Shown piece after piece: positions 1 through 64,000 of a DNA stretch of 64,000 nucleotides. The notes below the pieces were generated by a model. The model made no database searches, was not told the DNA's origin, and saw nothing but the letters and a program-made list of their open reading frames with translations. Source of the stretch: Polyangium mundeleinium (GTDB lineage: Bacteria; Myxococcota_A; Polyangia; Polyangiales; Polyangiaceae); the NCBI RefSeq assembly GCF_028369105.1, contig NZ_JAQNDO010000001.1, positions 1,364,001 to 1,428,000 on the forward strand, given 5' to 3'. Position numbers and translations under genes: made by a program. Each line of letters starts with the position of its first letter. Position 1 is the first letter of the stretch.

Positions 1-1782
1 AACCACGTTGTCAGTGAAGCCCTTTTCGCGGATCTTCGCGGAGTCCCACCGAAAGGCACCGGCGCGCCCGTCGAACTCGATCAGGCGCTCTTCGTGGAGC
101 GCGGTGAGGAACTGGATCGCGAAGAAGGGGTTGCCGGCCGTCTTCTCGTGGACGAGGCTCGCGAGCGGAGCGGCGTCTTCGCAGGGGCAATGGAGCGTAT
201 CGCTGACGAGCGCGGCGAGGCACTCCCGGGAGAGCGGGCCGAGCACGATGTCCGAGACGCGCACGCCCTCCTTCCGCATCTTGTCGAGCACCCGCACGAG
301 AGGGTGCGAGGCGGTCACCTCGTTGTCGCGATACGCGCCAATGACGAGGAGGTGGCGCGTCTCTGGGTGGGTCATCAGATCCTCGAGGAGCCCGAGGCTC
401 GCCGAGTCGGCCCACTGCAAATCGTCGAGGAAGACCGCGAGGGGGTGCTCCTTCCGGGTAAACACCCCGACAAAATGCCGGAACACCATGTGGAAGCGGT
501 TCTGCGCCTCGGCGAGGGGCAGCTCCGGGACGGACGGCTGCCGGCCAATGACGAGCTCGACCTGGGGGATTACGTCGACGATGAGCTGGCCGTTCATCCC
601 GAGGGCGGCCCGCAGCCGCTGCCGAAAGGTATCGATCCGGTCCTCGCTCTGGGCGAGGAGCTCGAGCACGAGTTCGCGTAGCGCCTGGACGATCGTGACG
701 TAGGGAATATCGCGCTTGTACTGCTCGAACTTCCCCGAGACCAATGAGCCCCGCTGCCGGAAGATCGGCTTGTATAGCTCGTGCACCAGGGCCGATTTAC
801 CGACGCCCGAGTAACCGGAGACCAGCACGATTTCGGGTGTCCCGGTGGCGACCACCCGCTCGAAGGCGCCGAGGAGCGCGGCGAACTCCTCCGCGCGACC
901 GTAGAGCTTTTGGGGCGTCTGAAAACGATCCGCCACGTCTCGCTGACCCAGAGGAAAGGGCTCGATCCGGCTCGTCGATTGCCACGCCGTGAGGCAGCGC
1001 GCGAGGTCGTGCCAGAGACCGGCCGCGCTCTGGTAGCGCTCCTCCGCCACCTTGGAGAGCAGCTTCATGACGATGGCCGACAGCACCTCCGGCACCGACG
1101 GCACGACCTCCCGAGGAGGCGAGGGCGACCGCGCGATGTGGCAATGCACCCACTCCAGAGGATCCTTCGCCTGGAAGGGTAGCCTGCCCGTCAGCATCTC
1201 GTAGAACGTCACGCCGAGGGAGTAGAGGTCCGAGCGGTTGTCGATCACCCGGCTCATCCGCCCCGTCTGCTCTGGCGACATGTAGGGCAGGGAGCCCTCG
1301 ATGAGGCGGAGGGGCTGCGCGGCCTGCTGCTCGCGGGGAAGCCGGGAGGCGATCCCGAAATCGACGATCTTCACCTCGCCGGTCGAGGGATTGACGAGGA
1401 TGTTTGCCGGCTTGAGATCCTTGTGGACGACGTTCTGGCCGTGGACTTCCGCGACTGCCTGCGCGATGGAAACGGCGAGAGGGAGAAACCTCTCCACGCC
1501 CATCGGTGCTCCGAGGAGGCGGCAGAGCGACTCGCTGCCAGTATCCTCCATGACCAGGGCGGGCATGCCCTCGAGCGTCTCGAGCGCGAGGGGCTTCGCG
1601 ACCGCCAGGATGTCGAGCTTCCGGCCAATCTCGTACTCGTTCTTCAGGCGCACGAGATCCCTCGGCCGGCACCGCCTCGGATCGAGCGTCTTGACCACCA
1701 CCGGACGGTGATCGCTATTCCTGAGTCCGCGATGAAGGGCGACTCCGTTATTGTCGAAAAGCAGCTCTGTCAGAGTGTACAT
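1..1782 (-). CDS. Ser/Thr protein kinase fused to AAA ATPase (3' end outside window)
   Basis: The frame is open from an ATG at 1782 down to the window edge, so only the first 594 codons are visible. Residues ~10-270 form a Hanks-type kinase: the catalytic loop reads VHKDLKPAN (~122), followed by IVDFGIAS and YMSPEQ. A second module has a Walker A motif, SGYSGVGKSAL (~322), and a Walker B-like VFLDDLQWAD (~452), matching the AAA_16-type ATPase of the large kinase/ATPase/(histidine kinase or GAF) regulators common in myxobacteria and cyanobacteria. In those families the missing C-terminus often carries GAF and histidine kinase domains; that is family knowledge, not seen here. The protein is probably a cytoplasmic signalling hub. 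The catalytic Asp and DFG are both present, so the kinase should be active. The next gene on this strand side is almost 1 kb away and divergent. Confidence 0.85.
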   Translation of the reverse strand, partial: MYTLTELLFDNNGVALHRGLRNSDHRPVVVKTLDPRRCRPRDLVRLKNEYEIGRKLDILAVAKPLALETLEGMPALVMEDTGSESLCRLLGAPMGVERFLPLAVSIAQAVAEVHGQNVVHKDLKPANILVNPSTGEVKIVDFGIASRLPREQQAAQPLRLIEGSLPYMSPEQTGRMSRVIDNRSDLYSLGVTFYEMLTGRLPFQAKDPLEWVHCHIARSPSPPREVVPSVPEVLSAIVMKLLSKVAEERYQSAAGLWHDLARCLTAWQSTSRIEPFPLGQRDVADRFQTPQKLYGRAEEFAALLGAFERVVATGTPEIVLVSGYSGVGKSALVHELYKPIFRQRGSLVSGKFEQYKRDIPYVTIVQALRELVLELLAQSEDRIDTFRQRLRAALGMNGQLIVDVIPQVELVIGRQPSVPELPLAEAQNRFHMVFRHFVGVFTRKEHPLAVFLDDLQWADSASLGLLEDLMTHPETRHLLVIGAYRDNEVTASHPLVRVLDKMRKEGVRVSDIVLGPLSRECLAALVSDTLHCPCEDAAPLASLVHEKTAGNPFFAIQFLTALHEERLIEFDGRAGAFRWDSAKIREKGFTDNVV

Positions 1783-2773
1783 GCCACGCCCTGGGCTTCC
1801 GGAAGGCGCACCACCTCTCCTTCCCCCCGCGCGAGAAGCGCCACCGGCATGAGTCTCCTGGTCCAAGCCCCGACCCACCGATGACCCTGCACGTTCAGGA
1901 TGTTACCATGACAGACGGGGGAAGCCGTCCTCATCGTGCACGTTATTATACCGTAGCAGCAGTACCTTGTCGCGTAAACGGGCCTTGATGCCTTATGTGC
2001 CAGCCGAGCCTTCGTCCTGAACCGGCCGGCAGTCTGGCCGATGACGGCGATCGTCGAGGAGTGGATGTATCCGCCGGGCCCGCCGGAAGATGACCGGCGG
2101 CCTTGCGGGCCGTCTCCGCGTCGCGGCACGTGGGTATAGGCAATGCGATAGCCCCTGCATTCGCCAGTACCGGGTGCTCTCGCGCGGCGATATCGCCGGC
2201 GTGGTTTCGGGGACCGGCTTCAGCAGAAGGACGCCGGGCGGGATCAACAAGACGTTTGGACATGGGCTTCCCTTTTCATCGGTTGCGTTTCCGTTCGGGC
2301 GCGTGCACCGGGGCAAGCAATACGGCCGCGTCCCGGGCATCACGGCCCTCGTCCGCCGCAGCCTGGGGAGCGACCTATGCAATCGATCGTGGACACGAGC
2401 GCACCCGTGGACAGGCACCTGCTCGCGGCGCGGAGCGCGGCTCGCTGGCCGGGCGCCTGTTCGTGGGGTTGTCGATCTTCGCGAGCGCCATCGTGCCGCC
2501 GTTCATCTGGTTCAACGCCGATCACGCGAACAGCCCCGCATGGCACGCGCTGGGGGGCTCGACGACCTGATCCTCCCGGGCCGGGGCGGGCGCACAAAAG
2601 CACTTGACATTCGCGAACCCCTTTGCGCTTCCTAGTCCTCGATACCGCTCCACGCATCCAGCGTCGGACCGGCGGCGGGGCGCGCAGCAGGAAATCAACG
2701 GCTGCTAGGACGAGCAGACGGTTTCGGTTATTGTTAGGGTATCCGCCAGGCGGCGAGCCGTGGCGGAAGGTGC
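1783..2773. other. ~1 kb intergenic region between divergent kinase genes
   Basis: The stretch separates two divergently transcribed kinase genes and must hold both promoters. Open frames on both strands look like compositional shadows and carry no recognisable domain, except a possible remnant near 2377-2570 listed separately. A TTGACA hexamer lies at 2604-2609, but I see no convincing -10 box at standard spacing. A purine-rich GGAAGG sits just before the start codon at 2774. Confidence 0.5.
2377..2570 (+). pseudogene. Possible remnant of a small membrane protein (DUF6640-like?)
   Basis: The first frame starts with ATG at 2377 and reads MQSIVDTSAPVDR. The second frame, without its own start, reads a hydrophobic stretch followed by FNADHANSPAWHALGG and ends at 2570. 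Joined by one frameshift near 2440 they would give a ~65-residue piece with one membrane helix and a conserved-looking polar tail. The 'N-x-x-H-x-x-(N/S)P-x-W' tail recalls the first helix boundary of DUF6640-type small membrane proteins, but this is memory-based and weak. It may simply be non-coding. Confidence 0.2.
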
Positions 2774-4129
2774 ATGAGCGCGCTTACAGAAGGCAGCATC
2801 ATCGCCGGCCGATACCGGCTCGGTCGCCCGCTCGCGAAGGGCGGCATGGGCTCCGTCTTTTTCGCGGAGCATCTCCAGCTCCGCACCGGCGTGGCCATCA
2901 AGCTCATGGCGCCCGAGCTCGCCGCCTCCGCCGACGCGCGCGCACGCTTCGAGCGTGAGGCGCAGGCGTCCGCGGTCATCAAGAGCCCGAACGTCGTGCA
3001 GGTGTACGACTACGGCGTGGAGGGCGACTGCCCGTACATCGTGATGGAGCTGCTCGACGGCGAGGACCTCGAGCGCCGGCTCGTCCGCGTCGGGCGTCTC
3101 TCGCTCGCGGCCACGATGGACATCGTGCAACAGGTCTGCAAGGCCCTTCGTCGCGCGCACGAGCTGGCGCTCGTGCACCGCGATCTGAAGCCCGCGAACC
3201 TCTTCTTGTCGCGCCACGACGACGAGGAACTCGTCAAGATCCTCGACTTCGGGATCGCGAAGGCGAAAGGTCCGGTGCTCGCTGGAAACGCCACCAGGAC
3301 GGGCACGCTGATCGGATCGCCGCAATACATGAGCCCGGAGCAGGTGCGGCGCGGGAAAGATGTCGATCCCCGCAGCGATCTGTGGTCGCTCGGGGTGATC
3401 GCCTACCGCTGCGTGACGGGCCGGCTGCCGTTCTCCGGCGAAGAGCTCGGCGATCTCCTCGTCGAGATCTGCACGGACCCGATCCCTGCCCCATCGAGCA
3501 TCCACGGCGCTCTCGGCCCCGACGTGGACCAGTTCTTCGAGCGCGCGCTGGCACGCGACGTAGGCAAGCGATTCCAAAGCGCGGGCGAGTTCGCCGACGC
3601 GTTCGCGGCGGTGGCGAGGGGCAGCGGGCCAATCCCGATGAGCACCTCGTCGCAGAATAACGCGCTCGGCCCGCCGCCGGAGCCGAGCGCAGCAGCCGTC
3701 AGCGCGCCGGAATCAGCTTCGGGGGCGGGCGGAACGCTTTCGCCCTCGGGGCTCAGCCTCGCGCAATCGCCGGCGAGCAAGCCGCGCACGATCGCGGTGG
3801 CGGTCAGCATCGCTCTTGCTGCCGGCCTCGCCGTCGGGCTGGGCGCGTTCGCGTGGTCGCGCGCCTCGGCCCCGAGCGCGCCTGTTTCCAATCCGGAAGG
3901 TGAAGGAAACCGTCCGGCGTCTTCCGAGCCCAGTCCCGCCGGAGCCGAGAGCGCCGCGGCGTCCGCGAGCGCCACGGCGTCCGCGAGCGCCACGGCGTCC
4001 GCGAGCGCCACGGCGTCCGCGAGCGCCACGGGGGGGGGCGCAAAGGCGCCGCCCGGAAGGCCCGTCAAGGGCGGGGTCCAGCTGAAAAAAGGGACCAAGA
4101 CAGGCCATGATCCGCTCGACCATCAGTGA
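2774..4129 (+). CDS. Membrane-anchored Ser/Thr protein kinase
   Basis: This 451-residue Hanks-type kinase has a glycine loop (AKGGMGSVFF), VAIKLM with Lys43, HRDLKPAN near residue 135, DFGIAK near 157 and YMSPEQ. All catalytic residues are present. After the kinase domain (~15-280) comes a low-complexity linker, one transmembrane helix at ~339-361 and an outer tail holding four perfect ASASAT units before a basic end. This is the usual PknB-like layout in myxobacteria: cytoplasmic kinase, single pass, extracytoplasmic tail without a recognised sensor fold. The start at 2774 is preceded by GGAAGG. Its 3' end overlaps the next gene by 23 bases, which implies co-translation with the TPR/PEGA protein and a shared signalling role. 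Confidence 0.93.
   Translation: MSALTEGSIIAGRYRLGRPLAKGGMGSVFFAEHLQLRTGVAIKLMAPELAASADARARFEREAQASAVIKSPNVVQVYDYGVEGDCPYIVMELLDGEDLERRLVRVGRLSLAATMDIVQQVCKALRRAHELALVHRDLKPANLFLSRHDDEELVKILDFGIAKAKGPVLAGNATRTGTLIGSPQYMSPEQVRRGKDVDPRSDLWSLGVIAYRCVTGRLPFSGEELGDLLVEICTDPIPAPSSIHGALGPDVDQFFERALARDVGKRFQSAGEFADAFAAVARGSGPIPMSTSSQNNALGPPPEPSAAAVSAPESASGAGGTLSPSGLSLAQSPASKPRTIAVAVSIALAAGLAVGLGAFAWSRASAPSAPVSNPEGEGNRPASSEPSPAGAESAAASASATASASATASASATASASATGGGAKAPPGRPVKGGVQLKKGTKTGHDPLDHQ
3959..4030 (+). repeat. Four perfect 18-bp tandem repeats inside the kinase tail
   Basis: Four head-to-tail copies of the unit GCGTCCGCGAGCGCCACG occupy 3959-4030 and encode ASASAT x4. Copies are identical at the DNA level, so copy-number change by slippage would keep the frame. 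It lies in the extracytoplasmic tail. Confidence 0.9.
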
Positions 4130-5102
4130 AGCCGCGCGCCGCGGGGCACGCTTCCGGCCAGCCGTGGTATGGGTGACATGGGCGATCGTCACGGGTTCGG
4201 CCGCGGCGCACGCCGAGCCCGTGAAATCGGATCCAGCGGCCGCGGAGGCGCTGTTCAAAGCGGGCCGCGACCTCGTCAAGAAGGGTGACTATGCTGCGGG
4301 CTGCCCCAAGTTCGAGGCTGCGCTCGAGCTGAATCCATCCGCCGGTACGATGCTCAACATCGCCAGGTGCCACGAGCATGACGGCAAGCTCGCCACCGCG
4401 TGGGAGGACTACCACCGCGCACAGACATTAAATCGCGAGACGGCGGGAGCTGCGCGCAAGCGGGAGCTCGACGACATCGCAAACCAGGGGATCAAGGACC
4501 TGGAGCCGCGCCTGCCCAGGCTGAGGGTCGTCGTCACCGCGCCTCCTGCCGGAATCGAAGTCTCGCGGGACGGCAAGGATTTGCCGAGCGCCGCGTGGGG
4601 TGAGGCGCTCCCCGTCGATCCGGGCAAACACGAGGTCAGCGCGCGGGCCCCGGGCCGCAAGCCTCGGACGGTCGAGGTGACACTCGAAGAAGGCAAGACG
4701 AGCACGGTCGAGATCGCGTTCGAGGTCGACACGACGCCCAGGGGCGGTGTCCCCGTCTGGGCGTGGATCGCCGGCGGCGCCGGGCTCGCGCTCGCGGGCG
4801 TCAGCGTCTATTTCGTCTATGACAATCAGGCCGCGATCGACGCCCTGCATAAAAACTGCGACGCGAGCTACAATGGCACGTACTGCGCCTCGGGCTACGA
4901 CTACCGGGCGGACAACGGGCGCAAGAACCTCGATTTCGGCCTCGCCCTGGGGCTGGGCGGCGCAGGCGTCCTGGCGCTTGGCGCCGCCGTCTATGGGATC
5001 GCGACAGCGCCTCGCTCGAAACCGGCCGAGCCGCAGGGCGTCGCGGTGACGCCCTGGGTCGCTCCCGGCGCAGCCGGAGCATTGATTTCCGGGAGATTCT
5101 GA
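4107..5102 (+). CDS. TPR/PEGA-domain protein with C-terminal membrane segments
   Basis: 331 residues. An N-terminal signal-like segment ends near AHAEP (~35). A TPR-like helical region follows (~45-130, with FKAGRDLVKKGDYAAGCPKFE, ALELNPSAGTMLNIARCHE). A PEGA-like beta domain lies at ~135-205 (LRVVVTAPPAGIEVSRDGK, GKHEVSARAPGRK), and two hydrophobic helices come at ~213-233 and ~275-298. PEGA domains are surface-associated in known families. The reading frame overlaps the kinase gene by 23 bases and its TGA shares a base with the next ATG (TGATG), so all three genes look like one translational unit. It is probably a periplasmic or envelope partner of the kinase. The start could instead be a slightly later in-frame codon, but the hydrophobic N-terminus supports this one. 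Confidence 0.85.
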   Translation: MIRSTISEAARRGARFRPAVVWVTWAIVTGSAAAHAEPVKSDPAAAEALFKAGRDLVKKGDYAAGCPKFEAALELNPSAGTMLNIARCHEHDGKLATAWEDYHRAQTLNRETAGAARKRELDDIANQGIKDLEPRLPRLRVVVTAPPAGIEVSRDGKDLPSAAWGEALPVDPGKHEVSARAPGRKPRTVEVTLEEGKTSTVEIAFEVDTTPRGGVPVWAWIAGGAGLALAGVSVYFVYDNQAAIDALHKNCDASYNGTYCASGYDYRADNGRKNLDFGLALGLGGAGVLALGAAVYGIATAPRSKPAEPQGVAVTPWVAPGAAGALISGRF

Positions 5103-6055
5103 TGGCTACTTCGAAGTGGTCTCTCCTGTGCTCCCTTTCCCTGGCAGTGGGGCCGGCCGGTTGCATCGCCGACGTCGTGCCGAACTCCTCGCTCGCGAGC
5201 TGCACGGATCTGGCGGCCACGTGCGGGCCCAGGAGCGACGAGATATGCTGCGCGAACTCGCTTGTCACGGGGGGGGAGTACGAGCGCCTCGACCTGGACC
5301 AGAACAAGTCTTACCCGGCCACGGTGAGCGACTTTCGGCTGGATCGCTTCGAGGTGACGGTCGGGCGGTTTCGAAGGTTCTTGCGCGAGTATCCTGGTAA
5401 TATTCCGGCCGCGGGCGAGGGGGCTCATCCGAACATAGAGAACAGCGGGTGGTACGATTCCTGGCCGTTACCGCAGGACCAGGCCGAGCTCACCGCTTCT
5501 TTGAAGTGCAGTCAATACTACCAGACCTGGACGGACGTGCCCGGCGACGGTGAACACAAGCCCATCAATTGCGTCAACTGGTATGTCGCGTTCGCCTTTT
5601 GCGCCTGGGATGGCGGCCGATTGCCGACCGAGGCCGAGTGGAACTATGCAGCGGCCCGCGGCAGCGAAGAGACGAATTACCCGTGGGGGAGCGCCGCGCC
5701 GGACGATGACCATGCGGTGTATTGCCCGAATTACTCGGAGGTGGATCAGGGCTGTCCGACCGCGACGCTCGCCGACATCTCGGACGTCGGCTCCAGGTCT
5801 CCCGCGGGCGATGGGAAATGGGGACAATCCGACCTGGCTGGCAACATGCGCGAGTGGACCCTCGACTTCCACGACGCGTACCCGGACAATTGCGACGATT
5901 GCGCCAACCTGACGAATGTCATCGGGGGCCGCGAGGCGCGCGGCGGCGACTGGAACAACGACGCGACGAGCCTGAGCTCGTTTTTCCGGATCGCCTACGA
6001 CCCTACGGCTGCGACGAGCTGGGTGGGGTTTCGCTGCGCTCGCCGGCCGCGCTGA
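5102..6055 (+). CDS. Formylglycine-generating-enzyme (SUMF1) family lipoprotein
   Basis: 317 residues. The hydrophobic N-terminus ends at a Cys (residue 21, PAGC), suggesting a lipoprotein, though the lipobox is imperfect. From ~75 to the end it matches the FGE-sulfatase fold: LDRFEVTVGRFRRFL, PINCVNWYVAFAFCAW, GRLPTEAEWNYAA, YPWG, LAGNMREWTLD, RGGDWNND and GFRCAR. In myxobacteria many such proteins are kinase-linked or surface proteins rather than true sulfatase activators. Neither a copper-site cysteine pair nor a sulfatase partner is apparent nearby, so catalysis is uncertain. The gene starts inside the stop of the preceding gene and ends 4 bases from the convergent secretion-tip operon. 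Confidence 0.88.
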   Translation: MATSKWSLLCSLSLAVGPAGCIADVVPNSSLASCTDLAATCGPRSDEICCANSLVTGGEYERLDLDQNKSYPATVSDFRLDRFEVTVGRFRRFLREYPGNIPAAGEGAHPNIENSGWYDSWPLPQDQAELTASLKCSQYYQTWTDVPGDGEHKPINCVNWYVAFAFCAWDGGRLPTEAEWNYAAARGSEETNYPWGSAAPDDDHAVYCPNYSEVDQGCPTATLADISDVGSRSPAGDGKWGQSDLAGNMREWTLDFHDAYPDNCDDCANLTNVIGGREARGGDWNNDATSLSSFFRIAYDPTAATSWVGFRCARRPR

Positions 6056-6059
6056 GGTA

Positions 6060-6506
6060 TCAGGGCGCGTTGCACATGATGATGTGCTCGACGGCGTCGA
6101 TGAGGATCTGCTCCACCCGCGGTGCCCCGATGGCTGCGGCGTCGGCGAAGCGTTCGAGATCGAAGGGCGGCGGGTTGACCTCCAGATAGGCGAGGATCTG
6201 GAGCGGATATCCTTTCCAGCGGATCACGCAGAAGCCGACCACGTTTCGGCTCCCCGTGGCCCCGCGGAGGCCGAGGGCGAGCTCGATGCTCGGGGTGTCG
6301 TGCCCTTGATCGAGGAGGATCCGGGCCTCGTGCCCGGCACGCCGGAGCTCGGCCGCGAACTCCTCCATCTTCGGCCGGAGCAGATCGTCGCGGAGGGCCG
6401 CGAAGCTCCGGAGGAAATCGGCCTCGTCCGGCGTCCGCCCCTCGGCGATGCGCCGCGCGTAGCGCGCGGTGAGCCGCTCGAGGCGGAGGCGGTTCTGCTC
6501 TTTCAT
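6060..6506 (-). CDS. Small protein of unknown function closing the secretion-tip operon
   Basis: 148 residues from an ATG at 6506 (MKEQNRLRLERLTARYARR). The frame is open further upstream, but that portion is the antisense-like second frame of the DUF4150 gene. The N-terminal half is a charged helix, and the C-terminal half has a mixed beta pattern (GFCVIRWKGYPLQILAYLEV). It lies 11 bases after the DUF4150/PAAR-like gene, so it is probably its partner: an immunity protein, chaperone or cargo. I recognise no family. Confidence 0.7.
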   Translation of the reverse strand: MKEQNRLRLERLTARYARRIAEGRTPDEADFLRSFAALRDDLLRPKMEEFAAELRRAGHEARILLDQGHDTPSIELALGLRGATGSRNVVGFCVIRWKGYPLQILAYLEVNPPPFDLERFADAAAIGAPRVEQILIDAVEHIIMCNAP

Positions 6507-6517
6507 GCGCTGCGTCG

Positions 6518-6907
6518 TCAGGGAGCGAGGATCAGCACCTTGGTCTGGCTCGGAGCGATGGTCATGCCCCGGGCGTTGGTGCGGTTCTGCATGGTGGGGC
6601 TCGTCAATCGCGTCACCGGCGCGCCCTTGATGAGCACCTTGCGGGCTCCCATCACGTGCCGCGAGGTGCTCATCACCGAGCGCGAGAGCACGCCCCCGTT
6701 GATGCCCGGGTTGTCCCCGTTGGTCATGGGCACCTTGGTGCGCATGTTGTGCGCCGGCGCGCACACGAACAGGACCTTGTAGACCGCAGAGACCGCCATG
6801 GGGTTGGCGGCGAAGTTGGGATAGGGGATCGGCGTGGGCCCCGGGGGCGTGAGGCATACGTCGGGGATCGCGAAGGCCATGCCCCCGCGCTGGGTGTTGG
6901 CAAACAT
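6518..6907 (-). CDS. DUF4150/PAAR-like spike-tip protein
   Basis: 129 residues beginning MFANTQRGGMAFAIPDVCLTP, followed by PYPNFA and repeated glycine-rich strands (NGDNPGINGGVLS, KVLIKGAPVTRLTSPT). This is the DUF4150 PAAR-like pattern. The family caps T6SS or related contractile spikes and sharpens the VgrG trimer. Here it has no toxin extension, so it is a pure tip. It sits between DUF3540 and a small partner gene in the same operon as a VgrG. Confidence 0.85.
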   Translation of the reverse strand: MFANTQRGGMAFAIPDVCLTPPGPTPIPYPNFAANPMAVSAVYKVLFVCAPAHNMRTKVPMTNGDNPGINGGVLSRSVMSTSRHVMGARKVLIKGAPVTRLTSPTMQNRTNARGMTIAPSQTKVLILAP

Positions 6908-6917
6908 GGGATCCTCC

Positions 6918-7568
6918 TCAACCGATGTGGACCTGACCGCCGTCGATCTTGGTCAACTCTCCGCTCGTCACCAGGGTGGTTTGCGATTTGATGTTCACCG
7001 CAGCCTTGGCCGAGACCTCGTAATACCGGGCCCGGACCTGCTCCGACTCGGCGATGAAGCGATAGGCCCGCGCCACGCGCGACACCCAGCGATCGGCCAC
7101 CGACTCCACCGATCGGGCCATGGTCTTGACGTGATCGATCTTCGCCACCAGCCGATCGCCGAGGTAGCTCATGGCCTCCACGGCCAGGACCCCTTCCCGG
7201 GCGTGGACCCGCACCTTGCCCGCGGCCAGCGTGGTCTCGCCGGGCGTGGCCATGCACACGCCGCTCTGGGCGCGGATCGTCACCTTGCCCGCGGGCGCGC
7301 TCATTTCCAGATCGCCCTCGGCCACGAGCCGCGTCGCCCCGCCGCCCTTGCGCTCCAGCACCGCGAGCACGTGGCAGCCCTCGTCGTGGAGGGCGAGGAG
7401 CACCAGGTCCCCGAGCTCGGGCTCGACCAGGCAGCTCACCGCCCTCTGGGCCTCGTACTCGCCCGAGCCCACGCGCACCTGGAGGCGCTTGCCCAGGATC
7501 GCGGTCACCGTGCCGACCTCCTGGGTGGCCAGGGTCTCGGTCCGCTGTCTAGCCAAGTTGTCTCGCAT
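6918..7568 (-). CDS. DUF3540 family protein (T6SS-associated)
   Basis: 216 residues. The N-terminus has an OB/beta-barrel-like segment (GTVTAILGKRLQVRVGSGEY) with LVEPELGDLVLLALHDEG, then strands typical of VgrG-stalk-like beta repeats (EGDLEMSAPAGKVTIRAQSG) and a helical end. This matches DUF3540, found almost always beside DUF2169, pentapeptide and DUF4150 genes in T6SS-linked clusters. Its exact role is unknown; it is probably an adaptor or stalk component. Spacing to neighbours is 10 and 30 bases. Confidence 0.78.
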   Translation of the reverse strand: MRDNLARQRTETLATQEVGTVTAILGKRLQVRVGSGEYEAQRAVSCLVEPELGDLVLLALHDEGCHVLAVLERKGGGATRLVAEGDLEMSAPAGKVTIRAQSGVCMATPGETTLAAGKVRVHAREGVLAVEAMSYLGDRLVAKIDHVKTMARSVESVADRWVSRVARAYRFIAESEQVRARYYEVSAKAAVNIKSQTTLVTSGELTKIDGGQVHIG

Positions 7569-7598
7569 CGCTCGTCTCCATATCTCGCAAGAGGCCTC

Positions 7599-8642
7599 TC
7601 AAGGAGACCAACGCTCTGCTTCCAGCAGCTCCTCGTCATCGCCAAGGATCCCGGCCCGGCTCGTGAACACCGCTCCTTCGTCGCGCGTCTGGTGAAAGCG
7701 GGCGCGGAAGAGCTTGGCCTGCGACAGATCCGCTTCTTCCACGCCGGCGTGGGAGAAATCGGCGTAGGTGAGATCGGCGCCGCGGAGGCTCGCGAGCTTG
7801 CACGCGGCGCGCTGGAAATTGGCCTGGTAGAGGCAGGCGTCGGCGAAATTCGCGGCCTCGAGGTTGGCCTTTTGAAAGACCGCCTGCCGGGCGTGTAGTC
7901 CCTTGGCCGAGGCCCCGCCGAGCCGGGCCTCTGCGAACATCGCCCGCTCGGCGTTGGCGCCGTCGAGCTTGGCGCCGATGAGCTTGGCGCCCTTGAAGTT
8001 GGTCTGCACGAGCTCAGCTTTGCGCAGATCGCAGCCGCTGAGATCGGCCTCGTCGAGCATGGTGAAGGACAGGTGCATCCCGGAGAGATCCTGCCCCCGG
8101 AGCTTGGCTCCGCTGAGCACCGAGAGATGCATCCTGGCCCCGCGCAGGCTGGCGCTGGAGAGGTCGGCCCCGATCAGGCAGCAGCGCTCGAGCTCGGCCT
8201 CATCGAGGGCGATCTTCTCGAGCTCGGTCTCGACGAGCACGAAGCGATCGAGCTTGGCTTTGCGAAAGCTGGTCTCGGCGGCGCGGCCCTGGACCACGGT
8301 GGCGATGCTCAGATCCGCGCCCTCGAAGGAGGCGCGGGAGAGATCGCAATCGACGAATTTGGCGTCCACGAGATCGCTGCCCGGGAGCGTGGTGCCCTGC
8401 ATGGCGCACTTGTAGAACGAGGTGTGGCGGGCCTTGACCCCGGCGAGATCGGCGCCGCCGAGATCGCAGGCGTTGAAGATCGACTCGCTGATCTTCGCGC
8501 CCGCGAGCTTCGCGCGCCGAAAGTCCACGCCCTCGAAGACCACGCCCGCGAGATCGAGGCCGGCGAGATCGAGGCCGGCGAGATCGGCTCCGGTGATGAT
8601 CTCGCCCTCGGCGATGGCCGCGAGGAGCTCGTCGCCGTTCAT
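7599..8642 (-). CDS. Pentapeptide-repeat protein
   Basis: 347 residues, nearly all pentapeptide repeats of the A(D/N)LxX type (GADLAGLDLAGLDLAGVVF, LSGCDLRKAELVQTNF). The fold is a right-handed quadrilateral beta-helix. Its ATG overlaps the stop of the upstream DUF2169-pentapeptide gene (ATGA), so the two are co-translated. In these clusters such proteins are thought to bind or decorate the effector/tip; that is inference from neighbourhood. Confidence 0.9.
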   Translation of the reverse strand: MNGDELLAAIAEGEIITGADLAGLDLAGLDLAGVVFEGVDFRRAKLAGAKISESIFNACDLGGADLAGVKARHTSFYKCAMQGTTLPGSDLVDAKFVDCDLSRASFEGADLSIATVVQGRAAETSFRKAKLDRFVLVETELEKIALDEAELERCCLIGADLSSASLRGARMHLSVLSGAKLRGQDLSGMHLSFTMLDEADLSGCDLRKAELVQTNFKGAKLIGAKLDGANAERAMFAEARLGGASAKGLHARQAVFQKANLEAANFADACLYQANFQRAACKLASLRGADLTYADFSHAGVEEADLSQAKLFRARFHQTRDEGAVFTSRAGILGDDEELLEAERWSP

Positions 8643-11326
8643 CCTTCTTGCCTCGTGAACACCACCTGCTTCACCAGGGCCCCGGCGAAGCTGGTGCGGT
8701 CATCGCCGATGGTGTGAAGGAGGCTGGCGCCGAAGAGGTTGGCCTTCTCGAAGATCGCGCCCGGTACCTTGGCCTTGTCGAGGATGGCCTCCATGAGGTT
8801 GGCCTCGCGGAGATCGGCGCCGCTGAGATCGGCCTCGGCGAAGCGCGCCTCCCGGGCCGCGAGCTGCGTGAGGCGCGCACCGCGGAGCACGGCCTCGCTG
8901 AAGTCCGCGCCCTCGGCCTGGGCTCTCTCGAAGTTGGCGCCTTCCAGGTTCACGCCGCTGAGGTTGGCCTCTTCGAGATCGGCCGCCGAGAAATCCGCGC
9001 CCGGCAGCGCCGAGCTGGCGATGATGCACAGGCCGCGGGCCCGCGCTTCGCGGAAGGAGGCTTTCTCTCCGGCGAAGTCCAGGAAGCTCGTCCCTTCGAG
9101 GTGGGCGCCGTCGAAGTTCGCAAGGGCTCCCTTGCATTGCAGGAAGGTCGCCCCGCCGAGCTGGGCCCCGGTGAAGCGGGCCTCGGTGAGATCGAGCTCG
9201 AAGAACTGCACCTCGCGGGCGTCGGCGTCGGTGAAGTCGGCGCCGTTCACCAGGGTTTCGAAAAACCCGGCGCCGGTGAGATCGGCCCCGGCGAGCTGCG
9301 CGCCATCGAGGCGAGCCTTGTAGAGGACCGCATCGTGGAGATTGGCGCCGGCGAAGCGCACGCCCGAGGCCTCGGTGAAGCCGAGGTTCGCCTCCACGAG
9401 CTTGGTGTCCTCGAAGCGCGCGCCCTTCACGTTGGCGCGGGTCAGGACCGCGCCCGAGAGATCCGCCCCGGTAAAGTCACAGTCCGAGAGATCCGCGCCT
9501 TCGAGCAGGGCTTCGCGGAGATCCGCCTCGGCGAAGCGCAGACCGTGGAGATCCGCGCCGGTGAGATCGCGCCGGGCGAGCGACTCGCCCGCGCCGAGCG
9601 CCGCCTCGACCTCGGCGCGCAACGTGGCCTTTTCTGCATCCGAGAGGGCCTCGGTAGGGGGGAACATGTGCGCGTTGGCGCGATAGGCCTCGAGCGAGGA
9701 GGCCTCTACCTCCCGGAGCTCGGCGACGAATTTCGGATCCGCGATTTTGGCTTCGAGGTCCGGCATCGGCGAGCCGCCTTTGCGCGCTGCCTCGGCGAGC
9801 TCGCGCATCTGGGTGAGCTCGGCGTCGGCGCGGAACCGGGGCGGGCCGCCACCCCCCTGCTCTGATCGCTTGACGAGGGCGTCGAAATCGAGCCCCTGTG
9901 CGGCGCAATCGCGGCGCGCCTTGGCCTCCGTCTCCTTGGCTCGCGCTTCGCTCTCCCTCTCCATTGCGGCCGACTCGGCGTCGGCACGTGCAATGTAATC
10001 CGGCAGATCATCGAGCGAGGACGGCGGCCGCATGGCCTTGACGGGCTCTTTGGGGAGTGTCGCGTCGGGATCGAGACCAGCGGCGCGGATTTCTTCGCGG
10101 GCTCGCTCGAGATCGCGCTCGGCCCGGAGCTCGGCGCGCTTCTCGAGGATCTCTTCGTCCTCGAGGAGGTCGTCCATGTCGGTGCTCAGCTCTTCCTCGA
10201 AGAGCGGCGCGCCGGGGTCCGGCGGAGGCAACAGATCTCGATCGCGGAGCGCGTTGATGGCGCCCTTTTCCTCGTCGAGGCGCGCGGCGAGGGCGTCGCG
10301 GTAATGCTCGACGGGCTTCGGCGTATCCGCCTTTTCCAGGGCGCCGAGGAGCAGCGCCACGTCGCCGGCGTCGTTCTCGCTGACCTCGACGACCCCGCGA
10401 AAGACGGCAATTCCGCGCTCCAAGTTGGGGAGGAGAATCACGGTCTCGAGGCGCGTCGGCACCTCGCGCAACGCCCCTTCGGCGCTCACCGTCTCGGCCG
10501 TCTCGGCGCTGGAGACGAAGCAGCGAGCGCGAAGCAATGGGACCCGGCTCTCGAGGCGGGTCTTCCTGGCGTGGAGGTTCTCGAGCGCGATCGCCTCGCC
10601 TCCCTGGAAGTAGTCGCCGAGGCGCTGATCCGCGGGCGCCACCTGAAAGGCCTCGACGTCGATGTCGCTGGCAAAGCCGGGGAACTCTTTCTCCAGCCAG
10701 GCCGTGCCGTAGGTGCCCAGTTTGGCGATGCGCGCCTCGAGCGCGGGATCGAGCGCGCCGAAGCAGGCCGGCGGGGGCCGATCCCGGGGCGAGGTCATCA
10801 GGTGCCTGGGATCCTCGAGGTGGGGGAGACCATGCACCGACCTGCCATTCTCCTCCACCGGAGAGAGGCCCATTCCTCGAGGGTTCTGCGGATACGCGGG
10901 TCCGCCGAAGGCATTCTCCCACGAGAGGGCCATCTCCAGGATCGGCTCCGGATCCGTGGGCACGCCGTTACGCCACTGACGGGCGCCGACCACGTAAACC
11001 GTCTTGTCCACGAGGGGCTTTTCCGCGGGGCCAAGCACGACGCGCGCGGCAAAGGCAGGGCTCGGTCTCCCCCCGGGCGCGAAGGCGCTACCATAGAGGA
11101 GAACCTCACCGCGAGGCTTGGGCATGCACTCGTCGACGATGGGCGGGGCGCTCGCGCCCTTGCCCATCTCCGCCGTCGCCTTCTGCCACAGGGCCACTTC
11201 GGGCAGGGGCAGTTCCGGGGCCTCGAGAGGGAAGTACGCGAGCAGGCCGACGCTCAAATAGTGCTTACCGCGAACGGTAAAGACGCGCTGCAAGACGGAG
11301 ATGCGGCTCGGTTTGACGACACGCAT
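8639..11326 (-). CDS. DUF2169 domain fused to pentapeptide repeats
   Basis: 895 residues. Residues ~1-330 form a DUF2169 domain (KPSRISVLQRVFTVRGKHYL, ENAFGGPAYPQNPRGMG, DYFQGGEAIALENLH). A charged, coiled-coil-like middle (~370-520) follows, and residues ~565-890 are pentapeptide repeats (RRDLTGADLHGLRFAEADL). DUF2169 proteins are T6SS-associated chaperone/adaptor candidates. The gene begins 22 bases after vgrG and ends by ATGA overlap with the next pentapeptide gene. Confidence 0.9.
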   Translation of the reverse strand: MRVVKPSRISVLQRVFTVRGKHYLSVGLLAYFPLEAPELPLPEVALWQKATAEMGKGASAPPIVDECMPKPRGEVLLYGSAFAPGGRPSPAFAARVVLGPAEKPLVDKTVYVVGARQWRNGVPTDPEPILEMALSWENAFGGPAYPQNPRGMGLSPVEENGRSVHGLPHLEDPRHLMTSPRDRPPPACFGALDPALEARIAKLGTYGTAWLEKEFPGFASDIDVEAFQVAPADQRLGDYFQGGEAIALENLHARKTRLESRVPLLRARCFVSSAETAETVSAEGALREVPTRLETVILLPNLERGIAVFRGVVEVSENDAGDVALLLGALEKADTPKPVEHYRDALAARLDEEKGAINALRDRDLLPPPDPGAPLFEEELSTDMDDLLEDEEILEKRAELRAERDLERAREEIRAAGLDPDATLPKEPVKAMRPPSSLDDLPDYIARADAESAAMERESEARAKETEAKARRDCAAQGLDFDALVKRSEQGGGGPPRFRADAELTQMRELAEAARKGGSPMPDLEAKIADPKFVAELREVEASSLEAYRANAHMFPPTEALSDAEKATLRAEVEAALGAGESLARRDLTGADLHGLRFAEADLREALLEGADLSDCDFTGADLSGAVLTRANVKGARFEDTKLVEANLGFTEASGVRFAGANLHDAVLYKARLDGAQLAGADLTGAGFFETLVNGADFTDADAREVQFFELDLTEARFTGAQLGGATFLQCKGALANFDGAHLEGTSFLDFAGEKASFREARARGLCIIASSALPGADFSAADLEEANLSGVNLEGANFERAQAEGADFSEAVLRGARLTQLAAREARFAEADLSGADLREANLMEAILDKAKVPGAIFEKANLFGASLLHTIGDDRTSFAGALVKQVVFTRQEG

Positions 11327-11348
11327 GACGCAAGAACCTCGAAGGACC

Positions 11349-13757
11349 TCAGAGGATCACGAAGCGGCTGGTCCGGTACAGGGTGTTGACCTCGTTCTGG
11401 ATATCGGTCCTCATCCTGCTCACCCGCACGTTGGCCTCGTGGCGCTCCAGGGCCTTGATCTTCACCTCGGCAAAGGGGCCTTCGAAGACTTCGAGAATCG
11501 ACCCCTTGACCTTCGAGACCACCGCTCCGTTGTGCGTCTCGCGCAAGAAGCCGGTGCTGTTCGAGGTGACGTTGCCGCGGTGGGTCTCGGTGAGGTTGCC
11601 GATGTGGGTATCCTTGGCGTTTCCGTAGTGCGAGGTGGTGGCGTTCCCCCGGTGCGTCTCCTGCAAAGTGCCGTGGAGGACCGACTTGGCGTTGCCCTGC
11701 TGGAACTCGTCGAGGTTGCCGATGTGCCGCGAGTTGGCGTTGCCGGTGTGAAGCGAGGTCTGCTTGCCGGTCACCGTCGACTTGCTGTCGCCGACGTGGA
11801 GCTCGGTCTTGGGGCCTTTGAGCGTCTCCGCCTTCTTGCCTTTGATGAATTCGATCTTCGCCCCCAGGAAGACCTCGTGTACCAGCGCGAAGTGCGTGGC
11901 CTGCTTGACGCCGATGAGCTGCTCGGTCTTGGCCCCGAGGAGCAGCTCCTGCTTCCAACCGCCAAAGAACTCGGACGTGACCCCGCCCTTGATATCCATG
12001 GTGGCGCCGCCGGTGATCGAAAGTTTGTCGGAGCGCTCGATTTCGATCTTGTTCTCCGACTCGACCTTGGCGTCGCCCACGGCCGTCATCTCGATGTCGC
12101 CCTCGACCTTGGCCTCCATGTTCTCGGCGACCGTGATGTTCCAGTTCTGGCCCACGTTGGTGTCGAGGTTCTTGCCGATGCCGATGAGGCCATTGTCGTC
12201 GGTCTTGGCGATGAACTCGTGGCCGTCGTTGGGTGAGCCCATGCGGATGTAGCTGTTGGAATAGGGCGTGGAGAGCGTGACCCGCTGCGAGCCCGCCAGA
12301 TCCTCGAGCTCCAGGCGGTTCCGCCCGCCGGTCTGGAGGACGTTCTTGGTGTGGTTGCCGCTGGTCACCGGGCTGGGGGTGAGCACGTTGGGGACCACGC
12401 CAGAGATCACCGGGCGATCGGGATCTCCGCCGAGGAAGCTCAGGACCACCTCGGTGCCATTGCGGAGGGGAAAATGAAATCCCTCGATGCTCCCGCCGTG
12501 GGGCTGCATCATCCGCACGTAGGTGGATCCGGAGCCACTCGGGGAGTCGTTCTCGTCGAAGTTGAACTTCACGAGGTAGCGCCCGTACTCGTCGATCTGG
12601 GCGTATTCGCTCTCCCCGCCGCCGTCGACGACGCCGTTCTCGAAACCGTAGATCCGCGGCCACGGCGTCCGGGATTCGGGCCGGAACTGAGTGCTGGCCG
12701 GGATGGCCGCCACCTCGACGAAATAGGTGTCCTCGTGCTCGAGGCCGATGAGCTCCTTGAGGTGCAGATCCCCGGCGGCCTGGTTGCCCTGGTGGTGCAC
12801 CTCGATGGCCAGATACTTGGTGTTGAAGCGGGCGCGGGGGTGCTCCTCGAGATCGAAGGTGTGGCCAGCGCGGAGGTGCATCCGCGTGCCCGTGGCCCGG
12901 GCGATCGATTTCCGGGTGAGGAACTCTTCGGATCGAATCTTGGCCAGGCGGGCCCCGGTGTCGGGAGAGAAGAAGCGCTCGCCATAGAGGCTGACCTTCC
13001 CGGCCCCCTTGGCCGAGACCTCCGCAGACCCCGACATGTCGAACTTCGGCCGCGAATAATCGTAATCGCGGAGCTTGACCTCGGCGGGCATGGAGCCGTG
13101 ATTCAGGGAGAAGGAGCGGAACGAGGCGCCGGCGCTGCGATCCTCCCCGGTCTGGGGGAAATAGCGGACCGGTTTGCCCATGCCCTCGGCGGGGTAGGAC
13201 TTGTCATCACAGAAGACGACCTTCTCGCCCCCCTCGCTGTGCTCGAAGAAATAATAAATACCCTCGCGCTCCAGCCAGCGGGAGACGAAATCGAAATCGC
13301 TTTCGCGGTATTGACCGATGTGCTCCTCCACCTCGTAGCTCTGGGTGAGGCGGAATTCGTAGCTGCCGGCGAGGCCGTTGTCGTCGAGGACCGCCCGGAT
13401 GGCGTCGGGCGCGCTCTTCTTGGTGAAGATCCGGCTGTGCCGCGAGAGAGCGAGGCGTCCGAAGCGGGGCACGAGGACTACGCGCACCAAGGCCCGGCCC
13501 CCATACTCGTGCACCAGATCGACGTCGCCGAGCACGCCGGCGAGCACGAAGGGCGGGATGTCGTCGCTCTCGCGATCGATCACCAGGCTGGCCGGGTCGC
13601 CCACGGCTTCGGCGAAATCGATGTCGCCGTCGTCGCTGTGAAATTGCAGGTAGACCTCGAATCGATAGGGACGCGACACGGCTTCGATGCCACGGAAGCC
13701 GACGACACGCGAAGGGCGGGGAAGTCCGCTCGACGAAAAGGTGATGAGGTCGCGCAT
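11349..13757 (-). CDS. VgrG (TssI) spike protein with unusual C-terminal repeat tail
   Basis: 802 residues. The gp27-like N-terminus contains FRGIEAVSRPYRFEVYLQF. The gp5/OB region has ARVRFNTKY-type strands and YLVKFNFDENDSPSGSGSTY with the signature SFLGGDPDRPVISG, followed by the long beta-helical stalk. The stalk ends in an unusual stretch (~680-745) of short units with the pattern x-H-x-G-N (RHIGNLDEF, THRGNATTSHYGN). VgrG trimers form the puncturing spike of T6SS. It is the second gene of the minus-strand tip operon, 129 bases after the DUF2169 gene. Confidence 0.93.
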   Translation of the reverse strand: MRDLITFSSSGLPRPSRVVGFRGIEAVSRPYRFEVYLQFHSDDGDIDFAEAVGDPASLVIDRESDDIPPFVLAGVLGDVDLVHEYGGRALVRVVLVPRFGRLALSRHSRIFTKKSAPDAIRAVLDDNGLAGSYEFRLTQSYEVEEHIGQYRESDFDFVSRWLEREGIYYFFEHSEGGEKVVFCDDKSYPAEGMGKPVRYFPQTGEDRSAGASFRSFSLNHGSMPAEVKLRDYDYSRPKFDMSGSAEVSAKGAGKVSLYGERFFSPDTGARLAKIRSEEFLTRKSIARATGTRMHLRAGHTFDLEEHPRARFNTKYLAIEVHHQGNQAAGDLHLKELIGLEHEDTYFVEVAAIPASTQFRPESRTPWPRIYGFENGVVDGGGESEYAQIDEYGRYLVKFNFDENDSPSGSGSTYVRMMQPHGGSIEGFHFPLRNGTEVVLSFLGGDPDRPVISGVVPNVLTPSPVTSGNHTKNVLQTGGRNRLELEDLAGSQRVTLSTPYSNSYIRMGSPNDGHEFIAKTDDNGLIGIGKNLDTNVGQNWNITVAENMEAKVEGDIEMTAVGDAKVESENKIEIERSDKLSITGGATMDIKGGVTSEFFGGWKQELLLGAKTEQLIGVKQATHFALVHEVFLGAKIEFIKGKKAETLKGPKTELHVGDSKSTVTGKQTSLHTGNANSRHIGNLDEFQQGNAKSVLHGTLQETHRGNATTSHYGNAKDTHIGNLTETHRGNVTSNSTGFLRETHNGAVVSKVKGSILEVFEGPFAEVKIKALERHEANVRVSRMRTDIQNEVNTLYRTSRFVIL

Positions 13758-13886
13758 GGATGTACCTTTCTCATCGCGGCGCCGAGGGCCCGGCGCTTCG
13801 GGCGCGGAGTATAGCGATCCGGCTCCCGAGGAAAAAGAGGTGATGATGAAGTCGAGCAGCCGGAGCGAGACCTTCGAGACGCCGTT

Positions 13887-15902
13887 TCACTCGGACCGGA
13901 CCCGGGCGATCTCTTCTTTGACCTGCGCGGCGAGCACCGGATCGACCATCCGCTTTTCCCACCGCCGTTTCACGCGTGTCCACACGGTGCGCCGGATCCG
14001 GCGAGCATCGAGCGCCGCGGAAAGGCTGCCGCGCTCGTCGGCGACGACGAGTGTTGCGTAAATTTTTACGTCGAACGGGCCACGGATGGCCTCCCACGCA
14101 GCGACGTACGCCGCGTCGAAGCGATCGCGCAGCGCCTTCGCCCCGCGCTTGACTTCCTGATCCACAGCGTCGTTCCAGCGTTGCTCCGCGGCGCGCCAGA
14201 TCTCTTCCGTGAGCCCGTGCCCGGCGAGGATCTCGGTGCGCGACGCAGCACGCTCGGCGAGCTCCGCCGCGATCGCGGCACAGCGCTCGAGGTCGATCCG
14301 GTCGTGCGGTGAAGGTGTGGTCGCTCGTGCAGTGGCCGCGGGAGGCGCCGGTGCAGCAGGGGGCTCTGCCCCGGGCAAAACGATGGGTGCCATCACGGCC
14401 GGAGGCGTTGGCGTGGCCGGAGGTGCGGGAGCGGCGAGAGGCGCCGGCTCGGGCGGGACAATCGGAGCGACCTCTTCGGGCTCCGGGGCGAGCATCATCG
14501 TACCGGCGTCGAATGCGGGCGCCACGATGCGCGGCGCGCTCCGACCGGACCAGGGAGCGCCCGCGATCGGCGCAGCGGGCCCTGCGCGCGGCGCGCCCTG
14601 CGTGCCCGGATCCGCGAAGGGGAGCGGTGACGCCGTGACGACGCCGTCATCGGGCGGCAGCACGAGCGTCGAGGCCGCGGCGCCGGTCTGCGCAGCGGGC
14701 GCATCGTGACTCGAAGCACGCGAAAATGGCAGGATCGGCCGCGTCGCCGACGACGCTCCTTCGTCGCCCGCTAGCACCACGGTCTCCGCGCCCTTGCCGA
14801 TGACCACCGTCACGGCGTCGCCACCATCGACGCTGGGCGATGTCACGAGTGACGCCGGAGCCGCGGCCAGCTCCATCCATCGCGGATCGGGCCACACGAG
14901 CGCCTCCCCCGCGACCTCGATGCCTGCGACGATGCGCGCGGCCGCGAGCGCCGCCTCGCCCGCGACGGGGAAGCTGCGCCGGCACACGAGCGTGCATCGC
15001 TGCTCGTCACCGTCGATGCGGAGTGTGTCCGCCACGAGATCGAGCAGATGTCCCTCGGGCACGCCGAACTGGGAGAGACCAAAAATCTTCACGAAGCCGC
15101 GCGCCCCCGGCAAGCGCGTGGCGACGCGCGGCCGTGCGGGCGAGAGCCCTTCGAGCACGATCCACTCATCGCCGCGCAGGAACATCGTGCGCTGATCCGG
15201 GGGCGCCGCCTGGAAATACGACCAGTCGAAGCCATCGGGGATCTCCGCGATCGCGCTCTCCAGCGCCTTGCGCGGCGTGGCTCCCAGGAGCCGCTTGCGC
15301 ACAGGCCAGGCACGCGCGATCGGGCCGAAGCCGGCAGGGCGAAGCGGTGCGCCCGGATCGGTGATGCCTGCCTCGCCGGCGCCCTGCTCGATCCCGAGCG
15401 GATTTTCCTCCCCCAGCGCGCCGCTCCACGCGCGCTCGTAGACGACGGGCATGCGCTGAAAGCCCGCCTTTTCATGGGCCACGAGCCGCTTGTCGAGCAG
15501 GGGCCTTGGGCCGTCGAAGACCGCGAGGCGCAATGGCAAAGGCTGCGCGGCGCGCTCCGGGGGCGCATAGGCGTGGCCCGTGAAGAGCACATCGGCGCGG
15601 CCCAGATACGGCGCCACATCCGTGGTGAAACGGACGCTGCGGCTCGGGTTGTTGCCGTGATGGACCTCGGCCCGCAGGATCGGCTGCGGATCGGCGCGCT
15701 GCATGTCGGCGTCGGGCACGAAGGCGAACGTGGCCTTGGCGATGACGGTGAGGTGGAGCTGCCCTGCGGTGCGCCACGCAATGGCAGCGGCGGCCGACGC
15801 CGGCAGGGCGATTACAGCGACGACAGGCGCGTTCTCACGCACGGCTCGAAACCCTATCACGGCGGCCTCCACCCTACAAGGGATCTTTTCGGACGACGGC
15901 AT
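13887..15902 (-). CDS. DUF2169 domain protein with Pro/Ala-rich linker and C-terminal helical domain
   Basis: 671 residues if started at the ATG at 15902 (MPSSEKIPC). The frame stays open further upstream, but that part is compositionally foreign. A later in-frame GTG is also possible because homologous domains usually begin near AIAWRTAGQLHLTVIAKATF. The DUF2169 domain spans ~45-340 (LVAHEKAGFQRMPVVYERAW, FQAAPPDQRTMFLRGDEWI). A long Pro/Ala-rich linker (~400-560) leads to a helical end with ERCAAIAAELAERAASRTEI and an ARVRSE terminus. It is the first gene of the tip operon, probably an adaptor loading the VgrG below. Confidence 0.83.
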   Translation of the reverse strand: MPSSEKIPCRVEAAVIGFRAVRENAPVVAVIALPASAAAAIAWRTAGQLHLTVIAKATFAFVPDADMQRADPQPILRAEVHHGNNPSRSVRFTTDVAPYLGRADVLFTGHAYAPPERAAQPLPLRLAVFDGPRPLLDKRLVAHEKAGFQRMPVVYERAWSGALGEENPLGIEQGAGEAGITDPGAPLRPAGFGPIARAWPVRKRLLGATPRKALESAIAEIPDGFDWSYFQAAPPDQRTMFLRGDEWIVLEGLSPARPRVATRLPGARGFVKIFGLSQFGVPEGHLLDLVADTLRIDGDEQRCTLVCRRSFPVAGEAALAAARIVAGIEVAGEALVWPDPRWMELAAAPASLVTSPSVDGGDAVTVVIGKGAETVVLAGDEGASSATRPILPFSRASSHDAPAAQTGAAASTLVLPPDDGVVTASPLPFADPGTQGAPRAGPAAPIAGAPWSGRSAPRIVAPAFDAGTMMLAPEPEEVAPIVPPEPAPLAAPAPPATPTPPAVMAPIVLPGAEPPAAPAPPAATARATTPSPHDRIDLERCAAIAAELAERAASRTEILAGHGLTEEIWRAAEQRWNDAVDQEVKRGAKALRDRFDAAYVAAWEAIRGPFDVKIYATLVVADERGSLSAALDARRIRRTVWTRVKRRWEKRMVDPVLAAQVKEEIARVRSE

Positions 15903-16643
15903 GCACGATCCTGCCGGCGGACGATTCGGAGGTGTGCGATGAGTGGCGATGCAGCGCGCGCCGCCCTGCCAGGCACGATCCCAGGGCGCGTCGGGACGAC
16001 AGCCCGGCTCCGGTTCGCTTGCTCGTTGCCATGGCGCCATTCCTCGCCGTCGAGCAGGAATGAGATTGAGTTCCGCAACGCATGGGATGAGCTGGACGAG
16101 GAGGGGCACGATTGGCTCAAGATGGACAAGGAGGACATCGCAAACGGACGACGAGGAGGCTGTCCGGGAATCGAATGAGGCATGGATCAAACGTATCGCC
16201 GAAGCGCGATATGCGCGAAGAAGAGTGCTGGTTTCTATCGGTATGCTTTCGATGCCCGGAGGCGTTCCGCGGTCCTTCTGCGAGAACGTCGAAATTGGCG
16301 ATAACCAGGCGCGGGCTACCGTGGCGGGCAACATTCGTACGGCTCGACGGGTAGATCAACCGAGAGCGAACGAATCGCTCGCCCGTCACATGCTGGAGAT
16401 CGAACTTCAGCCATTGCAGGCGCTACTCAAGCCGGATCTTCTTCATGAGCGCAAGCGAACAACCAGATGATGACCAATCACCGCTCGGGACAGAGACGAA
16501 CTCCCGCATCCCGGCCGCCGACGGCATTGCCTGGGGCATCGTCCACGTCTGTCGCCGCAAGAGCTCCTCGCGCTCAGCGCCCGTGATGTTCAGGCGAACG
16601 ACTTCTTTCCGGCACCCGCGCTCCTCGTGGGCCGCATCTGGCT
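15903..16643. other. Intergenic region with possible gene debris
   Basis: There is no supported gene. Two plus-strand frames hold short peptide-like stretches that could be an eroded small gene: RNAWDELDEEGHDWLK near 16075-16125, then DEEAVRESNEAWIKRIAEAR near 16150-16210. The second resembles the C-terminal helix of 'addiction module component' antitoxins, but only loosely. The region separates the tip operon from the mobile-element scrapyard. Confidence 0.35.
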
Positions 16644-17052
16644 TCACGCGCATGGCACCGACGAGCGGCCGCCCTGACCCCGGCGCGCGTTTCGCAGCGC
16701 CGCGAAAAGACGTCGGCGGGTCGACGTCATCGTCGTCTCGGGCCTTCCCGGTTGTCTACCGGTCGCGGGTCGCCCGGTCGCGGGTCGCCGTGGCCTCTCC
16801 GTGCCGGCTCCCCGCTTCTCCTCCGGCTCCGGCAACAGCTCCGCCGCACTGACCCCCCAGCGCTGCCGCAATCCTCAGGCACGTCTCGACCGTGATGTTA
16901 ACCCGCCCGTTCTCGGTGCTCGAAGGGTTGCCCTTCGCGACGCCGCTCCTCTTGGCGAGCTGGTCCAGCGACATCCCTTGCTCGAGGCGGATCTCCCGGA
17001 TGCGCGCGCCGATCTCGACGAGCAAGGGAGACGTGACTTGCCGACGTGGCAT
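16644..17052 (-). pseudogene. XRE-family transcriptional regulator, frameshifted in a G6 tract
   Basis: From ATG 17052 the frame reads a standard XRE helix-turn-helix: IGARIREIRLEQGMSLDQLA, KRSGVAKGNPSSTENGR, VETCLRIAAALG. In the given sequence it then runs into low-complexity RDRATRDR and stops at 16756. Dropping one G from the G6 run (plus-strand C6, 16853-16858) restores AALGVSAAELLPEPEEK, the expected XRE ending, and the frame then continues to 16644. The likely native product is therefore longer than the 98 residues read directly. It may be a sequencing error, a true mutation or slippage control. It lies directly downstream of a broken gene copy and belongs to the same XRE type as the regulators at 23982 and 40309. 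Confidence 0.6.
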
Positions 17053-17068
17053 GCCCGGCCTCCGTCGC

Positions 17069-17730
17069 TCAAACCAGCGCCCGGAGGCGGATACGCGCCG
17101 GAGGGGCCCGGAGCTCCGAGGGGGTGTTGCGGTCGACGTCCCCGTGGGCCGGCAGGAGATCGACCGTGCCCTCCTCGTCCAGGCGGCGCAGCGCGGGCAT
17201 GTAGGGTGCCCGAGAAGGACATGTCGCATAGGATGTCCCGCAGACGCCCAATGCTGATGGTGCCGTCTGCGTCTTCGCGCTGGCGCGACAGGACGAGGTG
17301 AACGAGGCCGTCGACGGACGCCTCGTCCCCGAGCTGCCGGAGGCCTACGGCATACTTGATGACCTCTCGTGCCGCCCGCTGGTAATGCCGGGGGCGCGCA
17401 GGAGCTCGAACAACAGGAATTCCCATCGGTCGTCCCCGAGCCTCGTTCCCGCGGACACGCGCGTCTCACGGGGTGATCGATATGGAGGGACAGGAGGGAG
17501 AAGGGTCGACAGGGGAGGTTCGCGGAGCGCGTTCAGGAAGCTGTCCGCCTTCCGACGACGAACGTCCAGAATCGCTCCCATCGCGACGGCCCGCACTTCG
17601 TATCCACGATCGTGTCGCGCGGCGGCTCGGAATGCGCCACGCTCATCCGCGTCCCGATCTGCGGCGGAAGTGCCGAGCGGTCCATCACGGTCGTTGCTGC
17701 GTCGTCGTCGACGTCCCGAAGAGCATTCAT
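17069..17730 (-). pseudogene. Multiply frameshifted paralogue of the gene at 38583
   Basis: Starting at ATG 17730, pieces in three frames align in order with the intact 210-residue protein at 38583-39215. Frame 1 gives TVMDRSALPPQIG and AHSEPPRDTIVD (intact: TVTDRSALPPQSG, AHSEPPRDTVVD). Frame 2, to 17345, gives VSAGTRLGDDRWEFLLFELL. Frame 3 gives KYAVGLRQLGDEASVDGLVH and SRQREDADGTISIGRLRD. The last piece, 17251-17069, gives MPALRRLDEEGTVDLLPAH. At least three indels (near 17595, 17395 and 17215) are needed. Upstream homology to the 38.5 kb locus reaches ~17785, where IS5-type sequence begins, so the insertion sits in its promoter region. An XRE gene follows at once. Confidence 0.75.
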
Positions 17731-18615
17731 CGTTCCTCCGTGGGCATCGCCGATCCGAGGCGACGGCGAATCGAGGGCGTGCGCGAGCTTACGCGACCTG
17801 TCTGTGGTCGTCAGGCGTCGGAGCATCAGTGCGGTCATTGCGTGGAGGACATCGGCGCGGCTCGATGCGGTAGTCCGCTCGTATTCCTTGTTGAGGAGGC
17901 GCCACTTGCAGAGCCAACCATTCGTGCGCTCCACGACCCACCTTCTTGGCAATACGACAAATCCGCGCAGGTCATCGGAGCGCTTGATGATCTCGATGGT
18001 CAGTCCCGTGTCTGCGCGAACCTTGTCGATCACGCTCCCATGATACGCGCCGTCGGCCCATATGTGTTTGAGCGTAGGATACTCCCGATGCGCTTCTTGC
18101 AACAGGGGAACGGCCCCATCACGATCTTGCGTCGATGCCGGTGTGATCAGCACGGCGAGGAGCATCCCCATGACGTCGACGAGGAGATGACGCTTTCGCC
18201 CGTTCCCCTTTTTTCCCGCGTCGAAGCCCGTTGGGCCACCGACGTCTGTTGCTTTGACGCTTTGGCTATCGACGATGGCCGCGGTCGGCTCTGCCTCGCG
18301 GCCGGCTTTCACGCGGACCATGCGGCGAAGCCGGTCGTGGATATCATCCAGCACGCCTTCGTTCGTCCACCGCTGGTACCATTGATAGACAGAAGAAAGC
18401 GGTGGGAAATCATGCGGGAGCTGTCTCCACGAATAGCCAGTCCGCGTGCGGTAACGAATGGCGTTCATGATCTCCCGCGGGTGGTACTTCGGCTGCTGGA
18501 GATTCTGGATCCAGATCGGAGGTGGAAGCAGCTCGGCGATGAGATCCCATTTGGCATCAGTCAGGTCGGAAGGATAACCCTGGCGGGAAGGTCGCTCGTC
18601 GATGCCCATGGACAT
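17533..18615 (-). CDS. IS5-family (IS427-like) transposase
   Basis: The transposase starts at ATG 18615 (MSMGIDERPSRQGYPSDLTD). It has the DUF4096-type N-terminus (KWDLIAELLPPP, YHPREIMNAIRYRTRTGYSW) and the DDE domain: first Asp in AAIVDSQSVK, GKKGNGRKRHLLVD, second Asp in IWADGAYHG and Glu in VVERTNGWL. The fold is complete by LMLRRLTTTDRSRK (~17810). The final ~90 codons to the stop at 17533 read through into the start of the broken paralogue (MNALRD...), so the protein's own stop was lost on insertion or deletion. The frame is also open upstream to 18891, but that part overlaps a foreign fragment. Confidence 0.85.
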   Translation of the reverse strand: MSMGIDERPSRQGYPSDLTDAKWDLIAELLPPPIWIQNLQQPKYHPREIMNAIRYRTRTGYSWRQLPHDFPPLSSVYQWYQRWTNEGVLDDIHDRLRRMVRVKAGREAEPTAAIVDSQSVKATDVGGPTGFDAGKKGNGRKRHLLVDVMGMLLAVLITPASTQDRDGAVPLLQEAHREYPTLKHIWADGAYHGSVIDKVRADTGLTIEIIKRSDDLRGFVVLPRRWVVERTNGWLCKWRLLNKEYERTTASSRADVLHAMTALMLRRLTTTDRSRKLAHALDSPSPRIGDAHGGTMNALRDVDDDAATTVMDRSALPPQIGTRMSVAHSEPPRDTIVDTKCGPSRWERFWTFVVGRRTAS

Positions 18616-18665
18616 TGGGTTTGGCACGACCAGTCTGGTAGGGCCAAACTTCCTGATGAACACCC
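17790..18665 (-). mobile_element. IS5-type insertion sequence (ends approximate)
   Basis: The right end near 18640-18665 carries GAACACCCTC, whose reverse complement GAGGGTGTTC is a typical IS427-group terminus. I cannot find a matching inverted copy at the left end. That end is placed near 17790-17800 because homology to the 38.5 kb locus resumes there. CTTA occurs at both edges and might be a target duplication, but it is short. The left terminus may be deleted. Confidence 0.6.
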
Positions 18666-18714
18666 TCTTAGCACTACTCTGCCATCCTGACCGACCCTGC
18701 CCGCGACCTGACGC

Positions 18715-19084
18715 GTGCCGAGCTTGATCTACGGCCCTTCGTGGTCTGCCGTGGCGAAAAATTTGGCCCAGCGTCTTCCCTTGCGCTGGTTTGCCCGCGT
18801 GACCGCCGTCAAACCCACATTCGAGAGTGACGAACTTCCTGAGGAACACTGGGAGCGCGAGTTCGAGCACTGGTTTGCACCGTTCCTGCACGAGTTCGGC
18901 TACCCGTCCCAGCAGAAGTGGGGGCCGGTCTACCTACGTGGGCTGCTCGGGCCAGGCGACCGCAAGAGCATCGAGCCGATGGCCGCGCGAGTTTGCCCAG
19001 GTGAGACGCAGCAGCTTCACCACTTCATCTCGACCTCTCGCTGGGACACGGCCGGGCACGAGCGCGTGCTCCTCGAGAAGGAGT
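18715..19084 (+). pseudogene. 5' fragment of an IS701-type transposase
   Basis: The plus-strand frame from 18715 reads [37 protein letters not shown] and [14 protein letters not shown]. This matches the N-terminal region of IS701-family (DDE_5) transposases. The catalytic core is absent: just after [10 protein letters not shown] the frame changes without a stop into reverse transcriptase sequence. Only about the first quarter of a ~400-residue transposase remains. Confidence 0.7.
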
Positions 19085-19268
19085 TCGTGGACCACCGAAT
19101 GCTGAGGGAGATCCTCGGCCGCAGGGTACGCGATGGAGTGCTGCTGCGGCTCATCGGAAAGTGGTTGAATGCAGGCGTGCTCGAGCAGGGGGAGCTGTCG
19201 TACCCCGGCGCGGGCACACCGCAAGGAGGAGTGATTTCGCCGATCCTGGCGAACATCTTCCTCCACGA
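19085..19268 (+). pseudogene. Group II intron reverse-transcriptase fragment
   Basis: In frame with the IS701 piece, the sequence reads [26 protein letters not shown] and [18 protein letters not shown]. GTPQGGxxSPxLANxxLH is the RT domain 4 signature of group II intron maturases. The FDxIDH start of the motif and the downstream YADD catalytic box are missing. At 19269 the sequence changes abruptly into the antisense of a P-loop ATPase gene, so the open frame to 19626 beyond this point is not real coding. Confidence 0.75.
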
Positions 19269-20029
19269 GGGAGGCAGAACACCTCGACCAGCGCGTCCAC
19301 GAACCGCCGGAAGCTCGTCACCACGTCGAGCCGCTGCCGCTCCGCCTGATCCACCTCGAGCGCGTAGGCTTCTGGGTCGAGGTTTGCTCGTCGCCCCGAG
19401 AGGTTCCCGTCCCAGCCGATGGCCGCTCCGCGCAGGAAGTCACGCCACCGCTTCTGGCACTTCGGCTCATCTTCCCCGACTGCATGCCAGGGCGCGCCTG
19501 CTCCCTGGCCCCCCATCGCTTGCTCGATGGCCTCGACCACGCGTTGGAACCTGCCGACGATGTAGAGGAGCAAGTTGGCCGACGTGGACAGGGGCTGCAG
19601 GTCCACGAGCCCAACGGGCACGATGACCTGCCCACGGAGCTCCAACGCTTCTTGGATCTCGACCTGCCGCGCGTCCTTCGCTACGGACCCGTCCTCGTCG
19701 CGTAGGTTCCAGGCCACCGCATCCAGGAGCGTGACCAGGAGCGCGGTCTTCCCGGAGCCACGTTTCCCATCGAGCATCACGACGTGATTGACCCGCTCCT
19801 CGTCGATAGGCGGCAAGAACAGGTCCAACCCAGAAGGTTTGTCCGGTCGCGGCTTCCAGTCTTTCGCAGCGATCTTGCGAAGGAGCTTAGACGCACGCTT
19901 GGCAGCTTCTTGCTGGTCCGCGCTTAGGTATGGTGTGGGCAGATTAGACTGTTGCTGCCAGGCGAGCGGTCGGGCTTCCGGGCGCGGCTGGACGTCGTCG
20001 TTCGTCGTGGACGGTGCCATGGAGCACAC
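19151..20029 (-). CDS. P-loop ATPase, C-terminally truncated by intron debris
   Basis: The N-terminal ~250 residues are convincing: a proline/lysine linker, [16 protein letters not shown] as Walker A (~90), [10 protein letters not shown], and helical segments ending [13 protein letters not shown]. From ~19268 down to the stop at 19151 the frame is antisense to the RT fragment, so the real C-terminus (sensor and effector region) has been lost. AAA/KAP-like ATPases of this type often serve in defence or mobile modules, but nothing left shows the partner. Starts at 20029 and 20020 (MAPSTTNDD) are both possible. It is transcribed toward the IS scrapyard and follows the integrase gene on the same strand. 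Confidence 0.6.
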
Positions 20030-20185
20030 AGGGTACGAAGTTGCCTGGCCGTGTCAACGGGCTCACTCATTACGGGTCCTACGCAGCCTGTCACGGCTCC
20101 GGGGGGCTCCGACGCGGTGTTGACGCATCGAAGGAGAGTTCGGTCGCTGGGCCTACGTTGACGCTGTAGACAGTCCTGGAAGACG

Positions 20186-21370
20186 TCAGGGGCCAAGCGG
20201 GATCGCCAATACTGCCTTCGCTAGCTGTTCCATCTCCCGGGCCGTATAGTGCCTCTCCGTCACATCCCGCACCGCATGCCCCATCAACCGCTTCCTCACG
20301 CCCTCCGCCACCCCCGCCTCCTCCAACCACGTCGCAAAGCTCGCCCTCGTCGCCCTGAACTCCACCGGATGCCCCCGGATCTCCCCCGGCAACCCGAGCC
20401 GCTTGAGATCCTCTCGCATCTGCGCCGCGCTCTTCGGGCGTGACGGCCCACCACCCGGCCCCGGAAACACGAAGTCCTCCGCCCGCGGCCTCCTCCCTAC
20501 CAGCTCGGGCCACCGCTCCCGCCACTCGACGAGCGCCCCCTTCGCCGCCGGATGCAGCGGCATCGTCCTCCGGCTCCCCTTCGTCTTCGGCCCCTTCACC
20601 TTGGCGAACCCGCCCTCGCCCTTGGCGCCGATGATCGCCACGGCCTGCTCGATTCGGAACACCGGCGGCTCGGCCTCCATGTCGACGTCGCCCCAGCGAA
20701 GCCCCGCAATCTCCCCGTCCCGCGCCCCGCTCGTGAACGCGACCGCATACCGCGCTCTCCACTCCAGCGCGATCCGTTCATCCGCGATGAGCACCCGCGC
20801 CCACTCGATCGGAATCCGCACGACCGCCCGCGCCTCGAGCTCGGGCAACTCGCGCTGCACCGCCGGATGCGCGACCAGGTTCGCGGGACTGTTCACCCAC
20901 CCCTCCGCCATCGCATCTGCGTACAGCGTACAGAACGTGTAGTACACGTTCCGCGTCGTCGACGCTGCCCGCTGCTCCCGCAGGTCCCGGATGAACGCCC
21001 GCAGCTCGGGCACTTCAAGCCCCGCAATGGCCCTCGTCCCAAACCGAGGCAGTATCCATTTGTCCAGGTGCAGCCGATTGTTCGTCAACGTTGCCGGCGC
21101 GACGCGACTATCCTTCGTCCGCAACGCGATCCACTTTTCCGCACACGCCGCCACCGAGAGACCTTCCTCGCGCCGCTGCGTGAGTACCACATCCGGCCGG
21201 ATCCCCTGCACCCGCAACCATTCGAGCGCCCAAATCTCCGCGCCCCGCTGCCGAACGATCTCCTTTGGCAGCACCTTCTGCGGCTGCCCCCGCACGGGAT
21301 CCGCATAACTGAGCACCCACCGCTTCTTGCTCTTCCGCCAGAACAGCGACGTCCCCTTCGGCAAGCTCAT
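20186..21370 (-). CDS. Tyrosine-type site-specific integrase
   Basis: 394 residues from ATG 21370 (MSLPKGTSLFWRKSKKRW). An N-terminal SAM-like core-binding domain (AACAEKWIALRTKD, KWILPRFGTRAIAGL) is followed by the catalytic domain, with Arg in AFTSGARDGEIAGLRW (~213), a second box HPVEFRATRASFATW, LMGHAVRDVTERHY and the nucleophile Tyr in HYTAREM (~374). It is complete and looks functional, though box II is unusual (no HxLR). The start overlaps the stop of the excisionase gene (ATGA). No intact tRNA adjoins it here; the nearest tRNA remnant is at 44.2 kb. Confidence 0.9.
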   Translation of the reverse strand: MSLPKGTSLFWRKSKKRWVLSYADPVRGQPQKVLPKEIVRQRGAEIWALEWLRVQGIRPDVVLTQRREEGLSVAACAEKWIALRTKDSRVAPATLTNNRLHLDKWILPRFGTRAIAGLEVPELRAFIRDLREQRAASTTRNVYYTFCTLYADAMAEGWVNSPANLVAHPAVQRELPELEARAVVRIPIEWARVLIADERIALEWRARYAVAFTSGARDGEIAGLRWGDVDMEAEPPVFRIEQAVAIIGAKGEGGFAKVKGPKTKGSRRTMPLHPAAKGALVEWRERWPELVGRRPRAEDFVFPGPGGGPSRPKSAAQMREDLKRLGLPGEIRGHPVEFRATRASFATWLEEAGVAEGVRKRLMGHAVRDVTERHYTAREMEQLAKAVLAIPLGP

Positions 21371-21696
21371 GGAACCACCCCCTTGCGGGCCTCCAGCGTG
21401 GCCCTGCGCCTCGCGAGCGCGCCGGATGCCCTCGCTGCCACCCATTGGTCCGCATCCCGCACTCGAATCCGGATCAACCGCGGCCTCGGTCTCACGTGCG
21501 GCAGGTTCTCCTCGCGCACCATGCGGCGGACCGTCGCCGGCCGGACCCGGATCCGCCTCGCGTACTCCTCGACGGTCATGAATGCGGGCACGGACGACGG
21601 TGGTGGATGATTCGATTCGGACGAAAGAGGAAGCTTGGCGAGCTCTGCCTCGACGAGCGCGCGCATGGCTTCGAGCTGGGCACGACGATCGTGCAT
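21367..21696 (-). CDS. Excisionase-like helix-turn-helix DNA-binding protein
   Basis: 109 residues from ATG 21696 (MHDRRAQLEAMRALVEAELA). The second half is a MerR/HTH_17-type domain: MTVEEYARRIRVRPATVRRM, then REENLPHVRPRPRLIRIR with DADQWVAAR. That is the pattern of excisionase-family proteins. ATGA overlap couples it to the integrase, as expected for an xis-int pair controlling excision. The upstream open frame to 21966 is not supported. Confidence 0.82.
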   Translation of the reverse strand: MHDRRAQLEAMRALVEAELAKLPLSSESNHPPPSSVPAFMTVEEYARRIRVRPATVRRMVREENLPHVRPRPRLIRIRVRDADQWVAARASGALARRRATLEARKGVVP

Positions 21697-21918
21697 GGTC
21701 CCGGCGCTCCTTTCGACAAAACCCTCCCCTGAAGCTCCGCCCATCGGAGCCCCACGAAGGAAGTCGGCGTCGCCCTGCACTGCGCGCGTAGGCGACGTCC
21801 AGCAATGGCAGCCTATCTCCGCCGGGGCGATGTGCCAAGGTATTTCGTGAACTAAATCAACGGTTTGCGAGGTGTCGATCGATTTGCCGTATTCGCTGCG
21901 GGATCCTGCACGGACCCC

Positions 21919-22600
21919 CTTGGTTGAGAAGGGTCGGATCGCGGGAGGTCCATGCGATCGATCCACTTTTTGTGTCGCGGCGAGGGCGCTGTGCGCGAAA
22001 TGCCTGTTTCACGGCTTTCGGATCCGAGTACGGCCACTGATCGATCCACTTTTTCGTCAGTTTTGGCGCGAGCTCGCTCCGGAGCCTGTTTCACGGCTCC
22101 CGGGATCGAGGTTGCACGGAAAATCGGCCGGGTTTTGAGGCGTTCTGAAGAAAGACAAACCCAGGCTCAGACTTGGAGGCTGATAGCGGCTTCCGGGGCG
22201 CTCAATTTTGGTTGGTTAGTTCACGTTTGTGGGCGGCGCGCACAACCCAGACCAAAGACCCACTTTTCCATTCGAGACCCGGCACTTTTCGAAGGCACGT
22301 CTCGGAAACCCCTGTTTCACGGCTGTCGAAATTTGGACAGTCCGTGAAATCGATCCACTTTTTGCTCGATTTCATCCCCCGAACTGGCGACCGAGGATGT
22401 TTCACGGAATAACGGTGACCGGATCGGCCGATCTAAGCATCTACGGCGGGATGCTACCTCACCATCTGGAGCCGTCAACGTAGGCTGATGCAAGCCGAGA
22501 GCGTGCGAATTTCCCGCTCAACACACGGAAATCTCCAAGTCGACCCTTGAAATTAAGAGGTCGATCTTCGAGTGATCCATGAAATCGATCCACTTTTTGC
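21919..22600. repeat. Intergenic composite repeat: box B, 23-nt variable core, box A (5 units)
   Basis: Box A is ATCGATCCACTTTTT (clear at 21957, 22041, 22349 and 22583; degenerate at ~22123). Box B is CCTGTTTCACGGCT (clear at 22003, 22085 and 22311). In units 22003 and 22311 box A starts exactly 38 bases after box B, with unrelated bases between them. Searching 38 bases away from the unpaired boxes finds decayed partners near 21919, 22123 and 22545. Units begin near 21919, 22003, 22085, 22311 and 22545. On the minus strand the boxes read as KKWID and SRETG in some frames, but stops interrupt any long frame. Confidence 0.7.
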
Positions 22601-22753
22601 TTCGGATGTCGGGGTGGATCGCGGATGCCTCACCCTCGATCGTCGAGACGAACCCATGAATGTGGTTTGAGTTGCGTTGTCTTGGGTGATTTGGTGCGGT
22701 GTGGCACATGCGCGTAGATGTCCCGAGGGGCATATGACCGCCGACCTACCGAG

Positions 22754-22816
22754 CCATGGAGGGGGCCATGGCTCGGCCATGGAGACGCCATGGGAAATGC
22801 AGTGGGTTTTCCATGG
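22754..22816. promoter_or_regulatory. Phased array of CCATGG palindromes
   Basis: CCATGG occurs at 22754, 22766, 22777, 22788 and 22811. The spacings are 12, 11, 11 and 23 bases, about one or two helical turns, so all sites face the same side of the DNA. This suggests a multi-site operator or a decayed tandem repeat. No cognate protein can be named. Confidence 0.4.
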
Positions 22817-23150
22817 AAGGGCCAGTTCGCGGTCACGGGTCGACGTCGCGCGGGGCATGGCCGGGCGTGCCGATGACGACGTGACCGTGGCGTGCGCTGC
22901 CGGGGGGCGGTGGGGGGGAGGGCGACCCGGCGAAGGCGGCAAGGGATGTCGCGCGCCGAAGCCGACCATGGCGCCGCAGGATTCGGGCGCTGCGTCCAAC
23001 GTCCCGGGAGCGTCTCGGAGGCCGGCAAGCAAGACGCTACCGTGTCGCCCACCGCGCACGCCGGGGAGCAGCTCGTGGCGCCCGCCCTGCGAGGTCGTGA
23101 GCCGCCACGGCGGGCTACTTGGTGGCTTGCCAGTGGCCTTGCGCGCGATC

Positions 23151-23753
23151 CTACTCCGAAGCGCAGATGCGCCTGCGCAGTTCTGGAGACAACGGGTAAA
23201 CCGCCTCGCGAGGTAGGAGGCGCCGCGCCTTGTCGACCTGCCGGCTGTTGAGGAAGTCCCTCATCTTTCGGACGCGCTCCGTGAGATCGACGATCTCCGT
23301 GATCCACTCGTCGACGAACTCCCGGATGACGTGCCTGCTCAGCCCGACCTGGATGCTGTAGTAGGGGAGGCCGGCTCCGTGGAGTGACCGCTCGGTATCC
23401 CACTGAACATGTACCGCTGCGCGATCAAATGCGACGCGCCAGCGATCATAACTTCCGTAGCCGGGCGCTTGGGGATCGGTCGGGACGGCGAGGGCCAACG
23501 CGCGTTCCCAGCCCGTTCGCGTGATCCGCACGGCAAGCGTGCGCTCCTGACCTGGCCGGGCGCCCCAGTTGCTCCGTGCCATCAGCCAGAGAAAGCTGGG
23601 TTTGATCCACGTCATCCGGTTGAACGAAAACGGTGCCACGAACCGACCGTGCTCCAGCGCCGCCGTCGCAATTTGCGGGGAGTACGCCTGGTACACGGTA
23701 ATTGTTTTGGTGTCGTAGTCGGCGCGAAGTTCGTAGGGCTTCGGTGCGGTCAT
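23151..23753 (-). CDS. DUF4291 family protein
   Basis: 200 residues. The signature ELRADYDTKTITVYQAYSP, HGRFVAPFSFNRMTWIKPSF and LWLMARSNWG, followed by GQERTLAVRITRTGWERAL, is that of DUF4291 at the usual family length. Its biochemical function is unknown. The gene is monocistronic here, between the repeat-rich region and a divergent XRE regulator. Confidence 0.88.
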   Translation of the reverse strand: MTAPKPYELRADYDTKTITVYQAYSPQIATAALEHGRFVAPFSFNRMTWIKPSFLWLMARSNWGARPGQERTLAVRITRTGWERALALAVPTDPQAPGYGSYDRWRVAFDRAAVHVQWDTERSLHGAGLPYYSIQVGLSRHVIREFVDEWITEIVDLTERVRKMRDFLNSRQVDKARRLLPREAVYPLSPELRRRICASE

Positions 23754-23981
23754 GGTTCAACGCTGGACGCCCCAGTCCTCGGGGCGGAGCCGCACATGCG
23801 GGTAAAGCACGCGAACGGACGTCCAAGTCACGTGGCTTGCGTTTTTACTCTCTGCACAGCCGGGGACAAGTCGGTTTGCGTGGCTGGAGCTTCGTACCGC
23901 CTGCGCCAGCGCGAGCTCGAGCGTGCACGCTGCTCCTTCGTTATGTTTGTCCACGGATGGTTGTCGTGGTACAAGCTGGTC

Positions 23982-24317
23982 ATGCCCAGACGAACGACAC
24001 CCTCTCCCGGCGCCGCCAAGGTGGGCGCCCGTATCCGCGACCTACGCCTCGAACGAGGTCTGTCCCTTCAGCAGGTCGCAGAAGCCGGACAGCTCTCGAA
24101 AGGCCACCTTTCGAGCATTGAGCACGGGCTCGCCGCGATCACCATCGAGACCCTGGAGCGCATCGCGCGCGGGCTCGATCTGCTCGCCATGGACCTGTGC
24201 ACGTTTCCCGAGGACGACGAGCGTGCGCGCATCGCGGACCTCGTTCGGAGGGTGCCGAAGAAGGAGCTGCCGAAACTACGGCGTGAACTCGCGGCGCGCA
24301 GCGCTGGCAAGTCGTGA
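23982..24317 (+). CDS. XRE-family transcriptional regulator
   Basis: 111 residues from ATG 23982 (MPRRTTPSPGAAKVGARIR). It has a canonical helix-turn-helix, GLSLQQVAEAGQLSKGHLSS with SIEHGLAAITIETLERIARG, then a short acidic/basic tail (FPEDDERARIADLVRRVPKK). The open frame upstream to 23409 is antisense to DUF4291. It precedes a large helical-repeat gene by 154 bases and probably regulates it. The same sequence type recurs at 17052 and, truncated, at 40536. Confidence 0.88.
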   Translation: MPRRTTPSPGAAKVGARIRDLRLERGLSLQQVAEAGQLSKGHLSSIEHGLAAITIETLERIARGLDLLAMDLCTFPEDDERARIADLVRRVPKKELPKLRRELAARSAGKS

Positions 24318-24471
24318 GGGGTGGCCTCGTTCTTCGGCACGGTTGCATACGCCTACATTGTCCTACTCTTCTCGAGCAGAGGGTCGAATTCCTCGGTCGA
24401 CGCTCGTCGTGGACACATTGAGGGAGGCCCGCCCAGGTTCATCGGGCTCAAGGGCAGGAGGTCTATTCGTC

Positions 24472-26691
24472 TTGGATTCCATGGTCGAGGCATGGGTAGG
24501 GTTGTCCGCGGACACGCGGCTTTTCTTGCGGATTTCCTGTCTGTTTGCCGCGGAGAGGGTCCCGATCGGACCGCTCCTGACGTTGCTCCGCGGGGAGGGA
24601 TGGGACGAGGATCTCTTCGAGATCGCGTACGAAGAAGCGCGGCAAGAGGGCTTGCTCGTCCGCGATGGAGAGAAGCTCTGCGTACCACCTCCCATCGCGG
24701 CGTTTGTTCGTCGTCAACTGAGCCCTGCGCTGCCGGAGAGCGTGATCCACGCACACCTCGAGGGGTTGTGGAGCGCGGCGTGCGCGGTGTGCGACAGGCC
24801 CACGGATGCGACGGCCATCGAAGCGTTCCTCGATTACTCGCTCGAGCGCGCGGATTGGGACGGCCTCGGGGGGGAGGTCGACGCGGCGTTGACGGCGATG
24901 GCCTCGACGATCGGCCGGGCGATCACGCGCGTCGATCGGAGCGGGCGCCGTGCGCAGGCGTTGTCCTGGTTGCTGCGGGCGCTGCCGGACGTAGAGGCCG
25001 CAACCTCGGAATGCGACGTCACTACGCGGGACGGCGTCGAGCTCGTGACGAAGCTGTGGCACCTCGTCGCGCAAATCGGAACGTTATACGACGAGATTGC
25101 GGGCGACGACGATGGTCGCATTGTCGTCGCGGTTGGGTATATCCAGAAGGCCGCTGAAGCAGCGGCGAAGCTTTTCGACGCGGCCTCGGTGTGGCGTGAG
25201 ACATGCGGTGTGCATTGGGCCACCGTCGCCCAGCGCATGGGGCGGCTCGGTCGGCACGAAGAGGCGAAAGGTCACTACACGCGAGCTGTCGCCCTGCTCT
25301 CGGAGTTTTGGACGATGGGGTGTATCCCCGAGCAATCACTTCCCGACAGCCGCATCATCCTCGTCGAATCGCTCGTGTCTCTCGGCCGCGATGACGAGGC
25401 GCTCGACTGGTTCGATCGCGCGGCAGACGACGTGAGGCTGGGTCGTGACGATTGGGGGCGAAGGGCGAAGCTCGCCAAGACCGCGTTCGGGCTGGGAGAG
25501 GCAGCGTTTCATGCGGAGGACCCGAGCCGCGCGTGCATCGAATGGCTTGAGCGGGCGAGTGTCCTTTATGAGGGCATCGACGTACGCACGATGGACGGTG
25601 ACATGGACTTGGGGCAGGCGCTGTTCATGGTGAGCGTGCTTCGCATGAGACCGATTTTGGCGCTCCCGGCCCCGATGCCTGCTGCCGTCGAGCCGTGCGC
25701 GGGTCTCGGCATGGAGGAGCTCGCGGTCGCGTTGTCATGGCTCGAGCGATTCCTTTCATTTGCGGAGCGGGCGTCGGATGTGCCAGAAGAAATGCGGGCA
25801 GTATTCGGCGCCCAGGTGCTCGATCTCAGCGCTTCGGCGCATCACCACGCGGGACGTCCGGCGGAGGCGCTCGCCATGTTCGAGCGCGCCGATGCGACCC
25901 GGGAGCGCCTCGGCGACGCATTTCGGATATCAGACGGGCGCGAGGTCGAGCGGTGGCTCCTTCGCGGCCGATGTTTACGCGCTCTCGGCCGGATGGAAGC
26001 CGCCGCCCGCGCGTTTGTGCGTGGCCTCGAGCAGGCGATCGATCAAGTGCACGAGCAAAGGAACAAATGGATACATTGGGAGCGGGACGACGCCGCGCTC
26101 GAAATCGCACAGATCCATGCTGAAATCGAGGCGATTCGCGAGGAGGCGGGGGTGACCGAGGTGCTTCGCCACGCGTCGATTTCTCCCAAGAAGACCCGCG
26201 CCACTGCGCATATGTATCGCGCCTACGTCGCTGCGGTCTCCGATCGACCCGACGCGGCGGCTCTCGCGCTCGAGCAGGGGGAGGCGGAGGAGGGAAAAGC
26301 TCCCGATGATCGCGTCTTTTTCCGCGTCGCAGTGGCCGTGACGCATGCGATCGCGTTGTCCTACGCGCGGGCGGAGCGCGTGGTTGAAGCGTGCGATTGG
26401 GCCTACCGCATCTGGTATGCTTACGTGGGATTGCAGGCGAGCCCGCCGAGCGAGCGCCAGCGGAATGAACTCCTTGCGCGTCGCGCGGACGGGATGACGC
26501 TCGAAGCCGTCATCGATGCCGCTGCGCACGACGTGCTGTTGCGGTCGCGCCGCTTTGTCGTGGACCTCTTGTCGGGCGCGCTGGCTCGTGAACTTGAGGA
26601 AGAGGCCAGGATGCTTGGCCTGCGGGGCGAGGACGAGCAGGCCGAGGGCGACGAGGCGGCCGAGGTCGCCCTCGTCGAACGAGGACGCTGA
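24472..26691 (+). CDS. Large TPR-like helical-repeat protein, unknown function
   Basis: 739 residues if started at TTG 24472, which has AGGAGG ten bases upstream; the next ATG (24481) lies 19 bases from that site. The N-terminal ~100 residues look like a winged-helix (RLFLRISCLFAAERVP, EEARQEGLLVRDGEKLCVPP), like the helical linker of STAND ATPases. The rest is a series of TPR-like helix pairs (LGRHEEAKGHYTRAVALL, GRPAEALAMFERADATRERL). No NTPase or toxin domain is visible. It resembles the sensor half of a STAND protein without its ATPase. An XRE regulator sits directly upstream. Confidence 0.8.
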   Translation: MDSMVEAWVGLSADTRLFLRISCLFAAERVPIGPLLTLLRGEGWDEDLFEIAYEEARQEGLLVRDGEKLCVPPPIAAFVRRQLSPALPESVIHAHLEGLWSAACAVCDRPTDATAIEAFLDYSLERADWDGLGGEVDAALTAMASTIGRAITRVDRSGRRAQALSWLLRALPDVEAATSECDVTTRDGVELVTKLWHLVAQIGTLYDEIAGDDDGRIVVAVGYIQKAAEAAAKLFDAASVWRETCGVHWATVAQRMGRLGRHEEAKGHYTRAVALLSEFWTMGCIPEQSLPDSRIILVESLVSLGRDDEALDWFDRAADDVRLGRDDWGRRAKLAKTAFGLGEAAFHAEDPSRACIEWLERASVLYEGIDVRTMDGDMDLGQALFMVSVLRMRPILALPAPMPAAVEPCAGLGMEELAVALSWLERFLSFAERASDVPEEMRAVFGAQVLDLSASAHHHAGRPAEALAMFERADATRERLGDAFRISDGREVERWLLRGRCLRALGRMEAAARAFVRGLEQAIDQVHEQRNKWIHWERDDAALEIAQIHAEIEAIREEAGVTEVLRHASISPKKTRATAHMYRAYVAAVSDRPDAAALALEQGEAEEGKAPDDRVFFRVAVAVTHAIALSYARAERVVEACDWAYRIWYAYVGLQASPPSERQRNELLARRADGMTLEAVIDAAAHDVLLRSRRFVVDLLSGALARELEEEARMLGLRGEDEQAEGDEAAEVALVERGR

Positions 26692-26982
26692 GGCTCCTTC
26701 CAGGGCGTAGGACGCTGACGACGAGATCCTCGCGAACGCGGACGGCACGGGCGAGCCCTCGAAGGTGAACAAGCGGTTCGCGACGTGGGTGCTGGCGCAG
26801 GCGAACCAGCCCATCGCATCGCCCCTCGCTCTACATTGTAGGATACAACACGTCGCCGCGCTATTCGTCAACGTTTCCACCACGTTGAACCGCCTAAACA
26901 TTCACCGTCCGCCCAACGTTAGCTCCAGACTTGCCAGACTCGCGTGCCGCCCGGTAGAACCTCGCCGCGTAAGGGGGGTCGC

Positions 26983-29900
26983 ATGTCCTCGGGCAGCAAG
27001 TGGTTCGATGTCGTCGTCGGGGTGAACGTCCACTCGGTCATCGTGCCTGGCACGCCAAACCCCGTCCTTCTCCCCCACATCTACATCGGTATCGTCTTCG
27101 ACCCCTTGGGCCTCATGCTCTCATGCGCCCTCGGCGCGGGGCCCGTGCTCATCAATGGCTTGCCCGCAGCGACGGCGGGCACCGCGGTCCGCATTCTCAC
27201 TCCGCACCAGCCCACGCCTCCCGGCGTCGCATTCGCGCCCGATGACGCAGCAGACGGCGAGGGGACGCTCATCTCGGGCAGCAAGACCGTCTCGATCGGC
27301 GGGTTCGCCGCCGCGCGCGCCGGCTCCGCGGTGTCGACGTGTAGCTACCCGGTGAACACGCCGAACGCCTCCATTATCGCCTCGTCTTCCGTCGACGTGG
27401 GCGGCCCCGAGGCCGTCGACGGCCTCGCCGCAGTTATGGCCGGTATTCGGACGAAAGCCGTATCGGACGCCATCCACGGCTTCTTCCGCATCACGCCGCG
27501 CACCCGAATCAGCAAGCTCGTCTGCTTTCTGACCGGCCATCCCGTCGACGTCATGACGGGCGAGGTGCTCACCGACCACGTCGACTTCGAGCTCCCGGGG
27601 CCGCTCCCGCTCGTCTTCGAGCGCAATTACTACAGCCGATGGGAAGAGCCCGTGGGTGTCCTCGGGCCGGGGTGGCATCACCCGTTCGAGGTGTGCGTCG
27701 ACGAGGGCGAGCTGCTCCTCCACGTGCGGCTGCCCGACGGCCGGCTCGCGAAGCACGACCCGCTCGAGCCCGGCGAGAGCGAATGGCGCGCGCAGGACCG
27801 CTACACGCTCGCGCGCGACGCCGGGGGCTACACGCTCACGTTCGCGGATGGCACGCGATACCGATGCGAGCCCGTCCCCGGGGCGCGCGTCTCGTTTCCG
27901 CTCGCGTCTGTGTCCGATCGATGCGGGAACGCTATTGTCCTGCAATACCGCGACGGGCAGCTCCACGACGTGATCGATAGCGCGGGCCGGCACCTGCGCT
28001 TCCTCATGCGAGGCGATCGCCTGTGGGCTGTGCGCGTGCTGGTGAAGGGGGACTGGCAGCTCCTCGTGCGCTTTCGTTACCACGACGACGGCTTCCTCGC
28101 CGAGGTGATCGACCCGGCCGAGCAGGTTCTCCGGTACGAATACAACGGCGGCGTGCTCGTGAAAGAGACGAACCGCAATGGCCTCTCCTTTCACTTCGAG
28201 TACGACTGGTATCACCCGTGGGGGTATTGCACCAAGACGTGGGGCGACGGCGGGATCTACGAACGAAAGCTCACGTACCACAAGTACGGCTTCACCTGCA
28301 TGGTGGAGGACTCGCGCGGCGGCACGACGACGTACATCGGCAACGGCGACGGGCTCGTCGAGCGCGAGATCGACCCGATGGGCATCGAGCGCTGGTACGA
28401 GTGGAATATCGACAATCGCAAGTCGGCCGAGATGGACGCCCACAAGAATCGGACCGAGTGGTCCTACGACGAGCGGGGCAACGTCGTCTCCATTCGCGAT
28501 CCGCTTGGGCACGAGACACGCTTCGCTTACAACGCGATGAACCTGCCCGAGGAGATGGTCGACGCCGCGGGGGTCGCCTGGCGCTGGTCCTACGACACGC
28601 GCGGCGTGCTCGTCCGCGAGACGGAGCCGCTCGGCAACGTGACGCGGTTCTTCTATGACCGGCGTGGGCTCCTCGTGCGGATCGAAGGGCCGCTCGGGCG
28701 CTCGCTCGCTCTCGCCTACGACGACCAGGGTAACCTCGTGACGGGCGAGCGCGTGTACGACGAGCTGGGCCGCCTCGTCCGCCACGGCGAGCTGCGGTTC
28801 TGCTACGGCCGGGCCGGTCACCTCGAACGCGTCGAGCGCACCGACGGGACGTGGGTCCGCATGAAGCGCGACGGCGAGGGCAATGTCGTCGAGCGCGTCG
28901 ACGAAGGTGGCCGCACGTGGCGCTACAAATACGCCGGCATGAACCGGCTCGTCGAGCAAGTCGACCCCGAGGGCGGCGTCGTGCAGCTCGGCTACGATCG
29001 CGAGGAGGACCTCGTCAGCGTAACGAACGAGCGCGGCGAGAAGCACGACATGCTCCGCGACAAGGCGGGCCGCGTGAAGAAAGAGAAGGGCTTCGACGGC
29101 CGCACGGCCGAATTCATCCACGACCAAGCGGGATGGCTCATCCGGTACACGAACGCTGCGAAGAAGTGGGTCGACATCGAGCGCGACAAGCTCGGCCGCG
29201 CCGTGCGCATGCAGATGCCGGGGCGGGTACCCAAGGGCAAGGCACTGCCCGAGATCGAGGAGGTAGCGTTCCGCTACGACGAACGGGGCGATGTCGTGTG
29301 GGGCAAGAGCAAGGCCGTCGAGACGACGCTGTGCCGCGACGCGCTCGGCCGCGTCGTCGAGGAGCTCGTGGGCACCGTTCGCGTCGAGCGCGTCTACGAC
29401 GCCGCGGGCGAGCTCGCTCTCCGCCGGACGAGCCTCGGGCACGAGGCGCGCTTCGCCTACGACAAGCGCGGCGGGCTCGAGGCCATGTCCTTCGGCTACG
29501 ATGCGCGCTTCGGCGCGTTCGAGTCCCTGCGCAGCGGCGAGCTGGGGCTCCGCGCGCCGTGGAAAGCGACGATCGAGCGCGACGAGCACGGGGACGAGGC
29601 GCTCCGACGTCTGCCGGGCGACGGCTACATGCGATGGGCGCGAGATCGCTTCGGTCGCCCGGCGGCGCTTCGGGCTGGGCTCCGTGGCGCCACGATCCAG
29701 CGGGAGTATCGGTGGAAGAGCGACGACGAGATCGCGGCCTTCGGCGGGACGTCGTTCGGCCATGACCTCCGCGGGAACCTGACGTGGGGCGCGGACCGCT
29801 CGGGGCACGTCGAGCACCGGGCCGTCGACGAGGTCGGCAACGTCTACCGCAGCGCCGAGCGTGACGATCGCAAGTACGGGCCGGGAGGCCGACTCACCGA

Positions 29901-30927
29901 GGCCGACGGCGCGCAGTACGTGCACGATGCCGACGGGCAGCTCGTCGCCAAGCGGACGGCCGACGGCAAGCAATGGGATTACCGGTGGAACGCGCTCGGC
30001 CAGCTCATCGAGGTGCTGCTCCCCGACGACCGGATCGTGCAGTTCGCGTATGACGCATTCGGCCGGCGCGTGGCGAAGCGCGTGGAGGGCGAGGTGCGGC
30101 GTTTCATATGGGACGGCGACGAGCTCGTGCACGAGGTGCCCGAGGCGACGCCGCTCGTGACGTGGGTATTCGAGCCGGGGACGTTCGCGCCGCTCGCGAA
30201 GGGCGAGGGCGAGCGGAGGTACGGCGTGCTCGCCGATCACCTTGGCGTGCGGCTCGCCCTCGTGGACGAAGACGGCGCGCCCGCCTGGGTGGGGGAACTC
30301 GACGTATGGGGCGAGGTGTGGACGCAGGTGGACGAGACCGCGAACCCGTGGCGGTTTCCCGGGCAGTACGCCGACGATGAGACGGCGCTCTATTACAACA
30401 GGTTCCGGTATTACGATCCCGAGGTCGGCCGGTACATCTCGCAGGATCCGATCGGGCTGGCAGGAGGGTTAAATCTCTATGCCTACGTCCGAGATCCGTG
30501 GGCGTGGGTGGATCCGCTGGGGCTGGGCCCACTGCTCCCCAATGAAGGGCGCGTCGGAACGTTTGAAGAACTCTGGGCACTCCGCCGGCCTGGAGATCAC
30601 CTCACGCCCCATCACATGCCCTCGCATGCGTACATGCAATCGCTGGGGGTGCCCGGCTACTCTTATGACAGCGGGGCTTGCTTCTACATGGAGCAGTTTT
30701 CTCCCGGGAGGGGCGGACGCCATCGGCAGACGTGGTCCTATGGACGACAGCCGGCTCTCTCGCTCACTCCCAGGCAAGCACTGGCAAAGGACATCAGAGA
30801 CCTTCGACGGATTTACCAAGCCGACGGATTATATGGGTCCAGGATTCGCGCTGGCCTGCTCCAGGCGATTACGCTGAACAAGAACAGCTTCCAGTCTGCA
30901 TTTCAAAGGCCGAAGGGATGCAAATGA
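26983..30927 (+). CDS. Rhs polymorphic toxin with PAAR-like N-terminus
   Basis: 1314 residues from ATG 26983, which has AAGGGGGG upstream. Residues ~1-160 form a PAAR-like cap (PNPVLLPHIYIGIVFDPLG, LISGSKTVSIGGFAAARAGS). DUF6531 follows at ~185-230 (GHPVDVMTGEVL, LPLVFERNYYSRW), then about 30 YD repeats forming the Rhs cage. The cleavage-box core lies near 1143-1180 (GRYISQDPIGLAGGLNLYAY, WVDPLGL). The C-terminal ~135 residues are the variable toxin: GDHLTPHHMPSHAYM (~1207), YSYDSGACFYMEQ and RGGRHRQTWSYG. The paired His suggests an HNH-like nuclease, but the family is not certain. The stop overlaps the immunity gene (ATGA). Confidence 0.92.
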   Translation: MSSGSKWFDVVVGVNVHSVIVPGTPNPVLLPHIYIGIVFDPLGLMLSCALGAGPVLINGLPAATAGTAVRILTPHQPTPPGVAFAPDDAADGEGTLISGSKTVSIGGFAAARAGSAVSTCSYPVNTPNASIIASSSVDVGGPEAVDGLAAVMAGIRTKAVSDAIHGFFRITPRTRISKLVCFLTGHPVDVMTGEVLTDHVDFELPGPLPLVFERNYYSRWEEPVGVLGPGWHHPFEVCVDEGELLLHVRLPDGRLAKHDPLEPGESEWRAQDRYTLARDAGGYTLTFADGTRYRCEPVPGARVSFPLASVSDRCGNAIVLQYRDGQLHDVIDSAGRHLRFLMRGDRLWAVRVLVKGDWQLLVRFRYHDDGFLAEVIDPAEQVLRYEYNGGVLVKETNRNGLSFHFEYDWYHPWGYCTKTWGDGGIYERKLTYHKYGFTCMVEDSRGGTTTYIGNGDGLVEREIDPMGIERWYEWNIDNRKSAEMDAHKNRTEWSYDERGNVVSIRDPLGHETRFAYNAMNLPEEMVDAAGVAWRWSYDTRGVLVRETEPLGNVTRFFYDRRGLLVRIEGPLGRSLALAYDDQGNLVTGERVYDELGRLVRHGELRFCYGRAGHLERVERTDGTWVRMKRDGEGNVVERVDEGGRTWRYKYAGMNRLVEQVDPEGGVVQLGYDREEDLVSVTNERGEKHDMLRDKAGRVKKEKGFDGRTAEFIHDQAGWLIRYTNAAKKWVDIERDKLGRAVRMQMPGRVPKGKALPEIEEVAFRYDERGDVVWGKSKAVETTLCRDALGRVVEELVGTVRVERVYDAAGELALRRTSLGHEARFAYDKRGGLEAMSFGYDARFGAFESLRSGELGLRAPWKATIERDEHGDEALRRLPGDGYMRWARDRFGRPAALRAGLRGATIQREYRWKSDDEIAAFGGTSFGHDLRGNLTWGADRSGHVEHRAVDEVGNVYRSAERDDRKYGPGGRLTEADGAQYVHDADGQLVAKRTADGKQWDYRWNALGQLIEVLLPDDRIVQFAYDAFGRRVAKRVEGEVRRFIWDGDELVHEVPEATPLVTWVFEPGTFAPLAKGEGERRYGVLADHLGVRLALVDEDGAPAWVGELDVWGEVWTQVDETANPWRFPGQYADDETALYYNRFRYYDPEVGRYISQDPIGLAGGLNLYAYVRDPWAWVDPLGLGPLLPNEGRVGTFEELWALRRPGDHLTPHHMPSHAYMQSLGVPGYSYDSGACFYMEQFSPGRGGRHRQTWSYGRQPALSLTPRQALAKDIRDLRRIYQADGLYGSRIRAGLLQAITLNKNSFQSAFQRPKGCK

Positions 30928-31400
30928 GTGAAGTCATTCGAGGCGCGATTCGACGCTTGGTGGTGCACCAGAGCCTTACAACAGAAGCGGACGTGCAGTC
31001 GTTCGACGAAGCGCTCTCGATCTGCGCGGAGCACCTCGGCGAATTTACCAGACCCGAGGTCGAAGCCATTCTCCGGATCTTTCGGGATGACACGCAGCAT
31101 CGCGAAGTGATGGGGGGACTGATTCACCTCGTAGAAGCCGTTCCGATCAACTTGTATGTTCCGTCGGTGCTGGCAGTGCTATCCGATATGGAAGGTGTGG
31201 CTCAACACTGGGCGATCGGTCTCGTCGGCGCAATGACGAACGATGCGGATTATACGGAGGCACTGCTGAACGCTGCTGCCTTGGCGCCTCCTGAACAACA
31301 AGTGGCCCTTGAGCGCGTGCTCGGTGCTGCCGCCGCAAGAAAATTTGCGAATGCGAACAGCGTTCTGCAACGGCTACGAGCCTTCGACAGTAGGATGTGA
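30924..31400 (+). CDS. Imm30-like immunity protein
   Basis: 158 residues, all-helical. FRDDTQHREVMGGLIHLVEA followed by HWAIGLVGAMTNDADYTEAL fits the Imm30 pattern of polymorphic-toxin immunity proteins. The start at ATG 30924 overlaps the rhs stop (ATGA); an in-frame ATG at 30918 is an alternative. The stop overlaps the GTG start of the next vgrG (GTGA). Position right after an Rhs toxin tail and matching family make it the likely cognate antitoxin. Confidence 0.82.
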   Translation: MSEVIRGAIRRLVVHQSLTTEADVQSFDEALSICAEHLGEFTRPEVEAILRIFRDDTQHREVMGGLIHLVEAVPINLYVPSVLAVLSDMEGVAQHWAIGLVGAMTNDADYTEALLNAAALAPPEQQVALERVLGAAAARKFANANSVLQRLRAFDSRM

Positions 31401-33862
31401 TTTCAATGAAGTTCGGGCTCGACTCCATCCAAGCCGGCGTCGGCGCCGCTCGCGTCGTCGCCGACGTCATCGAGAAGATCCGCGCCTTCCTCGGCGGCGC
31501 GCATCCGGACTTCACCTTCGCCCGCGAGGGCGCGGGCTGGGACGAGCTCCTCGTCGTGCGCTTCGTCGGCCGCGAGGCGATCTCGACGCCCTACACGTAC
31601 GAGATCCACCTCCTCCACCGCGCCCACGGCGGCCTCGACCCGCACGAACTCCTCGGCGCGCGGGCGTCGCTCCGCGTCGCGACGCTCACCGCGCCGGGCT
31701 ACCGCATCGTCCACGGCATCATCACCGAGACCGAAGAGCTCGCGACCGTCCCCGAGGGCCAGCTCTACCGCGTCGTCCTCGAGCCCCCGCTCGCGCTCGC
31801 TGCGCGCCGCACGCAGTCGCGCGTCTTCGTCGACAAGACGCTGCGCCAGATCATCGACGCGGTACTCGCTCCGTTCTTCCTGCGCAGCGATGGCGCACAC
31901 GCGAAGGGCGACGACGAGCACCCCGACGCGTACACGCCGGCCGGCGCGAGGTACTGCTACCGCATCACGGACACGACGCGGCTCGACGACCGCGCGGCGC
32001 GCTCCTACTGCGTGCAATACGACGAGAGCGACTTTGCCTTCCTGTCACGGCTGCTCGAAGAAGAGGGCATCGCGTACCACTTCGAGCACGGCCCCGGGAC
32101 GTGCGTCCTCGTGCTCTCCGACGGTGATGAAGGCAAGACGAAGCTTGACCCCTTCGGCTCGCTCGGTCCCGGCGTGCACGGACGCGACGTAACGGCAATC
32201 AAGCTCGGCGGGCGGTTGCGCGAGAGGGCCGTCAAGCTTTCCGATTACGATTGGCGCAAACCCTCGGTCGCCATGCAGGCCGAAGCGGGACGCGACGCCG
32301 CGCTTTTCGAGCACCGCTATCCGGGCGTCTTCCACGAGCGCCCCGCGCTCGGCGCTCCGCTCGTGCAGGCGCGGCTCGATAGGCTCGCGGTCGAGGCGGC
32401 CTACGCCACGGGCTCGGGCGGCGTGCGCGTGCTCTCCGCGTGCTCGATCTTCCACCTCGACCACGACGGCACGCACCACGACGGGCAGTACCTCGTCACG
32501 CGCCTGGAACTGCGCGCCGAGCAGTCGGGCGTCATCTCGCAAGCCTCCGATCACAACCCCGAGCCCTTCAAGGCGACGTTCGAGCTCGTGCGGCGCGGCA
32601 AGGGCTCCCGCGTCGAGCCGTCGCGCTTCCGGCCGGCGCGCGTCACGCCGAAGCCGCGAGTCATGGGCTCGCAGACGGCGTTCGTGACGGACGAACCGTC
32701 GACGCGCGGGGCCGAAGTCAATGTGGGTGCCGACATCGGGTGCGTGCGGCTCCGGTTCCATTGGGACGAAGACAGCGATCGGCACGCGAAGGAAGCCACC
32801 TCATGTTGGGTGCGCGTCTCGCAGCTCTCCGCGGGCGCGGGGCGCGGGGCGCTGTTCCATCCGCGCGTCGGGGACGAGGTCGTCGTGCATTTCGTCGATG
32901 GCGATCCCGACAGGCCGCTCGTGAGCGGGAGTGTCTACAACGGGCAGAACCTTCCGCCCGCGGACGCGAAGGGCGCCGCATCGGTGAGCACGATCAAGTC
33001 GCTCGCGACGCCGGGCGGCGGCGTGAAGAACGAGTTCGCGTTCGACGACACGCAGGGGCGCGAGCGGATGAGCCTCCACGCGTGCCGTGACATGGCGACG
33101 CACGCGGGGAACGACCGCGCCGAGACCGTGACGAACAACGCAAGCTCACGCGTCGGCGTCGACCGGAGCGAGAGCACGGGCGCGAACCGCTCGACGGACG
33201 TGAGCGGGAACAACGCCGAACACGTCGGCGGAAACGAAACAATCGCCGTCGACGCGAACCAGGCGATGACGATCGGGGTGAACCAGTCGATCTCCGTGGG
33301 TGCAGACCGAAGCGTGGCCGTCGCGGCGAACGAATCGAAGACCGTGGGTGCGGCGCAGTCGCTTGCCGTGTCCGCCTCGCGGAGCATCACCGTCGGAGCG
33401 GATCAGGCTCGGAACGTCGGCGGCAGCATGAGCGACACGATCGGCGGCAGCGCGACGCTCGCCGTGGCGGGGAGCCGCGTTCTCACGGTCGGCGCCGACC
33501 AAGCCGCAAACATCGGGGGCAGCTACGGCGGCTCGATCAGCGGGAGCGCGACGCAGACGATCGGGGGCGCGCTCGGCGTGCAGGTCGGAGCGAGCACCGA
33601 GGCAGCCGTGGGCGCGGACGTCGCGCTCGCCACGGGCGCGGGATTCACGGTCTCCGCGGGTGGCGCGATGTCCCTCGTCGCCCAGGGCGAGGGCGGGATG
33701 CAGGCGCCGAGCATAGCTATCGTCGCGCTCGCCGAGCTACTGCTCTGCGTGGGCGGCTCATCCATTCGCATGACGGCCGGCTCCATCGAGATCGCTGCAC
33801 CTTGCGTGAAGGTATCCGGCGGCGTCACGGATGTCGTGGGCGGTGCATTGAAGCTGAATTGA
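31397..33862 (+). CDS. VgrG (TssI) spike protein
   Basis: 821 residues from GTG 31397 (or 818 from ATG 31406). Standard VgrG domains are visible: gp27-like (LLVVRFVGREAISTPYTYEI, YDESDFAFLSRLLEEEGIAY), gp5/OB (GCVRLRFHWDEDSD, DEVVVHFVDGDPDRPLVSGS), then a beta-helical stalk of ~10-residue repeats (NQAMTIGVNQSISVGADRSV). The C-terminus has no enzymatic extension. It is translationally coupled to the Rhs-Imm30 pair, so this spike probably carries the PAAR-Rhs effector. It is a different VgrG from the 11.3 kb copy. Confidence 0.93.
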   Translation: MISMKFGLDSIQAGVGAARVVADVIEKIRAFLGGAHPDFTFAREGAGWDELLVVRFVGREAISTPYTYEIHLLHRAHGGLDPHELLGARASLRVATLTAPGYRIVHGIITETEELATVPEGQLYRVVLEPPLALAARRTQSRVFVDKTLRQIIDAVLAPFFLRSDGAHAKGDDEHPDAYTPAGARYCYRITDTTRLDDRAARSYCVQYDESDFAFLSRLLEEEGIAYHFEHGPGTCVLVLSDGDEGKTKLDPFGSLGPGVHGRDVTAIKLGGRLRERAVKLSDYDWRKPSVAMQAEAGRDAALFEHRYPGVFHERPALGAPLVQARLDRLAVEAAYATGSGGVRVLSACSIFHLDHDGTHHDGQYLVTRLELRAEQSGVISQASDHNPEPFKATFELVRRGKGSRVEPSRFRPARVTPKPRVMGSQTAFVTDEPSTRGAEVNVGADIGCVRLRFHWDEDSDRHAKEATSCWVRVSQLSAGAGRGALFHPRVGDEVVVHFVDGDPDRPLVSGSVYNGQNLPPADAKGAASVSTIKSLATPGGGVKNEFAFDDTQGRERMSLHACRDMATHAGNDRAETVTNNASSRVGVDRSESTGANRSTDVSGNNAEHVGGNETIAVDANQAMTIGVNQSISVGADRSVAVAANESKTVGAAQSLAVSASRSITVGADQARNVGGSMSDTIGGSATLAVAGSRVLTVGADQAANIGGSYGGSISGSATQTIGGALGVQVGASTEAAVGADVALATGAGFTVSAGGAMSLVAQGEGGMQAPSIAIVALAELLLCVGGSSIRMTAGSIEIAAPCVKVSGGVTDVVGGALKLN

Positions 33863-33871
33863 GGAGCGACA

Positions 33872-34729
33872 ATGGATCCGATCACGATGGCTTCGCAGCG
33901 GTTCGCCGATTCCGTGTGCACGTTTCTCCGGCGCCCTCGCGCTCGCACGCTGCGCATCGTCGCCTCGCATGAAGAGCGCCGAAGCGCCGTGAATACGCTC
34001 CGGCTCATCGAGCGTGCCCCCGATAATCGACGAACGTTCTTCCTCTACGAAGAGCACTTCACCTCCGAAGAGCGCTACTTCGCCGGGCTCGCCGCGAAGC
34101 TCGCCGCTGACTGCGCGCAACTTGGCCTCGTGAAGCTCCGGACTCCGCGCGAGGGCGGGGCCATGCACCGGGCCGCCGTCGTCGTCGCGCGCATCGCCGA
34201 AGCAAAGCGCGAGGGCGTGCTCGTCGCCTTGCTCCCGCCGCACGTCGAGGACGGCTTCGCGGCGGCGATGCGCACGTGGACGGGCCTGCCGCTCCCGCTC
34301 GGCGTGAAGCACGCGGTGCTCGGCGGCGACGTGTTTGACGTCGAGGCGCGGTTCGAGGTGGACCAGCGGCTCCTCGCGGGGTTCCTTGCGTCGTCGGCCC
34401 TGGAAGCGGCGAACGCGCGCGCGAAGGTCGTCCAGGCGGCGCTCGTCGCGAATGGCGGCGACGTCGCGGCCGCGCGGGCGGAGCTGCGGGCCGCGCTGGA
34501 CGCGTGCCGGGCGAGAGGGCTCGCGGGCGAGGCAGAGGCCGTCATGTTCGCGCTCGCGGGCGCGGACCTCGCCGCGGGCGACCGGGACGCGGCACGGCGC
34601 GGGTTCGTCGGCGCGGCGCAACTCCGCGGCAACGGCGATGCATGGCAGGCCGTCGCGAAGCTTGCGGCTGTCGACGGGCTCGACGACGTGGCCCGGGTCG
34701 CCGAGGAGAAGGTGACGCCGCAGACCTGA
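33872..34729 (+). CDS. Putative effector adaptor/chaperone downstream of vgrG
   Basis: 285 residues, starting 9 bases after vgrG. The N-terminal half is a mixed alpha/beta region (NRRTFFLYEEHFTSEERYFA, VLVALLPPHVEDGFAAAM). The C-terminal half is TPR-like (NGGDVAAARAELRAALDACR, GDRDAARRGFVGAAQLRG). I recognise no DUF4123 or DUF1795 adaptor signature. Operon position suggests it helps mount the Rhs cargo on VgrG, which is inference. Confidence 0.72.
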   Translation: MDPITMASQRFADSVCTFLRRPRARTLRIVASHEERRSAVNTLRLIERAPDNRRTFFLYEEHFTSEERYFAGLAAKLAADCAQLGLVKLRTPREGGAMHRAAVVVARIAEAKREGVLVALLPPHVEDGFAAAMRTWTGLPLPLGVKHAVLGGDVFDVEARFEVDQRLLAGFLASSALEAANARAKVVQAALVANGGDVAAARAELRAALDACRARGLAGEAEAVMFALAGADLAAGDRDAARRGFVGAAQLRGNGDAWQAVAKLAAVDGLDDVARVAEEKVTPQT

Positions 34730-34806
34730 GTTTTGCCGGGCAAGCCCCCGCCATGGTAGATAACGGCTCGACTTGACGCGTTTTTCGAGGATCGGAAGAA
34801 ATCGAC

Positions 34807-35766
34807 ATGCAACGGTCGATTTCTGCGAACCAAATCGCCTTCCCAGTCATGGGGCGCGCATGGAGCGTCCTGCCAAACTTTCCCAACTGTGGACTGAACT
34901 ACTTTCCGTTTGCCCTGAACGCCCGCTTTGTGCACCGGGGACGACGAGCCCCGAAAGCCGAGGATCGAGTCCAGGAAGTGATGGCGCGAGCGTTCGCCCG
35001 CCTCCCTTCCTACGTGCCCCACGAGGACGGCATTCGTCCTTGGACGTTCGGCATTGCGAAGAACGTCGAGCACGAAGCGCGTCGCGCAGAGCGACGCGAG
35101 CGCCAACTGTTCTCCGCGGACACGCACGACGCCGAGCAAGCGACGGGTCGTGGGCGGACGCCCGAAGAGGACGCCTTCCTCGCCGAAGCCCGAACCAAGC
35201 TCATGGCGGCGATGAGCAGCATGCCCGAGCGATACCTCGCGGTGTTCGTGCTCGTCGACTTCATGGACGTCTCGTACGAGGAGACCGCGGAGAGGCTTCG
35301 GATCTCGATCGGAACCGTGAAGTCGAGGCGATCCGCCGCCATCGACCACCTTCGCTACCACCTCGGGGAGCGCGAGGACTGGATTGGCGTGCTGCTCGTG
35401 CGGCTACGTCGTGCTGCCTCGATGCGCAGCGCCTACGAGTGCATCCACCGTGCCGCGCATCTGTCCGGCCCGATCATCCTCGCGCTCGCCTGCATGCACT
35501 GCCCCGAGCCGGAGCTGGCCCGCGTGCGAGCCTCCTTCGCGGGCACGGCGCGCGTGCTCGCGGGTCTCGCCACCGGTTTCGCGCTCGTTGTCCCCGACGA
35601 TCTCCCGAGTGCATCCGCGCCGTCGCGGTCACCGAATCCCGCAGAGCCCTTGCGAACATCTCGCCCCGCGCGTCCCCGTGCGTCCCAAGCGCCGGACGCC
35701 ACCGACGCAGGCGAGAGCGAAGATTCGGAGCGCTCCGTGACGGAGGGGAGAGGTTGGTCCCTCTAG
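34807..35766 (+). CDS. Sigma-70-like (ECF-type) RNA polymerase sigma factor
   Basis: 319 residues. Region 2 is visible as EDRVQEVMARAFARLPSY and IRPWTFGIAKNVEHEARRAE. Region 4 is a helix-turn-helix, LVDFMDVSYEETAERLRISI with GTVKSRRSAAIDHLRYHL. The part before region 2.2 is atypical (NFPNCGLNYFPFALNARF) and lacks the usual aromatic-rich helix, so the N-terminus may be degenerate or misread. A C-terminal extension has two hydrophobic segments (SGPIILALACMHC, VLAGLATGFALVV), possibly an integral anti-sigma or anchoring part. Confidence 0.78.
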   Translation: MQRSISANQIAFPVMGRAWSVLPNFPNCGLNYFPFALNARFVHRGRRAPKAEDRVQEVMARAFARLPSYVPHEDGIRPWTFGIAKNVEHEARRAERRERQLFSADTHDAEQATGRGRTPEEDAFLAEARTKLMAAMSSMPERYLAVFVLVDFMDVSYEETAERLRISIGTVKSRRSAAIDHLRYHLGEREDWIGVLLVRLRRAASMRSAYECIHRAAHLSGPIILALACMHCPEPELARVRASFAGTARVLAGLATGFALVVPDDLPSASAPSRSPNPAEPLRTSRPARPRASQAPDATDAGESEDSERSVTEGRGWSL

Positions 35767-35800
35767 AACCGCTGGCGAGAATGCGCTAGGATCCAAGCGT

Positions 35801-37025
35801 ATGCGTCGGCTCGCCGCGGTGTCCGCGATCGTCATTGGCCTCGTCTCGCCCGCGTGGGCGCAAGCTGACGACGATGCCTACGAGACCGAGGAGAGCACCG
35901 ACGAGCAGCGATTCCAGGCGTTCGCAGCGCTGGGAGATCGCGAGGCCGCCGCGGGCCGTCCACGCGCGGCGGTCGCGGCCTATCGGCAGGCGCTCAGACT
36001 CCGGCCGGATCCTCTCATCGCCGGCCGGCTCGGTGTCCTCCTCGTGCAGCTCGGCAAGCCCGAGCAGGTGACCGACCATCTCCTGGACGCCCTCCAGCTC
36101 GCCGTGAAAGCAACGCCGGCCGAGCGGAAACGTTTTTTCGAGGCGCACGAAGTCGCGCGTGACGCGGGCGCTTGGATCGAGGTGCTCCTGTCGCATGCGG
36201 GCGTGCGCGTCACGATCGACGGGAAACCGAAGAACCGCATGGGTCGCTCGTCCTTCTGGATCTTCATGCGCACGGGAGAGCACGAGCTACGCGCGACGCT
36301 CGACGGCTACGAGGAGGCGCTCGTCCCGTTCACCGTGAAGAAGCGGGAGGACAAGCAGCTCCCGGTCACGTTGAAACCGCTGCCCGTGCCTGCCCCACCT
36401 GCGCCAGCGGTGTACAAACCGGAGAAGGACCCGCCGAAGGTGGAGCGGGTGGTTGTTGGGAGCGATGCGAAGCTCCCGAAGCAAGAGGACCCGTGGGGGT
36501 ACGAGGATCCGCGGCCTGCGCAGAAGTCCGAGGAAAAACGCTGGTCGATCGGAGGTGGGCCGGTCGTGGTGTTCGGGGTGGCGTCGTGGATGCCTGCGGT
36601 GGGTCTGGCCGCGGGAGGGAGCTGGCGGCCGAACGAGTACGTATCGCTAGGGATTGAGGGACGGGCCGCGTGGCTCACGACGGGCGTAGAAGGCAGGCCC
36701 GTCGAGGCTATGACGGCCGGTGGGCTGTTGAAAGTGTGCGGGCACTTGCGGTGGTTTTCAGGCTGCGCGCTTGGACACTTGGGAGTGATCAACGTTAATT
36801 TTTTCCGCACAGAGCTACAAGCCCGCGAGCTTCGTAGAGGTATACCCCGGCGCCGGCGGCAGAATTGGCGCAGAAGTTCCCCTCACCCAGTCATTTTTCA
36901 TCCAAGCATCGGCGGATGTCCTCGGACTGCGGAGCGGCACGCAGATCGCTGTGGGCCAGACCGTGATCGCGGAGCAGCCGCCGGTGATGATCGCTGTCCA
37001 GTTTGGGGCCGGATGGGAGTTTTAG
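35801..37025 (+). pseudogene. TPR/PEGA envelope protein, frameshifted in a T6 tract
   Basis: It starts with a signal peptide (MRRLAAVSAIVIGLVSPAWA), then a TPR-like region (AAAGRPRAAVAAYRQALRLR), a PEGA-like domain (SHAGVRVTIDGKPKNRMG, GEHELRATLDGYEEALVPF), a Pro-rich linker and an outer-membrane-like C-terminus (GGGPVVVFGVASWMPAVGLA). At the T6 run 36799-36804 the frame is lost. Removing one T gives NVNFSAQSYKPASFVEVYPG and a plausible beta-rich end stopping at TAG 37023-37025. As given, the frame instead runs without a stop into the next gene, producing an artificial 803-residue fusion. It is a paralogue in layout of the protein at 4107. Confidence 0.75.
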
Positions 37026-37027
37026 CT

Positions 37028-38212
37028 ATGCAAAACTCGCGTATTGCCACTTCAATCCTATTGCTAGCGCTCCTTGCCGCGTGCTCCGCACCGGATAAGT
37101 TTTTTCGCGGCGAATGTGATCCCAATGCGATCGTCGTTACCCCCGAGTGTATCCCCGATGCGGGTACCGATGCCGACGCCGACGCAAGCGACGACGCGGT
37201 CAACCCTGGGCCCCAAGCAATCGAATGCCTCGGCCGTTGCGCCCCCGAGCCGAGTAGCGAGTCGGCCGGGGATTGGCCGCGCACGCCGATGCTTCTCTGG
37301 TACGGTCCGCGCGAGTTTGCGCCCGCGAACTGCGACGAGGCACGCAAGCTCGGCGGCTACGGCGATGACGTGGAGTTCTTCGAGAAGTACCGACGCTTCG
37401 CCTACCTCGACGCGCCCCCCGCGGCGTGCGATCCATGCACGTGTCCGGCCTCCGAAGGCACGTGCACCAAGCTCCCCGAGACGCTCGAGGTCCGCGCTGG
37501 CACGTGCGCGGAAGACGGAGCGCCCGCACTCCCTTTCGGCGGACCCGTCGGCTGGGACGGCTCGTGCACGAGCACGAACGCCCTGCCGGCGGGGGCTGAT
37601 TGCGGCGGCGAGCCTTGCGCGCAGTCCGTCTACGCCTCTCCGCTCCCCGGCCCGACGAGCGAGGCGTGTCCGTCCATCACGAAGCCGGCCACGGTCACCA
37701 AGACCACGGACTGGCTCTGGATGGGCCTCGCCTGCGAGGCGAAGGAGTGCGAGGGCACGTGCAAGAAGGCCACGCACCGATGCATGTACGATCTGCCGTA
37801 CCCGTTTCTCCAGTGCGTCGCGCTAAGGGGAATACACGACAAGTGCCCCGGCAACTACGACCGCTATGACCCCATCTATCTCTACGGCGAGGTGCCCGTC
37901 GACACGCGCGGCTGCACGGCATGCGAGTGCGGCGGTAGCCCCGTCGGGAGCGCGTGCCTTGGAAATTTGCGGTTTTACAGCGACGCGGCGTGCGAAGCCG
38001 GGGCGGACACGGTTGACGTGGCCTCGTTCGGAGACCAATGCACGAACGTCTACCCGCCGGGCCGAGCGCTCGGGAGCAAGGCGATCACGGACCTCGCGTA
38101 CCTCCCCGGCATCTGCCTTGCGACGGGAGGCGAGCCTACGGGCGCGGTCTCGGAAGACCCCACCGACGTGGTGACGTTCTGCTGCCTCCCGCCGTTCGAG
38201 TTCGCCGAGTAG
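37028..38212 (+). CDS. Cys-rich secreted lipoprotein of unknown function
   Basis: 394 residues from ATG 37028, with GGGAG upstream. The lipoprotein signal is LLLALLAACSAP (Cys near residue 18). It is followed by an Asp/Ala-rich linker (DAGTDADADASDD) and a body with more than 25 cysteines, including CDPCTCPASEGTC and CTACECGGSPVGSAC. This architecture is common among myxobacterial surface lipoproteins; no enzymatic domain is recognised. It starts 3 bases after the corrected stop of the preceding gene, so the two are probably an operon. Confidence 0.82.
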   Translation: MQNSRIATSILLLALLAACSAPDKFFRGECDPNAIVVTPECIPDAGTDADADASDDAVNPGPQAIECLGRCAPEPSSESAGDWPRTPMLLWYGPREFAPANCDEARKLGGYGDDVEFFEKYRRFAYLDAPPAACDPCTCPASEGTCTKLPETLEVRAGTCAEDGAPALPFGGPVGWDGSCTSTNALPAGADCGGEPCAQSVYASPLPGPTSEACPSITKPATVTKTTDWLWMGLACEAKECEGTCKKATHRCMYDLPYPFLQCVALRGIHDKCPGNYDRYDPIYLYGEVPVDTRGCTACECGGSPVGSACLGNLRFYSDAACEAGADTVDVASFGDQCTNVYPPGRALGSKAITDLAYLPGICLATGGEPTGAVSEDPTDVVTFCCLPPFEFAE

Positions 38213-38582
38213 GAAAAGCTCCCACCTTTCTCGAAAAATCAGCGAACAAAATTCGGGGGTCGGTCAAGGGCGTGGGTAGGGGGGCGGCTCGCTGCTTCCG
38301 GCCGGCGCCTGCCCCCCTCTTGCCCGAGCCGACCACGGTCCTCCTGGCCTCGTAAACGAAAAGGCGCCGTGTTCGGCCTCGGGCGGGTTTTTCGATAGAC
38401 GGCCCGCAGAAGAGGGCGATGGGGGGCGCGCGCGTTTGGGCAAGCACCTCTCGCCTCCATCGTCCTCTTCTGCCGGTCGTTTGTCATCGCTCCGAGCCGG
38501 CTGCGCCGCGCGGCGTTTCCCCGTACGCGCACGCTTCACGCGACGCAGCCGCCTCGGGTCGGTGACTTCCTGGAGGTAAACA
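38213..38582. other. Intergenic region with a long imperfect inverted repeat
   Basis: No gene is seen. Arms at 38403-38422 and 38457-38476 pair at 18 of 20 positions around a 34-base loop. CTGGAGG lies seven bases before the start at 38583. The hairpin could be a terminator-like or regulatory structure for the downstream gene; it has no U-tract. Confidence 0.55.
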
Positions 38583-39215
38583 ATGAGCGTCGCCCCGCAC
38601 ATGGATGACGATGACGTCGCGACGACCGTGACGGACCGCTCCGCGCTCCCGCCGCAGAGCGGGACACGCCCCAGCCTCGCGCATTCCGAACCGCCGCGCG
38701 ATACCGTCGTGGACGCGCCGTCGGCGTGGAGCCGTGCCCATGCCGCGCTCGGGGCCGCGCTCCGCAGCGTGTGCGAGCGCTTCCGCAAGGCTCGCCTCGC
38801 GGATCGCCTGCCCCCGCTTCCGCCACTGCGGTCCATGACGGCGACCCACGTCTCGGTGGGCACCGTGGTGCATGACGAACGAGGCGAGCAACTCCTCCTC
38901 GATCTCGTGCGCGCGGCGCGGCCGTACCAGAACGCCGCGGTGTACGTCGCGAACTACGCGGTGGTACTCCGGAAGCTCGGGGACGACGCGTATGCCGAGG
39001 GGCTCCTGCACTTCGCGCTCTCGCGCATGCGGCCGGATGCCGAGGGGTTCGTCTCCGTCGCACGTTTGCGAGACCGCCTTCCCGAATTGTCGTACTCGGG
39101 GACGCTCGTGCCGGCGCTGACTCGTTTGGAGGCCGCTGGCATTGTCACGCTCACGGGAACGACGGAGGGAGGCACGATGCGGGTCGAGCGCGTGCTGCTT
39201 CGGGTTCCCTTGTGA
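38583..39215 (+). CDS. Conserved hypothetical protein with winged-helix-like C-terminus
   Basis: 210 residues, preceded by CTGGAGG. The N-terminus is disordered and charged (MSVAPHMDDDDVATTVTDRS). The body has helix-rich HERGEQLLLDLVRAARPY-type segments. The C-terminus reads FVSVARLRDRLPELSYSG, ALTRLEAAGIVTLTGTTEGG and MRVERVLLRVPL, which looks like a winged-helix with its wing. It has no named family. A broken copy lies at 17069-17730, so this is a repeated gene family in the genome. The stop overlaps a small downstream gene (GTGA). Confidence 0.8.
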   Translation: MSVAPHMDDDDVATTVTDRSALPPQSGTRPSLAHSEPPRDTVVDAPSAWSRAHAALGAALRSVCERFRKARLADRLPPLPPLRSMTATHVSVGTVVHDERGEQLLLDLVRAARPYQNAAVYVANYAVVLRKLGDDAYAEGLLHFALSRMRPDAEGFVSVARLRDRLPELSYSGTLVPALTRLEAAGIVTLTGTTEGGTMRVERVLLRVPL

Positions 39216-39433
39216 TCAGGCTGCGCCCTGTCGCCTTTGGTTACGACCTACAATGGCGGGGGCAGATCCTCGGCTGCATCAAACGGGAGGGCGAAGGGTG
39301 GCGTGCGTCCTGTACGCTCGTGATTCCAGGCATATTCGCGGAGCCCCACGCTCAGCTCGCCGCCGCTGCGCGCAGCCTCATCCGATTCGTGAAGAACGAC
39401 CCTGATCTCGCCAAGCTTTTCGAGGGAGGTTGA
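39212..39433 (+). CDS. Small hypothetical protein
   Basis: 73 residues from GTG 39212, coupled by GTGA overlap to the preceding gene. The sequence reads as a beta-beta-alpha unit (FGYDLQWRGQILGCIKREGE, LAAAARSLIRFVKNDPDLAK). The family is unknown. Coupling suggests that it acts with the protein at 38583. Confidence 0.65.
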   Translation: MIRLRPVAFGYDLQWRGQILGCIKREGEGWRASCTLVIPGIFAEPHAQLAAAARSLIRFVKNDPDLAKLFEGG

Positions 39434-39436
39434 CGC

Positions 39437-39766
39437 ATGGAAACCGAGCTTGCTTTCGCCAGCGATGGCACGATGTACGTCCGCTTCGAGGACGTTCCGC
39501 CAGCGGGCCGACGCGTTTTTGTTGGTTATGCGCTGACCAGCGAGGAACGAAAACGGTATGGCATCGGCGGCTTGCTTCGTTGGGCCTGCCTCCAACGCCT
39601 CGCTCTCGGGAGCGATGGGGGCGTGTACGTCGAAGAGGGGGCGATCGAGCCCGAAGGGCGCAAAGAGTTCAGTGGTTACGCCCTCACCGACAAGGAAGCC
39701 GCGCGCATCGTTCAGGAACTCCACCGCACCGCGTTCAATCTGACTCTCGCAGCGCGGTCGAAGTAG
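39437..39766 (+). CDS. Small hypothetical protein
   Basis: 109 residues, starting 3 bases after the previous stop. It has an internal two-fold pattern: MYVRFEDVPPAGRRVFVGYA with LTSEERKRYG, and VYVEEGAIEPEGRKEFSGYA with LTDKEAARI, so it looks like two repeats of one ~50-residue motif. No family is recognised. It belongs to the 38.6-40 kb gene run. Confidence 0.65.
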   Translation: METELAFASDGTMYVRFEDVPPAGRRVFVGYALTSEERKRYGIGGLLRWACLQRLALGSDGGVYVEEGAIEPEGRKEFSGYALTDKEAARIVQELHRTAFNLTLAARSK

Positions 39767-39773
39767 GCGCCGA

Positions 39774-40388
39774 ATGGCCACCAACGTCACACGATCGCCG
39801 CCGTGCCACGCTGGTGTTGGGGCAAGCGTGGACATGTCGATCGCGGAGTGCGATCCGCCCCGGCTCATTTTACATCGCTACCGCGACCGGTTCATGGTCG
39901 AGGTCTATGTGTCCACGCGATTCGGGCCGTTGGTCTTCGTATTCTTCGCTCGGCCCAGCGGAAGGGGCGTCCATATCCGCGATCTGTTCGTGGACTGCTA
40001 TAAGGGCCGCCGTTGGTTGGGCAGGGCGGAGGTCATTGATGAGAAAACGCGGGACGAAGTGTGTTGGCAACATATCCTTTTCTTGCCTCTCGTGCGCCGC
40101 GCTCTCGCATGGGCGACACGACGAAGATTAAGCCCGCGCTGCTGGTGCCCGGTCGGGCACCCAGAGAAATGCTGGGGCACCAATCACGGTCCGCAGCCCA
40201 AGCTCCCGGCTCTTCCAGAACTGCGGCGTGGGATCAAAGCGAGATGCAGGGGTCCGCATCGCGGCTGCTGTGTCGGCGCCTCATCAGGACAACGCCAAGC
40301 CAGGGGGGCTACTCCGACGTCGGAGACGGGGGATCCGCCGTCGTGCGTCGGACCTTCCGGCGCTCGCCCTTCGGCAGCTTACGAGTGA
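39774..40388 (+). CDS. Hypothetical protein with corrupted 3' end
   Basis: The first ~115 residues look genuine (RLILHRYRDRFMVEVYVSTR, GPLVFVFFARPSGRGVHIRD, KTRDEVCWQHILFLPLVRRA). After about 40130 the translation becomes low-complexity and Cys/Arg-rich. It also overlaps an XRE fragment on the other strand (40309-40536), so the native stop has probably been lost by recombination. The start may be ATG 39774 or the later ATG at 39834. Function unknown. Confidence 0.5.
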   Translation: MATNVTRSPPCHAGVGASVDMSIAECDPPRLILHRYRDRFMVEVYVSTRFGPLVFVFFARPSGRGVHIRDLFVDCYKGRRWLGRAEVIDEKTRDEVCWQHILFLPLVRRALAWATRRRLSPRCWCPVGHPEKCWGTNHGPQPKLPALPELRRGIKARCRGPHRGCCVGASSGQRQARGATPTSETGDPPSCVGPSGARPSAAYE

Positions 40389-40536
40389 GATCCGCAATAT
40401 GATTCAGCTCGTCGTCGGCCGGGAAGGTGATGACGCAAAACGGGGACACGCAGAGCGCGTGTGAGATGCGTTCGACAATTTCGATGGTGATCGCCGCGAG
40501 ACCTTGCTCGATGCTCGACAGGTGTCCTTTCGACAT
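40309..40536 (-). pseudogene. XRE regulator fragment lacking its N-terminal helices
   Basis: 75 residues from ATG 40536: MSKGHLSSIEQGLAAITIEI, VERISHALCVSPFCVI, then FPADDELNHIADLTRKLPKG. This aligns with the second half of the helix-turn-helix and tail of the regulator at 23982. Helices 1-2 (GARIRDLRLERG...) are missing, and the sequence upstream belongs to an unrelated Pro-rich/RCC1 fragment. It is a recombination remnant. Confidence 0.65.
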
Positions 40537-40665
40537 CGTCGCCGTCCCCCTCCCCCTCTTCCCGTCCGTCGTTGCCCTCCCTCCCATCCCCTCACCCCGG
40601 CCCTCTGCCGCACCCTCCGCCACCGCCGCGCCGGAGCCCCGCCCGCCGCTGGCGCCCCTGATCCC

Positions 40666-40836
40666 GTGAGCACCACGCTGGCCCTCGGCCGCGCCTTCTC
40701 CTGCTTCCTCAACGCGCGCGGTCAGGTTCGCTGCTGGGGCACGAACGACTCCGGCCAGTGCGGCGGCAGAGGGGGATTTGGCGATGTGGCACGGAGCAGC
40801 AATATTGAATGGCTAGCGTGCGAAGCGTGGCTTTGA
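40666..40836 (+). pseudogene. RCC1-repeat protein fragment
   Basis: From GTG 40666: STTLALGRAFSCFLNARGQV, RCWGTNDSGQCG. This is one RCC1/BNR blade signature (AxxxHxCAL...G.V.CWG.N..GQLG). Only one blade is present out of the usual seven or more. It is preceded by Pro/Ala-rich linker-like sequence in another frame. This is debris joined to the XRE fragment. Confidence 0.5.
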
Positions 40837-40927
40837 AAAGTGTGCCGTGGTACATTGATGCGGCACTTCCAGGGCTTGACGGCTGTGTGTCGCACGCGTA
40901 ACCTCTCCTAGGGCGGAGGATAACGGT

Positions 40928-41767
40928 TTGCGCAGGGACAATTCGTCACTCTACACGCAAGATCCAGACGAGATTAACCGTCTCCTTCCTCCGCATGTAC
41001 GCGCGGAGAGCCTGCTTGGTGACGGCGGCCAGGGGCTTGTCTTCAAGGGGCACGTCAACGGGCTTCCTGCAGCCATCAAACTCTACGTGACCGATCAGAT
41101 TGAGACACGCATCGAGCGCGAGGTAAATGCTCTTGTACGTCTTAATTGCAGATCGATAGCGCGTCTGTTGTGGTCTGGCGATATAGTGCTGGTTGGAGAA
41201 AAGGTACGCATTGTAGCGACATCGTTTGTACCAGGTAGACCATTGAGCGAGGTGCTCAAGCAGAGAAAGCTGTCCGACGACGATGTGTGTGCGATGGCCT
41301 ACGATGTTGCGGCCGCCATCCACCACATGTGGGAACTCCGGGTTGTGCATCGCGACCTAAAGCCCAGCAATTTGATAGTAGAGCCATCAGGACGAGTCTC
41401 GGTGATTGATCTTGGGATCGCGCGCCACGTGTCCCAGTCATCTATTACCGGGACGGGAATGACATGGGGGACTACGGGATATCTGTCACCTGAGCAAATG
41501 CGCGGAACCAAGCAGTTGACGTGCAAGTCGGATGTTTTTGCCTTGGGCATCGTTATGCTGGAGGCGCGACTTGGTCGACATCCGACTCAAAGAGATCAGG
41601 TGGGCTTGATGTCGAGTCGCTATCACGAATTCTTGCCTGGGAGTATCGGCAAATCGAGCTACGCAGATCTGTTGAAAAGTCTCTTGCAGCCACGACCGAC
41701 GGCGCGGCCCGTTCCCGCCGCGATAATGCAGAGTCTTGCATCACATGCACGGGATGGTGGAAAATGA
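40928..41767 (+). CDS. Divergent Ser/Thr protein kinase of a lower-GC island
   Basis: 279 residues from TTG 40928; GGAGG at 40915-40919 fixes this start. The kinase has LLGDGGQGLVFKGHV, AAIKLY (Lys ~50), HRDLKPSN (~141), IDLGIAR (DLG in place of DFG) and YLSPEQMRG. It has no membrane segment and no C-terminal domain, so it is a compact cytoplasmic kinase. Codon use is visibly less GC-biased than its flanks, suggesting transfer. The stop overlaps the next start (ATGA), so the product is made with the interrupted protein at 41764. Compact kinases near BREX islands are sometimes defence triggers; that role is inference. Confidence 0.87.
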   Translation: MRRDNSSLYTQDPDEINRLLPPHVRAESLLGDGGQGLVFKGHVNGLPAAIKLYVTDQIETRIEREVNALVRLNCRSIARLLWSGDIVLVGEKVRIVATSFVPGRPLSEVLKQRKLSDDDVCAMAYDVAAAIHHMWELRVVHRDLKPSNLIVEPSGRVSVIDLGIARHVSQSSITGTGMTWGTTGYLSPEQMRGTKQLTCKSDVFALGIVMLEARLGRHPTQRDQVGLMSSRYHEFLPGSIGKSSYADLLKSLLQPRPTARPVPAAIMQSLASHARDGGK

Positions 41768-41991
41768 GCTTCTATGCCAACCTCGGGTACCGGTTCAGCC
41801 TGCCGAACGACGTTAGTCCCGAGGGTAGCGTAATCCTGGCGAGCGGGATGCCATTTCACCAGCTGATTCGCCGTCGGCTTAGTCGCCGCGATCACCTTGC
41901 CAACATTGTTTTCGATCCGCAGCTGTATTTGGCTGGTATGGATGCGAATACGTGCCCGAGAACTTGCGCGTATCTCTGTTCATACCCCTAG
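41764..41991 (+). CDS. 5' part of a gene interrupted by an in-frame TAG
   Basis: ATG 41764 overlaps the kinase stop. 75 residues read MSFYANLGYRFSLPNDVSPE and HLANIVFDPQLYLAGMDANT before TAG at 41989-41991. Reading on in the same frame gives FGSPGLPQYDSDIQRQTEWR and continues to 43059 with no other stop. The simplest view is that a Trp codon (TGG) became TAG in a ~430-residue protein. See 42007-43059 for the rest. Confidence 0.6.
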   Translation: MSFYANLGYRFSLPNDVSPEGSVILASGMPFHQLIRRRLSRRDHLANIVFDPQLYLAGMDANTCPRTCAYLCSYP

Positions 41992-42006
41992 TTTGGCTCG
42001 CCCGGG

Positions 42007-43059
42007 TTGCCCCAGTATGACAGTGACATCCAGCGGCAGACTGAGTGGAGATCTCATGCGGTCAATTCCGTCGCGCGCCACTGGCGGGGTTCTGCGCCTG
42101 TAGACGCCGACGAAGTCGCGGCAGCTGTTGCGCAATGCGTGGATCTTCAACGCCGCCTTGCGACTCGATTCATTATACTTCCGAGTCCGTTGACGGTGGA
42201 TCCGGGCACGAGCTACGATCGTGAGATAGACTGGCTGGACGCGGGTATTCGCTACGCGCGAGAGTGTGCCGATCGCCCTGTCTATGCAACCGTAGCCATA
42301 GCGGACGGTTGTCTCCGATATACCGATCCTGAGCGCAATTCATTGCTGGACCTGATTGCTGATAGTGTCAGTGCCCGCGGGGTGGATGGCGTCTATATCG
42401 TCGTTGAGCAAGGGGGTGAGGCTACTGAGTCGCGCCAGTGTAGCAACTTCAGGACACTGGCGTCACTCCTACACTTGATTCACCTTTTGGCGCGCGACAG
42501 TGGGCTTAGTGTCGCAGTGAACTTTGTTGGCTCGTTCGGGTTGGTTTGTATCGCTGCTGGCGCAAATTTGTGGGCGAGCGGCTGGTATAAGAGCCAATAT
42601 CGCATGCGCCTTGCAGACGCAATCGCAGGTGGACGAGCATTCCCAAGCTATTGGTCCCACCTCGCAGCATCCGATCTCAGTTTAGACGAAGATTTTGATA
42701 ATCTGGTGGCTGCACGGCTGCTGGGGTGCTTTCAAGATCACACGAATGCATCCGCCGGCTTGTTGCAGGCTGCGCGTAGCGGCAACCGTGTTTCCGACGT
42801 TCCGCCGTGGAGATACGCGCAGTCAAACGTGACCACCTGTAGCGAACACTTCTTCCTGTCCTCGATCGCGGCTACGACGCGGTTGTCGAACCTGCCGGAG
42901 TCTCAGCGACTACCGAGCGTTGAGCAGTGGCTGACACAGGCGGTGTCCAATACGCAACAAGTTGCGCGAAGACTTGGTAGCTCACCTAAAACGAAAATTG
43001 GGCACGTGCGCGGCTGGCTCGACGCGCTTCTGCACTATCGACGCACCCATAACGTGTGA
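42007..43059 (+). CDS. 3' part of the TAG-interrupted gene; unknown protein, TIM-barrel-like
   Basis: A potential TTG restart at 42007 opens 350 residues in the same frame as 41764-41991. The sequence alternates strands and helices: FIILPSPLTVDPG, RPVYATVAIADGCLRY, GVDGVYIVVEQGGE, LSVAVNFVGSFGLVCIAAGA, NLWASGWYKSQYRMR. This resembles a (beta/alpha)8 barrel, distantly like tRNA-guanine transglycosylase-type folds, but no catalytic motif is certain. No strong ribosome site precedes 42007, so the C-terminal part may be made only by read-through. Its 3' end overlaps the convergent nuclease-like gene by 25 bases. Confidence 0.65.
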   Translation: MPQYDSDIQRQTEWRSHAVNSVARHWRGSAPVDADEVAAAVAQCVDLQRRLATRFIILPSPLTVDPGTSYDREIDWLDAGIRYARECADRPVYATVAIADGCLRYTDPERNSLLDLIADSVSARGVDGVYIVVEQGGEATESRQCSNFRTLASLLHLIHLLARDSGLSVAVNFVGSFGLVCIAAGANLWASGWYKSQYRMRLADAIAGGRAFPSYWSHLAASDLSLDEDFDNLVAARLLGCFQDHTNASAGLLQAARSGNRVSDVPPWRYAQSNVTTCSEHFFLSSIAATTRLSNLPESQRLPSVEQWLTQAVSNTQQVARRLGSSPKTKIGHVRGWLDALLHYRRTHNV

Positions 43060-43724
43060 GTCTTCTTCTGTGTGGCCGATGCGAGTATGTACTCCTTATC
43101 GGGACCGCGACAGGGGACACGCCTAGCAGGCACCAGCACCGTAATCGTATCGCTGATTGTCCACAAGCCCACGCCAGCGGCTTTGAACTCGTGTCGGACC
43201 TTATCTGATGGTTGAAAAGACGGATCCATCGCTACGATGGATGTGTCAGAGAATTTCTTGTATGTAATGGCTTGGGCTAGCGCGTCAGACCACCGTCGCA
43301 GCTTTGCCTCCACTGAAATTACCTCACCAGCAAGACTCCTCATCGAGGTCGACAGCCGTACGGACCCGGATGCCACTTGCTCAATTGCACCACTGCTCTT
43401 CAGCTCGGCTAATGCCTGTTCTATTGGCTTGAGGGAGTCAAATAGTTTGGATGTAATGCTTGGGGGCGATAGTTTGTTGAATCGGCGGAGTAACGAAATA
43501 ATAGAGGTGTGCCGATAGCTCCAATCCCTTGGCAAGAGTTGCGGTGGTTCGTCATGGAAGAGCGCCGTGACGATATCAGGAATGCAACCGCCAATAGGCA
43601 TCTCTCGCCGAACCTTGATGACATTGGCACGAAATGTCCCCCAGGCAGTCGCTGAGTTGAGAAGGCGCATCTGTAGCTCCTTCTCATTGGAGAATAGGGG
43701 CTGGCTTACTCGTGCAGTCGTCAT
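43035..43724 (-). CDS. Predicted PD-(D/E)xK nuclease-like protein
   Basis: 229 residues. IGGCIPDIVTALF supplies a candidate metal-binding Asp and VISVEAKLRRWSDALAQAIT an ExK, followed by YKKFSDTSIVAMDPSF. This D...ExK...QA spacing is the pattern of restriction-endonuclease-like proteins found with regulators and toxins. Between them lies a helical region (SIISLLRRFNKLSPPSITSK). The gene converges on the kinase operon and is coupled to an upstream gene by ATGA at 43721-43724. Lower GC content matches the neighbouring kinase. Fold assignment is inference from motif spacing. Confidence 0.65.
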   Translation of the reverse strand: MTTARVSQPLFSNEKELQMRLLNSATAWGTFRANVIKVRREMPIGGCIPDIVTALFHDEPPQLLPRDWSYRHTSIISLLRRFNKLSPPSITSKLFDSLKPIEQALAELKSSGAIEQVASGSVRLSTSMRSLAGEVISVEAKLRRWSDALAQAITYKKFSDTSIVAMDPSFQPSDKVRHEFKAAGVGLWTISDTITVLVPARRVPCRGPDKEYILASATQKKTHTLWVRR

Positions 43725-44149
43725 CCCTGCTGTCCCTCATCTACGAGCCCAAGCAGAAGGTGCAACGCCGCCCTTGCGGTCCGCGCATCTCCTGCCTCGA
43801 TGGCTGCGACGATGCAGTTCTCCAGGGCCTGTATGAGTGTAACTTTAGACACCTGAGGCCGCGGGCGGACGGGCGGCGCGTCGGTGGGGTGGGAAACGTG
43901 GCTCGTTCGCTCATCAGCACGACGAACGGACTCGACACATCTTCCTGACGAGTGCGCAGTGGCTTCCCTGCGTCTGTCGCTCCGGTGACGCAGCATGTCA
44001 TCGTGGCGCACGGAGCCGCCTTCGGTTTGTGCCGCCTGCTCGTGGTCGTCAAAGGTCGTGCTTGCCTGGTCTGCGGCAACTTCCGGTTGACAGGGATGGC
44101 GCTCTCGTTTGCCGCCTGGCACAAGGCCACTGCTGATGACCGGCGGCAC
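43721..44149 (-). CDS. Small protein upstream of the nuclease-like gene
   Basis: 142 residues from ATG 44149. The N-terminal two thirds are hydrophilic and low in structure. The C-terminal part is a clear helix pair (KVTLIQALENCIVAAIEAGD, ARTARAALHLLLGLVDEG). The stop overlaps the nuclease start (ATGA). A later start is possible. It may be a small regulator or partner of the nuclease; no family is recognised. Confidence 0.5.
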   Translation of the reverse strand: MPPVISSGLVPGGKRERHPCQPEVAADQASTTFDDHEQAAQTEGGSVRHDDMLRHRSDRRREATAHSSGRCVESVRRADERTSHVSHPTDAPPVRPRPQVSKVTLIQALENCIVAAIEAGDARTARAALHLLLGLVDEGQQG

Positions 44150-44178
44150 AAGAGGATGAGCTAAGTCCTCGGATTTAC

Positions 44179-44224
44179 TGGCACCCCCGGCAGGAATCGG
44201 ACCTGCGACCTTCGGTTTAGGAAT
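44179..44224 (-). tRNA. 3' half of tRNA-Arg (CCU), probable attachment-site remnant
   Basis: On the minus strand the sequence runs from the anticodon loop (TTCCTAA, anticodon CCT) through the 3' anticodon stem, a T arm with stem GCAGG/CCTGC, a CGGGGGT acceptor strand and an encoded CCA (plus-strand TGG at 44179-44181). The 5' half is absent: the bases before the loop do not pair with the stem and show no D arm. Integrases of mobile islands typically target and duplicate exactly this 3' half. Confidence 0.75.
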
Positions 44225-45255
44225 CCTCTTCCGGGGCGTTCAGTGAGTCCTACGAAACTCACTGTTTTCGACGTAATTCCAACAGGTTGTAGGCAGCCAG
44301 GGGAGGACACGAGGGGACCGGTCTGGCCATGAGATTTGGCAGAGATTTGGCACGAAGATGTCCCTTCGCGGGAGGAAGCAGTGAGCCCCTGACAGAACCA
44401 TGATTGTTGGCCTACACACCGTGTGCAGGTTCGGATCCCGAGCGGGAACGGAAACGTTGCCAGCGTGGGATTTTGCAGGGGTTCTGGTGAAGATCGAGGT
44501 TTGGGCGGGAGGGGGGTGGGGGGAGCTTGGGGGGGGCAGCGTGATCGCGTGGCTGCGGACCGGGACCGAGCCGGAGGGGAAGACGAGCATCGGGGCGCGC
44601 AGCACGCTTGTTGCAAAGCCCCCACATCGTGACGAGGCGCCCAGCCGGATGCGTTTCCTCCCCAACCTCGCCGGGAGCCTGAGCAACTCCGGTGCAGAGC
44701 GAGCTCAAGCAGCGCTCTCCGCTTCCACCCTGGCCGAGGCCCGTGCTCGATGCGTTCCCTGCCCGACCTCGCCAGGAGCCTGAACAACCGCGGCGAAACA
44801 GGTAGATGCGGCCTCAGTGGCAGTACCGAACTCGCGGTGGGGGTGCCATCAGAGTTCAAGGGAAACGTTGGGTTTCCAGCGGGTAAGGTAAGTCCCCGTG
44901 TCGCCGACGATGGCGAGACCCCTCTCGTCCGCCGGGGGATGTTCGTCTAGATGGCGGAGCTTGCCGTCGAGGGCTTCCCCGATCCTGGGCCGCACCCGCT
45001 CGCACCGGCGGCGGTGCCCAGTCTACCCGTGCGGTCGGCGTTCTCGGTATTGATTCGCCGGGCAGATCCGGCGACAGTAGCCTCTCCGGATGCGCATGAG
45101 TCTGCTCAACACCCACGTTCTGCTCGAACGCTCGGCTGGACGTGACCACGGTGCGGGGAACCACACCTCGCCCACGGCGTACTGCTATTGGTCCCGCGCG
45201 TCGCAGTATCGACCACCGCGGCGCGCGCGCGCGCGTTTTTCGGAGGAGGAGTAGC
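44225..45255. other. ~1 kb region with TPR-like debris and a G-quadruplex-forming tract
   Basis: No intact gene is seen. 44503-44536 is an extreme G-run (GGG, GGG, G6, G6, then G8 within 34 bases). Two ~40-base diverged direct repeats at 44647 and 44750 encode MRFLPNLAGSLSNSGAE and MRSLPDLARSLNNRGE, the start of myxobacterial-type TPR units (LPDLAxSLNNLG). These are remnants of a TPR protein. 45221-45240 is the GC-alternating block upstream of brxF. Confidence 0.55.
45221..45240 (+). promoter_or_regulatory. (GC)n alternating tract followed by T5 just upstream of brxF
   Basis: Fifteen bases of alternating G/C run into five T, ending 15 bases before the start codon; GGAGGAGG follows. Alternating GC is self-complementary, so with the T-run this could act as a small terminator/attenuator or adopt Z-DNA. 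It lies in the 5' leader of the BREX operon. Confidence 0.4.
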
Positions 45256-45768
45256 ATGACCGCTCCGCTTGCTGCCCGCCTGCTTGATCGCGTCTCCGAT
45301 GCCGGCGTCATGTACCACCGCCTCGTCCTGACGGTCGGTCCAGCGGGCTCCGGGAAGACGGAAGCGTTCACCGACCTTGCGGCCGCGCACGGCTGGCCGT
45401 GCATCAACGTGAACCTCAAGCTCGCGGAGCGGCTCCTCGATCTTACCCAGAAACAGCGCGCTGTTCGCGTCGCTGGTCTGCTCGATGATATCGTGAAGGC
45501 CACGTCAGCGGAGGTTGTGCTCCTCGACAACATCGAGATGCTATTCGCCGTCGAGCTCGCCCAAGATCCACTACGGCTCCTGCAGGGGTTGTCGCGCAAC
45601 CGTACCATCGTCGCGTCGTGGCCGGGCACGTTCGACGGTCGAGTCCTCGCTTATGCGGAGCCGGGGCACCGCGAGTTCAAGAAGTACTCGACTCCCCAGG
45701 CCGTCATCGTAAACGCGCACGAGCCCCGACCCCTCGATGTTTTCGGCTTTTCGGAAAAGACCCTATGA
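45256..45768 (+). CDS. brxF: BREX-3 P-loop protein BrxF
   Basis: 170 residues from ATG 45256, preceded by GGAGGAGG. Walker A is GPAGSGKT at 28-35, and a Walker B-like VVLLDNIEMLF follows. The small size, the motif and its place as first gene before a ~1230-residue BrxC identify BrxF, the hallmark of type 3 BREX phage defence. Its stop overlaps the brxC start (ATGA). Confidence 0.92.
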   Translation: MTAPLAARLLDRVSDAGVMYHRLVLTVGPAGSGKTEAFTDLAAAHGWPCINVNLKLAERLLDLTQKQRAVRVAGLLDDIVKATSAEVVLLDNIEMLFAVELAQDPLRLLQGLSRNRTIVASWPGTFDGRVLAYAEPGHREFKKYSTPQAVIVNAHEPRPLDVFGFSEKTL

Positions 45769-48700
45769 AATACTCCGAGCTCATCCACTTCGAGCCCATC
45801 GAGACCGTCGTTCAGCTCCGCGAAGCGGACTCGGAGCCCGACGCGCGGCGCCTCGTCGAGACCTTCGTCATCTCGGATCGAATGGCGGAGCTGCTCTGCG
45901 ACATGGTCATCCCGCAGCTCCAGTTCGCCAAGCCCGCCGACAACAAGGGGCTCCTTGTTGTTGGCAATTACGGCACTGGTAAGTCGCACTTAATGGCCGT
46001 AATCTCAGCCATCGCCGAGCACGCAGACCTTGCTACGAGCATCTCCATCGCGCGAGTCGCCGACCGTGCCGTGCAGATCGCCGGGCGCTTCAAGGTGATC
46101 CGCGCCGAAATTGGCTCGACGACGATGACGTTGCGCGAGATCGTCTGCACGGTGCTCGAGGACAACCTCAGCCGGCTAGGCGTCAAGTTCGAGTTTCCCG
46201 CCGCGGGCGACCGGCACGAGAACAAGTCAGCTTTCCAGGAGATGATGGCCGCCTTCGAGGCGGTGTACCCTGACCGCGGTCTCGTGCTCGTCATCGACGA
46301 GTTGCTCGACTACCTCCGCTCCCGAAAAGATCAAGAGCTCAGCCTCGATCTCTCATTCCTGCGCGAGCTGGGCGAGGTCTGCAAGGGCACGCGTTTTCGT
46401 TTCATCTCGGGCGTGCAGGAGAGCCTCTTCGACAACCCGCGCTTCCAGTTTGTGGCCGACACGCTCCGGCGCGTGAAGGACCGCTTCGAGCAGGTGCGCA
46501 TCGCCCGCGAGGACGTGGCCTACGTCGTGGCCGAGCGCTTGCTGAAGAAAGACGCCAGGCAACAGGCGCTCGTGCGTGAGCACCTGACGAAGTTTGCCCC
46601 GCTCTACGGCTCGATGAACGAGCGCATGGACGACTTCGTCCGCCTGTTCCCCGTGCACCCCGCGTACCTCGACACATTCGAGCGGGTGTACGTCGCCGAG
46701 AAGCGAGAGGTGCTCAAGACGCTGAGCGTGACCATCCGCCGGGTCATCAACGACGAGGTGCCCCCAGATGATACTGGAGTCATCGCGTACGACTCGTACT
46801 GGGGCATGCTGCGCGATAACCCATCGTTCCGCTCCGTCCCCGAGATCAAGGCGGTCATCGACAAAAGCAGTGTGCTCGAGGCGCGCATCCAGCAGGCGTT
46901 CACGCGACCTCAGTACCGCCCGGCGGCTCTCCGGATCGTCCACGCGCTCTCCGTGCACCGCTTGACCGCCAGCGACATCTATGCGCCGCTCGGCGCTACG
47001 CTGGAGGAGCTGCGCGATGACCTTTGCCTCATGCTGCCGCTGCCGGAGCGCGAGGCGGGCTTCCTGCGCACAGTGGTCGAAACCGTGCTGAAGGAGATCC
47101 TTCGCACGGTGAGCGGGCAGTTTCTGTCGTTCAACAAGGAGAACGGCCAATACTTCATCGACCTCAAGAAGGACGTCGATTTTGACTCGCTCATAGAGAA
47201 GAAAGCCGAGGCCCTCGAAGACTCGCAGCTCGACCGTTACTACTTCGAGGCCCTACGCCGCGTCGTGCTTGAGGATCCCGACGCCCCGCCCTATGTCACG
47301 GGCTATCGCATCTGGGAGTACGAGGTGGAGTGGCGCGAACGCAAGGCGGGGCGCGATGGCTACCTCTTTTTCGGAGCACCCAACGAGCGGTCCACTGCGC
47401 AGCCGCCGCGGGACTTCTACGTCTACTTCGTCCAGCCCTTCGAACCGCCGTACTTCAAGGACGAGAAGAAGGCCGATGAGGTTTTCCTCCGCCTGAAGCA
47501 ACGCGACGAAGTCTTCGATCGCACCCTCAAGCTCTACGCCGGTGCGCGGGAGCAGGCCGCGACGGCATCCGGCGTCAACAAAAAGATCTACGAGGAAAAG
47601 GCAGGTGAGCACCTGCGGACGCTCACCTCATGGCTGCGCGAGCACGTGCCGAGCGTGATGGAGGTATCCCACGAAGGGCGAAGCAAGTCGCTCCTCGACG
47701 TTGTCAGGGGTAAGCTCCCGCCGAACGCGACAGTCCGCGATTACGTGAACAGCGCAGGGTCCGTGCTGCTCGCACCGCACTTTCAGGACAAGAGCCCCGA
47801 CTACCCGATCTTCAGCGTCCTCATCACGCGCCAGAACCGCGAACAGGCGGCGCAGGAGTCACTCCGCTGGGTGGCCGGCAACGTGAAGAGCAAGCAGGGC
47901 GCGGCGGTCCTAGATGCTCTCGAGCTACTAGACGGCGACGTCCTGAAGCCGCGCGAGTCACGGTACGCGAAGCACGTGCTAGAGCTGCTTTCGCTGAAGG
48001 GTCAGAGCCAAGTGCTCAACCGAACCGAGCTCGTGCAGGCAGAGTTCGGGGTCGACTATTGGACGCGATTTCGGCTGGAGCCGGAGTTCCTCGCTGTTGT
48101 CGCCGCAGCCCTCGTCCACAGCGGCGACGTGGTGATTAGCCTCGCGGGCAAGAAGATCGACGCAGCGAGCCTCGACCAGCTTGCCAAGCTGAGCGTCCGG
48201 GAGGTTAGCGAGTTCAAGCACGTCGAGCGACCGAAGGATCTGCCGCTCGGCTCGCTGCAGGAACTCTGCGACTTGCTCGGCGTGGCCCCGGGGCTCATCG
48301 TGAACCCAGCGACGCGCGACGATGCCGTCGCGAAAATCCAGCTGGCGGTTGGGGCACTGCTCGGCAAGGTCGTAACCGCTCAGGCCCGCGTGGGCGAGCT
48401 GGTGTTCTGGGGACAGCCCGTTCTTTCTGGGAAGGAACAGAACGATTGGCGAACTCGTCTCGGTGCGTTGAAGACGTTTCTGGAGTCGCTGCAACCGTTT
48501 AACACGGCCGGCAAGCTCAAGAACTTTCCGCACGACGCCGCCAGCGTTCAGGTCCAGAAGCCTGCCCTGGGCCTCACTCGGGAGGTCGAGGACCTCCTCG
48601 CACTCGTCCAGAAGGTGGCACCCCTCACGTCGTACCTCGGGAAGGCCGAGGCACTGCTGGATGCGAACCACGCTTGGCAGGAGGAGGTCCGCTCCAGACG

Positions 48701-49454
48701 TGCCGATCTCCTCACGAAAATCGGAAGCCCCAAGCATCGCGCGGACGCGGGCTTCCAGCGACTGCTGGGTCAGACGCTCGCCGAGCTTAAGGGGAAGTAC
48801 CAGGAGGCCTACCTCGGTGCCCACGAGCGTACGCGGCTGGGTGTCAACGACGACAAGCGCAAGGTGACGCTCAGCAAAAGCCCGCGTCTCGCGCAGCTTC
48901 AGAGGCTCTCCGCCGTGGAGATGATGCCGACCCAGCAACTGCGCGATTTCGAGAATAGGCTATTCGCACTGAAGACGTGCTTCCAGCTCGGCAAGCCCGA
49001 GCTCGACGCGGACCCACTTTGTCCTCATTGCGGGTTCCGGCCTGCCGAGGAAGGGGGCTCGCCATCGGTGTCGTCGAAGATACTGGACGACCTCGACGAG
49101 GAGCTCGACCTGCTCGGGCAGGCATGGACTCAGACCTTGCTCACGAACCTTGAGGACCCGACGGTAGCAGGGAACGTCGAGCTTGTGAGCGACTCCAAGG
49201 GCAAGCGGGACGTACACTCGTTCCTCAGACTGAAGCAACTGCCGGACCCGGTTACGCCAGCGTTCGTGAAGGCGCTGCAAGAAGTGCTGAGCGGCCTCCT
49301 GAAGGTTATCTTGACCCCAGCAGACCTTCGAAATGCCCTCGCCGATGGTGGGCTGCCGTGCACCGTCTCGGATCTGCGTGCGCGATTCGAGCGGCATCTG
49401 ACGGTGCTAACCCAGGGCAAGGACGCGTCGAGGGTGCGCGTGGTGATCGAGTGA
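45765..49454 (+). CDS. brxC: BREX-3 ATPase BrxC
   Basis: 1229 residues from ATG 45765. Walker A is GNYGTGKS (67-74), Walker B is LVLVIDELLDYL (~172), and FRFISGVQESLFDNPRF follows as an AAA+ sensor region. A long helical middle and a C-terminal Cys pair (CPHCGF) come after. This is the DUF6079-type BrxC/PglY ATPase, shared by all BREX types and needed for defence and modification. It is coupled to brxF by ATGA and to pglX by GTGA. Confidence 0.92.
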   Translation: MKYSELIHFEPIETVVQLREADSEPDARRLVETFVISDRMAELLCDMVIPQLQFAKPADNKGLLVVGNYGTGKSHLMAVISAIAEHADLATSISIARVADRAVQIAGRFKVIRAEIGSTTMTLREIVCTVLEDNLSRLGVKFEFPAAGDRHENKSAFQEMMAAFEAVYPDRGLVLVIDELLDYLRSRKDQELSLDLSFLRELGEVCKGTRFRFISGVQESLFDNPRFQFVADTLRRVKDRFEQVRIAREDVAYVVAERLLKKDARQQALVREHLTKFAPLYGSMNERMDDFVRLFPVHPAYLDTFERVYVAEKREVLKTLSVTIRRVINDEVPPDDTGVIAYDSYWGMLRDNPSFRSVPEIKAVIDKSSVLEARIQQAFTRPQYRPAALRIVHALSVHRLTASDIYAPLGATLEELRDDLCLMLPLPEREAGFLRTVVETVLKEILRTVSGQFLSFNKENGQYFIDLKKDVDFDSLIEKKAEALEDSQLDRYYFEALRRVVLEDPDAPPYVTGYRIWEYEVEWRERKAGRDGYLFFGAPNERSTAQPPRDFYVYFVQPFEPPYFKDEKKADEVFLRLKQRDEVFDRTLKLYAGAREQAATASGVNKKIYEEKAGEHLRTLTSWLREHVPSVMEVSHEGRSKSLLDVVRGKLPPNATVRDYVNSAGSVLLAPHFQDKSPDYPIFSVLITRQNREQAAQESLRWVAGNVKSKQGAAVLDALELLDGDVLKPRESRYAKHVLELLSLKGQSQVLNRTELVQAEFGVDYWTRFRLEPEFLAVVAAALVHSGDVVISLAGKKIDAASLDQLAKLSVREVSEFKHVERPKDLPLGSLQELCDLLGVAPGLIVNPATRDDAVAKIQLAVGALLGKVVTAQARVGELVFWGQPVLSGKEQNDWRTRLGALKTFLESLQPFNTAGKLKNFPHDAASVQVQKPALGLTREVEDLLALVQKVAPLTSYLGKAEALLDANHAWQEEVRSRRADLLTKIGSPKHRADAGFQRLLGQTLAELKGKYQEAYLGAHERTRLGVNDDKRKVTLSKSPRLAQLQRLSAVEMMPTQQLRDFENRLFALKTCFQLGKPELDADPLCPHCGFRPAEEGGSPSVSSKILDDLDEELDLLGQAWTQTLLTNLEDPTVAGNVELVSDSKGKRDVHSFLRLKQLPDPVTPAFVKALQEVLSGLLKVILTPADLRNALADGGLPCTVSDLRARFERHLTVLTQGKDASRVRVVIE

Positions 49455-52303
49455 ATGGAGACGTGAAAGTGGCGAAGAAGGCTCAGCCTGTGAACGGTGA
49501 TCTCTTCATCGAAGAGTCGGGGCAACTGCGGATAGCCAACAAGTCTGTCGAGCAGCGGGCACTCGAGAGGCCCCCGGTCGAGTGCCTCGGCTTGACATTT
49601 GAGAGCGAGGAGGCGCGTCGCGCGTATTTCCTGGATAAGCTACGTGAGAAGCTTGGCGACCCAAGCTTTCGTAACACGCCAGGTTTTCCGAAAGCCGACG
49701 ACGATGCGATCCTCCGGTTGAGCGACCCTCCCTACTTCACTGCATGCCCTAATCCGTTTATCGGAGAGCTGCTTCAAAGGACAGGTTCTTGTGTAGGTGC
49801 TTCTGGACCTGCATTGATTCACAAGCCATTCGCATTCGACGTCACTGAGGGTAAGCAAGACCCGGTTTGCATGGCGCACACATACCACACAAAGGTCCCC
49901 TATCGAGCTATCGTGCGCTACATTCTTCACTACACAAAGCCTGGCGACGTCGTCTTGGATTCCTTTTCGGGCACTGGGATGACTGGTCTCGCAGCCCAAA
50001 TTTGCGGCGCCCCCGACCCAGATTTCCGCAACACGATCGAGGAGGAATGGAGGACTGCTGGCTTTGGTGCTCCGACCTGGGGCAGACGATTCGCAGTCCT
50101 TTCGGACATCTCTCCTTTTGCCACTTTCCTCGCGCATAACTTCAACGCCACCCTGGATGTCACTACGTTTGAACAGGAAGCCCAGCGGATCGTTGCTGAG
50201 ACTGAGAAAAAGTACGGTTGGGTTTACGAGACAGATGGCGGTCGCACTGCAGCGCGCGGCTCGCTTCAATATGTAATTTGGTCGGAATCAATATTTTGCG
50301 AGTGCGGCCGGGAGATTCTCTTCTGGGACCCGCCAAATCCCGCTGGAACGCTCCCCGAGCCCGAAACCGTGTTCAAATGTCCTGCGTGCGGGGCGAACGT
50401 CGTGAAACGGAGTGCGCAACGTGCAACAACGACGTTCGTAGACAGCGTGCTAAACACGCCGGTGACTCAGAACAAGCAGACCCCGGTGTTCGTTGAGGCG
50501 CGCGTTGATGGGGCGACCCTGAGGAAGCGACCTTCCGCGTTTGACATGCAGCTATTTAAGAAGGTTGAAGCGGAACCCATTTCGAACTACGTCCCAATGC
50601 AGCCCATGATGTTCAAGGGTGCGGAATGGGGGGATATGTTTCGTGCCGGCTACCACTTCGGCATCACGCATGCGCATCATTTCTGGACAAGGCGAAATCT
50701 TCTCGTCCTTTCGGAACTCTTCGAGCGTGCTGCAAAGTCTATGCATCCACGTGAAATGCTATTCCTGTGCACTTCTCTCGCGGTCAAGACTGGAAGCCGC
50801 ATGCACAACGTTGGGTTCAAGGGAGGAAAAATCAACCTTGCCGGTCAAATTTACAATACGCTTCAACTCACCAGCGTAAGCGCTGAACGCAACCTTCTCG
50901 TTCTGGCCCGTGGAAAGCTGGAAGACATCAAGAGCGTCTTCTCGATTCAAAAAACTCCAGATTCGACCTTCATATCCACGAACTCCGCGACCGCACTCCT
51001 GGGTTTGGCGGACGGCTCAGTGGACTATGTGTTTATTGACCCGCCATTTGGCGACAACATCATTTACTCGGAGTTAAGTTTTCTATACGAATCTTGGCTT
51101 CGCGTATTCACTGATACGAATCAGGAGGCGATAATCTCATCGGAACAATCGAAAGGGTTGCCCGACTATCAAGCGCTCATGGTGAGGGCCTTCAAGGAAC
51201 TATTTCGAGTGCTAAAGCCAGCCCGATGGCTAACAGTCGCGTTTCATAATAGCAAGAATTCGGTTTGGAATGCCATCCAGGAGGCGCTTGGGCAAGCCGG
51301 GTTTGTGGTTGCCGATGTGAGGACGTTGGACAAAGGACAAGGTACGTACAAGCAGATGACTACCGCTGGCGCTGTTAAGCAAGACCTCGTTATCTCCGCT
51401 TATAAGCCGAGCGATGGTTTCGTCAGGGAATTCGTATTGCGCTCCGGCACGTCGGACTCCGCTTGGCAGTTCGTTAGGGAGCACATGAGATACCTCCCCG
51501 TGTTCGTAGGTTCCGGCGCGAACGCAGCCATGATTGCGGAGCGACAGCCATTTTTGCTGTTCGATCGGATGGTGGCGTTCCATATACGCCTTGGAGTCGC
51601 TGTACCCATGGGAGCGAGCGAATTTTACGCGGGTTTGTCTCAGCGATTTGTAGAACGAGATGGAATGTACTTTCTTTCGGACCAAATTGCTGAGTACGAC
51701 CGAAAGCGGAGTGCCGTTACGGAATTGCGTCAACTTGACCTTTTCGTCAGTGACGAGGCGAGCGCGGTCCAGTGGCTCCGCCAGCATCTTCAGCGAAAGC
51801 CGCAGACGTTTCAAGAGTTGCAGCCTCAGTTCATGCGCGAACTTCAGTCTTGGGCGAAACACGAGCGAACGATTGAGTTGCGCGAGATGCTTGAGCAGAA
51901 CTTTCTAGTCTACGATGGACGAGAGCCTGTGCCTACTCAGGTGCATTCGTACCTGTCCAGCAATTACAAGGAGCTTAGGAATCGCGACAAGGATGATCCT
52001 GAACTACGGGAGAAGGGCAAGGACCGCTGGTACGTACCCGATCCGACCAAGCAATCTGACCTTCATAAGTTGCGCGAGCGGGCGCTTTTGCGTGAATTCG
52101 AGGAGTACAAGGCAAGTACGCCAAAGAAGCTCCGGCAGTTCCGCACCGAGGCATTGCGAACTGGTTTCAAGGCGGCCTACGACGCTCGGGATTATAGGAC
52201 GATCGTCAGCATTGCTAAGCGAATTCCAGAGGCGGTTCTCCAAGAGGACGAGAAGCTCCTAATGTACTATGACGTCGCAAGTATGCGTCTCGGAGAAGAG
52301 TAG
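49451..52303 (+). CDS. pglX: BREX-3 adenine-specific DNA methyltransferase PglXI
   Basis: 950 residues from GTG 49451 inside the brxC stop (GTGA). SAM-binding motif I is VVLDSFSGTGMTGLAA (~170). A zinc ribbon (CECGREILFW ... CPACGANV) lies at ~283-316, and the catalytic IDPPFGDN at ~530. The order motif I, insertion, DPPF fits the DUF1156-like N6-adenine methylases used as PglXI in type 3 BREX, marking host DNA and guiding discrimination. Base composition falls slightly below brxC. Confidence 0.9.
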   Translation: MNGDVKVAKKAQPVNGDLFIEESGQLRIANKSVEQRALERPPVECLGLTFESEEARRAYFLDKLREKLGDPSFRNTPGFPKADDDAILRLSDPPYFTACPNPFIGELLQRTGSCVGASGPALIHKPFAFDVTEGKQDPVCMAHTYHTKVPYRAIVRYILHYTKPGDVVLDSFSGTGMTGLAAQICGAPDPDFRNTIEEEWRTAGFGAPTWGRRFAVLSDISPFATFLAHNFNATLDVTTFEQEAQRIVAETEKKYGWVYETDGGRTAARGSLQYVIWSESIFCECGREILFWDPPNPAGTLPEPETVFKCPACGANVVKRSAQRATTTFVDSVLNTPVTQNKQTPVFVEARVDGATLRKRPSAFDMQLFKKVEAEPISNYVPMQPMMFKGAEWGDMFRAGYHFGITHAHHFWTRRNLLVLSELFERAAKSMHPREMLFLCTSLAVKTGSRMHNVGFKGGKINLAGQIYNTLQLTSVSAERNLLVLARGKLEDIKSVFSIQKTPDSTFISTNSATALLGLADGSVDYVFIDPPFGDNIIYSELSFLYESWLRVFTDTNQEAIISSEQSKGLPDYQALMVRAFKELFRVLKPARWLTVAFHNSKNSVWNAIQEALGQAGFVVADVRTLDKGQGTYKQMTTAGAVKQDLVISAYKPSDGFVREFVLRSGTSDSAWQFVREHMRYLPVFVGSGANAAMIAERQPFLLFDRMVAFHIRLGVAVPMGASEFYAGLSQRFVERDGMYFLSDQIAEYDRKRSAVTELRQLDLFVSDEASAVQWLRQHLQRKPQTFQELQPQFMRELQSWAKHERTIELREMLEQNFLVYDGREPVPTQVHSYLSSNYKELRNRDKDDPELREKGKDRWYVPDPTKQSDLHKLRERALLREFEEYKASTPKKLRQFRTEALRTGFKAAYDARDYRTIVSIAKRIPEAVLQEDEKLLMYYDVASMRLGEE

Positions 52304-52378
52304 GGTCACGATGCTCATCGGAAAGCACTTGTATCACGGAGACCTAGGCGCACATTTTCGAGTTCTTTGGAGAGCTAA

Positions 52379-54310
52379 GTGACTACTGTGGCGAAGAACA
52401 CGGATACCCAGGCCAAGCTACGTCGAGGCGCCGCCGTCTATCCGCAACCAGTGGCGATGGCGGTCGGACGCCTCGCTCGTGCCCGCAACGACGCGGAATG
52501 TGCAGATGGCTGTCTGAAGGCGGCCGAAGTACTGGCTCGGTATCTCGCCGGTATTTGCGTGTCGTCCTTCGCTGCCCGCGAGAGCGCTTGCTCGGATGGG
52601 CGCGCGCTTGCGCCACTCGCGGGGGACCTATCTTTTGGGCGCTTCTTGCAGGTTGTGCAGCAGGTCTCCGCGATGGACGTCGAGCATCCATGCCGCTCAC
52701 TTCTCGCGCCCTTTCGTTCAAAGGGTAAGGGGGCCCAACGTACAAGCGGAATCGCTGACGTCGTCCTCGTGAGTCTTCTAAATTTGCGAAATGAGATCGG
52801 GCACGACTTGGTTGGGCTTGGCGCCGCCCGCGCGACCGCCATTGTGCAAGAGCACCGTCCCGTCGAGCGTTTTGTTGAGGCGTTGGACGCTCTGGAGGGG
52901 CTGCTTTCATGTCCGCTGTTCGTGATCGACCAGCAACGACTCGAGCGCCGACGCGTCTGGGCTGTGCGAATGTGGCTCATGGGCGATTCTCCGGATCCGG
53001 ATCCCGAGGAGGTCGAAGTCGAGAATCTAGGCGTCGAGGAGACGAGGGTTCCGTACGTGGCAATTGATGAGCGGCTTCTGCGCTTGGATCCGGTGCTCGC
53101 CTGGGCCGTGGTTCCAGCGCGACAGCGGTACAGTATACTCGTGGTCGACGGGGTGACAGAGAAAGGCCTCCGGTATCAGACATTGGATCCGGTGGAGGTC
53201 GAACGAAACGGGGCATCCGCATCGAGTCTGGCGGAGCTCGTGGCCGGCCAGCTTAGGCCCGCCGAGCGAGTATTGCTCACCCAAGGTCGGAAGCTTTCTA
53301 GTGCTTGGCGAGAACGCAAGGGGCGTCTCGAGGACGCGCTTCAACGGATTGATGGCACGCTGCCCTGGGAGGACTTCGACGCGACGACGCTACAGTGGTA
53401 CGCGTCGCGCCTCCCCTCCAACGGTTCGGGAAACATGCAGGCACACATCACTGAGCTTCTCTTTGACGGGCGCCGAAGCTTCTCGGTAGAGGAGATCCGG
53501 CAGATCCAAATACTCTTTGGGACCGAGGGGGTTGTCCGCCGCCTCATCGGGCGTGGGGTACTGGACCTTCGCGTGCCTGGAGAAGGCGACCAGCGTTGGG
53601 CCGAGCGCGTAGAGACCTCTTCGAATATCTTGGCGAGCCTTCGAGTCGCGGTGGATTTTCTTATACGGCATCTTCACATCGAGGGCTCGTCCGTCGACAA
53701 GCTTTCTGAGACAACGGGGTCCGCCGACTACCTGGCGATGCGCGAGGCCCTGGTAAATCTATTCATCCATCAGGACTATGGAGACGCACGCGCGGCGGCC
53801 CAAGTTGAGATTGGGCGCCAGCGCGCGACGTTCTTTAACATGGGGCACTCGTTGCTCGCTGCAGAGCAACTCGTCGAGGGTGGCAAAAGTCAGGCTCGCA
53901 ACCCCCTGATCGCAAGGGCGTTGAGACTCATCGGTTTTGCTGAGCTCGCAGGTTCAGGAATCAGTGCGCTTCAGCGAGCTTGGCGCCAATCCAATCGCCG
54001 GCCGCCACGGTTTGAGACCAGTCGGGAAAATAATGCCTTTACCGTGCAACTGGATTGGCGCGAGTTGGTGAATGCATACGATGAATTTTGGAAAAGCCGC
54101 ATCGGCGCACGGCTTACGCCGGATCAAGCCACAATTCTCAATATGGCCCTTGATCCTGCGGGTATCACTCCCGTAGCGGTGGTGTCTGGTACTGGATTGA
54201 CTCTCAATGATGCCCAGGCGGCAATCCGTGTGCTTGTCGGGCAGGTTCTTCTGACGGAACGCGAGGGCACGTACTTCATCGCCGATCACTTGCGGGAAAT
54301 TGCCACGTGA
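52379..54310 (+). CDS. AlbA/RecG-like ATP-binding protein inserted in the BREX operon
   Basis: 643 residues from GTG 52379, with GGAGAG upstream. The N-terminal ~220 residues are helical with no known domain (ADVVLVSLLNLRNEIGHDLV). The middle is beta-rich. At ~454-530 comes a GHKL/HATPase_c_4-type signature: MREALVNLFIHQDYGD, FNMGHSLLAAEQLVEGGKSQ, RNPLIARALRLIGFAELAGSG. The end is a winged helix (PVAVVSGTGLTLNDAQAAIR). AlbA_2/'RecG-like' regulators share the C-terminal part. The gene is not part of the canonical type 3 set and has its own 75-base leader, so it is an addition, perhaps a regulator or second effector. Confidence 0.8.
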   Translation: MTTVAKNTDTQAKLRRGAAVYPQPVAMAVGRLARARNDAECADGCLKAAEVLARYLAGICVSSFAARESACSDGRALAPLAGDLSFGRFLQVVQQVSAMDVEHPCRSLLAPFRSKGKGAQRTSGIADVVLVSLLNLRNEIGHDLVGLGAARATAIVQEHRPVERFVEALDALEGLLSCPLFVIDQQRLERRRVWAVRMWLMGDSPDPDPEEVEVENLGVEETRVPYVAIDERLLRLDPVLAWAVVPARQRYSILVVDGVTEKGLRYQTLDPVEVERNGASASSLAELVAGQLRPAERVLLTQGRKLSSAWRERKGRLEDALQRIDGTLPWEDFDATTLQWYASRLPSNGSGNMQAHITELLFDGRRSFSVEEIRQIQILFGTEGVVRRLIGRGVLDLRVPGEGDQRWAERVETSSNILASLRVAVDFLIRHLHIEGSSVDKLSETTGSADYLAMREALVNLFIHQDYGDARAAAQVEIGRQRATFFNMGHSLLAAEQLVEGGKSQARNPLIARALRLIGFAELAGSGISALQRAWRQSNRRPPRFETSRENNAFTVQLDWRELVNAYDEFWKSRIGARLTPDQATILNMALDPAGITPVAVVSGTGLTLNDAQAAIRVLVGQVLLTEREGTYFIADHLREIAT

Positions 54311-54447
54311 AGTCTACGCAGGGAAGCGCTGAAGAGCGCACAAGTATAGCAGTTGCGACACTGCCGTGGATCGTTGTGCGAGAGACACATGGGCTCCTCT
54401 GGTACTACGATGTCGCGCGCATGTGTCTCGGAGGGGCGTAAGGCGGC

Positions 54448-57258
54448 ATGCACGTTGGCGAGTGGTGGCACAGCCTCGACTACGACGAGCCTTGCCGTAT
54501 CGTCGGCATCGAGGTGCTGTGGAACCACACAACATGCGTGGTCTGGCTCCCGCGCCGTGCCAATACGCTCCGCACCCTTCAGAGCCGACTAGCGCCGCTC
54601 CGAACTACTGAAGCCAACCTGCTCGATCTCCTTAGCTTCATCAGCGCCGCGGCGCGCATTGCCGACGCCCTTGAACGTGACGCTCTGATCGCGCCGCTCG
54701 AGGGCAACGTCATCCCATTGCCTCACCAGCTCCACGCCCTCCAGCGCGCCTTGTCCGGTGATCGCGTCCGGTACCTGCTCGCAGACGAAGTCGGTCTCGG
54801 CAAGACGATCGAAGCTGGCCTCATCCTCCGCGAGCTGAAGATCCGCGGCCTGGTTCGGCGGGTGCTCGTGGTCGCGCCCGCCGGTCTAGTCAGTCAGTGG
54901 GTCAGCGAGATGAAGACGCATTTCAACGAAGACTTCCGACTCATGCTACCGGTCAATCTCGCGATGATCCGCCAGGTCGCGGGACTTGATGAAGTCGAGA
55001 ACCCCTGGCGCACCTACGACCAAGTCGTCTGCCCCCTGGATTCCGTGAAGCCTCTCGAGGCCCGTCGTGGCTGGAGCGGTCAGCAGCTCGCCCGCCACAA
55101 TCGCGAGCGCTTCGAGGACCTGGTCTCCGCGAGCTGGGACCTCATCATCGTCGACGAAGCCCACCGGCTCAGTGGGAGCACCGAACAGGTCGCTCGCTTC
55201 AAGCTCGGAGAAGCGCTCGCTGAAGCGGCGCCGTACCTGCTGCTGCTCTCGGCCACGCCGCACCAGGGCAAGTCGGACGCCTTCCGGCGGCTCATTGGCT
55301 TCCTTGACCCCGATGCGCTCCCGGTCGGCGGCGCCGTGTCGCGAGAGAACGTAGCCCCTTACGTCATCCGTACCGAGAAGCGCCGCGCGATCGATGCGCA
55401 GGGAGCGCCCTTGTTCAAGCCGCGACACACGCAGCTCGTGCCCATCGCCTGGGGGCCGTCGCATGCGGAGCAGCAAGCGCTCTACGAGGCGGTGACTGAG
55501 TATGTGCAGGATGGATACAACAGGGCGCTACGCGAGAAGCACAACGCCGTTGGGTTCCTAATGATTTTGATGCAGCGGCTGATCACGTCGAGCACGGAGG
55601 CGATCCGCACGGCGCTAGAACGACGCCTACAGGTGCTCGAGCTTCCCGCCGGGCAGCTCTCGCTATTCCCGGAAGACATCGCTGACGACTGGTCCGCTCT
55701 GGATGGGCAAGAGCAGTTCGACACGGTTTTGAAGGCTCGCCTTAAGGGACTCAAGAACGAGCGCCAAGAGGTGGAGCTGTTACTCTCGGTGGCACGGCGC
55801 TGCGAGGCGCGGGGACCCGATGTAAAGGCGCTCGCGCTCCTTGATTGCGTGCAACGACTGCAGCGGGAGGACAACGATCCTTCGTTGAAGGTCCTGGTCT
55901 TCACCGAGTTCGTTCCCACTCAAACGATGCTTGCCGACTTCCTGCGCCAGCGCGGCTTCAGCGTCGTGTGCCTGAATGGCTCGATGTGCCTCGATGAGCG
56001 GCGTGAGGTGCAGCGACGGTTCGCCGCGGATGCGCAGGTGCTGGTCTCCACGGATGCGGGCGGCGAGGGCCTGAACTTGCAGTTCTGCCACGTGGTCGTG
56101 AACTACGATCTGCCCTGGAATCCGATGAAGCTCGAGCAGCGCATCGGGCGCGTCGACCGCATCGGACAGAAGCACATCGTCCGGGCCCTCAACTTCGCGC
56201 TGGAGGACACGGTCGAGCTCCGCGTGCGCGCGGTCCTTGAAGAGAAGCTGAAGCTCATCCTCGAGGAATTCGGGGTCGACAAGCTTGGCGACGTGCTCGA
56301 TTCCGAGGAAGGCGGCGCTCCCTTCGAAGATCTTTTCGTGCAAGTCGTCCTCTCGCCCCAGGATGCTGAGCGGCGGGCCGCTGCGTTGGTCGAGGACATT
56401 CGGCGAAAGGCCGAGGCCGGCCGGGAGGGGACCAAGCTACTGAACCCAACGCCGCAGCTCGATCCCGGCGCCGCGCAGAAGATCGCGAGTCATCAGATGT
56501 CGTTCTGGACCGAGCGCCTGACTCTCGCCCATCTCCGAAGTCAGGCGGGTGCTGCCGTTGAACGAGCCGAGGTGGGCTACAACCTTCGCTGGCCGGACGG
56601 GCACGAGGTCAAGAGCGCGGTTTTCACCCGCAGGAATGCTGAGCCGCCCGGAGCCGTTCATCTATCGCTCGAAGACGAGCACATCCGGGCGCTGACGACG
56701 CAGCTTCCAGTGTTCGCGCCCGGGCAACCCATCCCGACAATGCTCGTTCCCGGCGTCTCGGACAAAGTGTCTGGCGTCTGGTCCTTGTGGCGGATCAGTC
56801 TTCAGACCAGCGACGGCCGAGAGCAGCGGTGTATGGCGCTCTTCGTGAGCGACGACGGTCGTGTTCTCGGCCCCACCGCGCGTACCATCTGGGACCGCCT
56901 CATCGCTCTCCCCGACGATCTGCGCCTGAACGCGACTGTCCTCGTGAAGGAGGCCGCCGTTTCGACGTTCGAGATGTCACGGTTTGCGGCGGAGGCGCAT
57001 GGCGGAACCGTTTTCGACGAACTGGCGGGAGCCCACCGCGAAAGCATCCGACGTGAGCGCAAGAAGGGTAGCCATGCATTCACGTCGCGGAAGCGGGTTA
57101 TCGAGCGCATGGGTTTGCCACATGTTAGGGCGCGCAGGCTGGCGCAGCTCGTGGAGGAGGAGCGCGCCTGGTCCGCGGGACTGGCAGCGCGTGAGGCTGC
57201 GCTACCCGAACTCACAGCGATCGTGCTCATGCGCGTCGCTCGTCAGGATCAACCATGA
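54448..57258 (+). CDS. brxHII: BREX-3 SNF2-type helicase BrxHII
   Basis: 936 residues from ATG 54448 (MHVGEWWHSLDYDEPC). DEAD/SNF2 motifs in order are LADEVGLGKTIEAG (motif I, ~112), VVAPAGLVSQW (Ia), VDEAHRL (II, ~235), LLLSATPHQGK (III), then the C-terminal RecA lobe with LVSTDAGGEGLNLQFC (V) and RIGRVDRIGQ (VI). It matches the type 3 BREX helicase BrxHII. The stop overlaps pglZ (ATGA). Confidence 0.92.
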   Translation: MHVGEWWHSLDYDEPCRIVGIEVLWNHTTCVVWLPRRANTLRTLQSRLAPLRTTEANLLDLLSFISAAARIADALERDALIAPLEGNVIPLPHQLHALQRALSGDRVRYLLADEVGLGKTIEAGLILRELKIRGLVRRVLVVAPAGLVSQWVSEMKTHFNEDFRLMLPVNLAMIRQVAGLDEVENPWRTYDQVVCPLDSVKPLEARRGWSGQQLARHNRERFEDLVSASWDLIIVDEAHRLSGSTEQVARFKLGEALAEAAPYLLLLSATPHQGKSDAFRRLIGFLDPDALPVGGAVSRENVAPYVIRTEKRRAIDAQGAPLFKPRHTQLVPIAWGPSHAEQQALYEAVTEYVQDGYNRALREKHNAVGFLMILMQRLITSSTEAIRTALERRLQVLELPAGQLSLFPEDIADDWSALDGQEQFDTVLKARLKGLKNERQEVELLLSVARRCEARGPDVKALALLDCVQRLQREDNDPSLKVLVFTEFVPTQTMLADFLRQRGFSVVCLNGSMCLDERREVQRRFAADAQVLVSTDAGGEGLNLQFCHVVVNYDLPWNPMKLEQRIGRVDRIGQKHIVRALNFALEDTVELRVRAVLEEKLKLILEEFGVDKLGDVLDSEEGGAPFEDLFVQVVLSPQDAERRAAALVEDIRRKAEAGREGTKLLNPTPQLDPGAAQKIASHQMSFWTERLTLAHLRSQAGAAVERAEVGYNLRWPDGHEVKSAVFTRRNAEPPGAVHLSLEDEHIRALTTQLPVFAPGQPIPTMLVPGVSDKVSGVWSLWRISLQTSDGREQRCMALFVSDDGRVLGPTARTIWDRLIALPDDLRLNATVLVKEAAVSTFEMSRFAAEAHGGTVFDELAGAHRESIRRERKKGSHAFTSRKRVIERMGLPHVRARRLAQLVEEERAWSAGLAAREAALPELTAIVLMRVARQDQP

Positions 57259-59282
57259 CGAGCTGGCGGGACCCGATCCTCTCGCACTTCACGCCGGAGA
57301 TAGCGGCCGTATCAAGACTTACGATCGTTGCCGATCCAGACCAACTTCTCATGGAGCGGGGCATCGTCGACGGCGTTCGCGAGCGTGGCTTCGAGATCCT
57401 GGCCTTCGATGATCATGCGGTATTCCGCTACGCCTACGAACAGCGCTTCCGGCGCGTCTGGGATCGCGGAAAGCCGACCAAGCTCGTGGTCGTGCTGCGA
57501 GCCCCACGCGCCGAGCTCGATTGGTTACCCTATGATCTGCTCCAGGAAGCCAAGCGCGAGTCGCGGATTCTCTCGTTCAGCGTAGCCGAACTCTTTCCGA
57601 ACTTGCAGCCTCATGTGATCGCCGATCTCGATCGCAATGAACTAGAAGCCGTTCATGCAGCCCAAGCGTTGCACCAGCCAGGGCCACTCGGCGTCAATGC
57701 CACGCGGGAGTTTCTTCTCCGTCATGTGTTTGAGGTCGTCCCAGAGCTCATCCGGGCGCCGTCGGACCTGCTTCGTGTTCTCTTGAGGCGCCACCACAGT
57801 GGACGCGTGTTTCCCGCGTCACTAGACGAGCACCTGATTCGACAGCTGAAGAACAGCCGTCGATGGGACGCTTGGCCGCTAGACCAGATTGTTCCCAATC
57901 GTGCGGGCTTTCTCGGCTTTCTCCAGGAGCGCTGGCCGATCTTCGTGAAGCAGAACCGCTTCCCGCAGCCGGACACGTTGGCCGAGCCTCCCGCTTCGGA
58001 CCCCTGTGGGCTACGCTACCCGGGGCCGACCGACCTTCCCTTCGACCATGACGATGTTCGTGTCTACATGGACAACCTCTTCGTAGAGGGCCTTCTCACC
58101 CCGACGAAGGCGGTCTCCAAAGCGAGCGTTAGGGGGACCTGGTTGGCCGTGGGCGTGAGCGGCGACGAGGCCGCACGCGGCCGTAAGCTGCTCGACCTTC
58201 TAGAAGACAAGTTTCCTGGTGCCGACTCGGATCACCATCAATGGCTCCAGGCGGCACAACGCTGGGGAGAGGCGCTGGCGGTGCGATGGGCGCTCAAGCC
58301 TACGCTTGCCGAGCCCGAGCACCTACGTTTCGAGACTATGCACGAGCGCATCGAAGCCGCGTTCCAGGGGTGGCTTCAGTCGCACTATGCGTCGCTGTCT
58401 AGTCTAGCGCCGTGGCCCCGGCCGGTGATGGTGCACCACGTGCTGCGGTTCCTCGCGCACTCAGTGACGGGCACCTCTCCAGCCAAGCGGGCACTGATCG
58501 TCGTCGATGGCCTTTCGCTAGACCAGTGGGCCGTAATCCGTCCGGAACTCCCCGTGGGCACGTGGTTGATGGACGAGAACGCTCTCTTCGCGTGGGTGCC
58601 AACGCTCACGTCAGTCTCGCGCCAGTCGATCTTTGCTGCCGATCCACCTTTCTTCTTCGCTTCCAGCATTGGAACGACGAGCAAGGAGGAGCAGCACTGG
58701 TCACGGTTCTGGGAGGACCACGGGCTTCGAAAGAACGAGATCGCGTATTTGTGCCAGAAAGATCAGGAGCACGACGACCTCTTGCTGGAACGCGTCCGCG
58801 AGCACGCAGAACAACCGAAATGCAAAGCCTTGGCGATCGTTGTGGGCACTGTCGACCAGATGCTACACGGCGTGGTGACCGGCACGGACGGGCTGCACGC
58901 GAGCGTGCGCCACTGGGCCCAGCGGGGGTGGCTCGCGAAGCTCCTCGGGATGCTGCTCGACGCAGGCTTCGAGGTCTCGCTCACTGCCGACCACGGGAAC
59001 ATCGAGGGCCAAGGCATTGGCAAGCCGAATGTCGGTGAAACGGTGGAGCAACGTGGTGAGCGCGTTCACGTGTTCCGGGATGATCGCACGCGCGACAACG
59101 TCGCGGGACAGTATCCAGGAACTATCGTGTGGCCAACGATCGGTCTGCCAGACGAGTATCTGTCCTTGATCGCTCCTGCCCGTCGAGCGTTCATCAACTC
59201 GGGGAAACGAGCGGTCGTCCACGGCGGCGTATGCGTGGAAGAGGTCATCGTCCCGTTCGTTCGAATTACGAGGACGCCATGA
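57255..59282 (+). CDS. pglZ: BREX-3 PglZ alkaline-phosphatase-superfamily protein
   Basis: 675 residues from ATG 57255. The PglZ core has IVVDGLSLDQWAVI (~414, metal/nucleophile region) and SLTADHGNIEGQG (~575, second metal site). The N-terminal ~380 residues are BREX-specific. PglZ proteins act with BrxC and the methylase. ATGA overlaps on both sides show tight coupling. Confidence 0.92.
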   Translation: MTSWRDPILSHFTPEIAAVSRLTIVADPDQLLMERGIVDGVRERGFEILAFDDHAVFRYAYEQRFRRVWDRGKPTKLVVVLRAPRAELDWLPYDLLQEAKRESRILSFSVAELFPNLQPHVIADLDRNELEAVHAAQALHQPGPLGVNATREFLLRHVFEVVPELIRAPSDLLRVLLRRHHSGRVFPASLDEHLIRQLKNSRRWDAWPLDQIVPNRAGFLGFLQERWPIFVKQNRFPQPDTLAEPPASDPCGLRYPGPTDLPFDHDDVRVYMDNLFVEGLLTPTKAVSKASVRGTWLAVGVSGDEAARGRKLLDLLEDKFPGADSDHHQWLQAAQRWGEALAVRWALKPTLAEPEHLRFETMHERIEAAFQGWLQSHYASLSSLAPWPRPVMVHHVLRFLAHSVTGTSPAKRALIVVDGLSLDQWAVIRPELPVGTWLMDENALFAWVPTLTSVSRQSIFAADPPFFFASSIGTTSKEEQHWSRFWEDHGLRKNEIAYLCQKDQEHDDLLLERVREHAEQPKCKALAIVVGTVDQMLHGVVTGTDGLHASVRHWAQRGWLAKLLGMLLDAGFEVSLTADHGNIEGQGIGKPNVGETVEQRGERVHVFRDDRTRDNVAGQYPGTIVWPTIGLPDEYLSLIAPARRAFINSGKRAVVHGGVCVEEVIVPFVRITRTP

Positions 59283-60085
59283 CCCAGGGAGAGCGACGAA
59301 CGATCGGGTTTGACCGTCCGGTTCAACTCGAGTGGCTCGATGCCCTGGCCTATCGACTCGCCGCTGGAGCTTCCGCCAAGGAGGCTCGCGAGGTCATCTG
59401 GAACCTGCTCGACGGCGTCGTCGCCGGAGAGACGCTCCAGAGCGCCCGGGGGAAGACTCTCACTGTCGTCTCACGCATTTGGTTGACCGTGCCACCCGGC
59501 GTGAGCCCAATGCGCGACGCCGCGTTGTTGCTGATCCGTCATGCCTCTGTGGAGGAGCGCCAGGCTATCCACTGGGCGCTGATGTCGGCAGCGTACACAT
59601 TCTTCGTTGACCTCGCATCGAGCATCGGCAAACTTATCGCGCTAAACGGTGAAATCTCGCTGTCGCAATTGACGCGGCGGCTGGTCGAGGTCTGGGGCGA
59701 TCGCTCGACCTTGCGACCCGCCGCGCAGCGCGTTGTGCGGTCGATGATCCGGTGGGGCGTGCTGCGGGAAGGCGAGCGACCGGGCCAATACCTTCCGCCT
59801 ACCAAGCGCATCGTCGTGTCGGCGGAGGTCTCTGAGCTTCTGCTCGAAGGGCTCCTCCTTGCCGCGGGAAGAGGAGGCATGCCGCTCAGCCAACTTCTCA
59901 TGCATCCGGCCGCGTTCCCATTCGAGCTTCGATTTGATCCAACCCGCCTGCGGAAGAGCGCGCGGCTGCGGCTTCACCGGCAGGGGGACCAAGCAGATTA
60001 TGTCGAGCGCGAGGAGACGCGACCGGCGTCATCCGCCAGGGCAATACCGAAAGAGCGACCAAGGGCAGCGAGGCGAGGGGGCTAG
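59279..60085 (+). CDS. brxA: BREX-3 BrxA-like protein (DUF1819-like)
   Basis: 268 residues from ATG 59279 (ATGA overlap with pglZ). GETLQSARGKTLTVVSRIWL, LLLIRHASVEERQAIHWALM, RSTLRPAAQRVVRSMIRWGV fit the BrxA/DUF1819 winged-helix fold that closes or opens BREX operons. The last ~40 residues are basic. Family assignment is by pattern and position; the symbol should be taken as likely. Confidence 0.75.
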   Translation: MTQGERRTIGFDRPVQLEWLDALAYRLAAGASAKEAREVIWNLLDGVVAGETLQSARGKTLTVVSRIWLTVPPGVSPMRDAALLLIRHASVEERQAIHWALMSAAYTFFVDLASSIGKLIALNGEISLSQLTRRLVEVWGDRSTLRPAAQRVVRSMIRWGVLREGERPGQYLPPTKRIVVSAEVSELLLEGLLLAAGRGGMPLSQLLMHPAAFPFELRFDPTRLRKSARLRLHRQGDQADYVEREETRPASSARAIPKERPRAARRGG

Positions 60086-60163
60086 CATCGAAGCGAGTCA
60101 TGGGGCCTCGAGAGCGTACGGAGGTGTTGCGGGCGCGAGACGTGGGGGCGTTGGAGGGCGTAT

Positions 60164-60178
60164 CCTGAGGCGCTCAGG
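60164..60178. promoter_or_regulatory. Palindrome CCTGAG-GCG-CTCAGG upstream of the viperin operon
   Basis: A perfect 6-bp inverted repeat with a 3-base centre lies in the 235-base gap between BREX and the DHH gene. It is suited to a dimeric repressor; no regulator gene is adjacent. Confidence 0.35.
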
Positions 60179-60320
60179 GGGCGGGCGGTTGCGTATTTTC
60201 ACGAGCGGCGCGAAGAGGGCGCGCTCCGTGTTCGCGCGGCGGATCCTAGACATGGTCCGGCTTCCTCGCTGTATCGTGAGATGTCATACGTATCAAGAAC
60301 CTGCCAGAGCAACACGGATT

Positions 60321-61211
60321 ATGCTCCCCCACCTCACCGTCCCCCGCACCACCCCCGACCTCGACGGCCTCGCCTGTGCCATCGCGTACGCCGAGCTCCT
60401 CCTTGCCGAGTCGATCCCCGCACGCCCTTGGATCGCCGGCTCTCCCGACCCCGAAGCCCGCTTCGTCGTCGACCAGCTGGGCATCCCCCTCGACCACACG
60501 CCGCCGCCAAACGACTGCGCCTTCATCCTCGTCGACGCCAGCGACCTCCGCGGCATGCCCCCGTCGCTCGACCCTCTCCGCGTCGTCGAGGTCATCGACC
60601 ACCGCCTGCACCACCGCGCCGCCGAGCTCTTCCCGAACGCCGCCCTCTGCATCGAGCCCGTCGGCGCGGCAGCGACCCTCATCGCCGAGCGTTACCCCTC
60701 GCTCGGCATCCCCCCGTCGCCCCTCGCCGCGCAGCTCCTCCAGGCCGCGATCATGTCCAACACCCAGGCCCTACGCGGCACGATCACCACCGAGCGCGAC
60801 CGCGCGGCGTACCGCACCCTCGCGGCGCTCTTCCCGCTCGACGACGCGTTCATCGCAGCCCAGTTCGACGCTCGCCGGCGCGCCATCCTGCTCGACCTGC
60901 GCGCCGCCATCGCGCTCGAGCGCAAGGACTTCGATCACGCGGATGGCGCCTACATCCTGTCGCAGCTCGAGTTCCCGGGCGCGCGGCATCACGTCGACGA
61001 CTGCTTGCCCCACGTCGAGCAGCTCGGCTCGCGAGCCATGCTGAACCTCGTCGACGTGGAGGACGCGGTCTCGCTCCTGCTCGTCCCCGATCCGACCTGC
61101 CGCGCGTGGGTCTCCCGTCGCGCGGGCCTTCACTTCGACGGCCCTGTCGCAATCTCGCCTGGTATCCTGCTTCGCAAGCAGATCGTCGCCCGACTGGAGG
61201 GGCGGTCATGA
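60321..61211 (+). CDS. DHH/DHHA2 phosphoesterase (family II pyrophosphatase-like)
   Basis: 296 residues from ATG 60321. The frame is open upstream but non-coding there. Motif 1 is TTPDLDGLACAIAYAELL (Asp13, Asp15), motif 2 EVIDHRLHH (~92), then EPVGAAATLIAERY. The C-terminal PGILLRKQIVARLE is the DHHA2 signature of manganese-dependent inorganic pyrophosphatases and related phosphoesterases. The DHH triad reads DHR, so specificity may differ from true PPases. It is coupled to the viperin gene by ATGA, implying that it acts on the same nucleotide chemistry, for example PPi or a nucleotide product. Confidence 0.82.
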   Translation: MLPHLTVPRTTPDLDGLACAIAYAELLLAESIPARPWIAGSPDPEARFVVDQLGIPLDHTPPPNDCAFILVDASDLRGMPPSLDPLRVVEVIDHRLHHRAAELFPNAALCIEPVGAAATLIAERYPSLGIPPSPLAAQLLQAAIMSNTQALRGTITTERDRAAYRTLAALFPLDDAFIAAQFDARRRAILLDLRAAIALERKDFDHADGAYILSQLEFPGARHHVDDCLPHVEQLGSRAMLNLVDVEDAVSLLLVPDPTCRAWVSRRAGLHFDGPVAISPGILLRKQIVARLEGRS

Positions 61212-62152
61212 CGCGAGCAGAAAATTGGAAGAACGCAGGCCCCGGTGGGCTCCCCGTGCCCTTGAACGTCTCGTGGCACCTCTGGCCCGACTGCGATCTC
61301 GCATGCACCTACTGCTACGCGACGTTCCGCGACATTCCGCGGACGCTCAGCAAGAAAGAAGCGATCCGCGTCCTCGATCTGTTTCGCGAGGCCGGGACGG
61401 AGAAGGTCACGTTCGTCGGCGGCGAGCCGCTGCTCTGTCCGCACATCGAAGAGCTCATCGCGCACGCGAAGAGCATCGGCCTCGTGACCATGCTCGTGAC
61501 GAACGGCACGCGGCTCGCCAAGGAGCAGCTGCTTCACCGGATCGTGCCGCTGCTCGACTGGGTCTCGCTCAGCATCGACGGGAGCACGCCCGAGCTGATG
61601 GCCGAGATGGGCCGAGGAAATGCGGCCTTCTGGAAGCATTGTATCCGCTGCTGGAAGAAGCTCTCCGAGTACCCGCACCTCCGCCTGAAGATCAACACCG
61701 TGGTGACCCGGCAGAACGTGCACGATGACATGCGCGCGCTCATCCGCGAGCTCCGCCCCGCGCGCTGGAAGGTGTTCCAGGTGCTGCCGGTGAAGGGCCA
61801 GAACGACGGCAAGGTCGAGCCTCTGCTCATCAAGCGGGAAGAGTTCGACACCTACGTCGCTCGGCACCGCGAACTCGACGCGGAAGGGCTCGGGCCCGTC
61901 GCCGAGGACAATCGCGCGCTCACGGGCACGTACCTCATGCTGGATGCGCTGGGCAGGCTCTTCAGCAACAAGACGGGCGAGCACGTTTACACGGAGTCGG
62001 TGCTCGACGTGGGTGTCTGGGAGGTCGTGCGGCAGGTGGGCTGGGACGTGGAGGGGTTCCTCGAGCGGGGCGGGATTTACGGCTGGAAACACGACGCCAT
62101 CCGTCCCGCAGCCGAGGCGCTCGTCCCGCTGCGACGCCGCGGACCGGGCTAA
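61208..62152 (+). CDS. Prokaryotic viperin (antiviral radical SAM nucleotide dehydratase)
   Basis: 314 residues from ATG 61208. The radical SAM cluster motif is CDLACTYCY (Cys29, Cys33, Cys36). Viperin-type landmarks follow: EKVTFVGGEPLL, MLVTNGTRL, LSIDGSTPE, KINTVVTRQNVHDDM, the diagnostic RWKVFQVLPVKGQNDGKV and the C-terminal GRLFSNKTGEHVYTESVLDV with FLERGGIYGW. Known pVips convert CTP, UTP or GTP to 3'-deoxy-3',4'-didehydro nucleotides that terminate phage RNA synthesis. Its start overlaps the DHH gene stop; its stop overlaps the convergent dikinase-like gene by 4 bases. Confidence 0.88.
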   Translation: MTRAENWKNAGPGGLPVPLNVSWHLWPDCDLACTYCYATFRDIPRTLSKKEAIRVLDLFREAGTEKVTFVGGEPLLCPHIEELIAHAKSIGLVTMLVTNGTRLAKEQLLHRIVPLLDWVSLSIDGSTPELMAEMGRGNAAFWKHCIRCWKKLSEYPHLRLKINTVVTRQNVHDDMRALIRELRPARWKVFQVLPVKGQNDGKVEPLLIKREEFDTYVARHRELDAEGLGPVAEDNRALTGTYLMLDALGRLFSNKTGEHVYTESVLDVGVWEVVRQVGWDVEGFLERGGIYGWKHDAIRPAAEALVPLRRRGPG

Positions 62153-63972
62153 AGCTTGCGCAGCGTCGGAGCAAATCCCGGGCTGACGTCGAGGACCACA
62201 CGATCGCCGTCGGACACTTCCTGTCGCACGTTTGGCAGGATGAACCCCGGCACGCCGTGCTCGCGCATCACCACGGCGAGGTGGCAGAGCAACGAGCCCT
62301 CCTCGAAGACCATCCCGAGCGTGCCGGGCGGCGCTGCGTAGACGATCTCGTCGAGCACGTGGAAGGGCCTTCGCGCCACGAGGATCAGCGGCTCGCCAGC
62401 GCCTCCGCTCGCGGCGCTGCGCGTGTTGTGGATGTGGCGCTCGATGCTCGCGCGCACAGCGCTCGGGTCGTGATCGACGAACTGCACGCGACCGACGACG
62501 CGCCCCTCGCAGATCACGTCGTCGCGCAGAGAGCGGGGAGCAACCGCGTTGCCCTCGTAGAGATCCACCAGGAAAAATTCGCCCGCAGGCGTATAGCCGA
62601 ACTCGATCCCGGCCTTGGGATGATGCGTCGCGAGCCGCTGGGCGATATCGAAGATCTGCTTCCTCTCGGCGGGCGAGAGCTCGGGAGGGTCGTCGACGGG
62701 TTCTTCCCGAACGTTCCCATGCTCGACGACCGCCTGCGTTGCCTGTTTTCCGAGACGCACGGATCGCACTACGCCGCCGGGGCCGATCCGGTAGGTCGTC
62801 GCGTCGGCGATGCCCTTGCTGATGAAGTGGCCATGCACGATCTCGACGACCACGTCGCCCTCTTCGCGTCGGACCGCGATACCCGTCCGCGCCGTGGGTT
62901 GCAGCTCCTTGAGCAGGAACGCGAACCACGCGTCGTGTCCTGAAAGCTCCTCGATCAGTGCCCGAATGCAAGCCTCGGCAGCGTTTCCTGCGCCAAACTT
63001 TCGGACGATCTTGTCTTGCCAGCGAAAAGGGACGAGCAGCACCGCAATGAGCTCTCCCCACGAGCGCAAAGCCTCCGCTACCGCCGCAACATGCTGGGCC
63101 TCAGGCTTCTGGCACACCGCGACAAAGCCTCGCGAGATCGGGATGTCGAGCTCCTCTGCGAGGAGCCGAAGCGTCACCTTGTCATGCCGCCGAACAGCAT
63201 CCGGCAAGCGCGCCGCATGCGCTCGATCCACGGGAACGAGCTCGATCCCCGGCTCGCCACGAAGTCCACGAAGGCCGGTGATCGGTCGGGCTTGCAGCGC
63301 GATCACGTCGTGGTTCACGAGCGCCCATTCGACGTCCGTGGGCCCTCCCACGGCCTGCTCTGCACGACGCGCGAGCTTGTCGAGGGCGTCGAGCCCATCG
63401 ACGCCGAGGCGCGCCGCGACGGCCTGTCGGCCTTGCTCATCGAGCGAAACACGCAGCTCCGGCGCGGCGCCGTCGACCAGATTGCGCAGATGTCCCTGCA
63501 CGACCTCGATCACGGCTGCACCAACACCGTCGCGCGGATCCCTCGTGAAGAGCAGCCCGGACCATTGCGGGTGAATCATCTGCTGAACGATGACGGCAGG
63601 GAGTCGTTCAGCGGCTTTTGCAGCCTGGGCCCGCATGGATCGCCCTGAGCTTCGGCACCTTGCAATGGCCTCGAGCACGCGCGCGGCCGTCGCTTCGACA
63701 TCGAGCTCGGATTCGAAGAGCCCCGCGAGGGATCGAGCACCGCCGTCCTCGAGCGCCCCCGACGAACGGACCGCGACCGTCACGCAGCCGGACCGCTCGA
63801 CGAGCGCGCGCAAGGCTTCGGCGATCTCCGCCTCGGAAGGCTCCTCGCCCGCGAGAACCACAAACCCATCGGGCACGGCCACGCCGAGGCTCCGCAGCCG
63901 GAACAACCCCGCCGCCTTCCCGCCAACCCGCTCGGGCACGCTCCCGGCTCCGAGCTCGACATATGCCGTCAC
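62149..63972 (-). CDS. PEP/pyruvate-binding dikinase-like protein
   Basis: 607 residues from GTG 63972. The N-terminal ATP-grasp part (~10-240) has GGKAAGLFRLRSLGVAVPDG, VAVRSSGALEDGGARSLAGL, VIVQQMIHPQWSGLLFTRDP and VEWALVNHDVIALQARPI. The middle is unassigned. The C-terminal PEP-utiliser mobile domain carries EGSLLCHLAVVMREHGVPGF, with the phospho-accepting His preceded by Cys rather than the usual Ser or Thr. The length is shorter than PEP synthase (~790). Such proteins phosphorylate pyruvate, antibiotics or other acceptors. It is convergent with viperin and starts inside the stop of a gene leaving the window. Confidence 0.85.
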   Translation of the reverse strand: MTAYVELGAGSVPERVGGKAAGLFRLRSLGVAVPDGFVVLAGEEPSEAEIAEALRALVERSGCVTVAVRSSGALEDGGARSLAGLFESELDVEATAARVLEAIARCRSSGRSMRAQAAKAAERLPAVIVQQMIHPQWSGLLFTRDPRDGVGAAVIEVVQGHLRNLVDGAAPELRVSLDEQGRQAVAARLGVDGLDALDKLARRAEQAVGGPTDVEWALVNHDVIALQARPITGLRGLRGEPGIELVPVDRAHAARLPDAVRRHDKVTLRLLAEELDIPISRGFVAVCQKPEAQHVAAVAEALRSWGELIAVLLVPFRWQDKIVRKFGAGNAAEACIRALIEELSGHDAWFAFLLKELQPTARTGIAVRREEGDVVVEIVHGHFISKGIADATTYRIGPGGVVRSVRLGKQATQAVVEHGNVREEPVDDPPELSPAERKQIFDIAQRLATHHPKAGIEFGYTPAGEFFLVDLYEGNAVAPRSLRDDVICEGRVVGRVQFVDHDPSAVRASIERHIHNTRSAASGGAGEPLILVARRPFHVLDEIVYAAPPGTLGMVFEEGSLLCHLAVVMREHGVPGFILPNVRQEVSDGDRVVLDVSPGFAPTLRKL

Positions 63973-64000
63973 GAGGCCCCCGCGCTCAGCAACTCGCGCA
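63969..64000 (-). CDS. 3' end of a gene continuing beyond the window
   Basis: Ten codons ending RELLSAGAS then TGA at 63971-63969, overlapping the dikinase-like GTG start (GTGA). Only inferred from the overlap pattern; product unknown. Confidence 0.35.
   Translation of the reverse strand, partial: RELLSAGAS

Follow-up and report, generated by a model that had tools for sequence, protein, structure and literature searches.

A viperin gene of Polyangium mundeleinium lies beside BREX genes in a conserved four-gene set with a putative anti-phage role

Results

A four-gene set containing viperin

We analysed a stretch of 64,000 nucleotides (the window) from the genome of Polyangium mundeleinium and found a prokaryotic viperin gene in a set of four genes that recurs in two further Myxococcota genomes. 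It is very likely that the four genes form one functional unit with viperin, and the module is probably anti-phage. According to the full reading, to which we give about an even chance, this is a viperin-based anti-phage module whose partner proteins process the same nucleotide, a PP-loop protein changing the base and a dikinase-like protein taking the place of a nucleotide kinase.

The four genes are arranged as two convergent pairs, each of which overlaps translationally (Table 1). The pair of the DHH and viperin genes spans 60321-62152 on the forward strand, and the pair of the PP-loop and dikinase-like genes reaches 63972-62149 on the reverse strand within the dikinase-like gene. The DHH stop and the viperin start share 4 bases (ATGA), as do the PP-loop stop and the dikinase-like start (GTGA). 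The initial annotation had named the DHH gene as the translational partner of viperin, had noted that the dikinase-like reading frame overlaps the viperin stop, and had placed the genes next to BREX. All three observations were confirmed: the overlap of stop and start is present, the dikinase-like frame (62149-63972) on the other strand overlaps the viperin end at 62152, and the BREX genes for BrxC, PglX, BrxHI, PglZ, and BrxA lie directly upstream, with the end of BrxA 235 bp before the DHH start. The three genes recognised at that time belong to the unit, but the fourth, the PP-loop gene, had been missed; it lies mostly past the window end. The PP-loop/dikinase-like pair is on the opposite strand from the DHH/viperin pair and is separately transcribed; it could be regulated apart. 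A promoter and terminator scan gave no informative signal.

Table 1. Genes of the module and the adjacent BREX gene (positions in the window unless stated)
Feature	Position	Strand	Remarks
BrxA, final BREX gene before the module	59129-60085	+	context, outside the conserved unit
DHH/DHHA2-fold protein (family-II pyrophosphatase superfamily), substituted active site	60321-61211	+	296 aa
Prokaryotic viperin, radical SAM	61208-62152	+	314 aa; C29-x3-C33-x2-C36
Dikinase-like phosphotransferase	62149-63972	-	607 aa; ATP-grasp (PPDK_N), middle domain, and phospho-His domain
PP-loop protein, 3' tail inside the window	63969-64000	-	293 aa whole; full gene 63969-64850, contig 1427969-1428850

Distribution of the module

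The identical four genes, in the same order and convergent layout, were found in two MAGs (G147 and G133) from another Myxococcota class. Three instances of the module were thus available, two of them MAGs from one family, and one instance has the PP-loop gene on another contig end. In the two other loci the reading frames and the gene order were retained at 48-73% protein identity, and divergence at third codon positions dominated, which indicates that the module did not arise by chance. No conserved gene was found outside the four-gene unit in G147 and G133. Viperins were present in 25 of the 284 Myxococcota genomes; for the DHH, dikinase-like, and PP-loop proteins, orthologues were found only in the three with the module. 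The four-gene set is rare. The initial annotation had suggested an expanded viperin system. This is supported by the finding that the DHH and dikinase-like genes occurred, among the Myxococcota genomes searched, exclusively with one viperin clade, and that a dikinase-like gene occurs again in a viperin operon of Treponema.

Weaker matches to the DHH protein (E > 1e-9) and the dikinase-like protein (E > 1e-31) across the phylum covered one domain only; we interpret them as pyrophosphatases and PEP synthases with housekeeping roles. A contig scan with the PP-loop alignment returned only the two MAGs already known; it used two peptide patterns and has little bearing on distant relatives. Viral contigs and annotated phages contained no relative of the PP-loop or DHH protein, matched the dikinase-like protein only at its N-terminal ATP-grasp domain, and gave only weak radical-SAM matches to viperin.

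Defence-island contexts were seen in two lineages: the window copy follows brxA of BREX, and one MAG module adjoins Wadjet JetC/JetD and Zac-like genes. The PP-loop gene was absent from five congeneric genomes, and such patchy spread is typical of defence genes.

Viperin

The viperin scored 252.6 bits against NF038283 (NCBIfam; curated cut-off 180) and was also called pVip by PADLOC, the top model being that of viperins not associated with kinases. No nucleotide kinase was seen among its neighbours; many prokaryotic viperins have such a partner, although it is not obligatory. When the three module viperins were aligned to solved viperins, C29, C33, and C36 of the radical-SAM motif (CX3CX2C) were invariant among the three, as was the C-terminal LDVGVWE...WDV. 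They form a single clade with support of 100/100 and a long stem.

DHH protein

The DHH-DHHA2 fold of family-II pyrophosphatases was recognised by sequence. The top matches were Mn-dependent pyrophosphatase models (E 1.4e-23), all of which fell under their cut-offs; NF003877, for example, gave 83.8 bits, short of the curated 283. The active-site motifs read RxxPDLD, VDAS, DHR, SNT, and LRK. Thus, GHxxPDxD, DHH, and SDT (motifs I, III, and IV) of family-II pyrophosphatases are replaced by R/K..PDLD, DHR, and SNT in 3/3 modules, with substitution of two histidines (that of motif I and the second one of DHH) and of the Asp in motif IV, whereas the substrate-binding K and RK are retained. In pyrophosphatases, both the motif-I His and DHH are conserved (PMC3022644). 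Prune-type exopolyphosphatases combine DHH in motif II with DHR in motif III (PMC3022644), and the module protein departs from this pattern with VDAS in motif II. Since three catalytic residues are replaced in every module, it is unlikely that the DHH protein removes PPi, contrary to the role first suggested for it as a pyrophosphatase-like enzyme. DHHA2 genes on enterobacterial plasmids were also considered as relatives; their neighbours encode enolase, a fluoride exporter, and a universal stress protein, as expected for fluoride resistance, and they were judged unrelated.

Dikinase-like protein

The dikinase-like protein matched PPDK_N of Pfam with 107 bits. The PEP-utilising mobile domain scored 22.4 bits in this protein (cut-off 23.1) and 27.9 in a relative; its phospho-His corresponds to His564 within LLCHLAVVMRE of the C-terminal domain. 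The ATP-grasp residues and His564 were retained across seven dikinase-like sequences. Pfam scans detected no PEP/pyruvate-binding barrel, and the sequence stops after the His domain. The initial description of a PEP/pyruvate-binding dikinase-like protein therefore stands for the ATP-grasp and phospho-His parts but not for the PEP-binding one. The middle domain, whose fold is unproven, is conserved in seven relatives and had no PDB match by sequence. The structure model was poor (pLDDT 57). A tandem ATP-grasp duplication is not claimed, since hhalign gave a probability of only 6.7% over 56 columns.

PP-loop protein

Searches of Pfam, NCBIfam, and PDB with the PP-loop protein sequence returned nothing useful, and no link to YcfA was found at the sequence level. 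A summed match to VopV was discarded because its per-stretch scores were meaningless. The structure model, of moderate confidence (pLDDT 63.5), aligned with YcfA at Z 14.9 over 211 residues, followed by ThiI (11.4), with lower scores for QueC (9.8) and Cap9 (9.7), and the top 20 Foldseek matches were all YcfA. The model thus predicts a PP-loop ATP-pyrophosphatase fold with YcfA as the best fit. PP-loop nucleotide thiolases of the YcfA/ThiI/TtuA type carry an SGGxDS-like loop and catalytic or cluster-binding cysteines; the module protein has an AGRDS loop, and C139-x2-C142 and C228 are invariant in the three module proteins. YcfA is required to form 6-thioguanosine (PMC6225789). The neighbourhoods of the Myxococcota modules showed no gene for a sulfur donor.

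Relatives in other phyla

Full-length homologues of the dikinase-like protein were found on plasmids of three other phyla, next to a nucleotidyltransferase gene. A Treponema operon has overlapping reading frames for a nucleotidyltransferase, a dikinase-like protein, a cysteine desulfurase, and a genuine viperin. In Enterococcus, a dikinase-like gene was found without viperin. A Rhodococcus plasmid carries adjacent dikinase-like and DHH genes together with a nucleotidyltransferase gene and no viperin near them. The initial annotation had taken co-occurrence of these two genes in the same order without viperin as evidence against its reading; this applies in part, since the genes do co-occur, but in tandem and not convergent. 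From this adjacency without viperin, we regard the two genes as nucleotide/phosphate tools that can be reused, and not as parts restricted to viperin systems.

Discussion

Proposed mechanism and alternatives

As judged from its family and retained residues, viperin would act on a nucleoside triphosphate and yield the chain-terminating 3'-deoxy-3',4'-didehydro (ddh) form. The other three proteins would work on that nucleotide before or after the viperin step; we infer all the reactions and their order. The PP-loop protein may, with about equal chances either way, act on the nucleotide base, where it would adenylate a ring oxygen and replace it, as YcfA and ThiI do. Sulfur would be the most likely replacement, although we assign the group to sulfur only tentatively. 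The dikinase-like enzyme would pass a phosphoryl group from ATP via the phospho-histidine to the nucleotide or a small acceptor and so stand in for the nucleotide kinase that accompanies other viperins. Having an altered metal site, the DHH-fold protein could hydrolyse a substrate other than PPi, or bind and control a phosphorylated intermediate. The product would be a further processed, possibly thiolated, ddh-nucleotide. The viperin products described to date are, to our knowledge, ordinary nucleotides in their ddh-form. More broadly, certain viperin systems might modify a nucleotide twice, a PP-loop enzyme acting on its base (probably to thiolate it) and viperin on its sugar, with a dikinase-type enzyme replacing the nucleotide kinase. 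This idea is rather speculative; the Treponema operon would be an independent form of it.

It could instead be supposed that the partners only support viperin, the DHH protein clearing PPi and the dikinase-like protein regenerating NTP, so that the product is an ordinary ddhNTP. The pyrophosphatase fold and the retained K and RK of the DHH protein agree with this, and the kinase-free type assigned by PADLOC makes a kinase stand-in plausible. However, the three substitutions in the DHH active site argue against PPi clearance, and the PP-loop gene would be left without a role. We consider this account quite unlikely. A further explanation is that two defence units are merely adjacent. One would be DHH-viperin, and the other, the PP-loop/dikinase-like pair, would independently make a different small molecule or carry out protein modification, as the QueC-like Cap9 does in CBASS and QatC in Qat. 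The opposite strands, the viperin-free dikinase-like genes of Rhodococcus and Enterococcus, the presence of Cap9 among the fold matches, and the recruitment of PP-loop enzymes to protein modification in defence (PMC13329287) are consistent with it. Nevertheless, the two pairs were never apart among the 284 genomes, viperin and dikinase-like genes share one operon in Treponema, and YcfA and ThiI outscore Cap9; independent units are thus unlikely.

It is very unlikely that the genes are a biosynthetic cluster that makes a nucleotide-like natural product or cofactor with a viperin-type enzyme and has no defence role. YcfA does come from an antimetabolite pathway (PMC7994395), and relatives occur together with a nicotinamide-nucleotide-adenylyltransferase-like gene, but both well-assembled modules adjoin known defence systems and the PP-loop gene is spread patchily among congeners. 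We therefore favour the four-gene anti-phage module.

That viperin is consistently partnered by a putative base-modifying enzyme, a dikinase-like protein, and a catalytically altered DHH protein suggests that bacteria build antiviral nucleotides of greater complexity. If made, such nucleotides should be detectable with mass spectrometry and could supply new chain-terminator chemistry, and the pairing of dikinase-like and viperin genes offers a genomic handle to find such systems. Literature text searches, which did not cover the original prokaryotic-viperin papers, found no earlier description of the four-gene set.

Comparison with known systems

Rifampin phosphotransferase, PEP synthase, and PPDK share the ATP-grasp domain (Z about 20) and the swivelling phospho-His domain with the dikinase-like protein, which differs in having an unplaced middle domain and no detected rifampin-binding or PEP-binding domain. 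The DHH protein has the fold and the substrate-binding K and RK in common with family-II pyrophosphatases, PPX, and prune proteins, and its DHR is like that of prune (PMC3022644), whereas the H or N of motif I is R/K, motif II has no DHN/DHH, and SNT takes the place of SDT in motif IV. 6-Thioguanine synthesis is represented by YcfA in Erwinia and by the Staphylococcus tgs operon. YcfA gives the best fit to the PP-loop model, but no sequence similarity was detected, and those operons are not known to include viperin or dikinase-like genes. In the tgs operon tgsA accompanies tgsB, and in Treponema a cysteine desulfurase gene likewise accompanies the viperin and dikinase-like genes. In TtuA three cysteines hold a cluster (PMC6225789), and C139-x2-C142 and C228 of the PP-loop protein resemble them as putative ligands. 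With prokaryotic viperin (pVip) systems the module shares a viperin above the NCBIfam and PADLOC thresholds, the radical-SAM cysteines, and the defence-island setting; it differs from them in its fixed set of three extra genes, in the lack of an adjacent nucleotide kinase, and in the separate, long-stemmed clade of its viperins.

Gene arrangement and conservation

The initial annotation had placed a DHH gene, a viperin gene and a dikinase-like gene near the end of the window, and all three calls were borne out in position and strand in the 13.25-Mb source genome (window at C1:1364001-1428000). The sequence past the window end revealed a fourth gene, encoding a 293-aa PP-loop protein, upstream of the dikinase-like gene on its own strand. 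The fourth-gene stop overlaps the dikinase-like start (GTGA), and the DHH stop and viperin start overlap likewise (ATGA).

Genes of the viperin module (window positions)
Gene	Position	Strand	Basis
DHH	60321-61211	+	ORF
Viperin	61208-62152	+	ORF
Dikinase-like	62149-63972	-	ORF
Fourth gene (293-aa ORF)	63969-64850, mostly outside the window	- (same as dikinase-like)	Sequence past the window end

Viperins scoring over the family threshold were present in 25 of 284 genomes of the phylum. Orthologues of the DHH (E < 1e-70), dikinase-like (E < 1e-140) and fourth proteins were found in exactly three of the 284, the window's own genome and two MAGs of another Myxococcota class (G133 and G147). The module sample comprises three instances in two lineages, and two of the three come from MAGs. 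Both MAGs show the window's order and convergent layout (DHH, viperin, opposite-strand dikinase-like gene, fourth gene), the fourth gene of G133 lying at the edge of a separate contig. The fourth gene was missing from five congeneric genomes. Protein identities among the modules were 49-51% (DHH), 71-73% (viperin), 48-49% (dikinase-like) and ~66% (fourth protein), and third codon positions diverged most, as is the pattern for selected proteins. A tree of 27 viperins grouped the three module sequences in one fully supported clade on a long stem. A second, distant viperin in the window's genome (C1:974680-975507) was placed outside this clade.

The window module lies 235 bp after brxA of a BREX cluster on the same strand. 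The G147 module is flanked by Zac-like helicase and nuclease genes and by Wadjet JetD/JetC, and one flank of the G133 module carries a transposase-type region together with a HARE-HTH gene. Beyond the four module genes, the window flanks and the other module loci had only a short, generic helicase motif in common. These neighbourhoods support a defence role, short of proof. An endonuclease/exonuclease/phosphatase-family gene directly precedes DHH in both MAG loci (L071:~5175-5901; L072:8212-8661, where it is shortened) and is absent from the window. A translation read by eye placed a group-II-intron-type reverse transcriptase just past the module in the window's genome (L009:7087-8808, corresponding to C1:1430087-1431808).

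The DHH protein

Profile matching assigned the DHH protein to the family-II pyrophosphatase superfamily. Alignment with canonical enzymes revealed that, in all three modules, the His of motif I (GHxxPDxD) is replaced (R/KxxPDLD), the second His of DHH is replaced (DHR) and the Asp of motif IV is lost (SDT to SNT), whereas the substrate-binding K and RK are retained. In pyrophosphatases, motif I contains His and motif III reads DHH; in prune proteins it is motif II that reads DHH, with DHR as motif III (PMC3022644). The module protein matches neither pattern. Because of these replaced catalytic residues, ordinary pyrophosphatase activity, which the initial annotation had implied, is unlikely.

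Searches beyond Myxococcota covered plasmids, phages and viral contigs, together with a narrow pattern scan of genomes. DHH relatives were found on plasmids of Halorussus (35% identity; DHR, SNT) and Rhodococcus (33%; DHH, SNT), and the SNT change was thus common to all five members seen. The Halorussus salilacus gene group (L114:5773-10918) encodes a nucleoside monophosphate kinase, a P-loop protein that on inspection looks HPr-kinase-like, a 448-aa protein, a nucleotidyltransferase and the DHH protein with its DHR/SNT changes, and contains no viperin. On E. coli plasmid NZ_CP067312 (L116), a DHHA2 pyrophosphatase gene adjoins enolase, universal stress protein, phosphoglycerate mutase and crcB genes, apparently a plasmid fluoride-resistance cluster.

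The dikinase-like protein and its plasmid relatives

The dikinase-like protein contains a PPDK-type ATP-grasp domain (VAVRSSG, VQQM..SG, DVEW, LQARPI) and a phospho-histidine motif (LLCHLAVVMRE) with an invariant His564; no PEP-binding barrel was detected in it. Fold comparison matched the N-terminal part to PPDK and rifampin phosphotransferase (Z about 20), the whole model being weak. Conservation extends to the middle region (about 245-480), which gained no fold placement; for an ATP-grasp duplication in the protein there is no more than a hint.

Full-length relatives (94% coverage, 25-29% identity) were found in plasmids from Rhodococcus, Treponema and Enterococcus, in every case immediately 3' of a nicotinamide-nucleotide-adenylyltransferase-like gene. 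In Treponema saccharophilum (plasmid NZ_AP025290, L137:5403-9766), overlapping ORFs form an operon of nucleotidyltransferase, dikinase-like protein, cysteine desulfurase and viperin (243 bits, above the family cut-off). The dikinase-like gene is followed by a DHH gene, with no viperin nearby, in R. pyridinivorans, and by a MoaA-like radical SAM gene in R. opacus. Viperin has therefore been joined to the dikinase-like family in two or more distant settings, and viperin-free neighbourhoods can also combine a DHH gene with a dikinase-like one. Both Rhodococcus loci (R. pyridinivorans, L135:3942-8756; R. opacus, L136:829-5737) also encode, before the nucleotidyltransferase and dikinase-like genes, a ~490-aa protein that matched no NCBIfam model and may represent a separate family.

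The fourth protein and a proposed pathway

The fourth protein had no sequence match in Pfam, NCBIfam or PDB. Its model, built from three input sequences (pLDDT 63.5, pTM 0.59), best matched YcfA (Z 14.9 over 211 residues), which also accounted for all of the top 20 Foldseek matches, followed by ThiI (11.4), QueC (9.8), Cap9 (9.7) and QueH (9.6).

A nucleotide kinase commonly accompanies viperins elsewhere, as the names of the PADLOC models reflect. In the present module, on the favoured reading, the viperin would make a ddh-nucleotide (3'-deoxy-3',4'-didehydro form), and its partners would alter that same nucleotide, whether ahead of the viperin or following it. The base may be adenylated and then, most likely, receive sulfur; phosphoryl transfer could proceed via His564, and the DHH-fold protein would act on, or sense, a phosphorylated intermediate. 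The Treponema cysteine desulfurase and the Myxococcota thiolase-like PP-loop protein point from two sides to sulfur chemistry, with a putative product. YcfA is a PP-loop enzyme required for 6-thioguanosine formation (PMC6225789), and the related tgs operons also encode a cysteine desulfurase (PMC7994395). In the fourth protein, the loop reads AGRDS and the cysteines C139, C142 and C228 are invariant, a layout that recalls the three cysteines holding the cluster of TtuA (PMC6225789), whose role they may share.
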